Origin: Brachyspira murdochii DSM 12563
GTDB lineage: Bacteria > Spirochaetota > Brachyspiria > Brachyspirales > Brachyspiraceae
NCBI RefSeq assembly: GCF_000092845.1
Contig: NC_014150.1
Span: 2,231,510 to 2,295,509 of the forward strand
DNA length: 64,000 bases
Reading direction: 5' to 3'
Below the pieces are notes generated by a model that saw nothing but the letters and a program-made list of their open reading frames with translations, made no database searches and was not told the DNA's origin. The number at the start of each line of letters is the position of its first letter. Within the stretch, counting starts at the first letter, position 1. Of the stretch, positions 1-64,000 are shown one piece after another. Position numbers and translations under genes: made by a program.

Positions 1-975
1 CCAAAAGGTGAAACTGAAATAACTCCGGAATACAGACTTCTTCACTCAATATTCGGTGAAAAGGCAAGAGATGTAAAAGATACTTCTTTAAGAGTGCCTC
101 ATGGTAAAGAGGGTACTGTTATAGATGTAAGAGTGTACAGCAGAGAAAACGGAGATGAATTAAAGCCGGGTGTAGAAGAAGTAGTAAAAGTATTCTTAGC
201 TAAAAAACGTATAATACAGGAAGGCGATAAAATGGCAGGCCGTCACGGTAACAAAGGGGTTGTTGCTAGAATTATGCCTATAGAGGATATGCCTTTCTTA
301 GAAGACGGTACTCCAGTAGATATATGTCTTAACCCATTAGGTGTACCTTCACGTATGAATATAGGTCAGGTAATTGAGATGTTACTTGGTTGGTCTGGTC
401 ATAAAATGGGACTTAAATATGCTTGTCCAGTATTTGAAGGACCAAAAGAAGAGGCTTTGAGAGAGGCATTTGTTACAAGCGGTATGAATCCTAATGGAAA
501 GGTTAGACTTTATGATGGAAGAACAGGAGAGCCTTTCAAAAATGAAGTAGCTGTTGGATACATGTATATGCTTAAACTTAATCACTTGGTTGAAGATAAA
601 GTACATGCTAGAAGTACAGGTCCTTACTCACTCGTTACTCAGCAGCCTTTGGGAGGTAAATCTCAGTTTGGAGGTCAGCGTTTAGGAGAGATGGAAGTTT
701 GGGCATTAGAGGCTTATGGAGCTGCAAATATGCTTCAGGAGTTCTTAACTGTTAAATCAGATGATATGACAGGACGTGCTAGAATATATGAATCTATTGT
801 TAAAGGTGATGTTATATCTTCTCCGGGTATACCAGAAAGCTTTAACGTATTAGTTCAGGAACTTAGAGGTTTGGGTCTTAATATTACTATTCATGATGAA
901 GAGGGCAATCAGCTTCCTTCTACTGAAAAAGAACTTAGACAAAAAACTAAAAAGAAAACACAGATTTTTAAATAA
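1..975 (+). CDS. rpoB: RNA polymerase beta subunit, C-terminal part (gene runs off the left edge)
   Basis: The frame is open from base 1, so this is the 3' end of a longer gene, not a gene starting at the first ATG. The encoded protein is the catalytic beta subunit of RNA polymerase. Visible hallmarks are the segment [14 protein letters not shown] near residue 75 of the visible part, [17 protein letters not shown] after it, and [22 protein letters not shown] near the end, which are the conserved C-terminal regions that contact beta' and the active centre. It lies 19 bp upstream of rpoC in the usual rpoBC order, and the two are surely co-transcribed. The upstream part cannot be assessed here. 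Confidence 0.98.
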
Positions 976-994
976 TTAGGAGAAGTTTAAGTAT

Positions 995-3900
995 ATGCAA
1001 TTTTCAAACTTTGACCAAATAAAAATTAGTATAGCAAGTCCTCAGGTTATGAGAGAATGGAGTTACGGTGAGGTAAAAAAACCTGAAACTATCAACTACA
1101 GAACTTTAAGACCTGAAAGAGACGGACTTTTTTGTGAAAAGATATTCGGAACTACTAAAGAATATGAATGTTACTGCGGTAAGTTTAAAAGTATTCGTTA
1201 TAAAGGTGTAGTTTGCGATAAATGCGGTGTTGAAGTTACTCATTTTAAGGTAAGACGTGAGAGAATGGGGCATATAGAATTGGCTGCTCCTGTTGCTCAT
1301 ATTTGGTATTATAGAAATACGCCTTCAAGAATAGGACTTCTTCTTAATATGAATATTGCTCATTTAAGAAGCGTACTTTATTTTGAAAGATATGTTGTTA
1401 TCGATGCAGGCGACAGTGCCTATTCAAAAGGTGATCTTTTAACTGAAGATGAATATAATGAGGCTTTAGACAGATACGGTGATAATATAAGAATAGGTAT
1501 AGGTGCTGAGGGCATACGTGATATGCTTAAAGACCTTGATATGGACGAAGAGATTAGAAAGCTCAGAGAAGAGATGATTAAAAAAGGAGAGAAGAGCGAC
1601 AGACGTTTAAGAAAGCGTCTTGAAATCTTTGAAGACTTTAAGGCCAGCGGAAATGATCCTACTTGGATGATACTTGATGTAGTGCCTGTAATTCCTCCAG
1701 ATTTAAGACCTATGGTTCAGCTTGACGGCGGACGTTTCGCTACTTCGGATTTAAATGACCTCTATAGAAGAGTTATTAATAGAAATATACGTTTAAGAAG
1801 ATTATTAGTTTTAAGAGCACCTGATATTATCATAAGAAATGAAAAAAGAATGCTTCAGGAGGCTGTTGATGCTTTGTTTGATAATAGCAGACGTAAAAAA
1901 GTGGTTAAGGGACCTGGTAACAGACCTTTAAAATCGCTTTCTGATATGCTTAAAGGTAAGCAGGGGCGTTTCAGACAAAACCTTTTGGGTAAGCGTGTTG
2001 ACTATTCCGGACGTTCGGTTATTGTGGCTGGTCCTAGACTTAAAATGCATCAATGCGGTCTTCCTAAAAAAATGGCTGTTGAATTATTCAAGCCGTTTAT
2101 TATGAAAAAATTAGTTGAAATCAATTCGGCTCATAATATAAAATCTGCAAAAAGATTTGTAGAAGAGGGCAGAGAAGAAGTTTGGGGTGTATTAGAAGAG
2201 ATAGCTAAAGAGCATCCAGTTCTATTAAACAGGGCTCCTACACTTCACAGACTTGGTATTCAGGCATTTGAACCAGTACTTGTTGAAGGTAAAGCCATTC
2301 AGCTTCACCCATTAGTTTGTCATGCTTATAACGCAGACTTTGACGGCGACCAGATGGCAGTTCACACTCCGCTTTCTGCTGAGGCTCAGATTGAGGCTTG
2401 GACTTTGATGCTTGCACCTCATAATATATTAAACCCTGCAAATGGAGAGCCTATTGTTAACCCTACTCAGGATATAGTTCTTGGTATTAGCTATTTAACT
2501 AAATTAAGAACAGGTATTAAAGGTGAGGGAAAAATGTTCTCTTCTCCTAAAGATGCTCTTCTTGCTTATGATAATGATTTAGTTGAGCTTGAAGCTAGAA
2601 TTAAAGTCCTAATGAAAAATAAAGACGGAGAAGAACAATTCCTTGAAACTTCTGTTGGAAGATTAAAATTCAATGAAGTTATTCCAGAAGATTTTAGATT
2701 TCAAAACAGAGATTTTAACAGTAAAGATTTAGCTAAATTCATTCATGAGGTATACTTAAAACATGGTACAGCTGTAACAGTTAATATGCTTGATGATATT
2801 AAAGAGCTTGGATATAAAAGTGCTACTGTATTTGCTTCTACTATTTCTATAGCTGATATACTTATACCTCCAATGAAAAAACATGAAATAGAAGAGGCTA
2901 CTAAACAGGTAGAGTTCATTGAAAATCAATATCAAAATGGTGTTATTACTACAGATGAGAAAAAGCAGAAAGTTATCGACCTTTGGACTACTGTTGAAGG
3001 TAAAATAACTGAAGCTATGATGGATAATTTAAGACAAGACCAAGACGGATTTAATCCGGTATATATAATGGCAGACTCTGGAGCTAGAGGTTCTAAACAG
3101 CAGATAAGACAGCTTGCTAGTATGCGTGGACTTATGGCTAAACCTTCAGGTGAAATTATTGAGCTTCCTATTATATCTAACTTTAAAGAAGGTCTTACTG
3201 TACAGGAATACTTTATTTCTACTCACGGTGCTAGAAAAGGTCTTGCCGATACTGCATTAAAAACTTCTAATGCTGGTTATCTTACTAGAAGGTTAGTAGA
3301 TGTTGCTATTGGAGTTGTTGTTTCTGAGCATGACTGCGGTACTGTTAAAGGTATTGAAATAGAAGCTATAAAATCTGGAGACGAAATTATTGATCCTCTT
3401 AAAAACCGTATAGTTGGTTTCTTCAGTAATGAATATATTTACCACCCAGTTACTAAAGAGCTTATTTGTCCTGCTAATACTGAAATTACTGAAGAGATTG
3501 GGGACATTATAGAAAAAGCTGGTATAGAGAAAATAAGAATAAGACACCCTCTTACTTGTGAAAGCAGAATGGGTGTTTGTCAGAAATGCTATGGAAGAAG
3601 TTTATCTACTAATAATCTTGCTTCTATTGGTGAGGCTGTTGGGGTTGTTGCTGCTCAAAGTATTGGTCAGCCGGGTACGCAGCTTACAATGAGAACTTTC
3701 CACATCGGCGGTGTTGCTACTCAGATGGTTGAAGAAAATGAAGTTAAAGTTAATTACCCTATATATATAGAACAATTCTCAAACTATGTCGTTCAGCCTA
3801 ATGGTGTGAAAATTACTGCTAGAAAAGGTGATTTGGTTATAAGACGTGTACTTGAAAAATTCGAGAAAAATACTATAAAAGAGTTGTTAGTTGAAAATAA

Positions 3901-5197
3901 TTCTAAAGTCCTTATAGGAGACGTTATTGCCAACACTAAAGACGGAAGTGAAATAAAAGCTACTCATAATGGTACTTTGATAGTTACTGATGATGATAAA
4001 TATGTGATGATTACAGGTGTTAAACACTCTCTTGCTATTAAAGTGGGAAGTGAGTATAAAGTTGATGAGCATGTATTTATTGAACCTAATACTGTTATAG
4101 CGAGCTTTGATACTTATAATGAACCTATTATCTCTGAAAAATCAGGTATTGTAAGATGGCAGGATATTATTCCGGGAAGAACTTTAGTTGAATCCATAGA
4201 CGAACAGACTGGAAATGTAACTAATATCATTCAGGAGTTTAAAGATGCCAGTATGCAGCCTAAGATATTAATTACAGGCGAGGGCGATCCTTTTGAAACA
4301 GATATACCTAATGGTGCCCAGCTTATGGTTGAAAATAACCAAAAGGTTGAAATAGGTGAGGTTATAGCTAAAACTACTCGTATACAGCAGAAAAGTAGAG
4401 ATATTACCGGAGGTCTTCCTAGGGTACAGGAATTACTTGAAGCTCAGAAACCTAAAGATACTGCTATTATTGCTGGTATTGACGGCGAGGTTGAAATAGG
4501 CGGTTCTCATAAGGGTAAAAAAGTAGTTAAAATCAGAAATGAATTTGATGAAACTAAACATTTAGTTCCTCATGGTAAAATGCTTCTTGTAAGAAATGGA
4601 GACTATGTAAAAACCGGTACTCAGTTATGTGCTGGTAAAATAAATCCTCATGACATACTAGAAACTCAGGGAGATTTGGCCTTACAGACTTATTTGCTTG
4701 AAGAGATTCAGGGTGTATATAAGCAGCAGGGTGTAGGTATTAATGATAAGCACTTCGCTCTTATAATAAGACAGATGCTAAGAAGACTTGAAATTACCGA
4801 TCCGGGAGACACTAAATATATTGTAGGTCAGTATGTAGATAAATATGAGTTTGAAGAAGAAAATAAACGCTATGAAGAAGCAGGCGGTTCTCCTGCAAGC
4901 GGTAAGCCTGTACTTTTAGGATTAACTAAGGCTGCTTTAAATACTGAAAGCTTTATATCTTCTGCATCTTTCCAAGAAACTACTAAAGTTTTAACCAATG
5001 CCGCTATTAAAGGAAAAGTTGATAAACTTCTAGGGCTTAAAGAAAATGTTATTATAGGTCATTTAATACCTGCAGGTACTGGCGTTAAATTATATAATAA
5101 ATTGCATGTCTATAATAAGCATAGCGGTGATTTGGATAAAAAAGATAATGTAGAGACTACCGATAAAGAAGAAGAGGTTATGAAAATAACCGTATAA
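995..5197 (+). CDS. rpoC: RNA polymerase beta' subunit
   Basis: This 1400-residue protein is the DNA-dependent RNA polymerase beta' subunit. The N-terminal zinc-binding cysteines (CYCGKFKS...CDKCGVEV) are present. The catalytic magnesium motif [12 protein letters not shown] lies near residue 450. The second cysteine cluster ([13 protein letters not shown]) and the trigger-loop/bridge-helix region with [25 protein letters not shown] follow around residues 850-910. An AGGAG ribosome site precedes the ATG. Length matches bacterial beta' subunits, and nothing looks truncated. It is followed directly by a strong terminator, so the rpoBC unit ends here. Confidence 0.99.
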
Positions 5198-5210
5198 ATA
5201 ATTTAATTAA

Positions 5211-5245
5211 AGAGGTTTTCATTACAATATGAGAACCTCTTTTTA
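5211..5245 (+). terminator. Intrinsic terminator after rpoC
   Basis: A 10-bp stem (AGAGGTTTTC at 5211-5220 with GAGAACCTCT at 5231-5240, one G-U pair) encloses a 10-nt loop and is followed by TTTT. It begins 14 bp after the rpoC stop codon. Confidence 0.9.
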
Positions 5246-5282
5246 TAATTCTTAATATATTCAAACAATAAAGTGTAATAAA

Positions 5283-6224
5283 ATGATAAACAAAATTAAT
5301 AAAATGCCTTTGGCTCTTACTGGTTTGGCACTCGGTATAGGAGGTATATTTAATGCTTGGACTATATTTACTGGTATTAAATATTTTGCTTATATTGGTG
5401 CTGTAATTTCATCTATCTTAATACTTACAATTATAACTAAAATATTTTCATCATTTGGGGCTTTTCTTAATGATTTAGAACACCCAGTTGCAGGAAGCAC
5501 TATTCCTACTCTTGATATGGCAGTTATGGTTATATCATCTTCTGTTGTACAGTTTATAAGACCTCTTGGTATAGCTATGTGGTTTATTGCAATTATTGTG
5601 CATATAATATTTGCTTTTACGTTTATAGCACATAGAATTAATTTAAAAGATTTACAGCATATGGTGCCTAGCTGGTTTGTTCCTCCTGTTGGTATAGTTG
5701 TTGCAGCAGTTTCTGGTGCTAATATGGGTTTTCCTCAAGTCTCTCAAATAATAGTTTATATAGGAACTGTTCTTTATATTATAATATTTCCTTTTATATT
5801 TTATAGAATTATTTTTCATGAACCTTTGCCTGATGACAGATTTCCAGCTTTTGCTGTAATGGGGGCTCCTGCCAATCTTTGTCTTTGCGGTTATTTGACA
5901 GCTTTTCAAAATTACAATACTGCTTTGCTTAATTTTCTTTTGGCTTTGGGATTATTTACCACATTTAAGGTTTATTTATCTCTTATAAGGGCTTTTAGAA
6001 TTAAGTTTATACCTTTGTTTGCAGCTTATACTTTCCCTCTAGCTGTTGGTGCTCAGGCTTTGCTTAAATATGCTAATTATTCAAAAAGTATTAATGGAGA
6101 ATATGCACATATATGGAGTGCTATAGCTATATTTGAACTTATAGTTGCAAGCATGATGATTATTTATGTCTTCGTAAATATGATGTTCTTTGTTCATAAT
6201 AATGTTATAAAAGAAAGTAAATAA
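5283..6224 (+). CDS. TDT/SLAC1-family transporter (TehA/Mae1-like)
   Basis: The 313-residue protein is almost entirely hydrophobic with about ten membrane spans. The N-terminal pattern MPLALTGLALGIGGIFNAW and the later PVAGSTIPTLDMAVMV and PAFAVMGAPANLCLCGYL segments fit the tellurite-resistance/dicarboxylate transporter (TDT) family, which includes TehA, Mae1 and the SLAC1 anion channels. It would move a small anion or weak acid across the inner membrane; the substrate cannot be told from sequence. It stands alone between the rpoC terminator and convergent minus-strand genes. No strong ribosome site is visible before the chosen ATG, which matches the usual N-terminus of the family. Confidence 0.85.
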   Translation: MINKINKMPLALTGLALGIGGIFNAWTIFTGIKYFAYIGAVISSILILTIITKIFSSFGAFLNDLEHPVAGSTIPTLDMAVMVISSSVVQFIRPLGIAMWFIAIIVHIIFAFTFIAHRINLKDLQHMVPSWFVPPVGIVVAAVSGANMGFPQVSQIIVYIGTVLYIIIFPFIFYRIIFHEPLPDDRFPAFAVMGAPANLCLCGYLTAFQNYNTALLNFLLALGLFTTFKVYLSLIRAFRIKFIPLFAAYTFPLAVGAQALLKYANYSKSINGEYAHIWSAIAIFELIVASMMIIYVFVNMMFFVHNNVIKESK

Positions 6225-6257
6225 TACTAATTATAATTCTTGTATTTATTTATATAA

Positions 6258-7013
6258 TCAGTTAATAATATATTTAGCTTCTTTATATAAATAAATACTA
6301 TTATAATTATTTATATCTTTAAATCTAAACTCCCAAATTAAATACTCTTTATTTCTTTTTTCAAAAAATAGTGTTCGTACATTTTTATTTGTATATGATG
6401 ACCATTGCCTGTATGGATAGTATAATTGTCTTATAATAGTATCTTTAGTTGTTGAGTTTTTAGCTTCTATTAATACAACATTATTTTTACCTTCGTATCC
6501 GGCATCAACTTCTGTCTGCACACTCTCAGCTTCTATTAATGTTTTTCCTACATAAAAAGAAAATTTAGGAGTGTATTTTCTTCCTCTTATTGTAAGTACA
6601 AGAGTATTATCTTCTGTAAAAGTTCTTATTATACTCGAAGCATAGGCAAAATCTAAATGCTGCATTTCTGAATTACCTACTTTAGCAGTATCTAAATCAA
6701 ATTCTAATTTTGAATCATATTTTAAAGCTTTAGAAGTTATATCTGGTATATCAATGTATCCTTCTCCTTTTATTATAGCATATTCTCCATTTTTTATAGG
6801 AAGTATAAATAATTCTTTTTCTATAAATATATCTGGTCTGCTGTCTCTGTGATCTTGCTTGCATAAAATCCGCACTTCTTTTTCTGAAGTTGTCTTAAAA
6901 TCTTTAGTAGCATCTTTGATCATTTTAGCATTAATATAAAATGGTTCTTTATAAAAATTATGATTATTTATATTATATTTATCAAATATAGCTTTCCAAG
7001 AATTACTACTCAT
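6258..7013 (-). CDS. Type II restriction endonuclease, PD-(D/E)XK type
   Basis: This 251-residue protein starts with a 4-bp ATGA overlap with the upstream adenine methyltransferase, and an AGGAGA site sits 7-8 bases before its ATG. Asp170 followed by E183-A-K185 in the segment VVLIEAKN makes a typical PD-(D/E)XK nuclease core. Position next to a methyltransferase and this motif identify it as the cognate restriction enzyme. I do not recognise the recognition-site family. It looks intact. It presumably cuts unmethylated foreign DNA in the cytoplasm; the specificity is unknown. Confidence 0.8.
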   Translation of the reverse strand: MSSNSWKAIFDKYNINNHNFYKEPFYINAKMIKDATKDFKTTSEKEVRILCKQDHRDSRPDIFIEKELFILPIKNGEYAIIKGEGYIDIPDITSKALKYDSKLEFDLDTAKVGNSEMQHLDFAYASSIIRTFTEDNTLVLTIRGRKYTPKFSFYVGKTLIEAESVQTEVDAGYEGKNNVVLIEAKNSTTKDTIIRQLYYPYRQWSSYTNKNVRTLFFEKRNKEYLIWEFRFKDINNYNSIYLYKEAKYIIN

Positions 7014-7789
7014 AAAAAACTCTCCTTATTATCAATATCATTAAGTCTTTTATTTGTAAGTTCTATATAATTTTCATCTATTTCTATACCTATATAGTTT
7101 CTATTTCCTATTATTTTGCATGCTGCTGCAGTAGTACCAGATCCATTAAAAGGATCCAAAATAGTATCATTTTCTTTTGTTGATGCTAATATTATTCTAG
7201 TTAAAAGTTTCAATGGTTTTTGTGTAGGGTGTTTACCATGTATTTTTTCACTTTTTGATGGTGCAGATATTGACCATACGCTTCTCATTTGCTTACCCTT
7301 AGATTTTAATTTATCATCTTCAAAATCCATATTCTTCATAAGATCATAATTATAATAATGTTTTGCATTTTTATTTTTTTTAGCCCATAGAATAGTTTCA
7401 TGGCTATGAGTAAATACCTTACAGCTTAAATTGGGTGCGGCATTAGGCTTATACCAAACTATATCATTTAATATATAAAACCCTAATTTTTCTAATATAT
7501 ATCCGCATTTATATATACTATGATTAGTACCGCTTATCCATATAGTGCCTTCATCTTTTAAAACTCTTCTGCATTTTGATATCCAAGCTTCATGAAAAGC
7601 TGTATCTTCTTCAAAACCTAAACTTCTATCCCATTCACCCTTATTTACGCTAACCATTTTACCAGCATGACATGTTATTCCATTATTTGAAAGATTATAA
7701 GGAGGATCAGCAAATATCATATCTATAGAGTTTTCTTCTATAGTGTCAAGCACTTCCAGACAATCACCTTTTATTATATTAAAACTCAT
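7010..7789 (-). CDS. DNA methyltransferase, beta-class, probably N6-adenine
   Basis: The protein has 259 residues. The catalytic motif DPPY lies at residues 28-31, and the SAM-binding motif DPFNGSGTT is near residues 212-220, preceded by HPTQKP. DPPY before FxGxG defines the beta class, and DPPY (rather than SPPY) favours adenine N6 methylation, as in the HinfI and DpnA groups. It begins only 6 bp after the hisD stop codon and its stop overlaps the restriction gene, so all four genes may form one transcript. The ribosome site is weak (AAGG, 12 bases away), which suggests coupling to hisD translation. Confidence 0.9.
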   Translation of the reverse strand: MSFNIIKGDCLEVLDTIEENSIDMIFADPPYNLSNNGITCHAGKMVSVNKGEWDRSLGFEEDTAFHEAWISKCRRVLKDEGTIWISGTNHSIYKCGYILEKLGFYILNDIVWYKPNAAPNLSCKVFTHSHETILWAKKNKNAKHYYNYDLMKNMDFEDDKLKSKGKQMRSVWSISAPSKSEKIHGKHPTQKPLKLLTRIILASTKENDTILDPFNGSGTTAAACKIIGNRNYIGIEIDENYIELTNKRLNDIDNKESFL

Positions 7790-7795
7790 ATATAA

Positions 7796-9070
7796 TTAAA
7801 ACCTTACTTTTACAGAATTGGCATGTGCTTCTAAACTTTCATGCTCTGCAAAGTTAATTATATTGTCCTTCACTTTTTCTAAAGCATCTTTAGTGTAGTA
7901 TGTTATATAAGATTTTTTTATAAAGTCATCTACTGATAAAGGAGAAGCAAATTTAGCTGTTCCGCTTGTAGGTATTACATGATTGGCACCAGATAAATAA
8001 TCGCCCAATGCTTCAGGGGTATAATCGCCCAAAAATATAGATCCGGCATTTTTTATCTTGCTTAATACAGAGAATGGCTCTTTTATGCTTATCTCCAAAT
8101 GCTCTGGGGCTATTTCATTGCTTATATATACAGACTCATCTATAGTTTCTGTTATTATTATTCTGCCGTTATTTTCTATAGATTCCATTGCTATATCCTT
8201 ACGGCTTAATTTTTCTAACTGTTTATATAATTCTTCTTTTACTTTTTCTGCTATATCTTTACTTGTCGTTATTAATATGCTTGAAGCTAATTTGTCATGT
8301 TCAGCCTGTGCAAGCATATCAGAAGCTATATGTATGGGATTGGATGTCTCATCTGCTATTATTAATACTTCGCTAGGGCCTGCCACCATATCAATAGATA
8401 CTTCTCCATATACAAGTCTTTTAGCCATAGCAACGTATATATTTCCTGGTCCTACGATTTTATATACTCTTGGAATTGATTCTGTGCCGTAACTTAAAGC
8501 TGCTATCGCCTGAGCACCGCCTGTTTTGAAAACTTTATTTACTCCAGCTATTTTTGATGCTGCTAGTATATTATCATTAATTTTGCCCTCTTTGTTTGGA
8601 GGCGATACTAATATTATTTCATTTACTCCAGCTACTTTTGCAGGTATTACATTCATAAGCACTGTTGAAGGGTAAACTGCTGTGCCTCCGGGTATATAAA
8701 CTCCTACTTTTTCTATAGGGTTTATAATCTGCCCCATAACAATACCGTCCTCTTCATTGGTTATAAAACTGTTTCTTAATTGTTTTTTATGGAATTTTTC
8801 TATATTGTTATAAGCTAGTTTTAATGTTTCTTTAAACTTTTCATCAACTCTATTATATGCTTCTTCTATCTCTTTTTCTGTTACTCTTAAATTATCTATT
8901 TCAGCATTATCAAACATCTTTGCATATTTTTTTAATGCATTATCTCCATTTTGTTTAACATCTTCAAGTATTGCTTTTACCTTTTCATTAACATCATCAT
9001 AACTGAATTGACTTCTTAATAATATATCATCTAATGACTTACATTCTTTATAATTAATTACTTTTATCAT
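7796..9070 (-). CDS. hisD: Histidinol dehydrogenase
   Basis: HisD oxidises L-histidinol to L-histidine with two NAD+, the last step of histidine synthesis. The 424-residue length is normal. The conserved GPGNIYVAMAK and DMVAGPSEVLI segments, the zinc-ligand motif MLAQAEHD, the catalytic EH pair in NEIAPEHLEI, and GANHVIPTSGTAKF are all present. An AAGGAAG site precedes the ATG. It lies 12 bp downstream of hisG and is clearly in the same operon. Confidence 0.97.
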   Translation of the reverse strand: MIKVINYKECKSLDDILLRSQFSYDDVNEKVKAILEDVKQNGDNALKKYAKMFDNAEIDNLRVTEKEIEEAYNRVDEKFKETLKLAYNNIEKFHKKQLRNSFITNEEDGIVMGQIINPIEKVGVYIPGGTAVYPSTVLMNVIPAKVAGVNEIILVSPPNKEGKINDNILAASKIAGVNKVFKTGGAQAIAALSYGTESIPRVYKIVGPGNIYVAMAKRLVYGEVSIDMVAGPSEVLIIADETSNPIHIASDMLAQAEHDKLASSILITTSKDIAEKVKEELYKQLEKLSRKDIAMESIENNGRIIITETIDESVYISNEIAPEHLEISIKEPFSVLSKIKNAGSIFLGDYTPEALGDYLSGANHVIPTSGTAKFASPLSVDDFIKKSYITYYTKDALEKVKDNIINFAEHESLEAHANSVKVRF

Positions 9071-9082
9071 AGTATTGCTTCC

Positions 9083-9703
9083 TTATAAAACTTCTTCTAT
9101 ATTTTTTACTATTTTTTTTATTAAATCATTTTTAAACTTATAGCTTACTTTATTCACTATGAGTCTTGCACTTATATAATCAATAATATCTTTTATTATT
9201 ACAAGATTATTTTCTCTTAAAGTACTTCCAGTCTCTACTATATCAACTATAACATCGGATAAATTTAGTATAGGTGCTAATTCAATAGAGCCGTTTAATT
9301 TTATTATTTCAACATCTCTGTTTATAGAATTAAAATAATTTTTTGATATATTGACATACTTTGTAGCAACTCTCAATCTTCTTTCAATATCTTCTTTATA
9401 TCCATTAACAGAAGCCATGCAGACTTTACATTTACCGAATTTCAAATCAAGAAGTTCATATACATCATGATTATTTTCAAGAAGTATATCTTTTCCTACA
9501 ATACCAATATCGGCAACACCTTTTTCAACATATATTCCTACATCCGAAGGCTTTACTATAAGGTATCTTACATTTTTATCTCTATTTTCAAATACTAATT
9601 TTCTGTTATCTTCCAATAGTTCTTTGTTTTCATATCCTATTTTCTCAAATAGAGTATATACTTTATTTACTAATCTTCCTTTAGGTAATGCTATATTAAT
9701 CAT
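9083..9703 (-). CDS. hisG: ATP phosphoribosyltransferase catalytic subunit, short form
   Basis: HisG joins ATP and PRPP, the committed step of histidine synthesis. The protein begins INIALPKGRLVNKVYTLFEKIG and carries the DVGIYVEKGVADIGIVGKD and IVETGSTLRENNL segments, the last being the PRPP-binding loop region. At 206 residues it is the short form, which lacks the C-terminal histidine-binding domain and normally works in a complex with HisZ. No hisZ lies in this window. A good promoter sits about 40 bp upstream. Confidence 0.95.
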   Translation of the reverse strand: MINIALPKGRLVNKVYTLFEKIGYENKELLEDNRKLVFENRDKNVRYLIVKPSDVGIYVEKGVADIGIVGKDILLENNHDVYELLDLKFGKCKVCMASVNGYKEDIERRLRVATKYVNISKNYFNSINRDVEIIKLNGSIELAPILNLSDVIVDIVETGSTLRENNLVIIKDIIDYISARLIVNKVSYKFKNDLIKKIVKNIEEVL

Positions 9704-9739
9704 ATTTTTATTCTTTTATTTTTAAAATTATTTAAAAAT

Positions 9740-9768
9740 ATTATAATGCATAAAGAACATTTTTTCAA
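9740..9768 (-). promoter_or_regulatory. Promoter of the hisG-hisD(-RM) unit
   Basis: On the minus strand TTGAAA (9763-9768) and a perfect TATAAT (9740-9745) are separated by 17 bp, 37 bp before the hisG start. No leader peptide or attenuator hairpin was seen between it and hisG. Confidence 0.7.
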
Positions 9769-9990
9769 ATAGTAATATATAAAAAGTTTTTATTTGTAAA
9801 AGACAGCTTAAATTTATTAAAATTTAGGCATAATATCATTTTGCTTTATACATTTTAATTATACTGGAATTATTTCATAATACAAAGAAGATTAAAAGTT
9901 ATTTAAATATTTTAGAATAGTTCATTTTTGATAAAATATAATTGTTTAGATATTCATTGCATAATTCTCTATTTATTTTAGTAGTCAAAA

Positions 9991-10821
9991 TTATTTCAAA
10001 TGTATATTATCTAATAATCTAGTAGAGCCGCAGTAGCATGATATTAATATAATAGAGTTTTTTGTAGCAGTTTCTACACTAGTTAAAGTATCTTTATCAA
10101 CAATATCAATATATTCTAATTTAAGCATTTTATGAGTGCGGAGATTATTTCTTATTATATCCATTAAGTAAGAGGATTTTGTGCTTGCTTTTTTAAACTC
10201 CTCTCTTGATTCTTTTAATAGTTTATATATTACAGATGCTTCTTCTTTTTCTCTTTCACTTAATAGACTATTTAAACTGCTTAAAGCAAGCATGTTTTCA
10301 TCTCTTACTATAGGTATAGTTTTTACTGATATATTATACCCTAAATCTTTTATCATTTTTTTTATTAAAAATATTTTTTGATAATCATGCTCTATAAAAT
10401 AAGCATGTGTAGGAGAGAATATATTAAAAAGTTTTGCTGTTATTGTAACTGCACCCTTATAATACAATGGTCTTTTTATTGCAGATATATTATCCATGTT
10501 TATATAAGTGCTGTAATCATCAGGTATCATTTCTTCTACTGATGGTAAGAATAGTGCATCAATTTCTAATTTTTCTAAAGTCTGTTTATCATTATTTATA
10601 TTTTGAGGGTATTTTTCTATATCTTCTACTTTTGTAAATTGAAGCGGATTAATAAATATACTTACTATAACTATATCACATTCTTTTTTGGCTTTTTTTA
10701 TTAATGAAATATGCCCTTCATGCAAAGCTCCCATAGTAGGTATTAAAGCAATAGAAGAGTTTGTATTTTCATTGATAAATTTATAAGCACTTTTTATACT
10801 TTTTAAGATATTTAAGGACAT
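9991..10821 (-). CDS. panC: Pantothenate synthetase, with several active-site substitutions
   Basis: PanC condenses pantoate and beta-alanine using ATP. The fold is clear at 276 residues: PTMGALHEGH (His34 and His37 retained), IFINPLQF (Gln61 retained) and YPQNINND. However, several residues that are near-invariant in the family differ. The usual GxKDxQ lysine is His145 (EHDYQK), the SSRN arginine is Leu183 (ALSSLN), and the PGHFxG segment reads PLYYKG. The Lys and Arg normally bind substrates or the adenylate intermediate, so activity may be reduced or altered. It follows the zinc-ribbon gene by 4 bp. No panB or panD is in the window. Confidence 0.85.
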   Translation of the reverse strand: MSLNILKSIKSAYKFINENTNSSIALIPTMGALHEGHISLIKKAKKECDIVIVSIFINPLQFTKVEDIEKYPQNINNDKQTLEKLEIDALFLPSVEEMIPDDYSTYINMDNISAIKRPLYYKGAVTITAKLFNIFSPTHAYFIEHDYQKIFLIKKMIKDLGYNISVKTIPIVRDENMLALSSLNSLLSEREKEEASVIYKLLKESREEFKKASTKSSYLMDIIRNNLRTHKMLKLEYIDIVDKDTLTSVETATKNSIILISCYCGSTRLLDNIHLK

Positions 10822-10825
10822 AAAT

Positions 10826-11287
10826 CTAATCCATTTTTTTCATAATTTTATCCTGATTTGTAGCAGGTTCATAAAAATATAATGCCAGTATTGTTTGAAT
10901 TGGAAACATTATAACAGCTTCAATAAACATACTAAAACGTCTTATAGTAAATATGATATCTTTTTTTAATACAAATACATTTAATATATAAAGTATTTTT
11001 GTAACAGCAAATGCTAAAAATAGAATTATTATTAAAAAGTAAGGCAGTGTATTTGGTGCTGGAAGTATACTAATATATTTAGGTATTTCATTATTATTAG
11101 CATTAACAATAAAAAGATATATTCCAAAAAGATATACAAAAGTAAAAAAAACATCTAATATAACTGTAACTATTGCGGCATTTTTATATGATATTTCTGG
11201 ATAAAGTAAAGTACCGCATGAACGGCATTGTTTTGCATATTTATCGTTTATAGTTTTACAAGATTTGCATTTAATAGTTTTAGCCAT
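10826..11287 (-). CDS. Zinc-ribbon membrane protein of unknown function
   Basis: This 153-residue protein opens with a double CxxC zinc ribbon (CKSCKTIN...CRSCGTLLYP, residues about 7-26), followed by three hydrophobic segments at about residues 33-57, 78-105 and 117-140. It is therefore a small inner-membrane protein with a cytoplasmic metal-binding head. An AAGGAG site lies about 10 bases before the ATG. It ends 4 bp before panC and is probably co-transcribed with it. I cannot assign a function. Confidence 0.75.
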   Translation of the reverse strand: MAKTIKCKSCKTINDKYAKQCRSCGTLLYPEISYKNAAIVTVILDVFFTFVYLFGIYLFIVNANNNEIPKYISILPAPNTLPYFLIIILFLAFAVTKILYILNVFVLKKDIIFTIRRFSMFIEAVIMFPIQTILALYFYEPATNQDKIMKKMD

Positions 11288-11486
11288 AATTTTATTGAGC
11301 TCCTTAATTTAATCAGCTTCAAAGTATATTAATTTTTTGTTAATAATAATATTTATAAATAGCAAAATTGTCAACTATGATATATAAAAATAAAAAATTA
11401 TTTATCATGTTTTAATTTATTCCGTTAGTTAATCAATGTATATAAATTATAATTGTAGATCTTTGTTAATATTAGGAGTATTACTT

Positions 11487-12269
11487 ATGCCTGCTTCATG
11501 GAAATAACTTGAACAAAAGTGTTTTAACTATTTACAAAGTATATATAAAAATGTTAATTTTAATCTTGTAGGAGGATCAAATTCTAATATTTCTGATATA
11601 AAAGTAATTGATAAAAACTTTTTTATTGAAGTAAAATCTCCAAGTGCTCAATGCGGACAATTTGTAGTTTTGGAAAATGAAAATAATTTTCAATATTCGG
11701 ATAAAAATAAAACTTCTGTAAATCAATATTCAAATTATATAATAGATTATATGAATATGAATTTTGAAGTGTTTCATAACGTAGGTACTAAAGGTGTTTA
11801 TCTTGAAGGTATTAGTAAAGAAATCTTTTATTCTTGGATAATAGATTTTTATAAAGCTAAAAATACTAAATATTTTATTACTAAAAAAATAGATTATATT
11901 ATTATTCCATTAGAAAAAATACATGAATATTTTTATATAAAAGCATGCTATAGAGTAAAGAAAAGCGGTTCATCAGACCCTTCTAATAAAAATATAGAAG
12001 AAATAATATATTTTTTAGAAAATTATAATATTGAATTTAAATTAGAGATTGATGGTAAAAAACTTTATATTATTACCGAATATAATATAGTAAATAAAAT
12101 AAAAATTAATGATTATACATATCAGTTTAATAAAATATCTGAATATAAATATAATGTTAGAAGATTATCTAATACAAGTAATGCTAATGTTATATTTTCT
12201 ATAAAGCTTATAAAAAATTATCAGGAAGAAGAAGATTTAATTAGCTTTTTGGAAGATATAAAATCATGA
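11487..12269 (+). pseudogene. Type II restriction endonuclease broken by an in-frame stop at codon 7
   Basis: Reading from the ATG at 11487, which has a TAGGAG site upstream, the frame gives MPASWK, then TAA at 11505-11507, then LEQKCFNYLQ and stays open to 12269. The part after the stop holds a PD-(D/E)XK core (Asp37 in SDIKV and E48-V-K50 in FFIEVKS), followed by AQCGQFVV, as in type II restriction enzymes. The next in-frame start-like codon (TTG at 11670) lies beyond this core, so re-initiation would give an inactive protein. Its end overlaps the convergent cytosine methyltransferase by 6 bp, and the two form a restriction-modification locus. A CAA to TAA change is a simple explanation. 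Confidence 0.8.
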
Positions 12270-13238
12270 TATATGTTCTGCTATTTTTATAGCTATATAC
12301 TGAAGAACATCTATAACAACGGAGTTCCCAAATTGCTTATATGCTTGATTTTTATTATCTATTATTTTAAATGAATCAGGATATCCCATTATTCTTGCAC
12401 ATTCTCTAGGCATAAGTTTTCTGCATTTTCCATTAATTAGATATCCCCCCGTTTTTGAGAATATTCCTCCTCCATCAGCAGACAATGTAATTGCAGATCC
12501 TTTAATGCTGTATATCCTTTCTCCTTGTCCGCCCTTATTTATTATACCTAAACGAATGGATTTTTTACTGTATTTATCATCTTTTATATAATTCATAATA
12601 ATATCATTTCTATTAATATAAGCTTCATTAGGTATTTGATTTTCTTCTAATAAAAAATCTTCTAAGTGTTTTATTAATTCTATTGGTTTAGGAAAATCAA
12701 ATTTCTTGATGTTTAAATCTTTTCTAAAACATACTATATAAATTCTTTCTCTTTTTTGAGGTATTCCGTAATCTGAAGCATTAAGAACTTTATAATAGAA
12801 ATCATATCCAAGTTCATTCATAATTTTTATTATTGTATTTAATGTTCTTCCATTATCATGTCTTACCAGATTTTTTACATTTTCCATAAATACAACTTTA
12901 GTTTTTTGATGTTTTAGAATTCTAGCTATATCAAAAAATAAATTTCCTCTTTTATCTTCAAAACCTTTTTGTTTTCCGCTTATAGAAAATGCCTGACATG
13001 GAAATCCAGCACATAATATATCATGAGCGGGTATTAATTTTTCATCTATTTTAGTAATATCATCATCTGGAATATCTCCAAAGTTTTTATAATATGATTC
13101 TTTTGCAAATTTATCCCATTCATTAGAATAAACACATTTTGCTCCAAGTGATTCTAATGCTATTCTAAATCCGCCTATTCCAGCAAATAGATCTATAAAT
13201 GTTTTATTTTCTAAAAGTTTATTTTCTATATTTATCAT
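12264..13238 (-). CDS. DNA (cytosine-5) methyltransferase
   Basis: The 324-residue protein has the C5-methyltransferase motifs in order: FIDLFAGIGGFRIAL (SAM binding, residues 14-28), GFPCQAFS with catalytic Cys81, MENVKNL (residues 118-124), QKRERIYIV, and the C-terminal ECARIMGYPDSF...QFGNSVV. It transfers a methyl group to cytosine in a specific site that I cannot deduce. It is convergent with, and overlaps, the broken restriction gene, so it is now probably an orphan methyltransferase. No clear ribosome site precedes its ATG. Confidence 0.95.
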   Translation of the reverse strand: MINIENKLLENKTFIDLFAGIGGFRIALESLGAKCVYSNEWDKFAKESYYKNFGDIPDDDITKIDEKLIPAHDILCAGFPCQAFSISGKQKGFEDKRGNLFFDIARILKHQKTKVVFMENVKNLVRHDNGRTLNTIIKIMNELGYDFYYKVLNASDYGIPQKRERIYIVCFRKDLNIKKFDFPKPIELIKHLEDFLLEENQIPNEAYINRNDIIMNYIKDDKYSKKSIRLGIINKGGQGERIYSIKGSAITLSADGGGIFSKTGGYLINGKCRKLMPRECARIMGYPDSFKIIDNKNQAYKQFGNSVVIDVLQYIAIKIAEHIS

Positions 13239-13320
13239 ATTTGATGTATTATAATTTATTTATATAAAAATTCAATTATTTATTAAAAGCGATAGTTAAA
13301 AAACATAAGTTATAAAAATT

Positions 13321-13358
13321 ATAATCCCTGACATTTCTTAAAAAATATCAGGGATTAT
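13321..13358. terminator. Terminator-like hairpin between the RND gene and the methyltransferase
   Basis: A perfect 11-bp inverted repeat (ATAATCCCTGA at 13321-13331, TCAGGGATTAT at 13348-13358) lies just beyond the stop of the minus-strand efflux gene. T-rich sequence follows it on the minus strand, so it most likely ends the efflux operon transcript. Confidence 0.75.
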
Positions 13359-13385
13359 TAATAATTATTTTTTATAAGAATTAAA

Positions 13386-16300
13386 TTAATTTGCCGTAGT
13401 TGTTATAGTAGTGGTAATCTCATCTGAAGGATTTTTAGTAGGAGGAATTTTTATTAATTTCAAGTCGAACATAATCATAAACATACAAGGTAAGAATATG
13501 AGTGTAAGAAGTGAAGCAAATAAAAGCCCATAAGCCAATGCCATAACTATAGGAATAATAATGTCGGCTCTGCCGCCTATACCATATACAGTAGGTAAAA
13601 GCCCTACAACAGTAGTAACTGTGGTTAAAAATACAGGACGAAGACGCTGTTTAGTACCATCAACAATAGCTTTGGCAACCCCTTTTTTACCTCCTTCTAC
13701 ACCTTCATCTATGATTTTGTTAATGAGGTCAACAAGTATGATACCATTGTTTACTACAACACCCGCCAAACCAATAATACCTACAACACCCATAAATGAT
13801 AAAGGCATTCTATGTATAGCAAAACCTAATAATACCCCAATTAAACCAAATGGTATAATTATCATTATCATAATAGGCTGTATGAATCTGTTTAACTGTA
13901 AAAGCAGTACAATGTATACAAATATGAATGCCATAGCAAAACTGAAAGCTAACTGTTTTAATGCCTTAACAGTTTCTTTAGCTTCACCGCCGAACTCTAG
14001 CTTTAATCCTCTGTATTGTTTTGAGAAGTCTTTATATTTTTCTCTAACAGCATTCATTACCTGCTGAGATGTATTTTGTCCATATTCAATATCTGCTGTA
14101 ATAGTTATTGTTCTCTGTCCATTATAGTGCATTAATGTTGCAAGACCATCTGCAGGTTCTATAGTCGCTAAATTATGAAGATAGAGAAGTCTTCCGCTTG
14201 TGTTAGGTATTAGAAGATTAGTAAGATATTGTGTATCATAAGTATATTTGTCATCAAATACTACTCTGAAGTTAAGTTTATTTTCAAGCTCCTGTATATA
14301 TGTAGCTTCAGTACCATAATATGCAGTTCTAGCTTCATTAGCTACAGTAGCTACATTCACTCCAAGTTCTGCTATTTTATCATAATCGAGCATAATTCTT
14401 AATTCTTCTTTACCGACTTTGTCATCATCATCAATGTTAATAACTCCAGGAACAGTAGCTAAAAATGCTTTTATATCTTCTTTAGCTTTTTTAGCAAGCT
14501 CAGTATCGTTTCCTACTATTTTTATATCTACAGGATCTCCCGGGTCAATACTTCCTTTAGTATTCATACTGAATATAGGAACAGTTTGTCTTATATCAGT
14601 TTTATCTATTTCAGCATTTATTAAAGCAACAAGTTCATCAGCAGTTCTGCTTCTTTCGGCAGCAGGTACTAAATAAACCATAATACCAGCCAAACTTCCT
14701 TTTTCCTCAGATACAACCTCTTGATCAACCTGCTTTCCTACAAGTGAATATAAAGCCACAAGCTCTTCTGGTTTTACAACATTTAAAACAGCATCTTCTA
14801 TTTTAGCTATTTCTTTTGTTGTAACTTCTTTAGTAGTACCAGTAGGCATTTCTATATTGATAACTATAGTATCAGCACTTGTATCGTATATAAGTACGAA
14901 GTTTTTGAAACTGCTTTGTGCCAAAAATATTGAAGCTATAAGAAGTGCAACAAAAAAACCTATTACAATATATCTTATATGAATTAATTTTTCTAATGCT
15001 GCACCAAAAGGTATTTTCATTTTATCGAATAAAGCATCTTTGTCGAAATCGAGAGGATTTTTAAATTTGCTTTTCTTTTTAGGTTTGTATGATTGGTATT
15101 TATCTTCTTTGTCCTGCAATTGGTTAGGCAAAAGCAAAGTAGCCTGAAGCATACTAACAACAAGAGTAAATATAACTATTCTTGGGAAAAGGTTTAATAT
15201 TTTACCCATCATACCGCTTATTGTAAGCATAGGGAAGAATGCCGCAACTGTTGTAAGAGTAGAAGCCACCATAGGCATAACAACATCGCTTACAGCAAGC
15301 CTTGTTGCTTCAAGTCCCTTATATCCAGCCTGTTTGAAGTTGAATATATTTTCTGATACTACTATTGAGTTGTCTACTATCATACCAAGTACTGTAATAA
15401 TAGCCGCTAATGACATAGTATTAAATGTTATTCCTGCTACCTGCATGTATATAAAACATGAGAACATAGTAATAATCATACCCAAACTTGTAAACATAGC
15501 ACTTTTGAAATCTAGGAATATTATTAATGTTATGAATATGATTATAAATCCCTGAATAAGGTTTGAAGTTACAATACTTAAAAGAGATTTTATGGTTCTT
15601 GAATTATCTCCCATAACAGATACTTGAATATTATCTGGTATCAAGTCAGCATTATCTTTTAAATATTGGTTTACTGTTTCAATAGTTTTAAGAATGTCCG
15701 CATTTTCATTTTTTACTACTGATAAAGAATAACCAGGAGATTTGTTTACTCTCATGTATACAGTTTTATCTTCAAATCCTTCTTCAACATGTCCTATATC
15801 ACTTACTCTTACTCTTTGTCCGTTAAATGTAGAACGTATGACAGCATTGCTTGCTTCTAATGGATTTTGGAACTCTCCGTAAGTTACAACAGTCTGTTCT
15901 TTTCCTCCAGATTCCATATCACCGCCAGTAGCTCTTACATTTCTTACACTAAGAGCATTTACAACATCGCTTAAAGCTATATAGTTCTGCCTCATTTTTA
16001 TGGGGTCTACATAAACTTTAATTTCAGGATCAGTTCTTCCATCTATTCTTATTTCGCCTACACCTTCAAGCCTTACAAGTTCATTTTCAAGCATTTGGCT
16101 TACATCAAATAATTCTCTTTCATCGCCTTCCATACCCTCTTTAAAGTGAACAGCCAATGTATATATAGACATTTTATTAGGGTTTAAGTCATATGTTGTA
16201 ACCTCTTCAACATCTTCTGACAAGTCCGGAACATTCTGCATTTGTCTGAATATTTCATCTTTAACAGGCTGTCTGTCTGGAAGAGTTTCATCTAATGTTA

Positions 16301-16580
16301 CTAATATTATAGCAACGTTTTCAATAATTGTAGTTTCATATTCATCTATACCAGCTATAGCCTGAAGTTCTTCTTCTATAGGTATAACAGCGTTCTGCTC
16401 TACATCAAGAGGGGTAGCTCCGGGGTATGTTACAGCTACAAGCATTTTATCTAAATCAGTTGAAGGTATTGATTCTTTTTGCAAGTTAAAATAGTAATAT
16501 CCTCCAACAAATAATATTGCCATTACTATTATATTTACAAGCATAGTTTTTTTGGCAAAAAATACTATAATTTTTTCCAT
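13386..16580 (-). CDS. RND-family efflux permease (AcrB/HAE1-like)
   Basis: The protein of about 1064 residues has the RND layout: an N-terminal span (MEKIIVFFAKKTMLVNIIV), a large periplasmic loop, a block of spans with VLGMIVDNSIVVSENIF, a second periplasmic loop, and a second block with VVNNGIILVDLI. The proton-relay site keeps one Asp of the usual pair (VDN rather than VDD), and Asn replaces the Lys in the late span, a variant seen in many non-proteobacterial RND pumps. An in-frame ATG four codons upstream (16592) abuts the AGGAG site with no spacing, so the ATG at 16580 was chosen. It is the last gene of a tetR-tolC-RND operon. No periplasmic adaptor gene is present. Confidence 0.93.
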   Translation of the reverse strand: MEKIIVFFAKKTMLVNIIVMAILFVGGYYYFNLQKESIPSTDLDKMLVAVTYPGATPLDVEQNAVIPIEEELQAIAGIDEYETTIIENVAIILVTLDETLPDRQPVKDEIFRQMQNVPDLSEDVEEVTTYDLNPNKMSIYTLAVHFKEGMEGDERELFDVSQMLENELVRLEGVGEIRIDGRTDPEIKVYVDPIKMRQNYIALSDVVNALSVRNVRATGGDMESGGKEQTVVTYGEFQNPLEASNAVIRSTFNGQRVRVSDIGHVEEGFEDKTVYMRVNKSPGYSLSVVKNENADILKTIETVNQYLKDNADLIPDNIQVSVMGDNSRTIKSLLSIVTSNLIQGFIIIFITLIIFLDFKSAMFTSLGMIITMFSCFIYMQVAGITFNTMSLAAIITVLGMIVDNSIVVSENIFNFKQAGYKGLEATRLAVSDVVMPMVASTLTTVAAFFPMLTISGMMGKILNLFPRIVIFTLVVSMLQATLLLPNQLQDKEDKYQSYKPKKKSKFKNPLDFDKDALFDKMKIPFGAALEKLIHIRYIVIGFFVALLIASIFLAQSSFKNFVLIYDTSADTIVINIEMPTGTTKEVTTKEIAKIEDAVLNVVKPEELVALYSLVGKQVDQEVVSEEKGSLAGIMVYLVPAAERSRTADELVALINAEIDKTDIRQTVPIFSMNTKGSIDPGDPVDIKIVGNDTELAKKAKEDIKAFLATVPGVINIDDDDKVGKEELRIMLDYDKIAELGVNVATVANEARTAYYGTEATYIQELENKLNFRVVFDDKYTYDTQYLTNLLIPNTSGRLLYLHNLATIEPADGLATLMHYNGQRTITITADIEYGQNTSQQVMNAVREKYKDFSKQYRGLKLEFGGEAKETVKALKQLAFSFAMAFIFVYIVLLLQLNRFIQPIMIMIIIPFGLIGVLLGFAIHRMPLSFMGVVGIIGLAGVVVNNGIILVDLINKIIDEGVEGGKKGVAKAIVDGTKQRLRPVFLTTVTTVVGLLPTVYGIGGRADIIIPIVMALAYGLLFASLLTLIFLPCMFMIMFDLKLIKIPPTKNPSDEITTTITTTAN

Positions 16581-16640
16581 ATATTGCAGCATCTCCTATT
16601 TTTTTGTTGTTTATATTGACTAAAAATTTAAAGATTTAAT

Positions 16641-16674
16641 CATTTGGAGGCAATTGAGAATCAGCCTCCAAATG
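16641..16674. terminator. Strong hairpin between tolC-like and RND genes
   Basis: A perfect 11-bp inverted repeat (CATTTGGAGGC at 16641-16651, GCCTCCAAATG at 16664-16674) lies in the 144-bp gap between the two genes. Moderately T-rich sequence follows on the minus strand. It could partially terminate transcription or protect the upstream mRNA, setting different levels for the outer-membrane and pump proteins. Confidence 0.65.
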
Positions 16675-16724
16675 ATTTTATATATATTCCTCTAAATCCT
16701 TATGAAAATTGCTAAAAATATTTT

Positions 16725-18188
16725 TTATTCATAATCAATTGCAAGCAGAGCCCTATAATCAAATATTGTCGTTATAAACTCATACTGAAGATTCAAAAGT
16801 TCTGTCTGCGTTGCAACTAAATCCAATCTTGATGTAAGCAAATCATCAATTTCCAAACGTCCTTGGTCTAATTTTTGAAGCTGAGTTGCTATTCTTGAAT
16901 TAATGGCTCTTATCTGCATTTGCTTGCTTGCTATTAAATTTTTATAAGCATTAAATCTTGAAATATATGTTTGCAGCTGCGTATTAAAATCTTTTTCCAA
17001 TTGATCATACTGAGCTATAATTCCATATAAAGAGTTTTCAGCCATTTGATACTGTGCTTTATTTGCTCTGTTTCCTATAGGGTATGAGAACTGAACTCCT
17101 GCAAAGAAGTCAACATTTGTCATACTGCCGAAAGACTTAAAATATCCGTCGCTGTTTGGACTAAGTCCATTTAAACTTACACTTCCTACTAAGTCTAAAT
17201 TAGGCAAAGTTCCATTTTTCATAACTTCAAGTGTATATTCTGCTCTTATCTTTGACTGATATGCAATTTGTCCGTTTACACTGTCTGCGAATGGTACACT
17301 TTCCATCTGCATATTGCTTCCCAAATCTAAATAAGCGTCCCAAGTAGTGTGATCTGGTTTTATGTTAGTTACCGGCATAAAGAAACTTACAGTAGCTAAA
17401 AGACTATCTAAATAAACCTGATTTTGAGCATAGTAGTCGCTGTATACCATAGTCTGAGTTCTGGCATTCTGATAGGAGTCATTATCTATAAGTCCGTTGT
17501 TATATCTGTCTCTCATCTGATTTTCAAATCTTTTCGCAGTAATATACATGCTTCTGTAGTATGCAAGAAGTTTTTCATACATTATCCATTGATAATAAAT
17601 TTTCTGATATGATACTATAACACTCGCATCATCTAATTTTCTTTGAAGTTTTGCTATAGCAAGAGCATATTCAGCATCTTTAATAGGGTATCTGTCCAAT
17701 TTACCGAAAAAATTTCTCAAAAGAGGCTGAGTAACTTCTATTGTTAGCGAAGGAAGATAATTATTAAAATCTACCGAATTAACACCATCAGGGTATAATT
17801 TCCCTCCCAAAAAAGAACTATGAGTTAAATTAACAGACCAAGTAGTTCCGCTGTATGGTATTAATGATCCCACACCAATTCCAGCCTGTATTCCAGCCGC
17901 TTCTACTGTAGGACCTGCTGTTGTTGAAGCAGTGCTTCCGCTTGATAAACTTCCGTATTTTCCTACAGCACCAAGCTGAGCAGATAAATTAACATCTCCA
18001 GAACTTTTGGCACTAAGAAGATTCATTTCAGCATTAGTTTCAGTAACAGCATTTATTTTTAATTCAGGAATCTGATCTCTTATAGTTTCCATATATGCCG
18101 CATAAGTTAATGTATTGGTCTGAGAATATAACATATTCACAGTAAAAAACATTAATAAAAATATTGTAAGTTCTATTTTGATTTTCAT
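16725..18188 (-). CDS. TolC-like outer-membrane efflux protein
   Basis: The precursor of about 487 residues begins with a signal peptide (MKIKIELTIFLLMFFTVNMLYSQ). It is followed by long alternating helices and short barrel stretches typical of the outer membrane efflux protein (OEP) family. Segments such as LPSLTIEVTQPLLRNFF, GVQFSYPIGNRANKAQY and the C-terminal RLEIDDLLTSRLDLVATQTELLNLQYEF fit this family. It would form the exit duct for the RND pump encoded downstream. An upstream GTG (18194) overlaps the AGGAG site, so the ATG at 18188 with 5-base spacing is the likely start. It lies about 30 bp after the regulator gene. Confidence 0.9.
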   Translation of the reverse strand: MKIKIELTIFLLMFFTVNMLYSQTNTLTYAAYMETIRDQIPELKINAVTETNAEMNLLSAKSSGDVNLSAQLGAVGKYGSLSSGSTASTTAGPTVEAAGIQAGIGVGSLIPYSGTTWSVNLTHSSFLGGKLYPDGVNSVDFNNYLPSLTIEVTQPLLRNFFGKLDRYPIKDAEYALAIAKLQRKLDDASVIVSYQKIYYQWIMYEKLLAYYRSMYITAKRFENQMRDRYNNGLIDNDSYQNARTQTMVYSDYYAQNQVYLDSLLATVSFFMPVTNIKPDHTTWDAYLDLGSNMQMESVPFADSVNGQIAYQSKIRAEYTLEVMKNGTLPNLDLVGSVSLNGLSPNSDGYFKSFGSMTNVDFFAGVQFSYPIGNRANKAQYQMAENSLYGIIAQYDQLEKDFNTQLQTYISRFNAYKNLIASKQMQIRAINSRIATQLQKLDQGRLEIDDLLTSRLDLVATQTELLNLQYEFITTIFDYRALLAIDYE

Positions 18189-18217
18189 TAGCACTCCTTA
18201 ATCTAAATATCCGTAAG

Positions 18218-18934
18218 TTACCCTTCTGATTTTTTTAAATTTTCAAAACTGTATTTGCTTCCAAGTAAATATAATACAGTTTTACACAAATTATTAATTA
18301 AATTATTCAAATTAATCTCCAAACTCCTGTTTTGCTCTGTATTATCTCTATAATAATATAATTTCCTGTCAAAATCATAATATTTAGTCAATATTAATTC
18401 AGTTCCTATCCCTGCTATGGTTACTATTATCTGCATATAAATATCATTATATTCAGCTATTGGTACAAAATATTTCTCTTCTATCTTCTTATCTATAAAT
18501 AAAAATAATTCAGTAAGCCAAAAATACAAATTAACATCTTTATTTATACTTTTTTTAAGTTTTTCAAATCTTTTTTTATCATTAAAAAAAATCGGCTGAA
18601 GTTCAAACATTATTTTACCAAATTCGCTTGCTGTAATGAAAAAAAACTTCTTGAAGTATTCAAATAATTCAAATATAACTTTTTCAGGTTCATCATTATA
18701 TTTTTCTATTATATTTTTAGGATTTATATTCGTTTTCTTACTATTAAGCAATGAAATAACAATATCATCTATATTTGAATAATATTTGTAAACCCCTCCT
18801 TGACTTAACTCTGATTCTTTAATAATATCTTTCATTGTAACACTATAAGCAGGCTTTTTCAGAAAAACTTTCATGGCTGCTTCTAATATTATCTTTCTTT
18901 TGTTTTCAAAATATTCTTGATTTACTTTAGGCAT
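18218..18934 (-). CDS. TetR-family repressor of the efflux operon
   Basis: The N-terminal helix-turn-helix (KRKIILEAAMKVFLKKPAYSVTMKDIIKESELSQGGVYKYYSNIDDIV) is typical of TetR regulators, followed by a ligand-binding helical domain. The longer frame back to 19048 is rejected. It would begin inside the -35 element of the promoter found here, and a 34-bp palindrome lies between that promoter and the ATG at 18934, which begins MPKVNQEYF as TetR proteins often do. The protein is then about 238 residues. It probably represses its own operon and is released by a pump substrate. An AGAGG site lies about 18 bases upstream, farther than usual. Confidence 0.88.
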   Translation of the reverse strand: MPKVNQEYFENKRKIILEAAMKVFLKKPAYSVTMKDIIKESELSQGGVYKYYSNIDDIVISLLNSKKTNINPKNIIEKYNDEPEKVIFELFEYFKKFFFITASEFGKIMFELQPIFFNDKKRFEKLKKSINKDVNLYFWLTELFLFIDKKIEEKYFVPIAEYNDIYMQIIVTIAGIGTELILTKYYDFDRKLYYYRDNTEQNRSLEINLNNLINNLCKTVLYLLGSKYSFENLKKSEG

Positions 18935-18978
18935 TGTTTTATTTTGGCGTTCACCTCTTAATTTTAAATTCAATATGA

Positions 18979-19012
18979 AAAATAAAAATGATACTAGTGT
19001 CATTTTTATTTT
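18979..19012. promoter_or_regulatory. 34-bp palindrome, probable TetR operator
   Basis: The two halves mirror each other around ACTAGT (18993-18998) with one mismatch (18992/18999); the outer arms are AAAATAAAAATGA and its complement. It begins directly downstream of the minus-strand -10 element, where bound repressor would block initiation, and lies 45 bp before the tetR ATG. Confidence 0.75.
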
Positions 19013-19019
19013 AGAAACA

Positions 19020-19048
19020 ATATTATTACAATTATTTTTTATTGTCAA
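19020..19048 (-). promoter_or_regulatory. Promoter of the tetR-tolC-RND operon
   Basis: TTGACA (19043-19048) and TAATAT (19020-19025) on the minus strand are spaced by exactly 17 bp. Transcription would start near 19013, at the edge of the palindromic operator. Confidence 0.8.
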
Positions 19049-19228
19049 TAGATATTGTATAATAAATTTTACAAAATTTTTGTATAAATTGATATCATAC
19101 TATTTATGCACCGGTATAATTATACATTTTATACATAATAAAAATATTTATAATTAACTATTGTAAAAAATATTATTTAGGTTAATATTAACACATCAGA
19201 AGTTTAAGAGAATTAAATGGAGTTTTTT

Positions 19229-19564
19229 ATGGAAGTTTCTGTTAAAGAACTTGAAAATAATACAGCTGTACTAAAATTAGATGGAGATATAGATGTGTAT
19301 ACTTCATCGGACTTGAAAGATGTTATATTTTCTCAAATAGAGTTGGGAGCTAAAAAAATAATAATAGATATGGAAGATGTTTATTATATAGACAGCAGCG
19401 GTATAGGTGTATTTATTTCAGCACTTGGTGCTTTTAAGAAAGTAAATGGTAAAATATGTTTTGTAAAAGTTACAGAACCTGTTAAAAAGGTATTTGAGCT
19501 TACAAAAATAACAAGTTTTTTCCCAATATTTACAAGTGAAACTGAAGCTATGGATAAATTTTGA
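19229..19564 (+). CDS. STAS-domain anti-sigma factor antagonist
   Basis: The protein of about 111 residues is a single STAS domain. It has the phosphorylatable serine motif YIDSSGIGVFISALGAFKKV, the pattern of SpoIIAA/RsbV anti-anti-sigma factors, which switch partners when a kinase phosphorylates that serine. The ATG at 19229 has GGAG six bases upstream; an earlier in-frame ATG (19217) is possible but less well placed. No kinase or phosphatase partner is nearby, so the target is unknown. It sits just upstream of the ATP synthase operon, which has its own promoter. Confidence 0.88.
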   Translation: MEVSVKELENNTAVLKLDGDIDVYTSSDLKDVIFSQIELGAKKIIIDMEDVYYIDSSGIGVFISALGAFKKVNGKICFVKVTEPVKKVFELTKITSFFPIFTSETEAMDKF

Positions 19565-19605
19565 TTTTTTTATTTTGATTAAAAAATAAAAATAAGTAAT
19601 AATAG

Positions 19606-19633
19606 TTGATTTTTTATTTAATAGTTATACAAT
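19606..19633 (+). promoter_or_regulatory. Promoter of the ATP synthase operon
   Basis: TTGATT (19606-19611) and TACAAT (19628-19633) are spaced by 16 bp, about 65 bp before atpB. Confidence 0.6.
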
Positions 19634-19697
19634 TATTTGAAATTATTTTTATTTTTTAATTGAATCAAAGAAATTTTCTTAAGTTTAAGGGTAGTAA

Positions 19698-20618
19698 TTG
19701 TTTATTATGATTAAAGAAGTAATTTTTTTAAAGAAAATTTTTGTATTAACATTTATTGTTGCAGCTATATTCACATCTGATATAGTATATGGGGCTGAAA
19801 GTATTAATGACTATATAATGGAAGAGATAACAGATAATACAGAATATCCGTTTTATACTATTCCTATAAGATTAGGTCATTATATTAATTTCGATTTCAA
19901 GATAACAAAGCATATTATATTAATAACTTTAGCAGGTATTTTATCTGTTTTAAGCATGAAATATTTGGCACATAAGTTAAAAAGACCTTTCAGAAGACCC
20001 ACCTACTTACAAAGCATATTAGAAGGTTTAATTGACTATATGAATAAAGATGTAATAGGGGCTGCATTAGGTGAGGAAGGCAAGAAATATGTTCCTTTTT
20101 GTCTGACAGTTTTTTTATTTGTACTATTTTCAAATATATTGGGGCTTATACCAGCATCTATTAAGTTTCCTACAGAAAACGGAGGTCATTCATATATAGC
20201 AGGCGGACTTGGGGCAAATATAGGTTTTACGGCTTCTATAGCAGTAATTGTATTTATAGTTTATATTTTTGCAGGTATTAGAAAGAAAGGTATAATAAGA
20301 TATTGGACTTCGTTAGTACCTAAAGGGCTTCCTATACCGCTTATACCTATAATATGGGTATTAGAGGTTATTACATTATTTAACAGGGCTTTTGCTCTTG
20401 CTATACGTCTTTTTGCAAATATTACAGGCGGACACATAATGATGATAGTAATACCGTACTTGATTATTATGTCTGGAACTTTACTTGTTTCACCTTTTGC
20501 CGTATTATTTTTGGCATTTATATATGTACTTGAGATGTTTGTAGCGGTTTTACAAGCTTATATATTCTCATTATTATCAGCAGTTTATATTGGAATTGCT
20601 ATTAGTGATGAGCATTAA
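19698..20618 (+). CDS. atpB: F-type ATP synthase subunit a
   Basis: Subunit a forms the proton half-channels of the membrane F0 sector. The 306-residue protein has a signal-like N-terminal segment and several later membrane spans. The essential arginine lies in AFALAIRLFANITGGHIMM, matching the RLFGN motif of other species, and the C-terminus (FVAVLQAYIFSLLSAVYI) is also typical. The start is uncertain: the TTG at 19698 follows a weak GGGT site, and an ATG lies nine bases later (19707). It is the first gene of the operon; no atpI is seen before it. Confidence 0.95.
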   Translation: MFIMIKEVIFLKKIFVLTFIVAAIFTSDIVYGAESINDYIMEEITDNTEYPFYTIPIRLGHYINFDFKITKHIILITLAGILSVLSMKYLAHKLKRPFRRPTYLQSILEGLIDYMNKDVIGAALGEEGKKYVPFCLTVFLFVLFSNILGLIPASIKFPTENGGHSYIAGGLGANIGFTASIAVIVFIVYIFAGIRKKGIIRYWTSLVPKGLPIPLIPIIWVLEVITLFNRAFALAIRLFANITGGHIMMIVIPYLIIMSGTLLVSPFAVLFLAFIYVLEMFVAVLQAYIFSLLSAVYIGIAISDEH

Positions 20619-20649
20619 TAATAAATAATTTTAATTTAAATAATTATAA

Positions 20650-20898
<249 letters not shown>

Positions 20899-20926
20899 TT
20901 AAATAAAAATATTTGGAGGTATATGT

Positions 20927-21427
20927 ATGGCACTTTTAAAAATAGATCCCGGTATTATTATTTGGACTTGGATCACGTTTTTACTAGTTCTTGCTATATT
21001 AGGTGCTTCTACTTGGAAAATAATTTTGAAAGGCTTGAATGCCCGTGCTGATAAAATACAGGAAGATTTGGAAGAAGCAGAAAAAACTAGAGAAAATGCT
21101 AAAAAATCTTTGGCAGCATACAGAGAGCAGATTGATAATGCTAAAGCTGAAGCAAGTTCTATTATAGAAAATGCAAGAGTGGAGGCGAATAGAATTAGAG
21201 ACAAAATTATCAATAATGCCAGAGAAGAAGCGGAAGTTAATAAAAACAAAATTATGTCTGAAATAGACAGATCTAAAGAAGAGGCTATGAATAGTGTGAA
21301 AAAACAGGCACTTGATATTGCTGTTGTTATGGCGGAAACTATTCTTAAAAGAAATATCAATAAAGAAGATAATCAGGCTATAATTAATGAGTTTATTAAT
21401 AATGCGGGAAAAGAAAACAATAAATAA
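20927..21427 (+). CDS. atpF: F-type ATP synthase subunit b
   Basis: The 166-residue protein has one N-terminal membrane helix (IIIWTWITFLLVLAILG) and a long charged coiled-coil with regular Ala/Glu/Lys spacing, the peripheral stalk of the enzyme. It follows atpE by 28 bp with a GGAGG site. Only one b gene is present, so the stalk is likely a b homodimer. Confidence 0.95.
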   Translation: MALLKIDPGIIIWTWITFLLVLAILGASTWKIILKGLNARADKIQEDLEEAEKTRENAKKSLAAYREQIDNAKAEASSIIENARVEANRIRDKIINNAREEAEVNKNKIMSEIDRSKEEAMNSVKKQALDIAVVMAETILKRNINKEDNQAIINEFINNAGKENNK

Positions 21428-21466
21428 TAAACTTATAAAAAGCATAAGTGTTTAGGAAGTGATATC

Positions 21467-22015
21467 ATGAGAGAAAGTGAAAAATTAGAAATACTAAAGC
21501 CAACAGCTAATGCCATATTTGACATAGCTAGAGAGCTTGGAATGATAAGAGAAATATATAATGAACTTACAGAATGTTCTAAATTATTTCAGGATATTGA
21601 TATAAAGAATTATTTTTTTAATAAATTTATTTCTAAGAAAGACAAAAAAGAATTAATAGATAAAAGATTAAAACCTTTGCTTTCTAAAGAAACTTATGCT
21701 TTTGTTTCTATATTGGCAGAACATGACAGCATAGAGGTACTGCCTGATATAGTGAATTTATATAAAGATATAGTAGACGATTATAATAATATAGTAAGAG
21801 TTCGTATTATTACAGCTTCTTCTATTGATGATAAAACAATAGAAGATATTATTAATACAGTAAAATGTTTTTCCAGTAATGAAATATCTTATGAAACAGA
21901 GATTGATGAGAGTATTATAGGCGGTATAATAGTATATATTGGTTCTACAGTTTATGATTATAGTATAAAAAATCAGATAGATTTATTGCAAAGTAAATTT
22001 ACACGCGGTAATTAA
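21467..22015 (+). CDS. atpH: F-type ATP synthase subunit delta, first copy
   Basis: The 182-residue protein matches the delta/OSCP family that joins the stalk to the alpha3-beta3 head. The N-terminal helical bundle begins at [16 protein letters not shown], and the C-terminal signature reads [21 protein letters not shown]. It is followed, unusually, by a second delta-like gene 29 bp downstream. The two are clearly diverged, so this is not a recent duplication. Confidence 0.9.
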
Positions 22016-22050
22016 TTAATTAATCTTAAATATTGTAGGAGATTATGCTT

Positions 22051-22695
22051 ATGGAGTCCATTGCTGACAGCATTTTAAAAGATTTAAAAAAAGAGGTGCT
22101 GAAAGAAAGCACAAAAGAAAAAGTTAGCAGATTCACACGTATAACAAAAAATGAATCTAATGCTAAAAATTATGCTAAGGCAATGTTTGATGTAGCTTCT
22201 GATGCTGGAAAAATAGAAGTGATTAAAAGTGATTTGGATATTGTTTATTCGTCTTTGCTTGTTGATAAAGATATATTTGATTTTTTTAAATCTAGTTTTA
22301 TAGATGGCAATTTGAGAATGAGTATATTAAAAAAAGTATATGCAGGTAAAATATCAGAAGAGACTTTTAATCTTATTGCTATTTTAATAGAAAGAGATTT
22401 ACTTCATACTTTATTTGCTGTCATAGTAGAGTATGAAAACCTATGTAATGAATATTATAATATAGCAGTGGTTAAAATTACAACAGCATCTGGTATAAAT
22501 AATAATATAGAGGATATAGAAAAATTAAAAGAATGTATTAGAAATATGATTAAGAACAGAGATGTTCATTTTATATTTCATACAGATGAAAATATTATAG
22601 GCGGTGTTGTGATAGAAATAGAAGATATTGTTTATGATTATAGTATAAGAAGAGTACTTAAAGGATTAAAAACTTCTATTTCTAATGATAATTGA
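22051..22695 (+). CDS. Second delta/OSCP-like ATP synthase subunit
   Basis: This protein of about 214 residues has a charged N-terminal extension of roughly 35 residues, then a delta-like domain (AKNYAKAMFDVASDAGKIE) ending in the signature DENIIGGVVIEIEDIVYDYSI. It is co-oriented with, and close to, the first delta and atpA. The ATG at 22051 has AGGAG nine bases upstream; an ATG at 22045 is also possible. A normal F1F0 complex holds one delta, so this may be an alternative subunit, a second stalk attachment, or a regulator. The assignment to the delta family is firm; the role is inference. Confidence 0.85.
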   Translation: MESIADSILKDLKKEVLKESTKEKVSRFTRITKNESNAKNYAKAMFDVASDAGKIEVIKSDLDIVYSSLLVDKDIFDFFKSSFIDGNLRMSILKKVYAGKISEETFNLIAILIERDLLHTLFAVIVEYENLCNEYYNIAVVKITTASGINNNIEDIEKLKECIRNMIKNRDVHFIFHTDENIIGGVVIEIEDIVYDYSIRRVLKGLKTSISNDN

Positions 22696-22722
22696 TTATA
22701 TTTTACATTTGGGGAATTGATT

Positions 22723-24222
22723 ATGAATATAAAAGCTAGTGAAATTGCAGCGGTTCTTAAAGAAGAGATTAAGAATTATAAAGCTGATTTTACTCCGAAT
22801 GAAGTAGGAGTAGTTGTAGAAGTAGGAGACGGTATTGCAAGAGTAATCGGACTTCCGCATGTTATGGCTAATGAAATGATACTTTTTGAAAGCGGTGCGG
22901 TTGGACTTGCTTTTAACTTGGAAGAAGAAACTATTGGTGCTATAGTTTTGGGAGATTATTACGGCATTAAAGAGGGAAGTAAAGTAAGCAGACTTAAAAG
23001 AATATTAGAAGTTCCGGTAGGCGAGGCTCTTTTAGGAAGAGTTGTTAATCCTTTGGGTGTACCTATAGACGGACATGGTGAAGTTGCTACTGATAAAAGA
23101 AGAGTAATAGAGTTTCCAGCTCCGGGTATTGCTGACAGGCAGGCAGTAAAACAGCCGCTTCAGACTGGTATTAAAGCTATTGACTCTATGACTCCTGTAG
23201 GAAGAGGTCAAAGACAGCTTATTATTGGAGACAGAGGTACTGGTAAAACTTCTATTGCTTTAGATGCTATAATTAATCAAAAAGGCACTGGGGTAATATG
23301 TGTATATGTAGCAATAGGGCAAAAGGCTTCTACCGTTGCTGGTGTTGTTGATACATTAAGACAGCATGGGGCATTAGACTATACTATAGTAGTTGCGGCT
23401 ACTGCAGCTGATTCTGCTCCGCTTCTTTATATAGCTCCTTATGCAGGCTGTGCTATGGCAGAATACTTCATGTATGAGCAGAAAAAAGACACATTAATTA
23501 TATATGATGACTTAACTAAACAGGCTAATGCATACAGACAGATATCATTACTTCTTAGAAGACCTCCGGGAAGAGAGGCTTTCCCCGGAGATGTTTTCTA
23601 TTTGCATTCAAGACTTCTTGAAAGAGCAGCTAAACTCAGCGATGAATTAGGAGGAGGTTCTTTAACAGCACTTCCTATAATAGAAACTCAGGATAATGAG
23701 GTATCAGCTTATATTCCTACTAACGTTATTTCTATTACTGACGGGCAGATATATTTGCTTACTAGTTTATTTATGAGCGGTGTGCGTCCTGCTATAGATG
23801 TTGGTATATCGGTTTCTCGTGTAGGCGGTAATGCTCAGACTAAAGCTATGAAAAAGGTTGCTGGTACTTTAAGGCTTGACCTTGCTTCTTATAGATCTTT
23901 GGAGGCTTTCTCTCAGCTTGGTATTGGACTTGATAAGGCTACTTTGGCACAGTTAGACAGAGGTGCTAAAATGGTTGAATTATTAAAGCAGAAACAATAT
24001 AGTCCTATACCTTTTGAAGAACAGGTTGTTGTTATATTTGCAGCTACTAAAGGTTTCTTGGACAATATTGAAGTTGACAGAGTTCATGAGTTTGAATGGA
24101 GATTATTGCAGTATATTAAAGCTGATAAGCCTAGTGTACTTGATAATATTAGAGAGAAAAAAGATATAGAAGATATGGACGGTCTTTATAAAGTTATAGA
24201 AGAGTTTAAGTCTAAGTTCTAA
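22723..24222 (+). CDS. atpA: F-type ATP synthase subunit alpha
   Basis: The 499-residue alpha subunit carries the Walker A motif GDRGTGKTS near residue 168 and the conserved segments [14 protein letters not shown] and [24 protein letters not shown]. It forms the F1 head with beta and binds nucleotide at non-catalytic sites. GGGGA eight bases before the ATG at 22723 decides the start over an in-frame TTG two codons earlier. It is complete and well conserved. Confidence 0.98.
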
Positions 24223-24225
24223 TGT

Positions 24226-25059
24226 ATGAGTAAAATTTGTTTTTTAATATTAGCACATAAAAATCATAATCAATTATTAAGATTAATTAATCATCTTAAA
24301 AAGGATTTTGATATTTATGTGCATATTGATAAAAGAAGCAAATTGAACTTAAAAAGTTTTGATAATGTCAATATTTATAAAAAAATTGCAACTTATCATG
24401 GAGATGTTAGTTTAGTAGATGCTACTCTTTTTTTATTGAAAGAGGCATTTAAAAATAATTATGACAGATATATTTTTATAAGCGGTCAGGATATTCCTTT
24501 AAAAACTAATAAGGAAATTATTAATTTTTTTGAAGATAATAATGATAAGCAATTTATATCTTATATAAGTATAAGAGACAACGAAGGTATATACAAAGAA
24601 ATGTCTTTTAGGCTTAATGCTTATAATTTTGGCAAACTATATAGAAAATTATTAGGCAGAAAATTTAGAGAAGCTATATCTAATATTCCTTTTATAAAGA
24701 GGAAAACACCTGAAAATATATATTATGGTTCTCAGTGGTGGAATTTAAATCATGATGCTATTAAATATATACTTGAATATGTAGAAAAAAATCCTGAATA
24801 CTTAAAAAGATTTAATTATACTTGGGGAAGCGATGAGTTTTTTTTTCAGTCAATATTATTAAATAGCAGTTTTAAAGATAAATGTGTAGATAATTGTCTT
24901 CGTTATTTAATATGGGGGGTAGGTACTCCTATTAATTTGAAGATGAAAGATTATGAAGGTATAAAAGAAAACATAAAAGATAATTTATTTGCCCGTAAAT
25001 TTGATGAAAATATTGATAATGATATAATTGATAGATTATATAAAGATTTAGAAAGTTAA
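24226..25059 (+). CDS. GT14-like glycosyltransferase (core-2/I-branching family) inside the ATP synthase operon
   Basis: The 277-residue protein begins KICFLILAHKNHNQLLRLINHL and has YVHIDKRS, FISGQDIPLKTNKEI, YGSQWWNLNHDAIKYIL and WGSDEFFFQSILLNS. These are the ordered motifs of the Branch family (GT14, beta-1,6-N-acetylglucosaminyl- or xylosyltransferase-like). It would add a sugar to a surface glycan or glycolipid; donor and acceptor are unknown. It starts three bases after the atpA stop without a visible ribosome site, so translation is probably coupled. Its product has no evident role in ATP synthesis. Confidence 0.85.
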   Translation: MSKICFLILAHKNHNQLLRLINHLKKDFDIYVHIDKRSKLNLKSFDNVNIYKKIATYHGDVSLVDATLFLLKEAFKNNYDRYIFISGQDIPLKTNKEIINFFEDNNDKQFISYISIRDNEGIYKEMSFRLNAYNFGKLYRKLLGRKFREAISNIPFIKRKTPENIYYGSQWWNLNHDAIKYILEYVEKNPEYLKRFNYTWGSDEFFFQSILLNSSFKDKCVDNCLRYLIWGVGTPINLKMKDYEGIKENIKDNLFARKFDENIDNDIIDRLYKDLES

Positions 25060-25087
25060 AAAATTCTAATAATTTGGAGTTTTTATT

Positions 25088-25966
25088 ATGGCAGAGAAAC
25101 TTAATGTATTAAAAGCAAGAATTAAAGCTGTAACAAGCACACATAAAATAACTAAAACTATGGATATGATAGCACGTTCAAGAACTGCTAAAATACTTAC
25201 AGTAGAGCAGGGTATGCGTCCTTTTACTCAAAAACTCAACAGAATAGTAGAAGATCTTTCGCATTCTGATATGGATCATATTCATCCTCTTCTTGCTCCT
25301 AAAAAGAAGATAACAAATATAATACTTTTTGTTGTAACTTCAAGCAGAGGTTTATGCGGTTCTTATAATACTAAAATTTTTGATGAGGCTATGGAGAGGA
25401 TAAGACACCATCATAGACATGGCAGAGAGGTTCAGCTTCATGTACTTGGTAAAAAGGGTGAGGCATACTTTGAAAAGCAGGGGATACCAATAGCCAGAAA
25501 ATATCCGCGTATAGATGAGGAATCTACTTTTGATGATTGTGCTACAGTTGTTCAGCGTTTCATGCATGAATATGCAGTGGATAATACTTCAAGAGTTGAG
25601 GTAATATATACTAGATATTATACAAGGGTGGTACATATACCTAAAATAAAAAGTTTAATACCTATGATACCAGATGAAGAGGATATTGAAGGTCATAAAA
25701 TTAAGAAAAAACTTGATTATGTGATAGAGCCTAATATAGAAGATGTATTAAAAGAGATTGTGCCTATGGCTATAAAAACATATTTCTATTTTATGCTTAC
25801 AAGTTCATTTTTATCAGAGAATGCTGAACGCTCTATTGCTATGAGAAATGCTACTGATAATGCTGAGAGATTAATTACTGATTTGAAAAATAAAGCAAAC
25901 AGGGCAAGACAGGAACATATTACGAATGAGCTTCTTGATATTATAGGCGGTTCTGAGGCTATATAA
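25088..25966 (+). CDS. atpG: F-type ATP synthase subunit gamma
   Basis: The 292-residue gamma subunit is the central rotor shaft. The N-terminal helix (LKARIKAVTSTHKITKTMDMIARSR) and the C-terminal helix (RSIAMRNATDNAERLITDLKNKANRARQ...ITNELLDIIGG) are diagnostic. A TTGGAG site precedes the ATG. It is the last gene before a terminator, so atpD and atpC, which usually follow, are not in this operon. Confidence 0.97.
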   Translation: MAEKLNVLKARIKAVTSTHKITKTMDMIARSRTAKILTVEQGMRPFTQKLNRIVEDLSHSDMDHIHPLLAPKKKITNIILFVVTSSRGLCGSYNTKIFDEAMERIRHHHRHGREVQLHVLGKKGEAYFEKQGIPIARKYPRIDEESTFDDCATVVQRFMHEYAVDNTSRVEVIYTRYYTRVVHIPKIKSLIPMIPDEEDIEGHKIKKKLDYVIEPNIEDVLKEIVPMAIKTYFYFMLTSSFLSENAERSIAMRNATDNAERLITDLKNKANRARQEHITNELLDIIGGSEAI

Positions 25967-25990
25967 TTTATTTTGTATATAAAAAATTAA

Positions 25991-26028
25991 ATACCATTCA
26001 TTATTTATTTTATGGGTGGTATTTTTTA
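25991..26028 (+). terminator. Terminator of the ATP synthase operon
   Basis: ATACCATTCAT (25991-26001) pairs with ATGGGTGGTAT (26012-26022, two G-U pairs) and is followed by a run of six T. It starts 25 bp after atpG. Confidence 0.85.
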
Positions 26029-26094
26029 TTTTAAATTCTTTCATCATTATGCTATAATATATCAAATTATATTAATTACCATACGGCAGTGTTT

Positions 26095-26853
26095 ATGAAA
26101 AAAATAAAAGTGTTAAAAACTATATTGTTAATTTCTTTATTATCAATTATTTTAATTATATCATGCAAGAAAAAAGAGGAGGCTAGTATAAGCAATAATT
26201 CTATGTATGTAAGCAGTCCAGATAATATTTATCATAAAACTTACACTAATGTTGTTAAGATACAGGGTAAATTTGTTAATATGAACTCTTCTCTCTCATA
26301 TGCTAATAGAGAAGAATGAGAATACAGCGAGGAGTATGATATATTTGAGGCTATAGAAAATCATAGCTTAAAAAGAGTAATGGAATTAATAGGAGAAGGT
26401 GAAGATATAAATCAAACTTATAGCGGTGAGAGAAAATATAGCGATTTTTTCAATGATTATTATTATCTTGACGGAGCTACTCCTTTAATGTTTGCTATAT
26501 TTTATAGAGATTTGGGTATAATGAAATATTTGCTTGATAAAGGTGCTGATCCTTATACTAAAGATGATTACCCTTACAATTGGGAAGCCTTTTTATGGGC
26601 TTGTGCTGTTGGAAATGTTGATGTAATAAAAATGATTGTAAAGTTTTATCCTGATTTAGTTAATTCTAAACATGTCTATGATGAAAACGGACTTCATATG
26701 GCTGCTTTAAATAATAATACAGAGGTATTTGAATATTTAGTTAGGGATTTAGGTATTGATATAAACAGTACAGATGAGGACGGTACTGGAGTTTTGTATT
26801 ATGCTGAAAAAGACGAGGCAATAAAAAAATTAAAAGAACTTGGTGCCAAATAA
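26095..26853 (+). pseudogene. Ankyrin-repeat lipoprotein gene broken by one TGA
   Basis: The frame encodes a lipoprotein signal (LLSIILIISCKKK), then breaks at TGA (26317-26319) after NREE and continues in the same frame through ankyrin-like repeats (ATPLMFAIFYRDLGIMKYLLDKGADPY and following) to 26853. The neighbouring paralogue at 27506 reads NREEGEYSED at this point, so the TGA most simply comes from a GGA codon. The rest of the reading frame is well preserved, which means the mutation is recent. The downstream half could restart at the ATG at 26380 but would lack the export signal. Confidence 0.85.
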
Positions 26854-27272
26854 TATAAATTGTGTAATACATTAATATATTTTAAAAATGAATAAACTAT
26901 AAAATAGCTAGAGCCTTAAATTGAGATTTTTTAATTAGGCAATTTTTATTAATAATCAATAAAAAATTGAGAGCATTTCATAAATATGCCTAAACAAATA
27001 CAATTTGTCAAAATTAATTTTTTAAATTTATTATTTGTGGGGACTAGCCCCCACACCCCCAGTTCTTTTGTTGACACAAAGAACCAAAAAGACTGCATTT
27101 TTTAGACTAAATTTAGGATATACGCTACATCTAATACGTATATATAAAATATAAAGTTCTACCAATTGCGTATTTATTAACTTTTTTTGAAGCACAAAAA
27201 AGTTAATAATTCTATATAAATTGCCTCAGTTGACAAAATTAAATCGTTACAGTATATATTTAAGATTAATAT

Positions 27273-27312
27273 ATTAAAAAATCGAGCGAGCCTTGAAGCG
27301 AGATTTTTTAAT
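27273..27312. repeat. Palindromic repeat, copy A
   Basis: An 11-bp perfect inverted repeat (ATTAAAAAATC at 27273-27283, GATTTTTTAAT at 27302-27312) encloses an 18-base loop that includes GAGCCTTGAAGCGA. The same arms and loop sequence recur at 27374. Confidence 0.7.
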
Positions 27313-27373
27313 TTTTAATGAAGCAATTTTTATTAATAATCAATAAAAATAGTGAGCGTTTCAAGATGAATGT

Positions 27374-27434
27374 ATTAAAAAATCGAGCGTCTAGCAATGT
27401 CTATTGCTAGAGCCTTGAAGCGAGATTTTTTAAT
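27374..27434. repeat. Palindromic repeat, copy B, with a nested hairpin
   Basis: The same 11-bp arms as copy A are at 27374-27384 and 27424-27434. The loop contains an extra perfect 9-bp hairpin (TCTAGCAAT at 27390-27398, ATTGCTAGA at 27403-27411) between GAGCG and GCCTTGAAGCGA, as if one palindrome had been inserted into another. Confidence 0.7.
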
Positions 27435-27505
27435 TTTTTATAGAAAATAATTTGTTTTTATTGTATAATGTTTCGTAAATTATTAATTAATATACGGCGG
27501 TGTTT

Positions 27506-28267
27506 ATGAAAAGAATAAAAGTTTTAAAAAATATATTGTTAATTTCTTTATTATCAATTATTTTTATTATATCATGCAAGAAAAAAGAAGAGGTTAGTGT
27601 AAGTATAAGCAATAATTCTGTGTATGTAAGTAATCCAGATAATATTTATCATAAAACTTATACTAATGTTGTAAAGATACAGGGCAAATTTGTTAATATG
27701 AACTCTGCCTTATCCTATGCCAACAGAGAGGAAGGGGAATACAGCGAAGACTATGATATATTTGAGGCTATAGAAAATCATAGTTTAAAGAGAGTAATGG
27801 AATTGATAGAAGAAGGTGAAGATATTGATGAGTCCTATTATGGAGATGACAGTATATACAGCGATTTTATGAATGATAGTTATGCTGCTAATGGTGCTAC
27901 GCCTTTGATATTTGCCGTATTCTACAGAGATTTAGGTATAATGAAATATCTTCTTGACAATGGGGCAGACCCTTATGTAAAAGATGATGACGGCTGGAAT
28001 TCGTTTTTATGGGCTTGCGGTACTGGAAATGTTGATGTAATAAAAATGCTTGTGCAGGCTGATCCTGATGTTGTAAACTCTAAAAATATGTATGATGCAA
28101 ATGGTCTTCATATGGCTGCTTTGAATAATAATACAGAAGTATTTGAATATTTAGTTAGAGATTTAGGTTTTGATATAAATAGTACCGATGAAGACGGAGA
28201 CGGAGTTTTGTATTATGCTGATGAAGATGATGCTATAGAAAAATTAAAGGAATTAGGTGCTGAATAA
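27506..28267 (+). CDS. Ankyrin-repeat lipoprotein
   Basis: The protein of about 253 residues has a lipoprotein signal ending in IISC (lipid-modified Cys near residue 24), a linker, and three to four ankyrin-like repeats: NGATPLIFAVFYRDLGIMKYLLDNGADPY, GWNSFLWACGTGNVDVIKMLVQADPDVVN, and NGLHMAALNNNTEVFEYLVRDLG. It is a membrane-anchored periplasmic or surface protein that probably binds other proteins. It is a close paralogue of the broken gene at 26095. Both have the same upstream context (TACGGC, then GTG and ATG), and the ATG was chosen. No SD-like site is obvious. Confidence 0.85.
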   Translation: MKRIKVLKNILLISLLSIIFIISCKKKEEVSVSISNNSVYVSNPDNIYHKTYTNVVKIQGKFVNMNSALSYANREEGEYSEDYDIFEAIENHSLKRVMELIEEGEDIDESYYGDDSIYSDFMNDSYAANGATPLIFAVFYRDLGIMKYLLDNGADPYVKDDDGWNSFLWACGTGNVDVIKMLVQADPDVVNSKNMYDANGLHMAALNNNTEVFEYLVRDLGFDINSTDEDGDGVLYYADEDDAIEKLKELGAE

Positions 28268-28649
28268 TAAAAGTTGTGAGCATCTTGTAAGTTCACCAAA
28301 TGAGACGCTTAATTAGCAAACAATTTTTATTAACAGCAATATATTTAATTAAAAAGCACTTGATAAGATTCTATATAAAAATAATGTTTTACATGTTGTA
28401 TAAACTATTATTTTATTATATAAATATGCAGCTTTTTTACGCATCAAAATCTTGTTTCTTGTTCAGAGCGAGTCTGCTTATTTATGTTCTGCGTCATACC
28501 TAACAATCGCATGTGCTGCAAATAGAAAAGAACTGGGAGTTTGTAATGTCAAAAACCCTGCAAATATTTTAAATTTAACAAATTTATTTTTTAACAAAAT
28601 ATATTTGTTTAGGTATATACTAAAAATTATTAAAAAATATTTTTATAAT
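28268..28649. repeat. Non-coding interspersed repeat, copy 1
   Basis: No credible gene lies here. The stretch from about 28338 to 28630 resembles 63310-63600 in the same order: AAGCACTTGATAAGATT, ATGTTGTATAAACTAT, ATGCAGCTTTTTT, a GCTGCAAAT block, CCCTGCAAATATTTTAAATT, and a tail ending in TTTGTTTAGGTATATAC. The two copies are diverged but collinear. Function unknown. Confidence 0.55.
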
Positions 28650-28774
28650 AAAAAATACCCCCATATTATAATGGGGGCAACAGTTTAATTAAATGAAGGT
28701 TATAAAATATAATGTATCAATTAAGGGATACAAAGTTGCTGACTACGGTAATTTTCAAGTCTTCTAACTTTTGT
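28650..28774 (-). ncRNA. Candidate small RNA of about 125 nt
   Basis: The minus strand has a near-consensus promoter (28781-28808) and an intrinsic terminator about 100-125 nt downstream: CCCCCAT/ATGGGGG at 28658-28677, followed on the minus strand by TATTTTTTATT. No credible reading frame lies between them. The predicted transcript has a 5' hairpin (CTAAC-AAAA-GTTAG) and an internal hairpin (TGTATC/GATACA). I do not recognise it as 6S, SRP or RNase P RNA. It lies downstream of, and in the same direction as, guaB, but guaB has its own terminator. The start near 28774 is inferred from the -10 position. Confidence 0.6.
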
Positions 28775-28780
28775 TAGTAT

Positions 28781-28808
28781 ATTCTAACATTTTTATATGT
28801 TTTGTCAA
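28781..28808 (-). promoter_or_regulatory. Promoter of the candidate small RNA
   Basis: TTGACA (28803-28808) and TAGAAT (28781-28786) on the minus strand are spaced by 16 bp, with no gene start downstream. Confidence 0.65.
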
Positions 28809-28837
28809 TACTATAATTGAAAAAATATATAAAAAAA

Positions 28838-28868
28838 ATCAATAATACCAAAAGATATCATTGATTTT
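28838..28868 (-). terminator. Terminator after guaB
   Basis: On the minus strand AAATCAATGATATC pairs with the complementary half of AATCAATAATACC across a short loop and runs into a stretch of seven T. It starts about 35 bp after the guaB stop codon. Confidence 0.7.
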
Positions 28869-28901
28869 TTATAATTTTTAATATTGAAGAAATAATTAAT
28901 T

Positions 28902-30041
<1,140 letters not shown>

Positions 30042-30085
30042 TTATTTTAGATATGAATTTGAATAAATAGATATTTTAATAAACT

Positions 30086-30114
30086 ATTTTATAATAAAAA
30101 TGCTTTAATTGCAA
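30086..30114 (-). promoter_or_regulatory. Promoter of guaB
   Basis: TTGCAA (30109-30114) and TAAAAT (30086-30091) on the minus strand are spaced by 17 bp, about 60 bp before the start codon. Confidence 0.5.
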
Positions 30115-30234
30115 TTATTTTTTATGTATTAATAAAGATTTTTTCTTATGACGGTATATATGTAGTAAATGTTTATTTATTATATGATTTTTGTAAAAAA
30201 TATTTGTATTTATTAATTTTTTAAGTAAAATATA

Positions 30235-30263
30235 TTTACAAAAAGATGAAAATATATTATATT
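30235..30263 (+). promoter_or_regulatory. Promoter of the unknown gene at 30307
   Basis: TTTACA (30235-30240) and TATATT (30258-30263) are spaced by 17 bp, about 45 bp before the ATG. Confidence 0.5.
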
Positions 30264-30306
30264 ATAAGTGTAAAGAAAATTTACTAAGCCTTTTGGGAGG
30301 GTAAAA

Positions 30307-31368
30307 ATGACTATAACTTATAAAAATAATGATTTATTTTCTATATATGATAATTACTTGAAAGAGGATAATACTTCTGTAAATAATATGCTTGCTTCAG
30401 CAGTAAATGACATAAAAAAATTAGAAAAGAATATACATAATGCCTCTAAGCAAGATATAAAAAGTATTGGAGATATATTAATTAAACTTTCTTTAGCTGC
30501 TAGAATGCATTTGAGGCAATATACTGATAGTGAAAAAGTGAAAGATTTATCATTTACAAACAGATTAAGATATTCAAAAGATATTATTGATTATTCTTTA
30601 AAAGTTATAGTAAGATATTTAAAAAATATAAAAAATGAAGATATTAATTTTAATAGTATTTCTATATTAAAAAATAATGATGTTATATCACATAGTAATA
30701 GAGTATTTTTTACTATTATAAAGTTTATAAAATATTATAATGACAGTATAAACCAAAATATAGTTATAGATATAAAAAATAATTTCAAAAGAAGATATTC
30801 AGGATATTATAGAAGTATATTAAAAAGATTTCATATTAATAAAAATATATCAAAATTAGAACATGTTTATAAATACGGTTTGAGAGAGATTTTATTCAAT
30901 GAGATGATTAATATTTCTTTAGCAGCATTTTGGCATAATATAATAAATTTTGATATATTAGATGAATATAATTCTATGAGATGTTACTCATACTTAAAAC
31001 ATTTTTTAAAATATAATGACGATGTTTCATTGATAGTGGGACTTCATAATGAGTATTACGGATATGGATATGGTATATTTTTGAACTATTACAATACTAT
31101 AATAAATACAAAACCATTCTTTAAGCCTTACTATATTGTTAGTTTTGATTATACTGATAGTTTAAAATTAACTTCTTTATCGTATTTTCCTTCAAAAATT
31201 TTGGAGATAGTTAATCTATTTGATAATATATTATATTCAAAAAATGATTATTCAAATTATAATGATATTTTAATCTGTATAAAAGAAAATTATTTAGAAA
31301 GAGAAGTAAAAATTGATCCTGTAATATTTGATATATTTTATTCTTTTGTTGTTGATGCTAATATATAA
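30307..31368 (+). CDS. Unknown 353-residue cytoplasmic protein
   Basis: A GGGAGGG site sits before the ATG and a plausible promoter lies upstream, so the gene is real. The protein is rich in Asn, Ile, Lys and Tyr. It has no signal peptide, no membrane span and no motif I recognise. The pattern of hydrophobic residues suggests mostly helices, including an early LIKLSLAARMHLRQYTDSEKV segment. It stands alone between guaB and the convergent rubrerythrin gene. Confidence 0.75.
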   Translation: MTITYKNNDLFSIYDNYLKEDNTSVNNMLASAVNDIKKLEKNIHNASKQDIKSIGDILIKLSLAARMHLRQYTDSEKVKDLSFTNRLRYSKDIIDYSLKVIVRYLKNIKNEDINFNSISILKNNDVISHSNRVFFTIIKFIKYYNDSINQNIVIDIKNNFKRRYSGYYRSILKRFHINKNISKLEHVYKYGLREILFNEMINISLAAFWHNIINFDILDEYNSMRCYSYLKHFLKYNDDVSLIVGLHNEYYGYGYGIFLNYYNTIINTKPFFKPYYIVSFDYTDSLKLTSLSYFPSKILEIVNLFDNILYSKNDYSNYNDILICIKENYLEREVKIDPVIFDIFYSFVVDANI

Positions 31369-31370
31369 AA

Positions 31371-31390
31371 AGGGGGTTTTTATACCCCCT
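31371..31390. terminator. Hairpin between convergent genes
   Basis: AGGGGG (31371-31376) pairs with CCCCCT (31385-31390) across an 8-base loop. On the minus strand it is followed by TTTTTATAT, so it mainly serves the sod-rubrerythrin transcript. Confidence 0.7.
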
Positions 31391-31415
31391 GATAATATTA
31401 AAAGTCCGTTATTAA

Positions 31416-31949
31416 TTAAAAGTTTTCAACGCGTACTTCAAAGAATTTTTTAGCATGTTTACAAACAGGGCAAAGTTCTGGAGCTTCTTCGCTTTCAACT
31501 ATAAAACCGCAGTTTCTGCATTTCCATTGAACTTTAGTAGCTTTTTTGAAAACGCTTCCATTTTTTACAGCTTCTCTTAATTTAGCATATCTTTCTCTGT
31601 GTTCTTTTTCAACATCACCTATTAATTTCATAGAACGAGCTATTTCATCAAAACCTTCTTCAGTAGCTTCTTTAGCCATTCTTGGGTACATATTTTCGTA
31701 TTCTTCATTTTCACCTTCCCAAGCTGATTGTAAGTTTTGAAGAGTATCGCCTATACCGTTAAGATATTTGAAGTGTATTTTAGCATGCTCTCTTTCATTT
31801 TCAGCTGTTTCAAGGAAAATAGCAGCGATTTGTTCATAACCTTCATTTCTTGCTACACTTGCAAAATAAGTATATTTGTTTCTAGCCATAGATTCGCCGG
31901 CAAAAGCTTCATTTAAGTTTTTTTCTGTTTTTGTACCTTTTAAATTCAT
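31416..31949 (-). CDS. rbr: Rubrerythrin
   Basis: The 177-residue protein joins a four-helix diiron domain to a C-terminal rubredoxin-like domain. The diiron domain carries ExxH motifs in the helix with ENEREHAKIHF and the later VEKEHRERY. The rubredoxin part has WKCRNCGF and ELCPVCKH. It reduces hydrogen peroxide in the cytoplasm of anaerobes. AAAGGAG precedes the ATG, 48 bp downstream of the superoxide dismutase gene with no promoter between, so the two form an oxygen-defence operon. Confidence 0.96.
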   Translation of the reverse strand: MNLKGTKTEKNLNEAFAGESMARNKYTYFASVARNEGYEQIAAIFLETAENEREHAKIHFKYLNGIGDTLQNLQSAWEGENEEYENMYPRMAKEATEEGFDEIARSMKLIGDVEKEHRERYAKLREAVKNGSVFKKATKVQWKCRNCGFIVESEEAPELCPVCKHAKKFFEVRVENF

Positions 31950-31997
31950 TTCAATTCTCCTTTTTTAATTAAACAAAATTATATAAAATTAATAAAA

Positions 31998-32594
31998 TTA
32001 TTTAGCTGATTTAATTCTTTCTGCTACATAATCCCAATTTACCAAATGATCAACAAAAGTAGTTAAGAAGTCTGGTCTTCTGTTTTGATAATCAAGATAA
32101 TAAGCATGTTCCCAAACATCGCAAGTTAAAACACCATGTACTTTATCAGCAACTGGGTTCATAGCATTAGCATATTTTCTCACTTCTAATTTACCATTAT
32201 TCATAACAAGCCAAACCCAACCTGAACCGAATTGAGTTTTTCCTCCTGTAGTGAATGCTTCTTTAAAAGCATCAAAAGAACCGAAATCTGCTTCTATTTT
32301 TGATTTTACTTCAGCAGGTATTGCAGCATCTTTTTTTATCATTTTGAAGAACTCTTCATGATTATAAACCTGACCGGCATTATTAAATACTGCTTGTTTG
32401 TCAGCATTATTGTATGATAGAGTGATTAATTCTTCAATGCTTTTTCCTTGTAATGAAGAATCTTTAGATACTAAATCATTAAGAGTTGTTACATAAGTAT
32501 TTAAGTGCTTTCCATGGTGGAAATCCAATGTATTTGAAGACATATATGGTGCTAAGTCTTCTTTAGCATAAGGTAATTTCATTAATTCAAACAT
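31998..32594 (-). CDS. sodA/sodB: Iron/manganese superoxide dismutase
   Basis: The 198-residue enzyme converts superoxide to peroxide and oxygen. Metal ligands are visible in DFHHGKHL, in YNHEEFF, and in DVWEHAYYLDY. GSGWVWLVMNNGKL and QNRRPDFLTTFVDHLVNW are typical of the family. The segment NNAGQVYNHEEFF departs slightly from the usual NNAAQVWNHTFYW. An AAGGAG site lies about 9 bases before the ATG. It is the first gene of the sod-rubrerythrin operon. Confidence 0.96.
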   Translation of the reverse strand: MFELMKLPYAKEDLAPYMSSNTLDFHHGKHLNTYVTTLNDLVSKDSSLQGKSIEELITLSYNNADKQAVFNNAGQVYNHEEFFKMIKKDAAIPAEVKSKIEADFGSFDAFKEAFTTGGKTQFGSGWVWLVMNNGKLEVRKYANAMNPVADKVHGVLTCDVWEHAYYLDYQNRRPDFLTTFVDHLVNWDYVAERIKSAK

Positions 32595-32626
32595 ATATTT
32601 TTACTCCTTCATTTTTTATTAGTATA

Positions 32627-32655
32627 ATAATAAACCTATTTTAAATTAATGTCAA
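32627..32655 (-). promoter_or_regulatory. Promoter and possible PerR site of the sod-rbr operon
   Basis: TTGACA (32650-32655) and TATTAT (32627-32632) on the minus strand are spaced by 17 bp. A 7-bp inverted repeat (TTTATTA, six bases, TAATAAA) overlaps the -10 element and the start site, a place where a Fur/PerR-type repressor could bind. It is AT-only, so the operator part is tentative. Confidence 0.6.
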
Positions 32656-32710
32656 GTATTTATTAAATAATATTTATAGCTTATTAATACTTATTACTAT
32701 TAATAAAATA

Positions 32711-32739
32711 AAGGCATACCAATTTAATGGCATGCCTTT
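32711..32739 (-). terminator. Terminator after the helical periplasmic protein gene
   Basis: AAGGCATACC (32711-32720) pairs with GGCATGCCTT (32729-32738, one G-U pair). T-rich sequence follows on the minus strand, 25 bp after the stop codon at 32764. Confidence 0.75.
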
Positions 32740-32763
32740 GATATTAGTATAACTAATTAAAAA

Positions 32764-33804
32764 TTAATTAGCTGTTTCTGTTGTTTCAGCAGCAGTATTG
32801 TCTGTTGTTTCAGCAGCAGTTGGGTCAGCAGCTTCATTCTCATAATCTCTGTAAACTGGTCTGACATCTCTGCCTAATATTTCATCTTCAGTTTGACCAT
32901 AAGTAAAACCTAATTCATCATAATATTTAGAATATGTAGTTCTAAATCTATCTGAAGTAGTGTATAATATTTTATGGTATTTAGTGATTAATAATTTATA
33001 TTTAGCTGTTTTTATATTTTCATCAGCTGTTTTTAAAGTAGTTAAATCCCAAAGGTTATTAAACATTTCATTTAAGAAATAAACTTTACTTACATCGCTG
33101 TTTTGATTGATAGTAGCTAAATTGTAATTAACTCCGGCTAAATAAGTGTTTAACATAATTAAGTTAGTAGTATCATTTTTAGAAGAACTTTCATTATATA
33201 AAGCATTCATTAAATAATATCTGCTTTTAGCGTAGTATCCTGCACTTCCTTTAAATAGGTTGAAAATACCAGCATAAAGATTCAATTCATAATCTGCCTG
33301 TATTAATTCATTAGTTTTTCCAAGTATTTCATAGATAGGTTTGATTTCATTATAAAGTCTGAAAGATTTATCTAATTCAGAAAGAGCTAAATCAACATTA
33401 TTATCACTAGCTATAGGGTTAGCAACTAAATCATAATAATATACAGCATTATAGAACATTTGATTAGTATCAGTAAAATTAACATTAGTATAATTTTCTA
33501 ATATTTTATTAGCTTTGTAAAGTATTCTGAAAAGATAATCTTCTTTTATTTTAGTAAGGTTAGTTTGAAGAAGATTGTATTCTTTATCAAGAGTAGCATC
33601 ATCAGTGTTTCTCAAATCAGTAAAAGAAGGGGCAAAAGGTGTTATTTCTTCTACGGTATTTACTTCTGATGATTCTTGATTTTCTCCAGCAGCAGCTGTT
33701 TCAGTAGTTTGTTCTGCTGCAGCAGGATCTGTAGTTTCATCCTGAGCGTATACTGGACTTAACGCTAGAATCATTACGCTTAATACAAGAAATAGTTTTT
33801 TCAT
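32764..33804 (-). CDS. Exported helical protein with repetitive acidic ends, unknown function
   Basis: The 346-residue precursor has a clear signal peptide (MKKLFLVLSVMILALSPVYAQ). Low-complexity Ala/Glu/Thr segments follow it directly (AAAEQTTETAAAGENQ) and recur at the C-terminus (PTAAETTDNTAAETTETA). Between them lies a tyrosine-rich, all-helical region that resembles TPR-like repeats. It probably sits in the periplasm. An ATAGGAG site precedes the ATG, 10 bp after holB, so it shares the holB transcript. No family was recognised. Confidence 0.75.
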   Translation of the reverse strand: MKKLFLVLSVMILALSPVYAQDETTDPAAAEQTTETAAAGENQESSEVNTVEEITPFAPSFTDLRNTDDATLDKEYNLLQTNLTKIKEDYLFRILYKANKILENYTNVNFTDTNQMFYNAVYYYDLVANPIASDNNVDLALSELDKSFRLYNEIKPIYEILGKTNELIQADYELNLYAGIFNLFKGSAGYYAKSRYYLMNALYNESSSKNDTTNLIMLNTYLAGVNYNLATINQNSDVSKVYFLNEMFNNLWDLTTLKTADENIKTAKYKLLITKYHKILYTTSDRFRTTYSKYYDELGFTYGQTEDEILGRDVRPVYRDYENEAADPTAAETTDNTAAETTETAN

Positions 33805-33813
33805 GTATAACTC

Positions 33814-35208
33814 CTATATGTTTTTATTATAATTGTGTAACCAAGTGTAAATACTGCTTAAACTTTTATAGAGCAGCATTTTAGGTTGAGTATTTGTATT
33901 AGTTAGAGTATTGACTGCAGAATCCAATTCATCAATAGTCCATACAATACTTTCATCTGAAACAGAGCTTGGAAATATATAATTTCTATCTTCTATTTCA
34001 AGATATTTATCTTCTAAGGATTTTTTCAGAATGTTAATCATTTCTCTAAAGGCATCAGCTATCTCATAATCGCCGTCGCTTAGAAGAGTTGTAAGGGAGG
34101 CTATTTGAGAAGGATTGTTATTTAGAGAAGCGTCCATAAAAGATAACAATACTTTGTATATATTATCGCTTGTATTTGATTTTTTGTCAAGTACATATTT
34201 TATAGCCTTAGCTACACTTCCGTAAGAATTTTCCAGTGCGAGGACTGTTTTTTCCTCATTGAGCCTCAATCTCTTCATTAATATAGATCTTAAAGTATTT
34301 TCTGATAAAGAAGAAAATTTTAATTCCATCATACGGGATCTGAGAGGTTTCATACCGTCCTGAACCAGTTTATTAGCATCAGAAGTTATTAGAATAAATA
34401 TATTATTGTCTGAAGGCTCTTCTAATGTGCGTAAAAATATATTCGGAGCCCTCTTATCCATTAGTTCTATACCTTCTATGATAACAATTCTTTTACTTGA
34501 TATTCTCGGCTTTCTGTAAGTTATCTCTATAATATTTCTTACTGTATCAAGAGGTATTACAGTATGAATGATGTTATAATATATTTTTTTTAAAGCGTCA
34601 AAAAAATCGCCTTCTATTGATAATTTTTTCTTTCCGCCTTTATTTTTAGCTATATTCAAGGCTTCTTTTGATTTATTTCTAAATATTGAATCTATAAAAT
34701 CGGCGTTATCGGCATTTAGTTCGTTTAATGTGTAATTTACAGCTAAATAATAAGGTTCTATTAAGGCATATCTTGAACTTTCTTTTTTACTTCCAAGCAT
34801 ATATTCTTTTGGTTCGCTTGACGGGTAATTATCGTAACTATCAAAAAGCATAGTTTCTACTTTATAAAGTATAGACCTGCAGGCTGAGTAAAAATTATTA
34901 AATAAATGAGGCAGTTTATATTCCAAATACTGATTAAAATATATTTCAGCATTTCTAAATCTTTCATCTGTAGCTGCTACTATAACGTCTGGATGTTTAT
35001 ATTGATCTATCATTTTGCAGGATTTACATTCATCGCAATATGTTCCGTTTCCTCTCTCGCATAGTATAGCCTTAGCATAATTCAAAGCACTTTCAAATTT
35101 GCCAACCCCCTCATCTCCGTAGAAAAGATAAGCATGATGAAGTCTTCCGCTTTTATATATTCCAGCCATTATTTTTAAAGGCGTTGTTTGTCCAAGTACT
35201 TTAGCCAA
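33814..35208 (-). CDS. holB: DNA polymerase III delta' subunit, enlarged
   Basis: Delta' is part of the clamp loader of the replicative polymerase. Walker A GDEGVGK (residues 31-37) is followed by a four-cysteine zinc module (C50, C58, C61, C64) and KHPDVIV. The sensor region TLEEPSDNNIFILITSDANKL and the LRSRMMELKF segment come later. At 464 residues it is longer than usual, because of an insertion of about 120 residues after the zinc module (from about residue 80 to 200). It starts with TTG, eight bases after an AGAGG site. holA, encoding delta, lies about 11 kb away in this window. Confidence 0.9.
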   Translation of the reverse strand: MAKVLGQTTPLKIMAGIYKSGRLHHAYLFYGDEGVGKFESALNYAKAILCERGNGTYCDECKSCKMIDQYKHPDVIVAATDERFRNAEIYFNQYLEYKLPHLFNNFYSACRSILYKVETMLFDSYDNYPSSEPKEYMLGSKKESSRYALIEPYYLAVNYTLNELNADNADFIDSIFRNKSKEALNIAKNKGGKKKLSIEGDFFDALKKIYYNIIHTVIPLDTVRNIIEITYRKPRISSKRIVIIEGIELMDKRAPNIFLRTLEEPSDNNIFILITSDANKLVQDGMKPLRSRMMELKFSSLSENTLRSILMKRLRLNEEKTVLALENSYGSVAKAIKYVLDKKSNTSDNIYKVLLSFMDASLNNNPSQIASLTTLLSDGDYEIADAFREMINILKKSLEDKYLEIEDRNYIFPSSVSDESIVWTIDELDSAVNTLTNTNTQPKMLLYKSLSSIYTWLHNYNKNI

Positions 35209-35394
35209 TATTAAAACCTCTGATTATATTATTAAATTTATAATATATATAAATCATAAATAAAATTATATCAACAATATTTTTTTGTTCAAAATAAATT
35301 ATAAGACTTACAATGACGATATTTTATTATAGTGTTTAATTTTTTTATTTTTTAGTATATTATAACTATAATAATTAAGAACAAGGAATTTTTA

Positions 35395-38300
35395 ATGGCT
35401 TCAAATAATGACATGATAAATGATAATTTAAATTTAGAAAGCGGAGATAAATCTTTAAATGAAATATCTGAAAATTTAAAAGAAAAAGAAAGCATTTTAA
35501 AACTTCAAGATGAACTATTAGAAAATATTGAAGAAAAGATAGATAAAAACAATTCTGTATATAACAGTATAATGCTAGAACAGAATCTAAAGACTTTTAA
35601 AGAAATATCATCTTTAAGAAAAAATCAGAAGGATTTAGAAGATTCTCTTTCTGATAACATAAATGAAGCTATTAAAGAAAATAACAATAAGTATGATGAA
35701 TTGATTAATAATTTAGGAAACAAATTAGAAAAGCAGCAAGAGTCTAATAAAAGCAAATTAGAAGATTTATCTAATCAAATAGAGAACACTAAAGAGGAAC
35801 AATCAAAATACTTTGAAGAAGAAAAAGAAAATATTTCTAAGTTAAGAGAAGAGTTAGAAGAAAGCATTACAGAGAAAATCGAAAAAAATAATACAAATAA
35901 TAATAATGTAATGTTAGAGCAGAACTTAAAAACTTTTAAAGAATTTTCAAGCTTAAGAAAAATACAAAAAGAATTAGAAAGTTCTATCAAAGAAAATAAT
36001 AGTAAGTATGATGAATTAATTAATAATTTAGGCAGTAAATTTGATAATGGTATAGAAGAAGCTAAAAAAGAATTAGATAGCTTGAGTTCTAAACTAGAAG
36101 AGCAAAAAGAATATAGTAATAATAAATTAGAAGATTTAACTAAAGAAATAGAAAACACTAAAGAGGAACAATCAAAATACTTTGAAGAAGAAAAAGAAAA
36201 TATTTCTAAGTTAAGAGAAGAGTTAGAAGAAAGCATTACAGAGAAAATCGAAAAAAATAATACAAATAATAATAATGTAATGTTAGAGCAGAACTTAAAA
36301 ACTTTCAAAGAAATCTCTAGTTTAAGAAAAAGCCAAAAAGATTTAGAAGACATTATTAATAGCAGCTTAACAGAAAATAATAGTAAGTATGATGAATTAA
36401 TCAATAATTTAGACAGTAAATTTGAAAGTTATGCAGAAGAAACTAAAAAAGAATTAGATAATTTAAGTTCTAAGCTATGGCAGGAAAAAGAATATAATAA
36501 AAATAAGTTAGAAGATTTAACTAAAGAAATAGAAAGTAGTAAAGAAGAACAATCAAAATACTTTGGAGAAGAAAAAGAAAATATCTCTAAATTAAGAGAA
36601 GAGTTAGAAGAAAGTATTACAGAGAAAATCGAAAAAAATAATACAAACAATAATAGTGTAATGCTGGAACAGAACTTAAAAACTTTCAAAGAGATATCAT
36701 CTTTAAGAAAAAGTCATGAAGATTTGGAAAGTTCTATCAAAGAAAATAACAATAAATATGATGAATTAATTAATAATTTAGGAAATAAGCTAGAAGAAGA
36801 AAAAGAGTATAATAAAAATAAATTAGAAGATTTAACTAAAGAAATAGAAAACACTAAAGAGGAACAGACAAAATACTTTGAAGAAGAGAAAGAAAATATT
36901 TCTAAGTTGAGAGAAGAATTAGAGGAAAGCATTACAGAGAAAATAGAGAAAAATAATACAAACAATAATACTGTAATGCTGGAACAGAACTTAAAAACTT
37001 TCAAAGAGATATCTAGTTTAAGAAAAAGCCAAAAAGATTTAGAAGACATTATTAATAGCAGCTTAACAGAAAATAACAGTAAATATGATGAATTAATTAA
37101 TAATTTAGGAAATAAACTAGAAGAAGAAAAAGAGTATAATAAAAATAAGTTAGAAGATTTAACTAAAGAAATAGAAAACACTAAAGAGGAACAATCAAAA
37201 TACTTTGAAGAAGAGAAAGAAAATATTTCTAAGTTAAGAGAAGAATTAGAAGAAAGCATTACAGAGAAGATAGATACTAATAATGCCAATTATAATAATG
37301 TAATGCTGGAACAGAACTTAAAAACTTTCAAAGAGATATCTAGTTTAAGAAAAAATTATAAAGATTTGGAAAGTTCTATCAAAGAAAATAACAGTAAATA
37401 TGATGAATTAATTAATAATTTAGGAAATAAACTAGAAGAGCAAAAAGAATATAATAAAAATAAGTTAGAAGATTTAACTAAAGAAATAGAAAACACTAAA
37501 GAGGAACAATCAAAATACTTTGAAGAAGAGAAAGAAAATATTTCTAAGTTGAGAGAAGAATTAGAGGAAAGCATTACAGAGAAAATAGAGAAAAATAATA
37601 CAAACAATAATACTGTAATGCTGGAACAGAACTTAAAAACTTTCAAAGAAATCTCTAGTTTAAGAAAAAATTATAAAGATTTGGAAAGTTCTATCAAAGA
37701 AAATAACAGTAAATATGATGAATTAATTAATAATTTAGGAAATAAGCTAGAAGAAGAAAAAGAGTATAATAAAAATAAATTAGAAGATTTATCTAATCAA
37801 ATAGAAAACACTAAAGAGGAACAGACAAAATACTTTGAAGAAGAGAAAGAAAATATTTCTAAGTTAAGAGAAGAATTAGAAGAAAGCATTACAGAGAAGA
37901 TAGATACTAATAATGCCAATTATAATACTGTAATGCTGGAACAGAACTTAAAAACTTTCAAAGAAATCTCTAGTTTAAGAAAAAACCAAAAAGATTTAGA
38001 AGACATTATTAATAGCAGCTTAACAGAAAATAATAGTAAGTATGATGAATTAATTAATAATTTAGGAAATAAACTAGAAGAGCAAAAAGAATATAGTAAT
38101 AATAAATTAGAAGATTTATCTAATCAAATAGAAAGTAGTAAAGAAGAACAATCAAAATACTTTGAAGAAGAGAAAGAAAATATTTCTAAATTAAAAGAAG
38201 AGTTAGAAGAAAGCATTACAGAGAAAATAGAGAAAAATAATGCCAATTATAATACTGTAATGCTGGAACAGAACTTAAAAACTTTTAAAGAAATATCCTC

Positions 38301-38913
38301 TTTAAGGAAAGGACATAAAGATATTGAAGAAGAAATGCATCAAACTTATGAGAATATAAATAATAAAATTAATACTCATATAGAAGACCAGAATACCAAA
38401 TATGATGCATTTATCAAAACTATCAATGATATTTTAGAAAAAAATAATATAAAATACGAAGAGCTTGCGGATGATTTGAATAATAGGTTTAATCTTAGTA
38501 TTGATGAGCAGAAAAAATATTTTAATAGAGAAAATCAAGATACAGACAGCAGATATGAAGCATTCATTAAAAATATTAATGAAATATTAGAAAATAATTA
38601 TTTAAAATATGAAGAGCTTGCAAATACTGTAAATGCAAAATTAGAATCTAATAAAGCACAAGATTATAGCAAAGGACTAAACAGAGTAAATTATAATAAT
38701 AATCAAAATGAAAAGCTAGTTAATTATATAGAAAATAGACTTAATGAAGAGAGTTCTAAAAATGATAAAAGAATTAAAAAAATAGAAGATAATCAGTCGA
38801 AGAATAATAAAGAAATTAAAGAAGTAAATAAAAAAATAGGTAATGTTGCTATAGTATCTGTTTCTTTATTTGTTGTTATCATAATAGTATTTTTGGCTTA
38901 TCAACTATTATAA
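35395..38913 (+). CDS. Giant repetitive coiled-coil protein with a C-terminal membrane anchor
   Basis: The 1172-residue protein has no signal peptide. It consists of near-identical repeats, each opening MLEQNLKTFKEISSLRK and running through KYDELINNL, KLEDL and EEKENISKLREELEE. Nine openings start at 35572, 35911, 36280, 36661, 36976, 37303, 37618, 37933 and 38260, giving units of 113, 123, 127, 105, 109, 105, 105 and 109 residues. The C-terminus is a single hydrophobic helix (VAIVSVSLFVVIIIVFLAYQLL). The likely form is a long cytoplasmic coiled coil tethered to the inner membrane. It is followed at 24 bp by rnhB. No family recognised; a structural role is inference. Confidence 0.85.
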   Translation: MASNNDMINDNLNLESGDKSLNEISENLKEKESILKLQDELLENIEEKIDKNNSVYNSIMLEQNLKTFKEISSLRKNQKDLEDSLSDNINEAIKENNNKYDELINNLGNKLEKQQESNKSKLEDLSNQIENTKEEQSKYFEEEKENISKLREELEESITEKIEKNNTNNNNVMLEQNLKTFKEFSSLRKIQKELESSIKENNSKYDELINNLGSKFDNGIEEAKKELDSLSSKLEEQKEYSNNKLEDLTKEIENTKEEQSKYFEEEKENISKLREELEESITEKIEKNNTNNNNVMLEQNLKTFKEISSLRKSQKDLEDIINSSLTENNSKYDELINNLDSKFESYAEETKKELDNLSSKLWQEKEYNKNKLEDLTKEIESSKEEQSKYFGEEKENISKLREELEESITEKIEKNNTNNNSVMLEQNLKTFKEISSLRKSHEDLESSIKENNNKYDELINNLGNKLEEEKEYNKNKLEDLTKEIENTKEEQTKYFEEEKENISKLREELEESITEKIEKNNTNNNTVMLEQNLKTFKEISSLRKSQKDLEDIINSSLTENNSKYDELINNLGNKLEEEKEYNKNKLEDLTKEIENTKEEQSKYFEEEKENISKLREELEESITEKIDTNNANYNNVMLEQNLKTFKEISSLRKNYKDLESSIKENNSKYDELINNLGNKLEEQKEYNKNKLEDLTKEIENTKEEQSKYFEEEKENISKLREELEESITEKIEKNNTNNNTVMLEQNLKTFKEISSLRKNYKDLESSIKENNSKYDELINNLGNKLEEEKEYNKNKLEDLSNQIENTKEEQTKYFEEEKENISKLREELEESITEKIDTNNANYNTVMLEQNLKTFKEISSLRKNQKDLEDIINSSLTENNSKYDELINNLGNKLEEQKEYSNNKLEDLSNQIESSKEEQSKYFEEEKENISKLKEELEESITEKIEKNNANYNTVMLEQNLKTFKEISSLRKGHKDIEEEMHQTYENINNKINTHIEDQNTKYDAFIKTINDILEKNNIKYEELADDLNNRFNLSIDEQKKYFNRENQDTDSRYEAFIKNINEILENNYLKYEELANTVNAKLESNKAQDYSKGLNRVNYNNNQNEKLVNYIENRLNEESSKNDKRIKKIEDNQSKNNKEIKEVNKKIGNVAIVSVSLFVVIIIVFLAYQLL
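35572..38310 (+). repeat. In-gene tandem repeats of 315-381 bp
   Basis: Eight full units and the start of a ninth lie inside the coiled-coil gene. Long stretches between copies are identical at the DNA level, so the array can gain or lose units by recombination. Length differences are multiples of three and keep the frame open. Confidence 0.85.
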
Positions 38914-38937
38914 TATTTTTAGGAGGGATTAATTTTT

Positions 38938-39636
38938 ATGGACATGTTTGACTCTAAATATAATTCCTCTATTATAGATAAATTTGCCTATGAAAAGGAA
39001 TATTTATCATTAGGTTATAAATATATATGCGGTATAGATGAAGTAGGGCGGGGCTGTTTATTCGGACCTGTTACGGTTGCTGCTGTTATAATGCCTTTGG
39101 AGCTTAATAATGATGTTGAAGTAGCAAGAGAAAATATAGTAGAAGAGGCTGATGACTCTAAAAAAATATCTGCTAAAAAAAGAGAAGAGCTTTATGATAA
39201 AATTATTAGTAAAGCATTATGCTATAGTGTATATTCAGTTGATGCTAAAACTATAGATGAGATTAATATTTATAATGCTACAAAACTTGCTATGGTTAAT
39301 GCCGTTAGAAACTTAAATATAAAGCCTGATATACTTCTTATAGATGCTGTAAAACTCGATATTGATATAAAGCAATGCTCTATAACCAAAGGTGATTTTA
39401 AATCATATAGTATAGGCTGTGCGAGTATAGTTGCTAAGGTAGAAAGAGACAGAATGATGAATGAACTTCCAGAAGTTTATCAGAAATATAAAGTTGCTAA
39501 AAATAAAGGCTACGGTACTAAAGAGCATATGAAAGCTATTGAGATGTACGGAGCTAGTGATATGCATAGATATTCATTTGAACCTATAAAATCAAATTTC
39601 TCAAGTAAAAAAGATGAAGATAATCTTATTTTATAA
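38938..39636 (+). CDS. rnhB: Ribonuclease HII
   Basis: RNase HII removes ribonucleotides embedded in DNA and RNA-DNA hybrids. The 232-residue protein has the DEVGRG motif (Asp34-Glu35), GPVTVAAVIM, DDSKKISAKKRE, LLIDAVKLD and SIVAKVERDRMM, covering the catalytic acidic residues. AGGAGGG lies about 10 bases before the ATG. It follows the coiled-coil gene by 24 bp and probably shares its transcript. Confidence 0.96.
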   Translation: MDMFDSKYNSSIIDKFAYEKEYLSLGYKYICGIDEVGRGCLFGPVTVAAVIMPLELNNDVEVARENIVEEADDSKKISAKKREELYDKIISKALCYSVYSVDAKTIDEINIYNATKLAMVNAVRNLNIKPDILLIDAVKLDIDIKQCSITKGDFKSYSIGCASIVAKVERDRMMNELPEVYQKYKVAKNKGYGTKEHMKAIEMYGASDMHRYSFEPIKSNFSSKKDEDNLIL

Positions 39637-39761
39637 TAATTATTTATTAAAAATTATTAAGCTTGTTGCTTTTTTATTTTTGTCTTTAATGAAGTCATTT
39701 TATTCGGCATAATAAAAAAGGTATAGTTGTAAAACGAGTATATAATTAATAAAAAAAATTC

Positions 39762-40421
39762 TTAATAGGTTATAGAATTTCCATAATGTATTGAAGTCCA
39801 AGAAACACCTAAAAAATTATCCCATCTATTATCATTTGGATTAGATGCGGCATTAGGAAGGTATAAATCTGTAGGAGAAACTGAAGTAAAAGGAGAAGCT
39901 GTCAGAGCATTTGGAGAAGTTCCTAAATACTCAATATTTTTAAGAGAAGTGCAGTTTTCAAAACTATTATCATTAATCTTTATTATACTGCTAGGTATTT
40001 TAACATTAACTAAAGATGTACAGTCTTTAAAAAAGCCTGCGGTTATTTGCTGAATTGGAGGAAGCAGTACTGTAGTTAATGCTGAAATTCCCTCCAATGT
40101 AAAAGTGTAAGAAGTTTCAAAAGATGAACCTGATAAATCTAATATTATATTATTTTCATTTTGAAGAGCTTTTTTTATATTATCAAAGATTAATGAGTTA
40201 TTATCAATATGTCCTGTAATTATTATATATTTTTCCCTGTTTCATTTTTATTATTTTCCAAAAACAGATTTTATTTCCTCTTCAGTAGAATCAGCTCCAA
40301 CGCTGTGTAAATTTACGCTTACTGCATCATTATTTAAATTACATATGCAGTATGGAGAAATCAATTTATAATTGCATGAAGATACTACTATAGAGATAAA
40401 TATTATTATTAGTTTCTTCAC
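39762..40421 (-). pseudogene. Decayed BspA-like leucine-rich-repeat lipoprotein gene
   Basis: A GTG at 40421, with AGGA upstream, opens a lipoprotein signal (KKLIIIFISIVVSSC) and 56 codons ending at TAA (40251-40253). The same frame then meets more stops (TAA TAA ... TGA) over about 30 bases, and resumes with YIIITGHIDN and LRR_5-type repeats (FKDCTSLVNVKIPSSIIKINDNSFENCTSLKNIEYLGTSP) to 39762. Two small compensating frameshifts in the A-rich stretch near 40225-40253 explain this. It is a relative of the intact gene at 40444, and only about half the length in repeats. Confidence 0.75.
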
Positions 40422-40443
40422 CTATTTTTCCTGTTATATTTTT

Positions 40444-41529
40444 TTATCTAGGCATGCTTTTACCATAATTTATTGTTTTCCCATTCCAATCATAGCTTAA
40501 GAAATTATTCCAGCTATTATCTTGCGTATCATTTGCCACATTAGGAAGATATAAACTCTCTAAAGGAGCAGCTCCTGCTCCTACTAGTTTGTATTCAGAA
40601 AACACTGTTGCATCAGATTTAACAACTGAAGGAGTAGTTCCCAAATATTCTATTTGTTTCAAAGAAGTACAGCCTGAAAAAGCATATTGACCTATTGACT
40701 GTATAGATATAGGAAAACTAATTTTTTCTAGTGATGAACAGTTATAAAAAGCCATAGCAAGAATTTTTGTTATTTTTTCATTTAAAGTTACTTTTTTTAA
40801 AGCTTTACATTCTGCAAATGCATAAGTAGCAACACCCTGCAAATATGTAGGAAAACTAATTTCTTCTAATGAAGAGCATGAACTGAATGCATTACCTTGT
40901 ATAGCTAATATTGATTGTGATAAAACAACATCTTTCAAACTTGAACAATTATAAAAAGAATTAGCATTTATTTGAATCATTTTTGTCTTACTTAAGTCTG
41001 CTTTTTCTAATTTTATACATAATTGGAATGCTGATTTTTCTATTGACGTTAAAGAAGAAGGGAAGTTTATTGTTTTCAAACTTGAACAGTCATAAAATGC
41101 ACTCTCTCCAATTGAGATTACAGTTTCAGGTAATTTAACGCCGGACAAATTTTTATTATTCTTAAAAGCATTAGCGGCTATGTTTGTTATTGTAGTTTGA
41201 CTTAAATCAAGATAAACCCCGTCTTTAGTATATTTATCTTTTTTTATAATATTGTTTATTTTTGATATGGCATCGTTTTCATCAATATTTTCTTCTGTAT
41301 CTTCTAAAAAGATAGAATAATATCCGTATTCATTAAAATATTCCATCATTTTATTTTCTATGTTTTCTTCAGTTTCATTAGCTTTAACAGAATAATTTCT
41401 TATAATATTTTCAGGAACATTTTCAGGGGATGATTGATATATTTGATTGTTTGAAGGCAATGTAGGGTTATTACTGCATGATAGTACAAATAGTGATATC
41501 ATTAATAAATATTTTATATATTTAAACAT
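40444..41529 (-). CDS. BspA-like leucine-rich-repeat lipoprotein
   Basis: The 361-residue precursor has a lipoprotein signal with lipobox LFVLSC (Cys near residue 18). It then carries about eight LRR_5 repeats (pattern AFxxCSSLKxIxFPxSLTSIxxxAF, from about residue 100 to 300) of the treponemal/BspA type. Such proteins are surface-exposed and often bind host matrix proteins or other cells. No ribosome site is strong, but an AGGAG lies upstream. It is co-oriented with a decayed relative and with the outer-membrane gene cluster upstream, but separated from the latter by an AT hairpin. Confidence 0.88.
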   Translation of the reverse strand: MFKYIKYLLMISLFVLSCSNNPTLPSNNQIYQSSPENVPENIIRNYSVKANETEENIENKMMEYFNEYGYYSIFLEDTEENIDENDAISKINNIIKKDKYTKDGVYLDLSQTTITNIAANAFKNNKNLSGVKLPETVISIGESAFYDCSSLKTINFPSSLTSIEKSAFQLCIKLEKADLSKTKMIQINANSFYNCSSLKDVVLSQSILAIQGNAFSSCSSLEEISFPTYLQGVATYAFAECKALKKVTLNEKITKILAMAFYNCSSLEKISFPISIQSIGQYAFSGCTSLKQIEYLGTTPSVVKSDATVFSEYKLVGAGAAPLESLYLPNVANDTQDNSWNNFLSYDWNGKTINYGKSMPR

Positions 41530-41612
41530 AAGTATTATACTCCTAATTAAATTATCGCCATCTATTCTACAATAGTAAAATAAAAAAACAATACATTATA
41601 AAAAAAATTTTA

Positions 41613-41642
41613 TTTAAATATTAATTTTTTTTAATATTTAAA
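41613..41642 (-). terminator. AT-only hairpin after the outer-membrane gene cluster
   Basis: Perfect 12-bp arms (TTTAAATATTAA at 41613-41624 and its complement at 41631-41642) flank a 6-T loop, followed by T-rich sequence on the minus strand. It lies 15 bp after the stop codon at 41657. Confidence 0.5.
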
Positions 41643-41656
41643 AATAGTATAATACT

Positions 41657-42304
41657 TTATAATTTAGGTACTTTAAATCTTAATCCTAATAATACTTCAT
41701 GATAACTGTCAGCTTTTGTATCTATTAAATATCTGTACCCCAAATCTATTGACATATATGGAAGTACATTAAAAGCAAATCCTCCGCTGAAGCCAAAAAC
41801 CAATGTACTTACGGCATTTCTAAATTTAGTTTCGGTGTTTTGTGATTCTGCACAAAGGCAGTCTTTTATTCTTCCTCCAATGGATAGGCCTAAATAAATT
41901 GTAAAAGGAGGGTATTTATTGAGAAGTGTTTGTTTATAGCTTTCATCTGTTAATTTTTCTTTTATGAGAAAGAAGTTAATGTCAAAATATACAGAACCTA
42001 AAAGTGTATGAAGGCTGATACTGTCAGACATACTTATTATTTTTCTTCCCAAATACTCAAATTCAAATCTTACAGGAGATGACTTATTAATAGTAGGTAT
42101 GCTGTATCCTAATGAAAAACCTCCTCCAAAATAATTAAGATATCCTTTTCCTCCATCATCTTTAGTATAAAAATAACTTCCGTCATGTGAAAATACAAAT
42201 TTAGGAGCTATATATAATCCTTCAGGTATAATTGCAAATAGCTTATTAGGATTACAATATATAAACATAAATAAAAATGCTGCTATTATATAATATCTTT
42301 TCAT
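41657..42304 (-). CDS. Outer-membrane beta-barrel protein, cluster gene 5
   Basis: The 215-residue precursor begins with an export signal (MKRYYIIAAFLFMFIYCNPNKLFA). The rest shows alternating aromatic/hydrophobic strands with Gly and ends SYHEVLLGLRFKVPKL, like a small barrel. FRFEFEYLGRK, YFDINFF, IYLGLSIGGRIKDCL and SIDLGYRYLID match the neighbour at 42315 in order, so the two are paralogues. An AGGAG precedes its ATG. Exact function unknown; an outer-membrane location is inferred. Confidence 0.75.
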   Translation of the reverse strand: MKRYYIIAAFLFMFIYCNPNKLFAIIPEGLYIAPKFVFSHDGSYFYTKDDGGKGYLNYFGGGFSLGYSIPTINKSSPVRFEFEYLGRKIISMSDSISLHTLLGSVYFDINFFLIKEKLTDESYKQTLLNKYPPFTIYLGLSIGGRIKDCLCAESQNTETKFRNAVSTLVFGFSGGFAFNVLPYMSIDLGYRYLIDTKADSYHEVLLGLRFKVPKL

Positions 42305-42314
42305 CTAAGTTCTC

Positions 42315-42980
42315 CTAAAAATTAAATCTTACAGAAACTGCAGCATCATGCCCAAATTTATTTTCTAAATTAAGAATCAGTCTGTATCCTAAATCTATAC
42401 TTACTACAGGTGTTATATGGAAAGCTAAACCTCCGCCAACTCCGTAAATAAATTGAAAATTATTATAATATGTGCTGTTTTTGAAAATACCGTTATATTC
42501 ATAACTAGTTTTTATAATGCATGTATTTAATGCTCCTCCCAATAAAAAACCAAGATAAACTGACATTACAGGTCTTTTACCTTTATGCATTATACTTCTT
42601 ACAGAATCCTTATTATCATAATTAATATACAAAAAATTGATATCATAGTATGCTGCTGCTAAAAATGTATGAACTTGCATGGATTGTACATTATTAAGAT
42701 AAGCATTATTAGGAGTAGGGTTTCTATATAAATATTCAAATTCTATTCTTAATGTACTATATTTATTAAGCACATCAAAATTATATCCGATTGATATACC
42801 GCCTCCTGCATACATATTTTGAGTATTTTTTTTATCTCCTTCTTTTTGTATTCCGGAATCTCCAATATTAAATATAAATTTAGGGGCTAAATAGAGTCCT
42901 ATATCCATAGCTGTAAGCATATTACCAAAACAAGCTGTAATTAAACAAGCAAGCAAAAGTTTTTTTATTATAAACTTCAT
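42315..42980 (-). CDS. Outer-membrane beta-barrel protein, cluster gene 4
   Basis: The 221-residue precursor has a signal peptide (MKFIIKKLLLACLITACFGNMLTA). It shares IGLYLAPKFIFN, LRIEFEYLYRN, AAYYDINFLYI, SVYLGFLLGGALNTC and VSIDLGYRLIL with the paralogue downstream. It ends in VSVRFNF, with the terminal Phe typical of barrels folded by the BAM machinery. AAGAGGA precedes the ATG. It lies 10 bp before the paralogue. Confidence 0.75.
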   Translation of the reverse strand: MKFIIKKLLLACLITACFGNMLTAMDIGLYLAPKFIFNIGDSGIQKEGDKKNTQNMYAGGGISIGYNFDVLNKYSTLRIEFEYLYRNPTPNNAYLNNVQSMQVHTFLAAAYYDINFLYINYDNKDSVRSIMHKGKRPVMSVYLGFLLGGALNTCIIKTSYEYNGIFKNSTYYNNFQFIYGVGGGLAFHITPVVSIDLGYRLILNLENKFGHDAAVSVRFNF

Positions 42981-43000
42981 AAAATAATATCCTCTTTAAT

Positions 43001-43732
43001 TTAAAACAATACTCCAATAGCAAATCTCGGCAAAGGCACAATTCTCAATAAATGATTGTAAGAATACCCAATGTCGAGTATTGATATATCAAAGAACGGA
43101 CGCAAACCGCTGTTTATACCGAAACTTCTTGATAAATCTATCCTAAAGCCAATTTCACCTGAAATATAAAAATCATATATATATGTGTTTCTGTTTGTAT
43201 AAGCAGAACTTTCTTTTATATATTCTTTATTATGAGTAATAAAGAGAGTTCCTCCAAGTTTTGGCATTAAGAAAAAACCTGAGGCTCTTTCTTCTTTATT
43301 AAAATAGAATCTGGCACCTATTGAAAGCCCTATACCATAAACATCGCCATTGTATGTGATTTTTGAATTATCATAATATGTTTTCATAGCATAAAATCCT
43401 GCATCAATATTCAAATCTATTTTATTATCTATTCTGTATGTATATGTAAGATCAAGTCCGAAATTTCCCTGAAGCTTTAAATTATTAGGGTTGTTACTTG
43501 GAAAGATTATATTTACCGCTGAAGGAGCTATTAACATATAAAAAATAGTAGAGCCGAAATTTACGCCTATAGAATGTCTGTGCGAAATTAAAGCATTTGT
43601 CTGAGTATCATATTTTATGTTTTTATCTACTGTATAATTTGATATGTTTGTATCACCTGATGTATTTTGAGCAAAAGATATGCTAGTAAGTATAAAAAGT
43701 AATAGAGCAGTTAATTGTTTTTTCATCATCAT
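43001..43732 (-). CDS. Outer-membrane beta-barrel protein, cluster gene 3
   Basis: The 243-residue precursor has a signal peptide (KKQLTALLLFILTSISFAQ) and barrel-like strands: GVNFGSTIFYML, FGLDLTYTYRIDNKIDLNIDAGFYA, VYGIGLSIGARFYFNKE, and GEIGFRIDLSRSFGINSGLRPFFDISILDIGYSY. It ends in FAIGVLF. The FDISILDIGYSY segment resembles IDISILEIGYYV of the gene at 43749, so these two are a second paralogous pair. The start is one of three consecutive ATG codons at 43726-43732. Function unknown. Confidence 0.75.
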   Translation of the reverse strand: MMMKKQLTALLLFILTSISFAQNTSGDTNISNYTVDKNIKYDTQTNALISHRHSIGVNFGSTIFYMLIAPSAVNIIFPSNNPNNLKLQGNFGLDLTYTYRIDNKIDLNIDAGFYAMKTYYDNSKITYNGDVYGIGLSIGARFYFNKEERASGFFLMPKLGGTLFITHNKEYIKESSAYTNRNTYIYDFYISGEIGFRIDLSRSFGINSGLRPFFDISILDIGYSYNHLLRIVPLPRFAIGVLF

Positions 43733-43748
43733 ATTATTATACCCCTAA

Positions 43749-44708
43749 CTAAAATCTCAAACTAAAACCTATTCTAGGAAAAAATGATATCTTTATAGCC
43801 GATACATAATTTACCCATCTTGGAAAAGATTCCCAAGTAGGTATTGTAGAGCTAATATCAACTAATCCGCTTCCGAAAAATCCAATTCCTTCTCTTATAT
43901 CACCGTATAGGCCGGGTATTCCAGACCTTACATAGTATCCTATTTCAAGTATTGATATATCTATATATGGTTTTACAGGCCATTCTCTAGTAGGGAATAA
44001 TTCTATAGTCCAGCCTAATTCATAAGAAAAATACATAGTTGTGTCTATAGTATGACGTTTTGTTTTTACTCCGGTAATACCATTTTCAGTTTCAACATCA
44101 TACATAAATGTCTCTAATCCAAATCTGAATGTATTTACAACCTGTCTGTTCTTTCCGCCAAAAAATTTTATTCCTATTGTAGCAGGGAAATATATTAAAG
44201 ATGCTTTTAAGTATGTATCAGAGCCTATTAGAGTATCAAGATTTCCGCTTATAAGATTTCCGATATCTCCATTCTGATCGTTGTTAGGAAGAAAAGAATT
44301 TGCTAATTCGCCTACTTTATCTCTAGGTATACCAAGCTGAAATGACATAGCCTGTACACCAAAGCCTATTTCTATACCTATACGCGGGTGAAGAAGTAAT
44401 GTATATGATATATTAGGAACATACCAAAAGTTTCCTTTAGCTTCTATAGCATTCAAATATTGATCTATTGAGCCTAAATCTATACCTGCTAATCCTGTAA
44501 AGGTCTGATAATTATTAAATACTGTATTTAAAAGAGAAGGAAACATACCGGCATATCCGGGACTTAAGTTTATACTTATAATCTGTCGGCCTTTAATCCA
44601 GCTATAAGTATTTGTATCTGATTGTGTAGATAAAGCTATTCCATTTGCATATAGATTAATAATAAATACATTAAATAATACTATAGCAGATATAAGGATT
44701 TTTTTCAT
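43749..44708 (-). CDS. Outer-membrane beta-barrel protein, cluster gene 2
   Basis: The 319-residue precursor has a signal peptide (MKKILISAIVLFNVFIINLYANG). It has aromatic, glycine-rich strands such as GKNRQVVNTFRFGLETFMYDVE, MYFSYELGWTIELFP and PYIDISILEIGYYVRSG, and ends in the barrel-like IGFSLRF. It resembles the gene at 43001 in layout, with a longer middle section. It lies 18 bp after the lipoprotein gene and is in the same operon. No specific family recognised. Confidence 0.75.
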   Translation of the reverse strand: MKKILISAIVLFNVFIINLYANGIALSTQSDTNTYSWIKGRQIISINLSPGYAGMFPSLLNTVFNNYQTFTGLAGIDLGSIDQYLNAIEAKGNFWYVPNISYTLLLHPRIGIEIGFGVQAMSFQLGIPRDKVGELANSFLPNNDQNGDIGNLISGNLDTLIGSDTYLKASLIYFPATIGIKFFGGKNRQVVNTFRFGLETFMYDVETENGITGVKTKRHTIDTTMYFSYELGWTIELFPTREWPVKPYIDISILEIGYYVRSGIPGLYGDIREGIGFFGSGLVDISSTIPTWESFPRWVNYVSAIKISFFPRIGFSLRF

Positions 44709-44726
44709 ACAGTATAACCTTGAAAA

Positions 44727-45248
44727 TTATTTTTTTGGACCTATAGTATTAGGATTTCCAAAATTACTTGAATTCAATCCGGCAAATAAATCCTTTAATT
44801 TCTGAGCTTCCTCTTCTGTAACTCCTGAAGTCTGTACTATCTGATCTACATTTACTTTACTTGGATCTCCGCCGCTATTAACAATTTCTTTCATAACACC
44901 CGTAACATTTTCTTCGCCTACTACATTCATAACTTCATCAATTGATTCTTTTGCTTTTTCATCCATTTCTACAGTGTATAAATTATCCCCGCCGGGAACT
45001 GTTACTATATATCCTTTATCACCGCCTTGATAAACTCCTCCAAGTCCTAATATAGTATCTGTAAATGTATATTCAGTATTGTTTATTGTTAATTTATTTC
45101 CGTTTACTGATACACCTTCCCAAGTATCATTTTTCATTTTATTTAAAAAGAATTCCGGACCGGGTTCCGTTATTGTTAAAGTTGTTTTCTTGCATGAGAA
45201 TGCTGAAAGTAAAATAAAAGTTATTATAATATATTTTGAAAAATTCAT
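44727..45248 (-). CDS. Lipoprotein at the head of the outer-membrane gene cluster
   Basis: The 173-residue precursor has the lipobox LLSAFSC (Cys near residue 19). A short beta-rich domain (WEGVSVNGNKLTINNTEYTFTDTILGLGG...GGDKGYIVTVPGGDNLYTVEMDE) follows, then a C-terminal helical part with VTEEEAQKLKDLFAGL, a helix-hairpin-like segment. An AGGAG lies before the ATG, and a promoter about 40 bp upstream starts the five-gene unit. No family recognised; it may help assemble or anchor the barrels. Confidence 0.78.
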   Translation of the reverse strand: MNFSKYIIITFILLSAFSCKKTTLTITEPGPEFFLNKMKNDTWEGVSVNGNKLTINNTEYTFTDTILGLGGVYQGGDKGYIVTVPGGDNLYTVEMDEKAKESIDEVMNVVGEENVTGVMKEIVNSGGDPSKVNVDQIVQTSGVTEEEAQKLKDLFAGLNSSNFGNPNTIGPKK

Positions 45249-45286
45249 TTACGTTCTCCTAAAAATAAAAAATATACTGTTATTTA

Positions 45287-45314
45287 ATTATATAATTTTT
45301 ATTCATAAAAACAA
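45287..45314 (-). promoter_or_regulatory. Promoter of the lipoprotein/outer-membrane operon
   Basis: TTGTTT (45309-45314) and TATAAT (45287-45292) on the minus strand are spaced by 16 bp. Confidence 0.6.
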
Positions 45315-45451
45315 CTAAAATAAAAATAACATTTATATAAACTCGGATATAGTAATAATAAAATTTAATTTACATGTTATAAAATCATATATTATTTTAT
45401 AATGTATTAAATATACAGCTTTATTTTTATAAAATTGTATTATTTTCTATC

Positions 45452-45480
45452 TTGACAGAAAATTTGAATTGAAGTAAAAT
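45452..45480 (+). promoter_or_regulatory. Promoter of the HIRAN-holA unit
   Basis: TTGACA (45452-45457) and TAAAAT (45475-45480) are spaced by 17 bp, about 40 bp before the start codon. Confidence 0.65.
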
Positions 45481-45521
45481 TTATAATGTGCATTAAGATT
45501 TTAAGGTAAATTTCTCGTTTT

Positions 45522-45941
45522 ATGAATAAAAGTACAAAACATACCACCTATATAATTAATCATGAAGAAAGCTTCAAAAGAATTATTATAAATAGAAATT
45601 ATAAAACTAAAAGATATTATATAGATTTTTTTGTGGCAGGATATAAATATAATGACGGGAAAGATTTAATATATTCGCTTTTAAAAAATGAGCCTATTAA
45701 TTTAGTTCATGAAATAGCAAATCCATATGACAGGTTTGCAATAGCTATTTATGATAAGGATTTTGTAAGACTTGGATATGTTCCCAGTGTTATATCACCT
45801 TTAATATCATATAAACTTGAAGATAAGAGAAATAGGGTATATGCAATAATAAAAAATGTAAAATTAGATGCAGCTGATGAATGTAAAATAGAGATTAGAG
45901 TTTTTATAGATATAGATAAAAAAAAGAAAAGAGCTGTTTGA
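45522..45941 (+). CDS. HIRAN-domain protein
   Basis: The 139-residue protein is essentially one HIRAN domain. FFVAGYKYNDGKDLIYSLLKNEPINLVHEIANPYDRFAIAIYD and VRLGYVPSVISPLISYKLEDK carry the typical NPYD and GYVP motifs. HIRAN domains recognise 3' DNA ends or damaged DNA in helicases such as HLTF, and also occur alone in bacteria. It lies 29 bp upstream of holA, behind its own promoter. The combination suggests, but does not show, a link to replication or repair. Confidence 0.85.
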   Translation: MNKSTKHTTYIINHEESFKRIIINRNYKTKRYYIDFFVAGYKYNDGKDLIYSLLKNEPINLVHEIANPYDRFAIAIYDKDFVRLGYVPSVISPLISYKLEDKRNRVYAIIKNVKLDAADECKIEIRVFIDIDKKKKRAV

Positions 45942-45970
45942 TTTGCATATTAATCAATATATGATATTAT

Positions 45971-46996
45971 ATGTCTGTTATGAATAAAGTTTCAGTAAAA
46001 ACCGAATTAGACTTTCAAAAAATAAAAGATAATTACATAAAAGAGCCTTTTAAATACTGTATTTATGTATTAACAGGTAAAGAAAGGCTTTTTAAAAAGG
46101 CATTTGCAGCTGCTTTGCATTCATCTATGTTTCCAGATGAGGGCGACAGCGAGATGAATTACAGTGTATTTTATGATAAAAATGATGCTGTAGGGTTTGC
46201 TCCTTTAGAGGTTGCTGATACTCCGCCTTTTGGCTCTAAACTTCGCCTTATTATAATCTATAAATACAATAATTTTCAGGAGGATTTTTTAGAATATTGT
46301 TTAAATCCTTCCAAAACTGCTGTAGTTGTATTGGAAACAGAAAGTTCATTAGAAGAAGACCCTATATATAAATATTTTTCTAAAAAACAGGGTTCGCATA
46401 ATATTAATTTTATAGACTTTCCTCTTCCAGATGAGAAGGATTTTAGAGGATTAATAAATGCTTATATAAATAAACAGGGTAAAAAGATATCTTCAGATGC
46501 TGTTGAATATTTAATTAACAATATAAACTTAGATTATGATTCTCTTTATTCAGAGCTTGCCAAAATATGCAGCTACAATGATAAAGAATATCTGAACGTA
46601 GAAGATATAATGGATTTTACATATGTATCTAAAAACAGGAATATATTTGATTTTTTGGATGCGGTTTTTGAGAGAAACAGAAGAAAAACTTTCAGCATAA
46701 TGCATAGATTGGATCAGGAGGCTTCAAGCTCTCTTACTCTTATGATGAATAATTTTTTAGCTATATACTACATGAAAATATTTCCTCCTCAGACTACATT
46801 AAATGAAATAAGCAAATTAACAAAGATTCCAGAGTTTATACTGAAAAAAAAGAAAACTTCATTAAAACTTTTTTCCTTGGAAGAGGTTGATGAAATAATA
46901 TCTAAAATATCGTATTTAAATACATTGAGCGTTACAACACCAGCAAATATTTTTAAAGCATATTTTGAGTTATTTTTATTTACTATAACTAAATAA
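45971..46996 (+). CDS. holA: DNA polymerase III delta subunit
   Basis: Delta opens the sliding clamp in the clamp loader. The 341-residue protein fits HolA: an early YCIYVLTGKERLFKKAFAAAL segment, VADTPPFGSKLRLIIIYKYN, PLPDEKDFRGLINAYINKQGKKISSDAVEYLI, and the helical C-terminus RNIFDFLDAVFERNRRKTFSIMHRL...SLTLMMNNFLAIYYMK. No strong ribosome site is seen before the ATG. It follows the HIRAN gene closely and is probably co-transcribed with it. Confidence 0.85.
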   Translation: MSVMNKVSVKTELDFQKIKDNYIKEPFKYCIYVLTGKERLFKKAFAAALHSSMFPDEGDSEMNYSVFYDKNDAVGFAPLEVADTPPFGSKLRLIIIYKYNNFQEDFLEYCLNPSKTAVVVLETESSLEEDPIYKYFSKKQGSHNINFIDFPLPDEKDFRGLINAYINKQGKKISSDAVEYLINNINLDYDSLYSELAKICSYNDKEYLNVEDIMDFTYVSKNRNIFDFLDAVFERNRRKTFSIMHRLDQEASSSLTLMMNNFLAIYYMKIFPPQTTLNEISKLTKIPEFILKKKKTSLKLFSLEEVDEIISKISYLNTLSVTTPANIFKAYFELFLFTITK

Positions 46997-47020
46997 TTAA
47001 TAAATTTGTATATATATATG

Positions 47021-47089
47021 CCTAAACAAATACAGTTTGTCAAAAAGTAAATTTAAAAAAATCATTTTTGACAAATTATTATTGTTTGG
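47021..47089. repeat. Imperfect inverted repeat with a shared 25-nt motif
   Basis: The arms at 47021-47046 (beginning CCTAAACAAATACA) and 47065-47089 (ending ATTATTGTTTGG) are imperfect reverse complements around an 18-nt loop, just after holA. The first arm matches 26989-27013 nearly base for base, and reverse-oriented relatives occur at 28591-28613 and 63552-63575. Confidence 0.65.
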
Positions 47090-47102
47090 TCATAATGTAT
47101 TT

Positions 47103-48051
47103 ATGAAAAATAAATTAATGACAAAACAAATAAAATATTTCAATCCTTTGAATGATTATTTTATAAGATATCTATTTACTTATAAAGGAAGCAGTGAAAC
47201 TATACTTTTAGACTTTATAAATTCTATAATGATTAATGCCAATATGAAGACTTTTCGTTCTGTAGAAATATTAAACTCATTTTAACTTGAAAAAAAATAA
47301 AAATTTAAAAGAAACTATAGCACCGAAGGCGGACAGATGTCGCAGACGCCTTGACGTCAAATGTATTACTCAAAATGGTTCTGTTGTTATTATAGAAATT
47401 TAGCTTCAAGGCAATTCAAGATTTTCAGAACGAATACTTTATTATTGGGCAGCTAATTACAGTAAATTATTAAAGCATGGCGAAAGATACGATGAACTTA
47501 CTCCTGTAATAAGTATTAATTTACTCAATTTCAATTTAGATAAAACTAAAAATATACATTCATGTTATATGCTTTATGAAATGAATAATAAAAAACTTTT
47601 AACAGATTATCACAAATACATATAATAAGATTAAATAATTTATTGTATTATGAAGAGTATTCAACCGCACCTATAATAAAACGTTCCATAAATATTTATA
47701 ATTACGGTGCGGGTTGGTGCCGCGAAGCGTACAGGTTGTAACAGCTCGTAGGGAGGTGTCTATGTCTGAAATAGTAAAAGAAAAACCCATAATGGAAGAA
47801 GTACAGAAAAAATATAATAATTTTGTAAAAAGCAGATTAATGATGATGGAATATAAAAAAAAGAGGCATATTTATACGGCAATCGAATAATGCTTGATGA
47901 GGAAGGAAGATTGGGAAAATAAGAAGGTATAAAATAAGGTATAGAACAAGAAAAATATTCATTAGCCAAAAATATGAAAAAAGAAAATATAGATATTAAT
48001 GTTATAAGTAAAATAACAGGTTTGAGTATAGAAAAAATAGAAAAATTATAA
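47103..48051 (+). pseudogene. Decayed Rpn/PDDEXK_2-family nuclease (transposase-like)
   Basis: The 5' part encodes MKNKLMTKQIKYFNPLNDYFIRYLF, then SVEILNSF and a stop. Further frames give RLDVKCITQNGSVVIIEI, a TAG, then LQGNSRFSERILYYWAANYSKLL, and later MSEIVKEKPIMEEVQKKYNNF and the C-terminal GIEQEKYSLAKNMKKENIDINVISKITGLSIEKIEKL. This order is that of the Rpn family of recombination-promoting nucleases. At least three stops sit where Gln is expected (CAA/CAG to TAA/TAG), and frameshifts are also needed. A 27-bp palindrome (47326-47352) interrupts the nuclease core. Confidence 0.8.
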
Positions 48052-48442
48052 TAAAAATATATGACTAAAATAACAAAATGTAATAATATATTTGTTTGCA
48101 AGTTTTTATTTTAAAACAATAATATATAATTGTTTTTGATATTCATAGACTAATACTATAAACTCATAGTTAAATTTTCTATATTGTATAAAGAATAGTA
48201 GTATTGAGTAAGCATTCATATTAGTGCTTTGCGTACTTCATAATGTAAAAGCCTGATATAAATTTAAAAATAATATATTTTTAATCACTATAAATATTTA
48301 TCAAATAGCTTTTAAAGAAATCTAAAGAGTTTTATATATTAATTTATCATAATTTTATACTTTATATTTATATTTGTTATTAATTTAAGAAAATCATTAT
48401 TTTAATAAGTCAAAAAAATTATACTGTAATTATAAATTTGTT
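48052..48442. other. AT-rich spacer without recognised features
   Basis: About 390 bp between the Rpn remnant and the comFB-like gene promoter. A stretch near 48170-48270 (TTGTATAAAGAATAGTAG and on) vaguely recalls the interspersed repeats at 28338 and 63310, but not clearly enough to call. I see no reading frame with start and ribosome site. Confidence 0.4.
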
Positions 48443-48471
48443 TTGACAAATAACAGTTTGTTTTGTATAAT
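48443..48471 (+). promoter_or_regulatory. Perfect sigma-70 promoter of the ComFB-domain gene
   Basis: TTGACA (48443-48448) and TATAAT (48466-48471) match the consensus exactly, with the optimal 17-bp spacing, about 25 bp before the ATG. Confidence 0.85.
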
Positions 48472-48497
48472 ATTATTAGCTTTGGAGGGCAGTTTTT

Positions 48498-49172
48498 ATG
48501 TATTTAGTAAATCTTATGGAACAAAAAGTTTCAAAATTAGCAGATTCATATTTGAAAGAAAAAAATATTCCTGTTAATACAAATATGCGTATGGATATTA
48601 TAGCATATACTTTAAATAGAGTTCAGCCTCAGTATGTTACAAGTGCTAGGGGAGTGCTTCACAGCTATAATAGAGATCCTATTCAAAGCAATACAGAAAT
48701 ACTAAGCATTATAGCAGATGCATGTGATATAGTGAGCAGAAGAAAAGAAAATACATTACTTGAGTCAGTTCCTTCTATTGATGAAAGCGGATATTATTTA
48801 ACTTATCCTAGTATAATGGGTAATATTACAGCTTCCAGTAATTTTGAAAAAATAGAAAATGCTTTAGTTTATATATTTTGCGAAGGAAAGATACTTCAGG
48901 GGTATGGGGTTAATTTTCCTAATCCTGCTATAGTATCAAGCAATGTACCCGGAAAGTTTATGTTTTGTTTTATGCCTAAAAAAGTTGATTCTAATGAAGA
49001 AGTAGAAGTTAATTTAGATATTGTTATAGAGTCTGAAAAGTTTATGCAGTATGAAAGTGTTTTATCATTTAAGATAAAACCATCGTATTATAATGCAGGC
49101 GATATGCCTTTATTTTCTATAGAAGAGGTTAATGACATTCTTTTAATAGAAAATCATAATATACCTAGTTAA
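48498..49172 (+). CDS. ComFB-domain protein with an added C-terminal domain
   Basis: The first 85 or so residues (YLVNLMEQKVSKLADSYL...DIIAYTLNRVQPQYVTSARGVLHSY) fit the ComFB late-competence family, which in other bacteria includes cyclic-di-GMP receptors. The cysteines found in many ComFB proteins are absent. Residues 90-224 are a separate domain with beta-strand character (NALVYIFCEGKILQGYGVNFPNPAIVSS...VPGKFMFCFMPKK), which I do not recognise. GGAGGG precedes the ATG, behind a consensus promoter. The protein is cytoplasmic; a signalling role is inference. Confidence 0.75.
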   Translation: MYLVNLMEQKVSKLADSYLKEKNIPVNTNMRMDIIAYTLNRVQPQYVTSARGVLHSYNRDPIQSNTEILSIIADACDIVSRRKENTLLESVPSIDESGYYLTYPSIMGNITASSNFEKIENALVYIFCEGKILQGYGVNFPNPAIVSSNVPGKFMFCFMPKKVDSNEEVEVNLDIVIESEKFMQYESVLSFKIKPSYYNAGDMPLFSIEEVNDILLIENHNIPS

Positions 49173-49241
49173 ATAATATCTATTTTAAATAATGATTGGT
49201 TATTATTTTTTAATATAATCTTTTTTATTTAAGAGAAGTTG

Positions 49242-49793
49242 ATGAAAGTAATTAGATTTATTGTGTTTGCCTGCTTTTTGGTTATTTTTATAGTAATAGC
49301 AAATTTAATTCATAAAAATATAAACTCTTATGAAGCGGTAACTATAACAAGCCCTTTTACATATTCTAATATAATAACTTATGGAAATAATGATATTAAG
49401 GCTTTGGCATCGCTTTCTTTTAAGGATTCGCTTGATAGTTTATCTGAGATGTTTGATATTGACAGAGATTTTATAGCTAATAATATTTTAAGAAAGATTA
49501 TTAAAATAAGGGAAAATGAAGCAGAGCTTGTAGTTTTTACAGATAATAATTCTATATGTCAAATAACAATTAATAGCTCTAGCAATGTTGATGTCTTTCT
49601 TGAAAATGTTTTAAGCAGTTTGTCTTCCAACAATATACAGCCTGATAAATATTTATTAGATGATACTGACGGCAATATATTATCTGAAGTTTATACACAT
49701 AAGTCTGATAATTATAAAATTATTATAACAAAAACTTATTTTAAGGATTATGACAATCTAACTATAGATTATGTTAATTTAAATATGAATTAA
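49242..49793 (+). CDS. Membrane-anchored protein of unknown function
   Basis: The protein of about 183 residues starts with a hydrophobic helix (VIRFIVFACFLVIFIVIANLI), then a non-hydrophobic domain with a helical NDIKALASLSFKDSLDSLSEMFDID segment and strands later (EAELVVFTDNNSICQITINSSS). It is most likely an inner-membrane protein with a periplasmic domain. The ATG at 49242 was preferred over the TTG just before it. It stands alone; I do not recognise it. Confidence 0.65.
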   Translation: MKVIRFIVFACFLVIFIVIANLIHKNINSYEAVTITSPFTYSNIITYGNNDIKALASLSFKDSLDSLSEMFDIDRDFIANNILRKIIKIRENEAELVVFTDNNSICQITINSSSNVDVFLENVLSSLSSNNIQPDKYLLDDTDGNILSEVYTHKSDNYKIIITKTYFKDYDNLTIDYVNLNMN

Positions 49794-49827
49794 TATTTTT
49801 TAATAGTGAAAATATTATATTTTTTTC

Positions 49828-49869
49828 TTGACAAAAAATTTACTTAATTATATATTTAGATTACTAAAT
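49828..49869 (+). promoter_or_regulatory. Promoter with overlapping inverted repeat for the PerR-like gene
   Basis: TTGACA (49828-49833) and TATATT (49851-49856) are spaced by 17 bp. The 16-bp sequence ATTTAGATTACTAAAT (49854-49869) has perfect 6-bp inverted arms and overlaps the -10 element and start site, a likely autoregulatory operator. Confidence 0.65.
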
Positions 49870-49916
49870 AAGATTTATTATTAATTATTTTTTTATATCA
49901 TAAGGAAATTATCATT

Positions 49917-50303
49917 ATGAATAATACAAGAAACACTATACAAAAGCAAGTTATTTTAAATGCTGTAAGAGAATTGAAAAATCATCCAACTTCAGAAGAA
50001 GTTTATAATTATATTAAACCTAATTTTCCATCTATAAGTTTAGGTACTGTATATAGAAATTTAAATTTATTATCAGAAACTAAAGAAATACAAAAACTTT
50101 CGGTTATAGATGATGCAGTTCGTTTTGACCATATTACAAATGAACACTATCATTTTCAATGCAGCAAATGCAAAAAGTTATTTGATATACCTATGGAATA
50201 TCAAAAAAAGCTGGACGAATTAGTTTCAAAAGAATATGACGTAGAAGTATTGAAACATGATATAGTATTTACTGGAATATGTAAAGAATGTAAAAATTCT
50301 TAA
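49917..50303 (+). CDS. perR: Fur-family regulator, PerR-like
   Basis: The 128-residue protein has a winged-helix N-terminus (HPTSEEVYNYIKPNFPSISLGTVYRNLNLL) and a metal-binding C-terminus (FDHITNEHYHFQCSKCKKLFDIP). Two CxxC pairs (CSKC, CKEC) form the structural zinc site. The regulatory ligands include His, Asp, His, His and an Asp (LFDIP) where Fur proteins usually have Glu, a PerR-like pattern. It probably senses peroxide through iron and may control the sod-rubrerythrin operon in this window. AAGGAA precedes the ATG. Confidence 0.82.
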   Translation: MNNTRNTIQKQVILNAVRELKNHPTSEEVYNYIKPNFPSISLGTVYRNLNLLSETKEIQKLSVIDDAVRFDHITNEHYHFQCSKCKKLFDIPMEYQKKLDELVSKEYDVEVLKHDIVFTGICKECKNS

Positions 50304-50432
50304 TATTTTATGTATTTTAAAATAATTGATAATGTTTATTTTTTATTGATAAAACTATATTTAAAGTCTTGATTTTAATATTTATATTTTATATACTAAT
50401 TATATATAATATTTTTAATTGAAGGAATAATT

Positions 50433-52019
50433 ATGTCAAAAGGCTATTTAGCTTTAGTGCTTCATGCTCACCTACCTTATGTGAGACACCCTGAACATGA
50501 AAATTTTTTGGAGGAAGAGTGGCTATATGAGGCCATTACAGAAACCTATATACCTTTATTAGATGCTTATGATAGAATGGTTAATGATGGTATAAACTTT
50601 AAAATAACTATGAGCGTAACTCCTCCTCTTATGAATATGTTAGCTAATGAGTTGCTTCAAAATAGATATGTTAATTATATAGAGAAATTGATTAAGCTTT
50701 CAGAATTAGAGTGTGAAAGGACTTCATTAGACCCGAATTTTCATCATACTGCTGAGTTTTACAGAGAAAAGTTTAAAAAGATAAGAGATATTTTTGTTTA
50801 TAAATACAATAAAAATATATTAAACGGTTTCAGATACTTTTTAGAAAGAGGAAATTTAGAGATAATTACTTGCGGTGCAACACATGGATTTTTTCCATTT
50901 ATGCAGGAATATCCCAAAGCAATAGAAGCCCAATTAAAAATGGCTGTAAAAACCCATGAAAAGCATATGGGTAGAAAGCCTACTGGAATATGGCTTGGAG
51001 AATGCGGATTCTTTCCGGGACTTGAAAAACATCTTGCAAACAATGGACTTAAATATTTCTTTGTTGATACGCATGGTATAATGTATGCTGATAAAGTTCC
51101 GAAATACGGAGTTTATGCTCCTTTATACTGTTCAAGAGAGAGCAGAGTAGCTGCTTTTGGAAGAGATATAGAAAGTTCAAGAAGTGTGTGGAGTGCAGAA
51201 GTAGGCTATCCGGGTGATTTCAGATACAGAGAATTTTATAGAGATATTGGTTATGATTTGCCTTTTGAATATATTAAAGATTTTATACAAAGCAATGGTC
51301 TTAGAAAAAATACAGGTATAAAATACTATAGAATTACAGGTAAAGACTGTCCTAAAGAGCCTTATAACCCAGAGTGGGCTATGGAGGCTGCAGGTGATCA
51401 TGCAGGCAACTTCATGTTTAACAGAGAAAAACAAATTGAATATTTAGCCTCTGTAATGGACCGTCCTCCTATAGTTGTATCTCCTTATGATGCTGAACTT
51501 TTCGGGCATTGGTGGTATGAAGGACCTATGTTTATAGAGTTTTTAATGAGAAAGATACATTATGATCAGAACACAATAGAAACTATAACTCCTAAAGAAT
51601 ATTTGGAAAGACATCCTGTAAATCAAATATCAATGCCTTCTATGTCAAGTTGGGGAGCTAACGGATATGGTGAGGTTTGGCTTAATGGAAGCAATGGCTG
51701 GATATACAGACATTTGCATAAAGCAGCTGAACGTATGATAGAATTAGCTCATGATTACTATAATGAAACCGGGCTTTATGAAAGAGCATTGAATCAGGCA
51801 GCAAGAGAATTATTGCTTGCTCAAAGCAGCGACTGGGCTTTCATTATGCATACAGGTACTATGGTTGATTATGCTGTTAATATAACAAAACTCTATATTA
51901 GAAGATTTACTGATCTCTACTATGCTATTAAAAACAGAGATTTAAACGAAGAATGGCTTAGAAAGATAGAGTGGCGTGATGATATATTCCCAGAGATGGA
52001 TTTCAGAATATACAGTTAA
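50433..52019 (+). CDS. GH57 1,4-alpha-glucan branching enzyme
   Basis: The 528-residue protein has the GH57 signature LVLHAHLPYVRHPE at the N-terminus, TCGATHGFFP, the nucleophile motif GIWLGECGFFPG (Glu) and the SPYDAELFGHWWYEGP motif (acid/base Asp). The C-terminal WGANGYGEVWLNGSNGW and the helical tail ELLLAQSSDWAFIMHTGTM are those of glycogen branching enzymes of this family. It makes alpha-1,6 branches in storage glucan in the cytoplasm. GAAGGAA lies before the ATG, and a terminator follows, so it is a single-gene unit. Confidence 0.92.
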   Translation: MSKGYLALVLHAHLPYVRHPEHENFLEEEWLYEAITETYIPLLDAYDRMVNDGINFKITMSVTPPLMNMLANELLQNRYVNYIEKLIKLSELECERTSLDPNFHHTAEFYREKFKKIRDIFVYKYNKNILNGFRYFLERGNLEIITCGATHGFFPFMQEYPKAIEAQLKMAVKTHEKHMGRKPTGIWLGECGFFPGLEKHLANNGLKYFFVDTHGIMYADKVPKYGVYAPLYCSRESRVAAFGRDIESSRSVWSAEVGYPGDFRYREFYRDIGYDLPFEYIKDFIQSNGLRKNTGIKYYRITGKDCPKEPYNPEWAMEAAGDHAGNFMFNREKQIEYLASVMDRPPIVVSPYDAELFGHWWYEGPMFIEFLMRKIHYDQNTIETITPKEYLERHPVNQISMPSMSSWGANGYGEVWLNGSNGWIYRHLHKAAERMIELAHDYYNETGLYERALNQAARELLLAQSSDWAFIMHTGTMVDYAVNITKLYIRRFTDLYYAIKNRDLNEEWLRKIEWRDDIFPEMDFRIYS

Positions 52020-52041
52020 AAATAATTTAATAGAAAAAATG

Positions 52042-52079
52042 AAAGAGCATGTATATTTAGTATGCATGCTCTTTTTTTA
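52042..52079 (+). terminator. Terminator of the branching enzyme gene
   Basis: AAAGAGCATG (52042-52051) and CATGCTCTTT (52065-52074) form a perfect 10-bp stem followed by more T residues, 23 bp after the stop. Confidence 0.9.
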
Positions 52080-52124
52080 TTTTATATAAACTGAATTAAA
52101 AAGTAATATTAAACTATTTTATAA

Positions 52125-52646
52125 TTAATTTTTTATTTTTTGAATGTACCACTCTGTATCGCCTAGATTTTCCTCTAATGCTTCTCTTAAACCTTTTAAG
52201 TTAAAATATCCCAATAATTCATCATTGCTGTATAACTCTACCTCTAATGAATCAAGCAGTATATTTATTAGATTATTAGCCCTAATTCCATCATCTGTAT
52301 TTATACCTATTCCAATATATGTTGATTCATTATCTTCAATAACATCTTTATCAGAAATTGAATATGTAATATAATTATTTGATTTTTTCTTTATACGTAA
52401 ATATAATTCATTTTCAGATATTATTTTATCACTATATAATAAAACAACAGCAATTTGATGATTATCATATGCTGATAACCAATTATCAGCTATTGAAGTA
52501 TCTAATACTGATTCATATTTGTTATCAAAATTCATTATAAACATTAGATCATTATCAATATTAATCTCCCATTTAGCAAATAATGGAATAGAAAATACGC
52601 TTATAAATAAAAAAATAAGTAGATTAAATTTTATTATTTTTTTCAT
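52125..52646 (-). CDS. Small exported protein of unknown function
   Basis: The protein of about 173 residues has a signal peptide (MKKIIKFNLLIFLFISVFSIPLFAKW), then a domain with alternating strands such as INIDNDLMFIMNFDN, HQIAVVLLYSDK and YIGIGINTDDGI, and a helical C-terminus. It is periplasmic or surface-located. The ATG at 52646 was chosen over a TTG at 52655; neither has a good ribosome site. It lies 27 bp downstream of tmRNA on the same strand. No family recognised. Confidence 0.65.
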   Translation of the reverse strand: MKKIIKFNLLIFLFISVFSIPLFAKWEINIDNDLMFIMNFDNKYESVLDTSIADNWLSAYDNHQIAVVLLYSDKIISENELYLRIKKKSNNYITYSISDKDVIEDNESTYIGIGINTDDGIRANNLINILLDSLEVELYSNDELLGYFNLKGLREALEENLGDTEWYIQKIKN

Positions 52647-52672
52647 AAAGGACAACTTACTTATAAAAAATA

Positions 52673-53022
52673 TGGAGATGGCGGGACTCGAACCCGCGTC
52701 CTACGAAGCGTACCATATTCGTCTACATAGCATATCTTATCTTTAAGAGTTTCGCTTTATAGGTAGAAGACAAGCAGAAAAACTATAAAACTAGTAAGAG
52801 TATACGTAATATCAGGCTCTTACAGCACCTAATACAAGTTCTATGTGTTTTGACACCGAGAAAACAACCCATAGACAAATTGCTTAATCAGCGGCAGCTT
52901 CAATTAAGCTGCAAGTGCGTATTCGTCTGCACTTATTGTTTAGTATGATATTAATGTGCGTACACCTAGCACAGCTATGCAAAATACGTTCCAACCATCG
53001 CAGTCGAAGCCGGAGCATCCCC
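52673..53022 (-). ncRNA. ssrA: Transfer-messenger RNA
   Basis: tmRNA rescues stalled ribosomes. The 5' end GGGGATGCTCCGGCTTCGAC and the 3' tRNA-like end with GGGTTCGAGTCCCGCCATCTCCA on the minus strand pair to make the acceptor stem (GGGGATG with CATCTCC), plus a T-arm. The CCA tail is not encoded. The tag frame starts at GCA (52928-52930) and reads ADEYALAA, then TAA (52904-52906) inside a GCAGCTT/GAAGCTGC hairpin. A promoter lies about 20 bp upstream. The tag is only eight residues, shorter than in most bacteria. Confidence 0.97.
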
Positions 53023-53042
53023 TTTCAAAGAACTGTGTTTAT

Positions 53043-53070
53043 AGTGTATCATTTATAATAAAAATGTCAA
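53043..53070 (-). promoter_or_regulatory. Promoter of ssrA
   Basis: TTGACA (53065-53070) and TACACT (53043-53048) on the minus strand are spaced by 16 bp; a short 5' leader would be removed by RNase P. Confidence 0.55.
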
Positions 53071-53348
53071 TATTACATATATTTATAATACATATTTTAA
53101 AATATATTTTCTTAAGTTTATTATTTTTAATTACATAAATTGATTATTGTTTATGATTCAGGCTTTATAATATTAATGACAGTTATTTAGCTTTTTTCAG
53201 GCATATTAGCGGTCAGACTTTATTATAAAATAAATTTTTAGCTTTATATTTATTTTATAGTCTCAAATAAATATAAGAATTATTTTGTATATAAAATCTT
53301 TTACCCAAATAATAAATATGTATTTAATATTAATAATTTCTGCTAATA
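53071..53348. other. AT-rich spacer, nothing recognised
   Basis: About 280 bp between the ssrA promoter and the end of the LysM gene. I see no convincing reading frame, hairpin terminator or repeat. Confidence 0.4.
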
Positions 53349-55157
53349 CTATCCTCTAGGAAGCAGTTTTGTAGGATCTATTGCTACTCCCTGATATGAT
53401 ATTTTAAAATAAAGTTCACTTCTATCTATCATACCAGTATTACCTATATCGCCTATGTATTCGCCTTTACTTACAATATCTCCAAGTTTAACATTAACTT
53501 TTGATAAATGAGCGTATGAAGTATTATATCCGTTTTTGTGCTTCAATATAATAACAGTTCCAAATCCGCGTACATTATCAGCATATTCAACTATTCCGTC
53601 ATCAGAAGCTACAACTTTATCTCCTACATCTCCCAATATATTAATGCCTCTGTTTGCAAGTTTATCTGAAGTTACTCCATATCCGGAAACTATTATACCT
53701 TTATAAGGCCATATAAAAGAACTTTCAGGTAATATACTGTCATCATTAAATGAGTATGATATCATTTTTGTAGTCTGTACTTTTATGCTGGCTCCTATAT
53801 AAAGTTTATATTCATTAGCATTTTTTATATTATTAAGCTGCATAAGACTTCTCAAATCCATTTTATGACTTTTTGCTATAGAATATAAAGTGTCTCCGCT
53901 TTTTACTTTATAGATAGATGTAACTAATGCAGATGTTTTTGGAGAATTGGCATATACTTTTAATGTGTCGCCTATTTTTAATATATATTTGTCATTTAGA
54001 TTATTTAAAGAATATAGTTCTACCAGATCCATTCCTCTGACCAATGCTATTTCGCTTAAAGTATCTCCGCTTTTTACTTTATAATTTTCTAATGTTCTGT
54101 ACTGTGAAGGCTTTGATGATGTATTTATATTAACATTATCATATAATTTTAGAGTATCACCTACTTTAAGAACATAATTATTTTTTAATCCGTTTAATGC
54201 AAGTAAATCATTTAATGACATAGAATTTTTTGCTGCTATTTCTCCTAAAGTATCTCCGTATTTTACTTTATATGTTTTTATAGTTTTGCTTTGTGAATTT
54301 GAAGAACCTTTAGAGTATATTTTTAGTTTTTCTCCGGTTCTTAATTTATATTTAAGAGGATCGTCAATATTATTAATTTTTAAGAATTCATTAACACTTA
54401 TATCATTTTGAAAAGCTATACCGTATAGAGTATCTCCGCTTTTTACAGTATAATATTCTACTTCTTTTTGTATATTAGAATTATTATTATTTTCTTTTTC
54501 AGCTCTTTCTGATTTTGCTACATACATAGTTTTTCCCACATAGAGCTTATATTTATTGGGATCGTCAATATTATTAATTTTTAAAAATTCACTTGCCGTC
54601 ATACCATGAGCGAATGCTATGCCGTATAAAGTATCTCCGCTTTTTACTTTGTATGTATCATAATTTTTTTCTGAAACATTATCTTCAGAAGGGGATAAAT
54701 TAGAAGTGTTTGAAGTATTATTTGCTACTTTTAGGATCTCTCCGATTTTTAAATTGTATTTGTTAGGATCTTTAATATTATTAATAGCTAAAAACTCATT
54801 TGCAGTCATTCCATGAGAGAACGCTATGCCGTATAAAGAATCCCCATTTTTTACTTTATAGTCTTTATATGATTTATTTTCTTCTCCTTTCAAACCATAT
54901 ACTTTATTTTCAGAATCATATACTAAACTGTATCCAGCATCTTTTACTTTTAGAGTTTCACCTACTTTTAATTTGTATTCATTAGGATCTTTGATATTAT
55001 TTAATTTGAAAAACTCACTAGCACTCATGTTATGAGCAAATGCTATACCGTAGAGAGTGTCTCCATTTTTTACTTTATAATCTATAAAATCAGCCCCAAA
55101 GCTAATACTAAAGAATGTGCATCCTATAACAGATGCATATTTAAAAACATTTTTCAT
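53349..55157 (-). CDS. Seven-LysM, NlpD/EnvC-like LytM protein
   Basis: The 602-residue precursor has a short signal (KNVFKYASVIGCTFFSISFGA) and seven LysM domains (each YKVKxGDTLYxIA...INNI...Y.L..G..LKV) that bind peptidoglycan, from about residue 27 to 460. A C-terminal LytM/M23 domain follows (WPYKGIIVSGYG...GDKVVASDDGIVEYADNVRGFGTVIILKHKNGYNTSYAHLSKV). The zinc-ligand His and Asp are replaced (NRGINIL for HxGxD, LYFKIS for LHFEI), as in NlpD. It therefore probably activates an amidase for cell separation instead of cutting wall itself. Weak ribosome site; it follows acyP by 26 bp. Confidence 0.88.
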   Translation of the reverse strand: MKNVFKYASVIGCTFFSISFGADFIDYKVKNGDTLYGIAFAHNMSASEFFKLNNIKDPNEYKLKVGETLKVKDAGYSLVYDSENKVYGLKGEENKSYKDYKVKNGDSLYGIAFSHGMTANEFLAINNIKDPNKYNLKIGEILKVANNTSNTSNLSPSEDNVSEKNYDTYKVKSGDTLYGIAFAHGMTASEFLKINNIDDPNKYKLYVGKTMYVAKSERAEKENNNNSNIQKEVEYYTVKSGDTLYGIAFQNDISVNEFLKINNIDDPLKYKLRTGEKLKIYSKGSSNSQSKTIKTYKVKYGDTLGEIAAKNSMSLNDLLALNGLKNNYVLKVGDTLKLYDNVNINTSSKPSQYRTLENYKVKSGDTLSEIALVRGMDLVELYSLNNLNDKYILKIGDTLKVYANSPKTSALVTSIYKVKSGDTLYSIAKSHKMDLRSLMQLNNIKNANEYKLYIGASIKVQTTKMISYSFNDDSILPESSFIWPYKGIIVSGYGVTSDKLANRGINILGDVGDKVVASDDGIVEYADNVRGFGTVIILKHKNGYNTSYAHLSKVNVKLGDIVSKGEYIGDIGNTGMIDRSELYFKISYQGVAIDPTKLLPRG

Positions 55158-55183
55158 AATTATTTTAGTTCAAGTAAAGGTTA

Positions 55184-55462
55184 TTAATTTGCTATCTCAA
55201 AAACTTCATCTATAAGCGGGTCAGATGGAGTAATAGTAACAGTATATTCTTTTACACTTGACATTTGAGGACCTATCTTTATTTTTTCCACAAACTCGTC
55301 AATATCCTTTTTAGTGTCTAAATATCCCACTACTTCAACGGAACCGTCATAATTGTTCCACACTTTTCCGCTGACTTTCATCTCATCAGCTATTTGTTTT
55401 GCATAGTATCTGAAACCTACGCCTTGAACTCTTCCTTTTAACATAATATCTACTTTAAACAT
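55184..55462 (-). CDS. acyP: Acylphosphatase
   Basis: The 92-residue enzyme hydrolyses acyl phosphates in the cytoplasm. The catalytic Arg lies in GRVQGVGFRYYAKQIA, and the Asn in VWNNYDGSVEVVGY; the length is typical of the family. No clear ribosome site; a second in-frame ATG (MLKGRVQG) lies six codons later. It is transcribed toward, and probably together with, the LysM gene. Confidence 0.93.
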   Translation of the reverse strand: MFKVDIMLKGRVQGVGFRYYAKQIADEMKVSGKVWNNYDGSVEVVGYLDTKKDIDEFVEKIKIGPQMSSVKEYTVTITPSDPLIDEVFEIAN

Positions 55463-55547
55463 ACTACGATTATCGGAAAAGTATTTTAGTTAATTTATAC
55501 TGTACATAAAAATTGACAATTTATACAAACAATATAAAATTATAACA

Positions 55548-56147
55548 ATGATTGATATAGAAATAAAAAATATAATACTTAAATTTATAACTAATGAAAA
55601 ACTTTTCTCTCCCAAAAAAATAGATATAGGCACATTATCTATGCTTGAAGAAATTGATTTTAGTTTAGAAAGCAGAGTTCTGGACTTGGGCTGCGGATAT
55701 GGAATAGTAGGGATACTTGCTGCAAAAATTATTGGAGAAGATAAAGTTGTAATGTGCGATATAGATGATAATGCTGTAAATACATCGAAAGAAAATGCCT
55801 TATTAAACGGATTAAAAAATATAAGTATTATAAAAAGCGACGGGCTTAAAAATATAAATTATAAAGATTTTTCTCTAATACTTTCAAATCCTCCATATCA
55901 CAGCGATTTTTCTACAGCAAAACATTTTATAGAAGAAGGTTTTTATAAATTAATATTAAATGGTAGATTTGTTATGGTTACTAAAAGGCTTGATTGGTAT
56001 AAAAACAAATTAACCTCCGTTTTTGGCGGAGTAAAGATAACAGAAAAAAATGGATACTATATATTTATAGCAGAAAAGCGAAATAATATACCCTCAAATA
56101 AAATAAAAAAGAGATTAAAGAAAGCAAGTAAAAATAATCATAAATGA
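55548..56147 (+). CDS. RsmC-like SAM-dependent methyltransferase
   Basis: The 199-residue protein shows the class I fold: VLDLGCGYGIVGILAAKII (SAM binding, near residue 45), CDIDDNAVNTSKENALLNGL, and SNPPYHSDFSTAKHFIEE, the NPPY catalytic motif of RsmC/RlmG-type N2-guanine methyltransferases. It is shorter than RsmC, with only the C-terminal catalytic part, so 16S or 23S rRNA is the likely but unproven substrate. Its end overlaps the convergent PAP2 gene by 10 bp. The C-terminus is a basic tail. No ribosome site is visible. Confidence 0.85.
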   Translation: MIDIEIKNIILKFITNEKLFSPKKIDIGTLSMLEEIDFSLESRVLDLGCGYGIVGILAAKIIGEDKVVMCDIDDNAVNTSKENALLNGLKNISIIKSDGLKNINYKDFSLILSNPPYHSDFSTAKHFIEEGFYKLILNGRFVMVTKRLDWYKNKLTSVFGGVKITEKNGYYIFIAEKRNNIPSNKIKKRLKKASKNNHK

Positions 56148-56806
56148 CCGAATATAGGAAGCCCAGTTATATGAAAGAATGCTAAATTTGACAAAAAACC
56201 TATTACGGTGCCGAATATTATACCGCATACCACATCAAGAGGATAATGAAGTCCAACATATACTCTGCTGAATGCTATTAAAGAAGCTATTGGATAAAAT
56301 AATAATGCTGAATATGCACTATAGCTTCCCATACAAAAAGATATTGCAAAAGCTACCATAGTATGCCCTGAAGGAAATGAATGTTTATCCGGAGGATACA
56401 TTATAGGTACTTTATCATGCTTTTTATAAGGACGCATTCTGCTGAAAAAACTCTTTATATACAAAAATAAAAATATGCATAAAAATACTGCTGCTACCGC
56501 CCTTGAAAAATATAAAGCTGCATATCTTATTCTAAACATGTAAAATAGAAGATAAATCAAAACCCATATATATCCGTCTCCCATTCTGCTCATAAACTTC
56601 ATAAATGTTTTTACAGGACCTTTCCTATTATCTTTAAAAATTTTTAAAAACAGTTTATCATCTATTTTAGACATAAATTTTATTAAAGGGAGGCTATTTA
56701 TATAATTAATTCTTTTTTGTTTTCTTCTTTTTTTGAGAATTTTTTTTATTTTTTTATTTCTTCTTTTTTTTATTCTTTTAGATTCGCTATTTTTTTCTTT
56801 ATCCAT
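56138..56806 (-). CDS. PAP2-family membrane phosphatase
   Basis: The 222-residue protein begins with a very basic, Lys/Arg-rich stretch (residues 1-35) and then has about five membrane spans. All three PAP2 motifs are present: KSFFSRMRP, FPSGHT, and SRVYVGLHYPLD, with catalytic His. Such enzymes hydrolyse phosphatidic acid, PGP or undecaprenyl pyrophosphate, at the outer face of the inner membrane. The substrate is not set by sequence alone. No strong ribosome site before the ATG. Confidence 0.92.
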   Translation of the reverse strand: MDKEKNSESKRIKKRRNKKIKKILKKRRKQKRINYINSLPLIKFMSKIDDKLFLKIFKDNRKGPVKTFMKFMSRMGDGYIWVLIYLLFYMFRIRYAALYFSRAVAAVFLCIFLFLYIKSFFSRMRPYKKHDKVPIMYPPDKHSFPSGHTMVAFAISFCMGSYSAYSALLFYPIASLIAFSRVYVGLHYPLDVVCGIIFGTVIGFLSNLAFFHITGLPIFGHL

Positions 56807-57003
56807 AAAAGAAGTCCAACTTTTAGATATTGTAATAAAATATCATAAAATACAAATAAATCAACTATTTATAAATTCTTTATATTATCAAAAATATATT
56901 TGTATTATATTTTTTTATATACAAATAAATTTAATATTTTAAAATATTTAGTGATTTTTTTAAAGTTTCCGAAAATAATCTTAAAAATATTAGGATATAT
57001 AAT

Positions 57004-57756
57004 GTGCTTGTAGGAAATGATGCATATGAAAAGTTTATAGAATATATTGAAAATAAAATAAACTTTGATTTTCTTTCTCGTATACCGGGTTCAGATGATA
57101 CATTGGAATCTCAAAGAGAATCTATTATCAACTTAATAAAAAGCTCAAAGAGTAATGAAGCTTTTTTGGATTATATATCATATACATATACCATACTTGA
57201 AAATGATATAATAAGACAGATAATCTCAATATCTTGGCTTAAAGGCAATGGTATTGAGGATAGAATTATTAATGATGATAAATTTGAACTTGATAATAAT
57301 GAGCTTATAAATTATATATCTGTACTACTAGTATTAAGAGATATAATGCATACAAGCTATATAGCTTCTCTTCCTATATATTATGAATATAAGTATGAAC
57401 CTAAAGAGTTTATAGATAAAGCCAGAGAAATGATAGAGCATTCTATATCAAATATATCCACACTAGAGCATATTAATCCTATATTTATAGCAATAGCAGC
57501 TAAAAGTGTTTTACCATATTCTATAACAAATGATGAGCTTTCAAGTTCTTCTAAATTAATAGCAATACTTTTTAATTTATCAAGAATAATGGCTTCATAT
57601 CCTTATAGTGATAAAATTATAGAAAACACTCAGCCGATATTTTCAAGTGCTTTGTATAACTTAGTAAACAATGCTTCTTTTTTGGGACTGGATTATAAAA
57701 TGGTTAGGGTTATATATGATAAAGCAAAAACAGGAGAAATAAAGTGGAAAAACTAG
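57004..57756 (+). CDS. Unknown helical protein, first of an overlapping pair
   Basis: The 250-residue protein starts with GTG, eight bases after an AGGA site. It is helical (LLVLRDIMHTSYIASLPIYYEYKYEPKEFIDKAREMIEHS), with no signal peptide and no obvious membrane span. It overlaps the next gene by 13 bp, so the two are translated from one mRNA and likely work together. I do not recognise it. Confidence 0.7.
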   Translation: MLVGNDAYEKFIEYIENKINFDFLSRIPGSDDTLESQRESIINLIKSSKSNEAFLDYISYTYTILENDIIRQIISISWLKGNGIEDRIINDDKFELDNNELINYISVLLVLRDIMHTSYIASLPIYYEYKYEPKEFIDKAREMIEHSISNISTLEHINPIFIAIAAKSVLPYSITNDELSSSSKLIAILFNLSRIMASYPYSDKIIENTQPIFSSALYNLVNNASFLGLDYKMVRVIYDKAKTGEIKWKN

Positions 57757-58787
57757 CAAAATATAATATCACTTTTATAGTAGCTGCTGTATCATCTTTA
57801 ACTATAATATCGATGTGTGCTTATATGATAGTTAATATGCATACCTATGTTATGAGAGTATTAATGTTTATAGAATTTTTATGCTCTTTTTATTTTGTAT
57901 GCGTTTTTTTCTATAAAATGAACAGATATTCAAGAATAGAAGTTTTCTTCTATCTTGTTGTATATTTAGTGCCTTTTATATTATCAATATTAGGGCTTTT
58001 TTATATAACTAACTTTTTCTCTCTAAACAGAGTATTTTTAAGAGAAAATATTGCCGCTTCTTTCCTTACAAGAGGCTATCATGTACTATTTATATTTTAT
58101 ATATCACATATAATATATTTCTTTTATTTATTTAGTTCTGAAAATAGAACTAGCTTTTATTCTCTTATATCATCATATTTCATAATAACTATTTCCATAA
58201 TTATGGCTATAATATTTATAGTATTATACGGAGTAATCAACTGGGTATTTGACAATAAAATCATTACATCTTATGAAAATACAAGAAATGAAATTGTATA
58301 TGAGGCAGAATTAGCATTCTCTCAAAATGCTGATAATGATAAATTAGAGTATGAAGGATTTGCTAAAAGCTATAATATGGCTGTAATTTATTATGAAAAT
58401 GAACTTAAATATAGAACTGATGATTGGGAAGATTTTGAAAGCAGACATCTGCTTTTTGAGGCTGCTATTATGCAGGGAAACGGATTTTTATTTATAGGAA
58501 GCGGAAAAGATTTTATATATCCTTATTATATGTTTATATTAATATATGTAATAGTAAACTCTTTAATATTAACTTGCTCTATAATATTCTTTAAGATATT
58601 TATTACCAGTAAATTCAGTAATTATGTTAATATCATGATAAAAGGTTTTAAAGAAGACAGTTATATATATGCAATAGAAACAGAAAATATGGATAATACA
58701 GAAATTAAAACTTTATCAGAACTATATAATAAAAAATTATTAACTTATAAATACAGAGAAAGATTTATTAAGATGTTCACTAGATAA
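57744..58787 (+). CDS. Polytopic membrane protein with sensor-like layout
   Basis: The 347-residue protein starts with GTG, seven bases after AGGAG. It has about six spans in its first 180 residues, a larger non-membrane loop (NKIITSYENTRNEIVYEAELAF...FESRHLLFEAA), a further span (FILIYVIVNSLILTCSIIFF), and a C-terminal tail with a HAMP-like helix pattern (EIKTLSELYNKKLLTYKYRER). No kinase, cyclase or methyl-accepting domain follows, so if it is a receptor it must act through a partner, perhaps the overlapping upstream protein. Function unknown. Confidence 0.7.
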   Translation: MEKLAKYNITFIVAAVSSLTIISMCAYMIVNMHTYVMRVLMFIEFLCSFYFVCVFFYKMNRYSRIEVFFYLVVYLVPFILSILGLFYITNFFSLNRVFLRENIAASFLTRGYHVLFIFYISHIIYFFYLFSSENRTSFYSLISSYFIITISIIMAIIFIVLYGVINWVFDNKIITSYENTRNEIVYEAELAFSQNADNDKLEYEGFAKSYNMAVIYYENELKYRTDDWEDFESRHLLFEAAIMQGNGFLFIGSGKDFIYPYYMFILIYVIVNSLILTCSIIFFKIFITSKFSNYVNIMIKGFKEDSYIYAIETENMDNTEIKTLSELYNKKLLTYKYRERFIKMFTR

Positions 58788-58932
58788 TATATTATTATGA
58801 GTTCTTTATATTTGTTTTGAAATTCTAAAGTATTTTTGCTGAATACTTCTTGTTTTAGTATAATTTATAGCGATTTAATTATAATATTGAAATTTGTAAT
58901 GTAAAAGTATAGCTATGAGCGAAATATATAAA

Positions 58933-60111
58933 TTATAATAAAGTTTCTATAAACTGTTTTGCTGCTCTAGGGCTTCTACCAGCACTTCTTATAGCATAGC
59001 TTTCTGCTTGTTTTATAAGTTCTTCTTTGCTCATTTTGATATTATTTTCTTTGGCATAAGAAAGCACAATATCTGAAAATAAATCTTTATTTGGTCTTTG
59101 ATAAGTAATAATTATTCCAAAACGATTTGTCAAACTCATTATCTGCTGAATAGTATCTTCTATATGTATATCATCGCCTTGTCTGTCATTAAAATTCTCT
59201 TTTATTAAATGTCTGTAATTAGAAGTAACATAAACTAATACATTATTTGGAAAAGAGTTTACTCCTCCTTCAAGTACAGCTTTTAAATATGAAAAAGTAT
59301 CATCATTAGAAGAGAAAGTTAAATCATCTATAAATATTATGAATTTAAGAGGACTTACGCTTAGCATTTCTATTATATCTGTGATGAATGACAGCTGATT
59401 TTTTTTAACTTCTATAAGTCTTAATCCTTCATCTTTGAACATATTTGCTATTGCTTTTATAGTACTGCTCTTGCCAGTTCCGGCATCTCCGTAGAGAAGT
59501 ATATTATTTGCTTTTTTTCCTTCTAATAGGCTTTTTGTATTTGCTATAACTTTGCTTCTTTCTCTTTCATATCCGTATAGCTGTTTAATATCCTGCATAT
59601 CCTGATGCTTAGCTGGTATTATATTTTTTTTGTCATCAAGCGTGAACATGTTATTATTATAAAATATACCATAACCTTTTTTATTTATATCATTTATATG
59701 GTTTATATATATACTATAAAAATCAATTTTTTTATTTTCTATTTTTGATACAGAGTATTCTTTTGAAAATAACATATTAAAATCAAATGATGATAATAAT
59801 TCAAAAAAATTAAGTTCATTTTTTAGAGCATTTTTTAAAGCATCATTTATATTTTTATTTCTTATGTATTTATTGATATAAATATTATCATCTTTAAATA
59901 TTTGTTCTAATATATAATCGCCTATTGTATCATTGTATTTGAAAAGCTCGTATAAAAAATCGGAATAATAATCTATCACTTTTATTTTGTTATTATCATT
60001 ATAAATTTCTAAAAATTTTAATAACTTTTTTATAACTTTTGTTTTTATAATATTTCTGAATATTACTATATTAGAGAAACCGATTCTAATTTTTATTATT
60101 TGATTATCCAT
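58933..60111 (-). CDS. DUF815-family AAA ATPase
   Basis: The protein of about 392 residues has a variable N-terminal half and an AAA core: YGYERERSKVIANTKSLLEGKKANNILLYGDAGTGKSST (Walker A near residue 210), FIIFIDDLTFS (Walker B), and VYVTSNYRHLIKENF. This order is that of the DUF815 ATPases, found in many bacteria with no firm function. The ATG at 60111 has a CGGA site nine bases upstream; one at 60117 is too close to it. It is a single gene, convergent with the overlapping pair at 57004. Confidence 0.88.
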   Translation of the reverse strand: MDNQIIKIRIGFSNIVIFRNIIKTKVIKKLLKFLEIYNDNNKIKVIDYYSDFLYELFKYNDTIGDYILEQIFKDDNIYINKYIRNKNINDALKNALKNELNFFELLSSFDFNMLFSKEYSVSKIENKKIDFYSIYINHINDINKKGYGIFYNNNMFTLDDKKNIIPAKHQDMQDIKQLYGYERERSKVIANTKSLLEGKKANNILLYGDAGTGKSSTIKAIANMFKDEGLRLIEVKKNQLSFITDIIEMLSVSPLKFIIFIDDLTFSSNDDTFSYLKAVLEGGVNSFPNNVLVYVTSNYRHLIKENFNDRQGDDIHIEDTIQQIMSLTNRFGIIITYQRPNKDLFSDIVLSYAKENNIKMSKEELIKQAESYAIRSAGRSPRAAKQFIETLL

Positions 60112-60280
60112 TATCATTATTCCGTAATTATTTTTTATAGTGATATATTTTAAGTTTATTATAAATAATATTCAAGCACTTTTCATGTAATTTTTTTTTG
60201 ATTTTGTGTATAAAATGTAAATTTTTTGTTATATTTAATACATAATGTATAGTTTATATAGGAAAATATCTATTTTATTT

Positions 60281-60308
60281 TAAATAAATAGGTATGTAAT
60301 TCCGAAAT
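60281..60308 (+). promoter_or_regulatory. Possible sigma-28 promoter of the chemoreceptor gene
   Basis: TAAA (60281-60284) and TCCGAAAT (60301-60308) resemble the flagellar sigma-28 elements TAAA and GCCGATAA, with 16-bp spacing instead of 15. Match is partial. Confidence 0.3.
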
Positions 60309-60341
60309 CATTATAAAAACATTTACTGGAGATATTTTATT

Positions 60342-62003
60342 ATGAAGATAAGAACTCGATTTATTATATTTGGCGTATATACTTTTGTTGTTACAATATT
60401 ATTGATATATCTTCAGATAAGAATAGTAAGAAGTGTAACAGAATACAGCCGTATTTATCAGCATACTATAAAATCATCAGCTATAGCAAGGCAGTATCAG
60501 CAGAATTCAGCATTTTTAACTCAATTTGTAAGAAGCTATGTAGCTACTGGAGATGCTAAATATGAACAGGCTTATAATGACTGTATAGCTATATCAGGCG
60601 GTACAAAACCAACACCATTAAATTATGACAGAGGAATATACTGGTCTATTTATTTCGGAAGCGGACAGAAGCCTTCTTATGACGGAGAAACTAAATCATA
60701 TTCAAATGTGATGAGAGATTTGAACTTCTCCAAAGAAATGTTTGATTATCTTACTTTATCAAAAAGCCGTTCAGAAGAATTAGTAAAATTAGAAGTTCAG
60801 GCTATGGAAATAATAAAAAGTATTCCAAGAAATCCAGACGGAAGTATACCTGATGAGTATAAAGCAAGACAGTTAGAAGCTATAGAGCTTGTTAATGGTA
60901 AATCATATGAACAAAGTGTTTCTCAAATAATGATTCCTATTAATCAGTTTTTTGATAAACTTGATTCTGATAATAATTTTAATCTTCAAAATGCAGCAAA
61001 AGAAGTTAGAAAAGACACTATATTGTTTTTTATATGTTTATTTATAGTAGGATTTTCTGTTGTCATTTTCTTGGCTTCTTTAGGAAGAAAAATAGGAAAG
61101 AATTTGAGATTATGTGTGAGTTTGGCTTCAGAAATATCTCAGGGTAATTTAACTGTAAAAATAGATTCAAGCAAATACAGAGGACACAGCGAATTCGATT
61201 CACTTCTAAGCAGTTTTGATGAGATGGTATCACGTTTAAGAGAAATTATCACAAGAGTTTTGGAAAGTTCAAGAGAGATTTCAGAGGCAGCTACAGAAAT
61301 AGCTCAGGGAAATACTGATTTATCAAGCAGAACAGAAACTCAGGCTTCACATTTGGAAGAGACTGCTTCATCTATGGAGCAAATTGCTTCTACAATAAAA
61401 TCATCTGCGGATAATTCTTTAAGAGGCAATCAGATGATGCAGGATTCTGAGAAATCAGTTCAGGAGGCTGGAGAGATAATTGAAGCTACTACTAATAATA
61501 TAGAGCTTGTATTTGAGGCAAGCAATAAGATTACAGATATAACTAAAATAATAGAAAATATAGCTTTTCAAACTAATATATTGGCACTTAATGCTGCAGT
61601 AGAAGCTGCACGTGCTGGGGAACAGGGTAAAGGATTTGCTGTAGTGGCAAGTGAGGTAAGAAACTTAGCTCAGACTAGTCAGTCTTCTGTTAAAGATATT
61701 ACTTCTTTAATTGCTGACTCTAATGATAAAATTAGAATAGCTACTGAAACAGCTAGGAAATCTAAAGAAATATTTATGGATATAGAACAAAAAATTGAAG
61801 ATACTTCTAAGATTATGCAAGACATTAGTGCTATGGCAGTAGAACAGCAGGCTGGAGTAGATCAGGTAAATATGGCAGTTTCACAAATGGATCAGTCTAC
61901 TCAGCAGAATGCTACTTTGGTAGAGCAGGCTACAGCTTCTTCTGAGGCTTTGATGGGACAGGCTAAAGAATTAGTTGATTTGATGCATTTCTTTAAAGTT
62001 TGA
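60342..62003 (+). CDS. Methyl-accepting chemotaxis protein
   Basis: The 553-residue receptor has two membrane helices (about residues 7-27 and 225-248) around a 200-residue periplasmic sensor domain, which looks helical ([28 protein letters not shown]). A HAMP region (residues about 250-300) and the signalling hairpin follow. The tip reads [36 protein letters not shown]. The flanking [24 protein letters not shown] and [24 protein letters not shown] segments resemble enterobacterial receptors. GGAG precedes the ATG. No CheR-binding pentapeptide at the C-terminus. Confidence 0.95.
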
Positions 62004-62026
62004 TAAAAAATATTTATGCAAAAAAT

Positions 62027-62056
62027 AATAGCTATATAATAAATTATATAGCTATT
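62027..62056. terminator. Bidirectional terminator between the chemoreceptor and the unknown gene
   Basis: A 14-bp perfect inverted repeat (AATAGCTATATAAT at 62027-62040, its complement at 62043-62056) is flanked by A on the left and T on the right, so it can work on both strands. Confidence 0.85.
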
Positions 62057-62068
62057 TTTTTAAGGCTT

Positions 62069-63196
62069 TTATATATTATAACTTTTGATTTTTTCTATCC
62101 AATTATTATATTCTTCATCAGATATCTCATCTAATATTTTAACATATGGTTTTAATTTTTGATGCGGTTTTGAAAAGTAGCTTATATCCCATTTTATAGG
62201 ATTTTTCCACATTCCGTCACTATCCATAATAATGATATGCATTCCGTCTATATCATCAGGTATCTCTTCAGGAGACATATCCCCGTAAAGCATAGTATTT
62301 AAATCAAGCTCGCCATTTTCATCTTCTATTTTATAACTTCCGTCTTTTTGCATGGAATATATGGTGTAGTACTGCATATGTGCTTTAGTTTCTACTAACT
62401 CATTAGCATAAGAAGTACCAGAAGCTATATTATAAATATTTTCGTCAAACTCATAATTATCTATTCCGTATCTTTTTAATAATCCTTTTTTATATAATTC
62501 GGCTTCTAATAATGTTATAAGATAGTATGAGTTGCTCATATCAGAAGCCTCTATAAAAAAACCTCTTTGTGTTTTTTGTGACAACACCAAAATTTTTGTT
62601 TTGCAGCATGCTTCTATGGCTATATGAATATATGCTAATGATTTTATATATGTTTCTAAATACTCTATATGATCTATTAAGTCTAAAGATATGAAATATT
62701 TTCTTAAATCCTGATTGGAGCAAAGTACAGTCATAAGAGGAGCTATCATCATATCTATTCCAATAAAAGCCTCCAATGATTTGTAGTCAGTTCTGTACAT
62801 AACATCTATATTAACACTAGCAATATCATCTTCAGTAATATCATCTTCATCAGTATTATAAAGCTGAGATACATTTTCTATAAACTGGCATGCCTGATAA
62901 ATATTTTTCGCAAATAAATTAATAATATTTTTTCCCATTTCTTCATCAGCAATTTCACTGTGAAACACAGCATGTCCTACAAAATTTGCCGCATAATATG
63001 ATTTTAATATATCCATATTATCAAATTCTTTAGATATTTCTGTGCATACATCTAATTCTTTTTCTTCATTACTCTTGATATACTCTTTTAATTTTAAGAA
63101 AGTTTCATTTTGTGATATTATCTTTTTATTTACAACTTCATCAATATTAGCCTTTTTCTTTGCATACTCAATATATTCTTTGACTATACCTTCCAT
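62069..63196 (-). CDS. Unknown 375-residue acidic protein
   Basis: A TTAGGAG site before the ATG and a terminator behind the gene support it. The protein is acidic with no signal peptide or membrane span. Its N-terminal two thirds appear helical (VNKKIISQNETFLKLKEYIKSNEEK), and the C-terminal part has strand-like stretches (MQYYTIYSMQKDGSYKIEDENGELDLNTMLYGD and MHIIIMDSDGMWKN). I recognise no family; it stands alone, convergent with the chemoreceptor. Confidence 0.72.
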   Translation of the reverse strand: MEGIVKEYIEYAKKKANIDEVVNKKIISQNETFLKLKEYIKSNEEKELDVCTEISKEFDNMDILKSYYAANFVGHAVFHSEIADEEMGKNIINLFAKNIYQACQFIENVSQLYNTDEDDITEDDIASVNIDVMYRTDYKSLEAFIGIDMMIAPLMTVLCSNQDLRKYFISLDLIDHIEYLETYIKSLAYIHIAIEACCKTKILVLSQKTQRGFFIEASDMSNSYYLITLLEAELYKKGLLKRYGIDNYEFDENIYNIASGTSYANELVETKAHMQYYTIYSMQKDGSYKIEDENGELDLNTMLYGDMSPEEIPDDIDGMHIIIMDSDGMWKNPIKWDISYFSKPHQKLKPYVKILDEISDEEYNNWIEKIKSYNI

Positions 63197-63676
63197 AATA
63201 TAAAACTCCTAACATAATATTATATTTATTTATTATACTTAAAAATTTTTATTCTGTCAAAATTTAATTTATAATGAAAAAATATGAATTATTAATTTTT
63301 CATTAGACTTATTTCAAAAGTACTTGACAAGATTTTATACGAAAAGTTTGTAATTTATTTATTATAAATGCAATGTTGTATAAATTATATATTCAAGATG
63401 CAAAAATGCAGTTCTTTAGCCTAATACTGGCTTTGACTTATTAACGGTTCGTCAAAGTTGCTGCGGCAGTACATATGACTTTCTATTGCTGCAAAATAAG
63501 AAGTTGTATGCGGCACAAAGCCCTGCAATATTTAAAATTTAAAGAAATTAATTTTTTACAAATTATAGTTGTTTAGATATATACTAAAATTTAATTATGT
63601 AAAAAGCTTTATTTATGATGATAATTGTTTAGATTTTAATACTTGTTTTTGTTATATTTTATGATAGTATATTTTT
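63197..63676. repeat. Non-coding interspersed repeat, copy 2
   Basis: A gene-free stretch of 480 bp. The segment from about 63310 to 63600 is collinear with 28338-28630: AAGTACTTGACAAGATT, ATGTTGTATAAATTAT, ATGCAGTTCTTT, a GCTGCAAAAT block, CCCTGCAATATTTAAAATT, and TTGTTTAGATATATACTAAAAT. It lies between two divergent genes and could carry the promoter of the one to its right. Confidence 0.55.
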
Positions 63677-64000
63677 ATGAAAAGTTTAGATAAGATAAAA
63701 TTAATAGCAACCGATTTGGACGGTACATTTTTAAATAACGAGAGTGAGATAAGTGATTATAATAAAAAAGTTTTTCAGTATTTAATGAATAATGGTATTG
63801 AAATTATACTTTCCACTGGAAGACCTTTTAACGGTATGCAGCGTTATAAAAATATGATTAATAATGATAATTACTCTATAGTTTTTAACGGTGCTATAAT
63901 TGCTGATACTAACGGAAAATTTATATATAATAAGGTAATAGATGAGGCTTCTTCAAGAGGTGTAGCAAATTTAGTTAATAAGTATAAAGTTTATCTTCAT
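63677..64000 (+). CDS. Cof-type HAD hydrolase, N-terminal part (runs off the right edge)
   Basis: The 108 visible residues begin KSLDKIKLIATDLDGTFLNNESEIS, the DxDxT nucleophile motif of HAD phosphatases. ILSTGRPFNGMQRY (motif II Ser/Thr) and YSIVFNGAIIADTNGK follow, as in the Cof/HAD-IIB subfamily, which dephosphorylates sugar phosphates, flavin or other small phosphates. The C-terminal cap and motifs III-IV lie beyond the window. No ribosome site precedes the ATG. Confidence 0.9.
   Translation, partial: MKSLDKIKLIATDLDGTFLNNESEISDYNKKVFQYLMNNGIEIILSTGRPFNGMQRYKNMINNDNYSIVFNGAIIADTNGKFIYNKVIDEASSRGVANLVNKYKVYLH

Follow-up and report, generated by a model that had tools for sequence, protein, structure and literature searches.

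Iron-sparing small RNAs have been described in enterobacteria, Pseudomonas, Bacillus, staphylococci and mycobacteria, and they are mutually unrelated RNAs directed at common types of target (PMC9410917). The locus analysed here in Brachyspira murdochii resembles enterobacterial RyhB, which is repressed by Fur and dependent on Hfq, in having an iron-regulated promoter (predicted in our case), its own terminator and a conserved single-stranded core, and the Brachyspira RNA is likewise predicted to repress sodB and an Fe-S operon. RyhB has two gene copies in some species (PMC9410917), as does the Brachyspira RNA. However, the two RNAs are unrelated in sequence (no Rfam match), and the operator looks DtxR-type rather than like a Fur box. 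PrrF1 and PrrF2 of Pseudomonas are also duplicated iron-regulated RNAs with a common core, whereas the Brachyspira copies are not in tandem and lie at two separate loci (guaB and rnr). By their descriptions, FsrA of Bacillus subtilis and IsrR of staphylococci share with it an AT-rich genome and a C-containing unpaired region aimed at Shine-Dalgarno sequences, but both are Fur-repressed with C-rich pairing regions, while the Brachyspira core carries AACCUUCAU in an AU-rich stretch and not a run of C. MrsI of Mycobacterium tuberculosis is a predicted IdeR-repressed iron-sparing RNA (PMC9410917); compared by description, it is alike in being placed under a repressor of the DtxR/IdeR family, though it belongs to an unrelated phylum. 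A full-text literature search retrieved no spirochaete iron-sparing small RNA and no study of Brachyspira small RNAs, and papers beyond its coverage could exist. On the best reading of its sequence, the RNA would be a functional analogue of RyhB, PrrF, FsrA, MrsI and IsrR that belongs to a new, unrelated family.

The window, which is the whole 64,000-nucleotide stretch of the B. murdochii DSM 12563 genome that was analysed, carries the following parts of the RNA gene:

28803..28808, minus strand: -35 element TTGACA, present in nearly all relatives
28781..28786, minus strand: -10 element TAGAAT with TG just before it, conserved in relatives
28772..28789, no strand assigned: operator-like palindrome TGTTAG-AATATA-CTAACA, overlapping the -10 element and the start point
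28650..28775, minus strand: small RNA transcript of about 125 nt, its start point deduced from the -10 element
28713..28732, minus strand: hairpin TGTATC-CCUUAAUU-GATACA of the predicted fold, its stem kept in most copies
28682..28704, minus strand: UAUAACCUUCAUUUAAUUAAACU, the invariant core, which the predicted fold leaves unpaired and which is proposed to pair with targets
28650..28679, minus strand: intrinsic terminator (hairpin 28679-28656 and T tract), the sole one in 1.5 kb

The first-pass annotation had reported a minus-strand TTGACA-N16-TAGAAT promoter and, about 100 nt beyond it, a GC-rich hairpin with a T run, with no reading frame in between and no recognisable RNA family, and each of these statements was borne out. 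The two promoter elements are present at 28808-28803 and 28786-28781 with a spacer of 16 nt, and with 11 of 12 consensus matches they form the best of the 9 promoter-like matches in the 1.5 kb scanned. As a class such matches stand at chance level (9 found against 9.9 expected), so the promoter alone proves nothing. The GC-rich hairpin and T tract lie about 100 nt past the -10 element and are the only terminator found in the 1.5 kb, where 0.5 were expected. The expected start point is near 28774, and the predicted RNA of 127 nt folds better than 199 of 200 shuffled sequences (z -3.1). No coding frame was seen in the transcript region, and the RNA matched no Rfam family even at E = 5, the RyhB covariance model included. 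Two further hairpins had also been proposed. TGTATC/GATACA is retained in most species, with a loop that varies in length among copies, and is missing in two (G001 and G019); CTAAC/GTTAG (28777-28764) is probably not an RNA hairpin, as its 5' arm straddles or precedes the expected site of initiation and it overlaps the palindrome at 28789-28772, and it is better read as a pair of conserved operator half-sites.

The neighbouring guaB lies upstream of the small RNA promoter on the same strand, and its A/T-rich hairpin and T run separate the two. This hairpin (28830-28875), followed by T runs directly 3' of guaB, resembles a guaB terminator. The guaB product (28902-30023) has just 373 amino acids, which is short for IMP dehydrogenase, and may be devoid of the CBS domain pair. 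Two similar ankyrin-repeat lipoprotein genes stand in tandem at 26089-28267, the first of them fragmented (start at 26089, remainder at 26380).

We consider it likely that the locus encodes a trans-acting, base-pairing small RNA which is made in iron starvation and spares iron by pairing with the leaders of iron-protein mRNAs. When iron is plentiful, an iron-dependent repressor would occupy TGTTAG-N6-CTAACA over the -10 element and block transcription, and when iron is low, the promoter would open at the same time as the promoters of feoAB and of the flavodoxin genes. The RNA would then pair through its invariant core with iron-protein mRNA leaders: at sodB the duplex would cover the Shine-Dalgarno sequence, at rubrerythrin it would probably cover the start region, and in the isc/nif Fe-S operon it would form in the 5' leader. 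Pairing would lower the translation or stability of these mRNAs and so spare iron. The gene anatomy, the conservation, the common operator and the conserved sodB complementarity are read directly from the DNA, and from them we infer expression, response to iron, the identity of the repressor and repression of the targets.

With at most one mismatch, the genome holds 18 occurrences of the palindrome and 3 of a reversed control, and a stricter pattern gave 2-8 sites per genome in 26 genomes with no control matches. Apart from the RNA and its paralogue, it precedes FeoA-FeoB, DUF3793 with a flavodoxin, another flavodoxin, an AhpC-type peroxiredoxin, a DUF1858/DUF438/hemerythrin protein and two secreted proteins. 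Ferrous iron uptake and the replacement of ferredoxin by flavodoxin are typical of iron-starvation regulons, and the genes sharing the palindrome have, by their predicted functions, the composition of such a regulon. The DUF3793-flavodoxin operon carries two operators 44 bp apart (genome 2644069-2644130; L041:1501-1562), and this tandem pair recurs in several species.

Fur and PerR boxes have an odd-centred 7-1-7 arrangement, whereas the palindrome is even-centred with N6. The 14-bp sequence TTAGGNNNNCCTAA has been proposed as the site of a single IdeR/DtxR dimer (PMC8464063), and the operator contains TTAG-N6-CTAA with identical spacing. As the inner G/C of the IdeR half-sites TTAGG-N4-CCTAA is not kept, we infer the family of the repressor, and the genome's single DtxR/IdeR-family protein, encoded by the one such gene above the cut-off, is most likely to be it. 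The other candidate for the operator-binding protein is also encoded in the window:

49917..50303, plus strand: Fur-family regulator, the only one in the genome

It is possible, if unlikely, that this Fur/PerR-type protein reads the operator, in which case the RNA would answer peroxide or mixed iron-peroxide stress, and repression of sodB and rubrerythrin would tune oxidative defence. The presence of just one Fur-family protein, the peroxiredoxin within the regulon and the nature of the predicted targets as oxidative-stress genes agree with such a role, but TTAG-N6-CTAA fits a DtxR-type dimer and not a 7-1-7 box, feoAB and the flavodoxins indicate iron, and shutting off superoxide dismutase in peroxide stress would make little sense.

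For the iron-sparing RNA as proposed above, two candidate targets lie within the window:

31998..32594, minus strand: sodB, Fe/Mn superoxide dismutase (Pfam PF00081, PF02777), the best-supported predicted target
32596..32614, minus strand: part of the sodB leader predicted to pair with the core, made up of AAATGAAGG, which overlaps the Shine-Dalgarno sequence GAAGGAG, and of AAAATA downstream
31416..31949, minus strand: rubrerythrin, an iron protein (Pfam PF02915, PF21349), a possible second target
31964..31974, minus strand: GTTTAATTAAA, which may be a pairing site, upstream of the Shine-Dalgarno sequence of rubrerythrin, with weaker evidence

The sodB gene lies 3.3 kb from the small RNA gene. 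Its leader reads AAATGAAGGAGTAAAAATATATG, and the predicted duplex joins AAATGAAGG with CCUUCAUUU and AAAATA with UAUUUU, by which the Shine-Dalgarno sequence is covered. When the leaders of the window's genes were compared with the core, sodB ranked 2nd of 39, and the evidence is tempered because it was chosen after ranking the window's genes only. Across the sodB leaders of 25 genomes the mean duplex energy with the core was -17.7 kcal/mol, against -9.7 +/- 1.8 for 300 dinucleotide-shuffled cores, none of which reached so low a value. The median of -18.2 fell below all 105 background leaders, which were drawn from stretches not selected for complementarity. Some degree of pairing with Shine-Dalgarno sequences is to be expected of any RNA that contains CCUUC. 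The sodB pairing is modest (-14.9) in the species of the window itself, and in the B. pilosicoli clade AAATGAAGG is replaced by GTTTAATAAATAAAGG, which pairs with the other half of the core. The core is complementary to the sodB Shine-Dalgarno region in nearly all species, and sodB is a predicted target whose product may use manganese.

The rubrerythrin pairing reached z -2.6 when compared with shuffled cores. The clade of the window has a match of 11 nt, most other species match at the start codon (ATGAAGGA), and the B. pilosicoli clade has no match. In the window's genome the isc/nif Fe-S operon comprises a bfd-like ferredoxin, nifU and nifS, and its leader begins just after TATAAT with TGAAGGTTATAAAATA, a perfect 16-nt complement of the core. 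A stem AAAATAG...CTATTTT overlaps this complement (genome 823229; L165, minus strand, 1490-1600), and pairing of the small RNA at the leader would be predicted to break it. An iron-sulfur flavoprotein-like gene, with a CxxCxxC motif in its sequence, starts with ATGAAGGTTATA. Some other candidates were set aside. Exact matches to the seed AAATGAAGGTTA across the genus mostly encode Asn-Glu-Gly-Tyr in rubrerythrin, ribosomal protein L25 and BirA, and were not counted as targets because they are a codon coincidence. Pairing with bioB is confined to a single clade and does not persist in the genome of the window, and a search for Shine-Dalgarno sites of the GGAGGTTAT type gave no conserved iron target.

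Other sites complement the core almost throughout. The leader of a tetR-ABC exporter operon complements 22 of 23 nt of the core in the window's genome (duplex -28), and the complement is near-perfect in two genomes. A terminator-like hairpin AAAAGTC...GACTTTT stands directly after it (genome 2603070, plus strand, L055:1440-1600; also L129 of G008), which makes attenuation controlled by the small RNA possible at this predicted site. The same genome position was considered as a third copy of the RNA and rejected, being the tetR-ABC operon leader on the other strand. In at least five related species a near-perfect core complement also lies between two hsp20 genes:

L331, minus strand, around 995; also L092, L110, L132 and L150: hsp20 intergenic complement of about 27 nt

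The tetR leader (two genomes) and the hsp20 intergenic region (at least five genomes) each complement the entire core almost perfectly. This would suit a small RNA that is real and answers to the iron repressor proposed above, but acts mainly on other mRNAs such as these, the sodB match being a by-product of complementarity to the Shine-Dalgarno sequence. We find this rather improbable, as the tetR and hsp20 sites are limited to one clade each, while complementarity to sodB extends across the genus and is not reproduced by shuffled cores.

Among relatives, 25 of the 26 Brachyspira genomes, one per species, contain the core motif with no more than 3 mismatches, the remaining one (G003) being an assembly of 88% completeness in 990 contigs, and an exact 22-mer of the core matched in Brachyspira only when 84,980 species were scanned. 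Promoter, operator, core and terminator keep a fixed order throughout the genus while the flanks have diverged, and three parts are prominent in an alignment of 27 copies: the promoter, palindrome included; the core, UAUAACCUUCAUUUAAUUAAACU; and the terminator. The core, about 24 nt and single-stranded, is essentially invariant. The terminator stems diverge by clade (GCCCCCU, GGCUCCU, GCCCUAUC, GGCACCUUUAC and ACAUCCUUUCAC), yet when the tails were folded one by one the stem paired in every guaB-type copy despite the changed sequence. On a sequence-only alignment, in which indels displace the stem arms, RNAalifold recovered just 4 terminator pairs for that reason. Several species have the first copy downstream of guaB, and the copy of the B. 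pilosicoli clade adjoins rnr. A second, more diverged copy is present beside rnr (RNase R) in many genomes, with the hairpin and with no T run directly after it. In the second copies upstream of rnr (L002, L034-L037, L216 and L270) an A-rich stretch replaces the T run. Such copies may read through toward RNase R or terminate otherwise.

The first-pass annotation had named lack of conservation in relatives as grounds for abandoning its stand-alone small RNA gene; the RNA was found to be kept across the genus. Both its sequence and its conservation are those of a stand-alone non-coding transcript with its own promoter and terminator. By these comparisons it is a real, genus-wide small RNA gene, and it stands above chance because 25 of the 26 genomes have the promoter, the operator, the core and the terminator alike. 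That the transcript instead codes for a short conserved peptide is very doubtful: one frame is open through the core, but there is no conserved start codon, indels vary the length from about 104 to 135 nt among relatives, and the core, which has stops in two of its three frames, does not vary at any codon position. A mere chance pairing of promoter-like and terminator-like strings in AT-rich DNA, which the chance-level number of promoter-like matches here might suggest, is scarcely credible given parts conserved genus-wide in fixed order between diverged flanks and with compensating stem changes.

We give an even chance to the wider proposal that this is an undescribed family of spirochaete iron-sparing small RNAs, repressed by a DtxR-type regulator, which has independently reached the RyhB targets sodB and isc with a core frozen across the genus. 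With a genus-wide candidate that has a defined operator, core and targets, the question of convergence becomes testable in another phylum, and the locus offers a first sketch of iron control in Brachyspira, some members of which are gut pathogens of pigs and humans.
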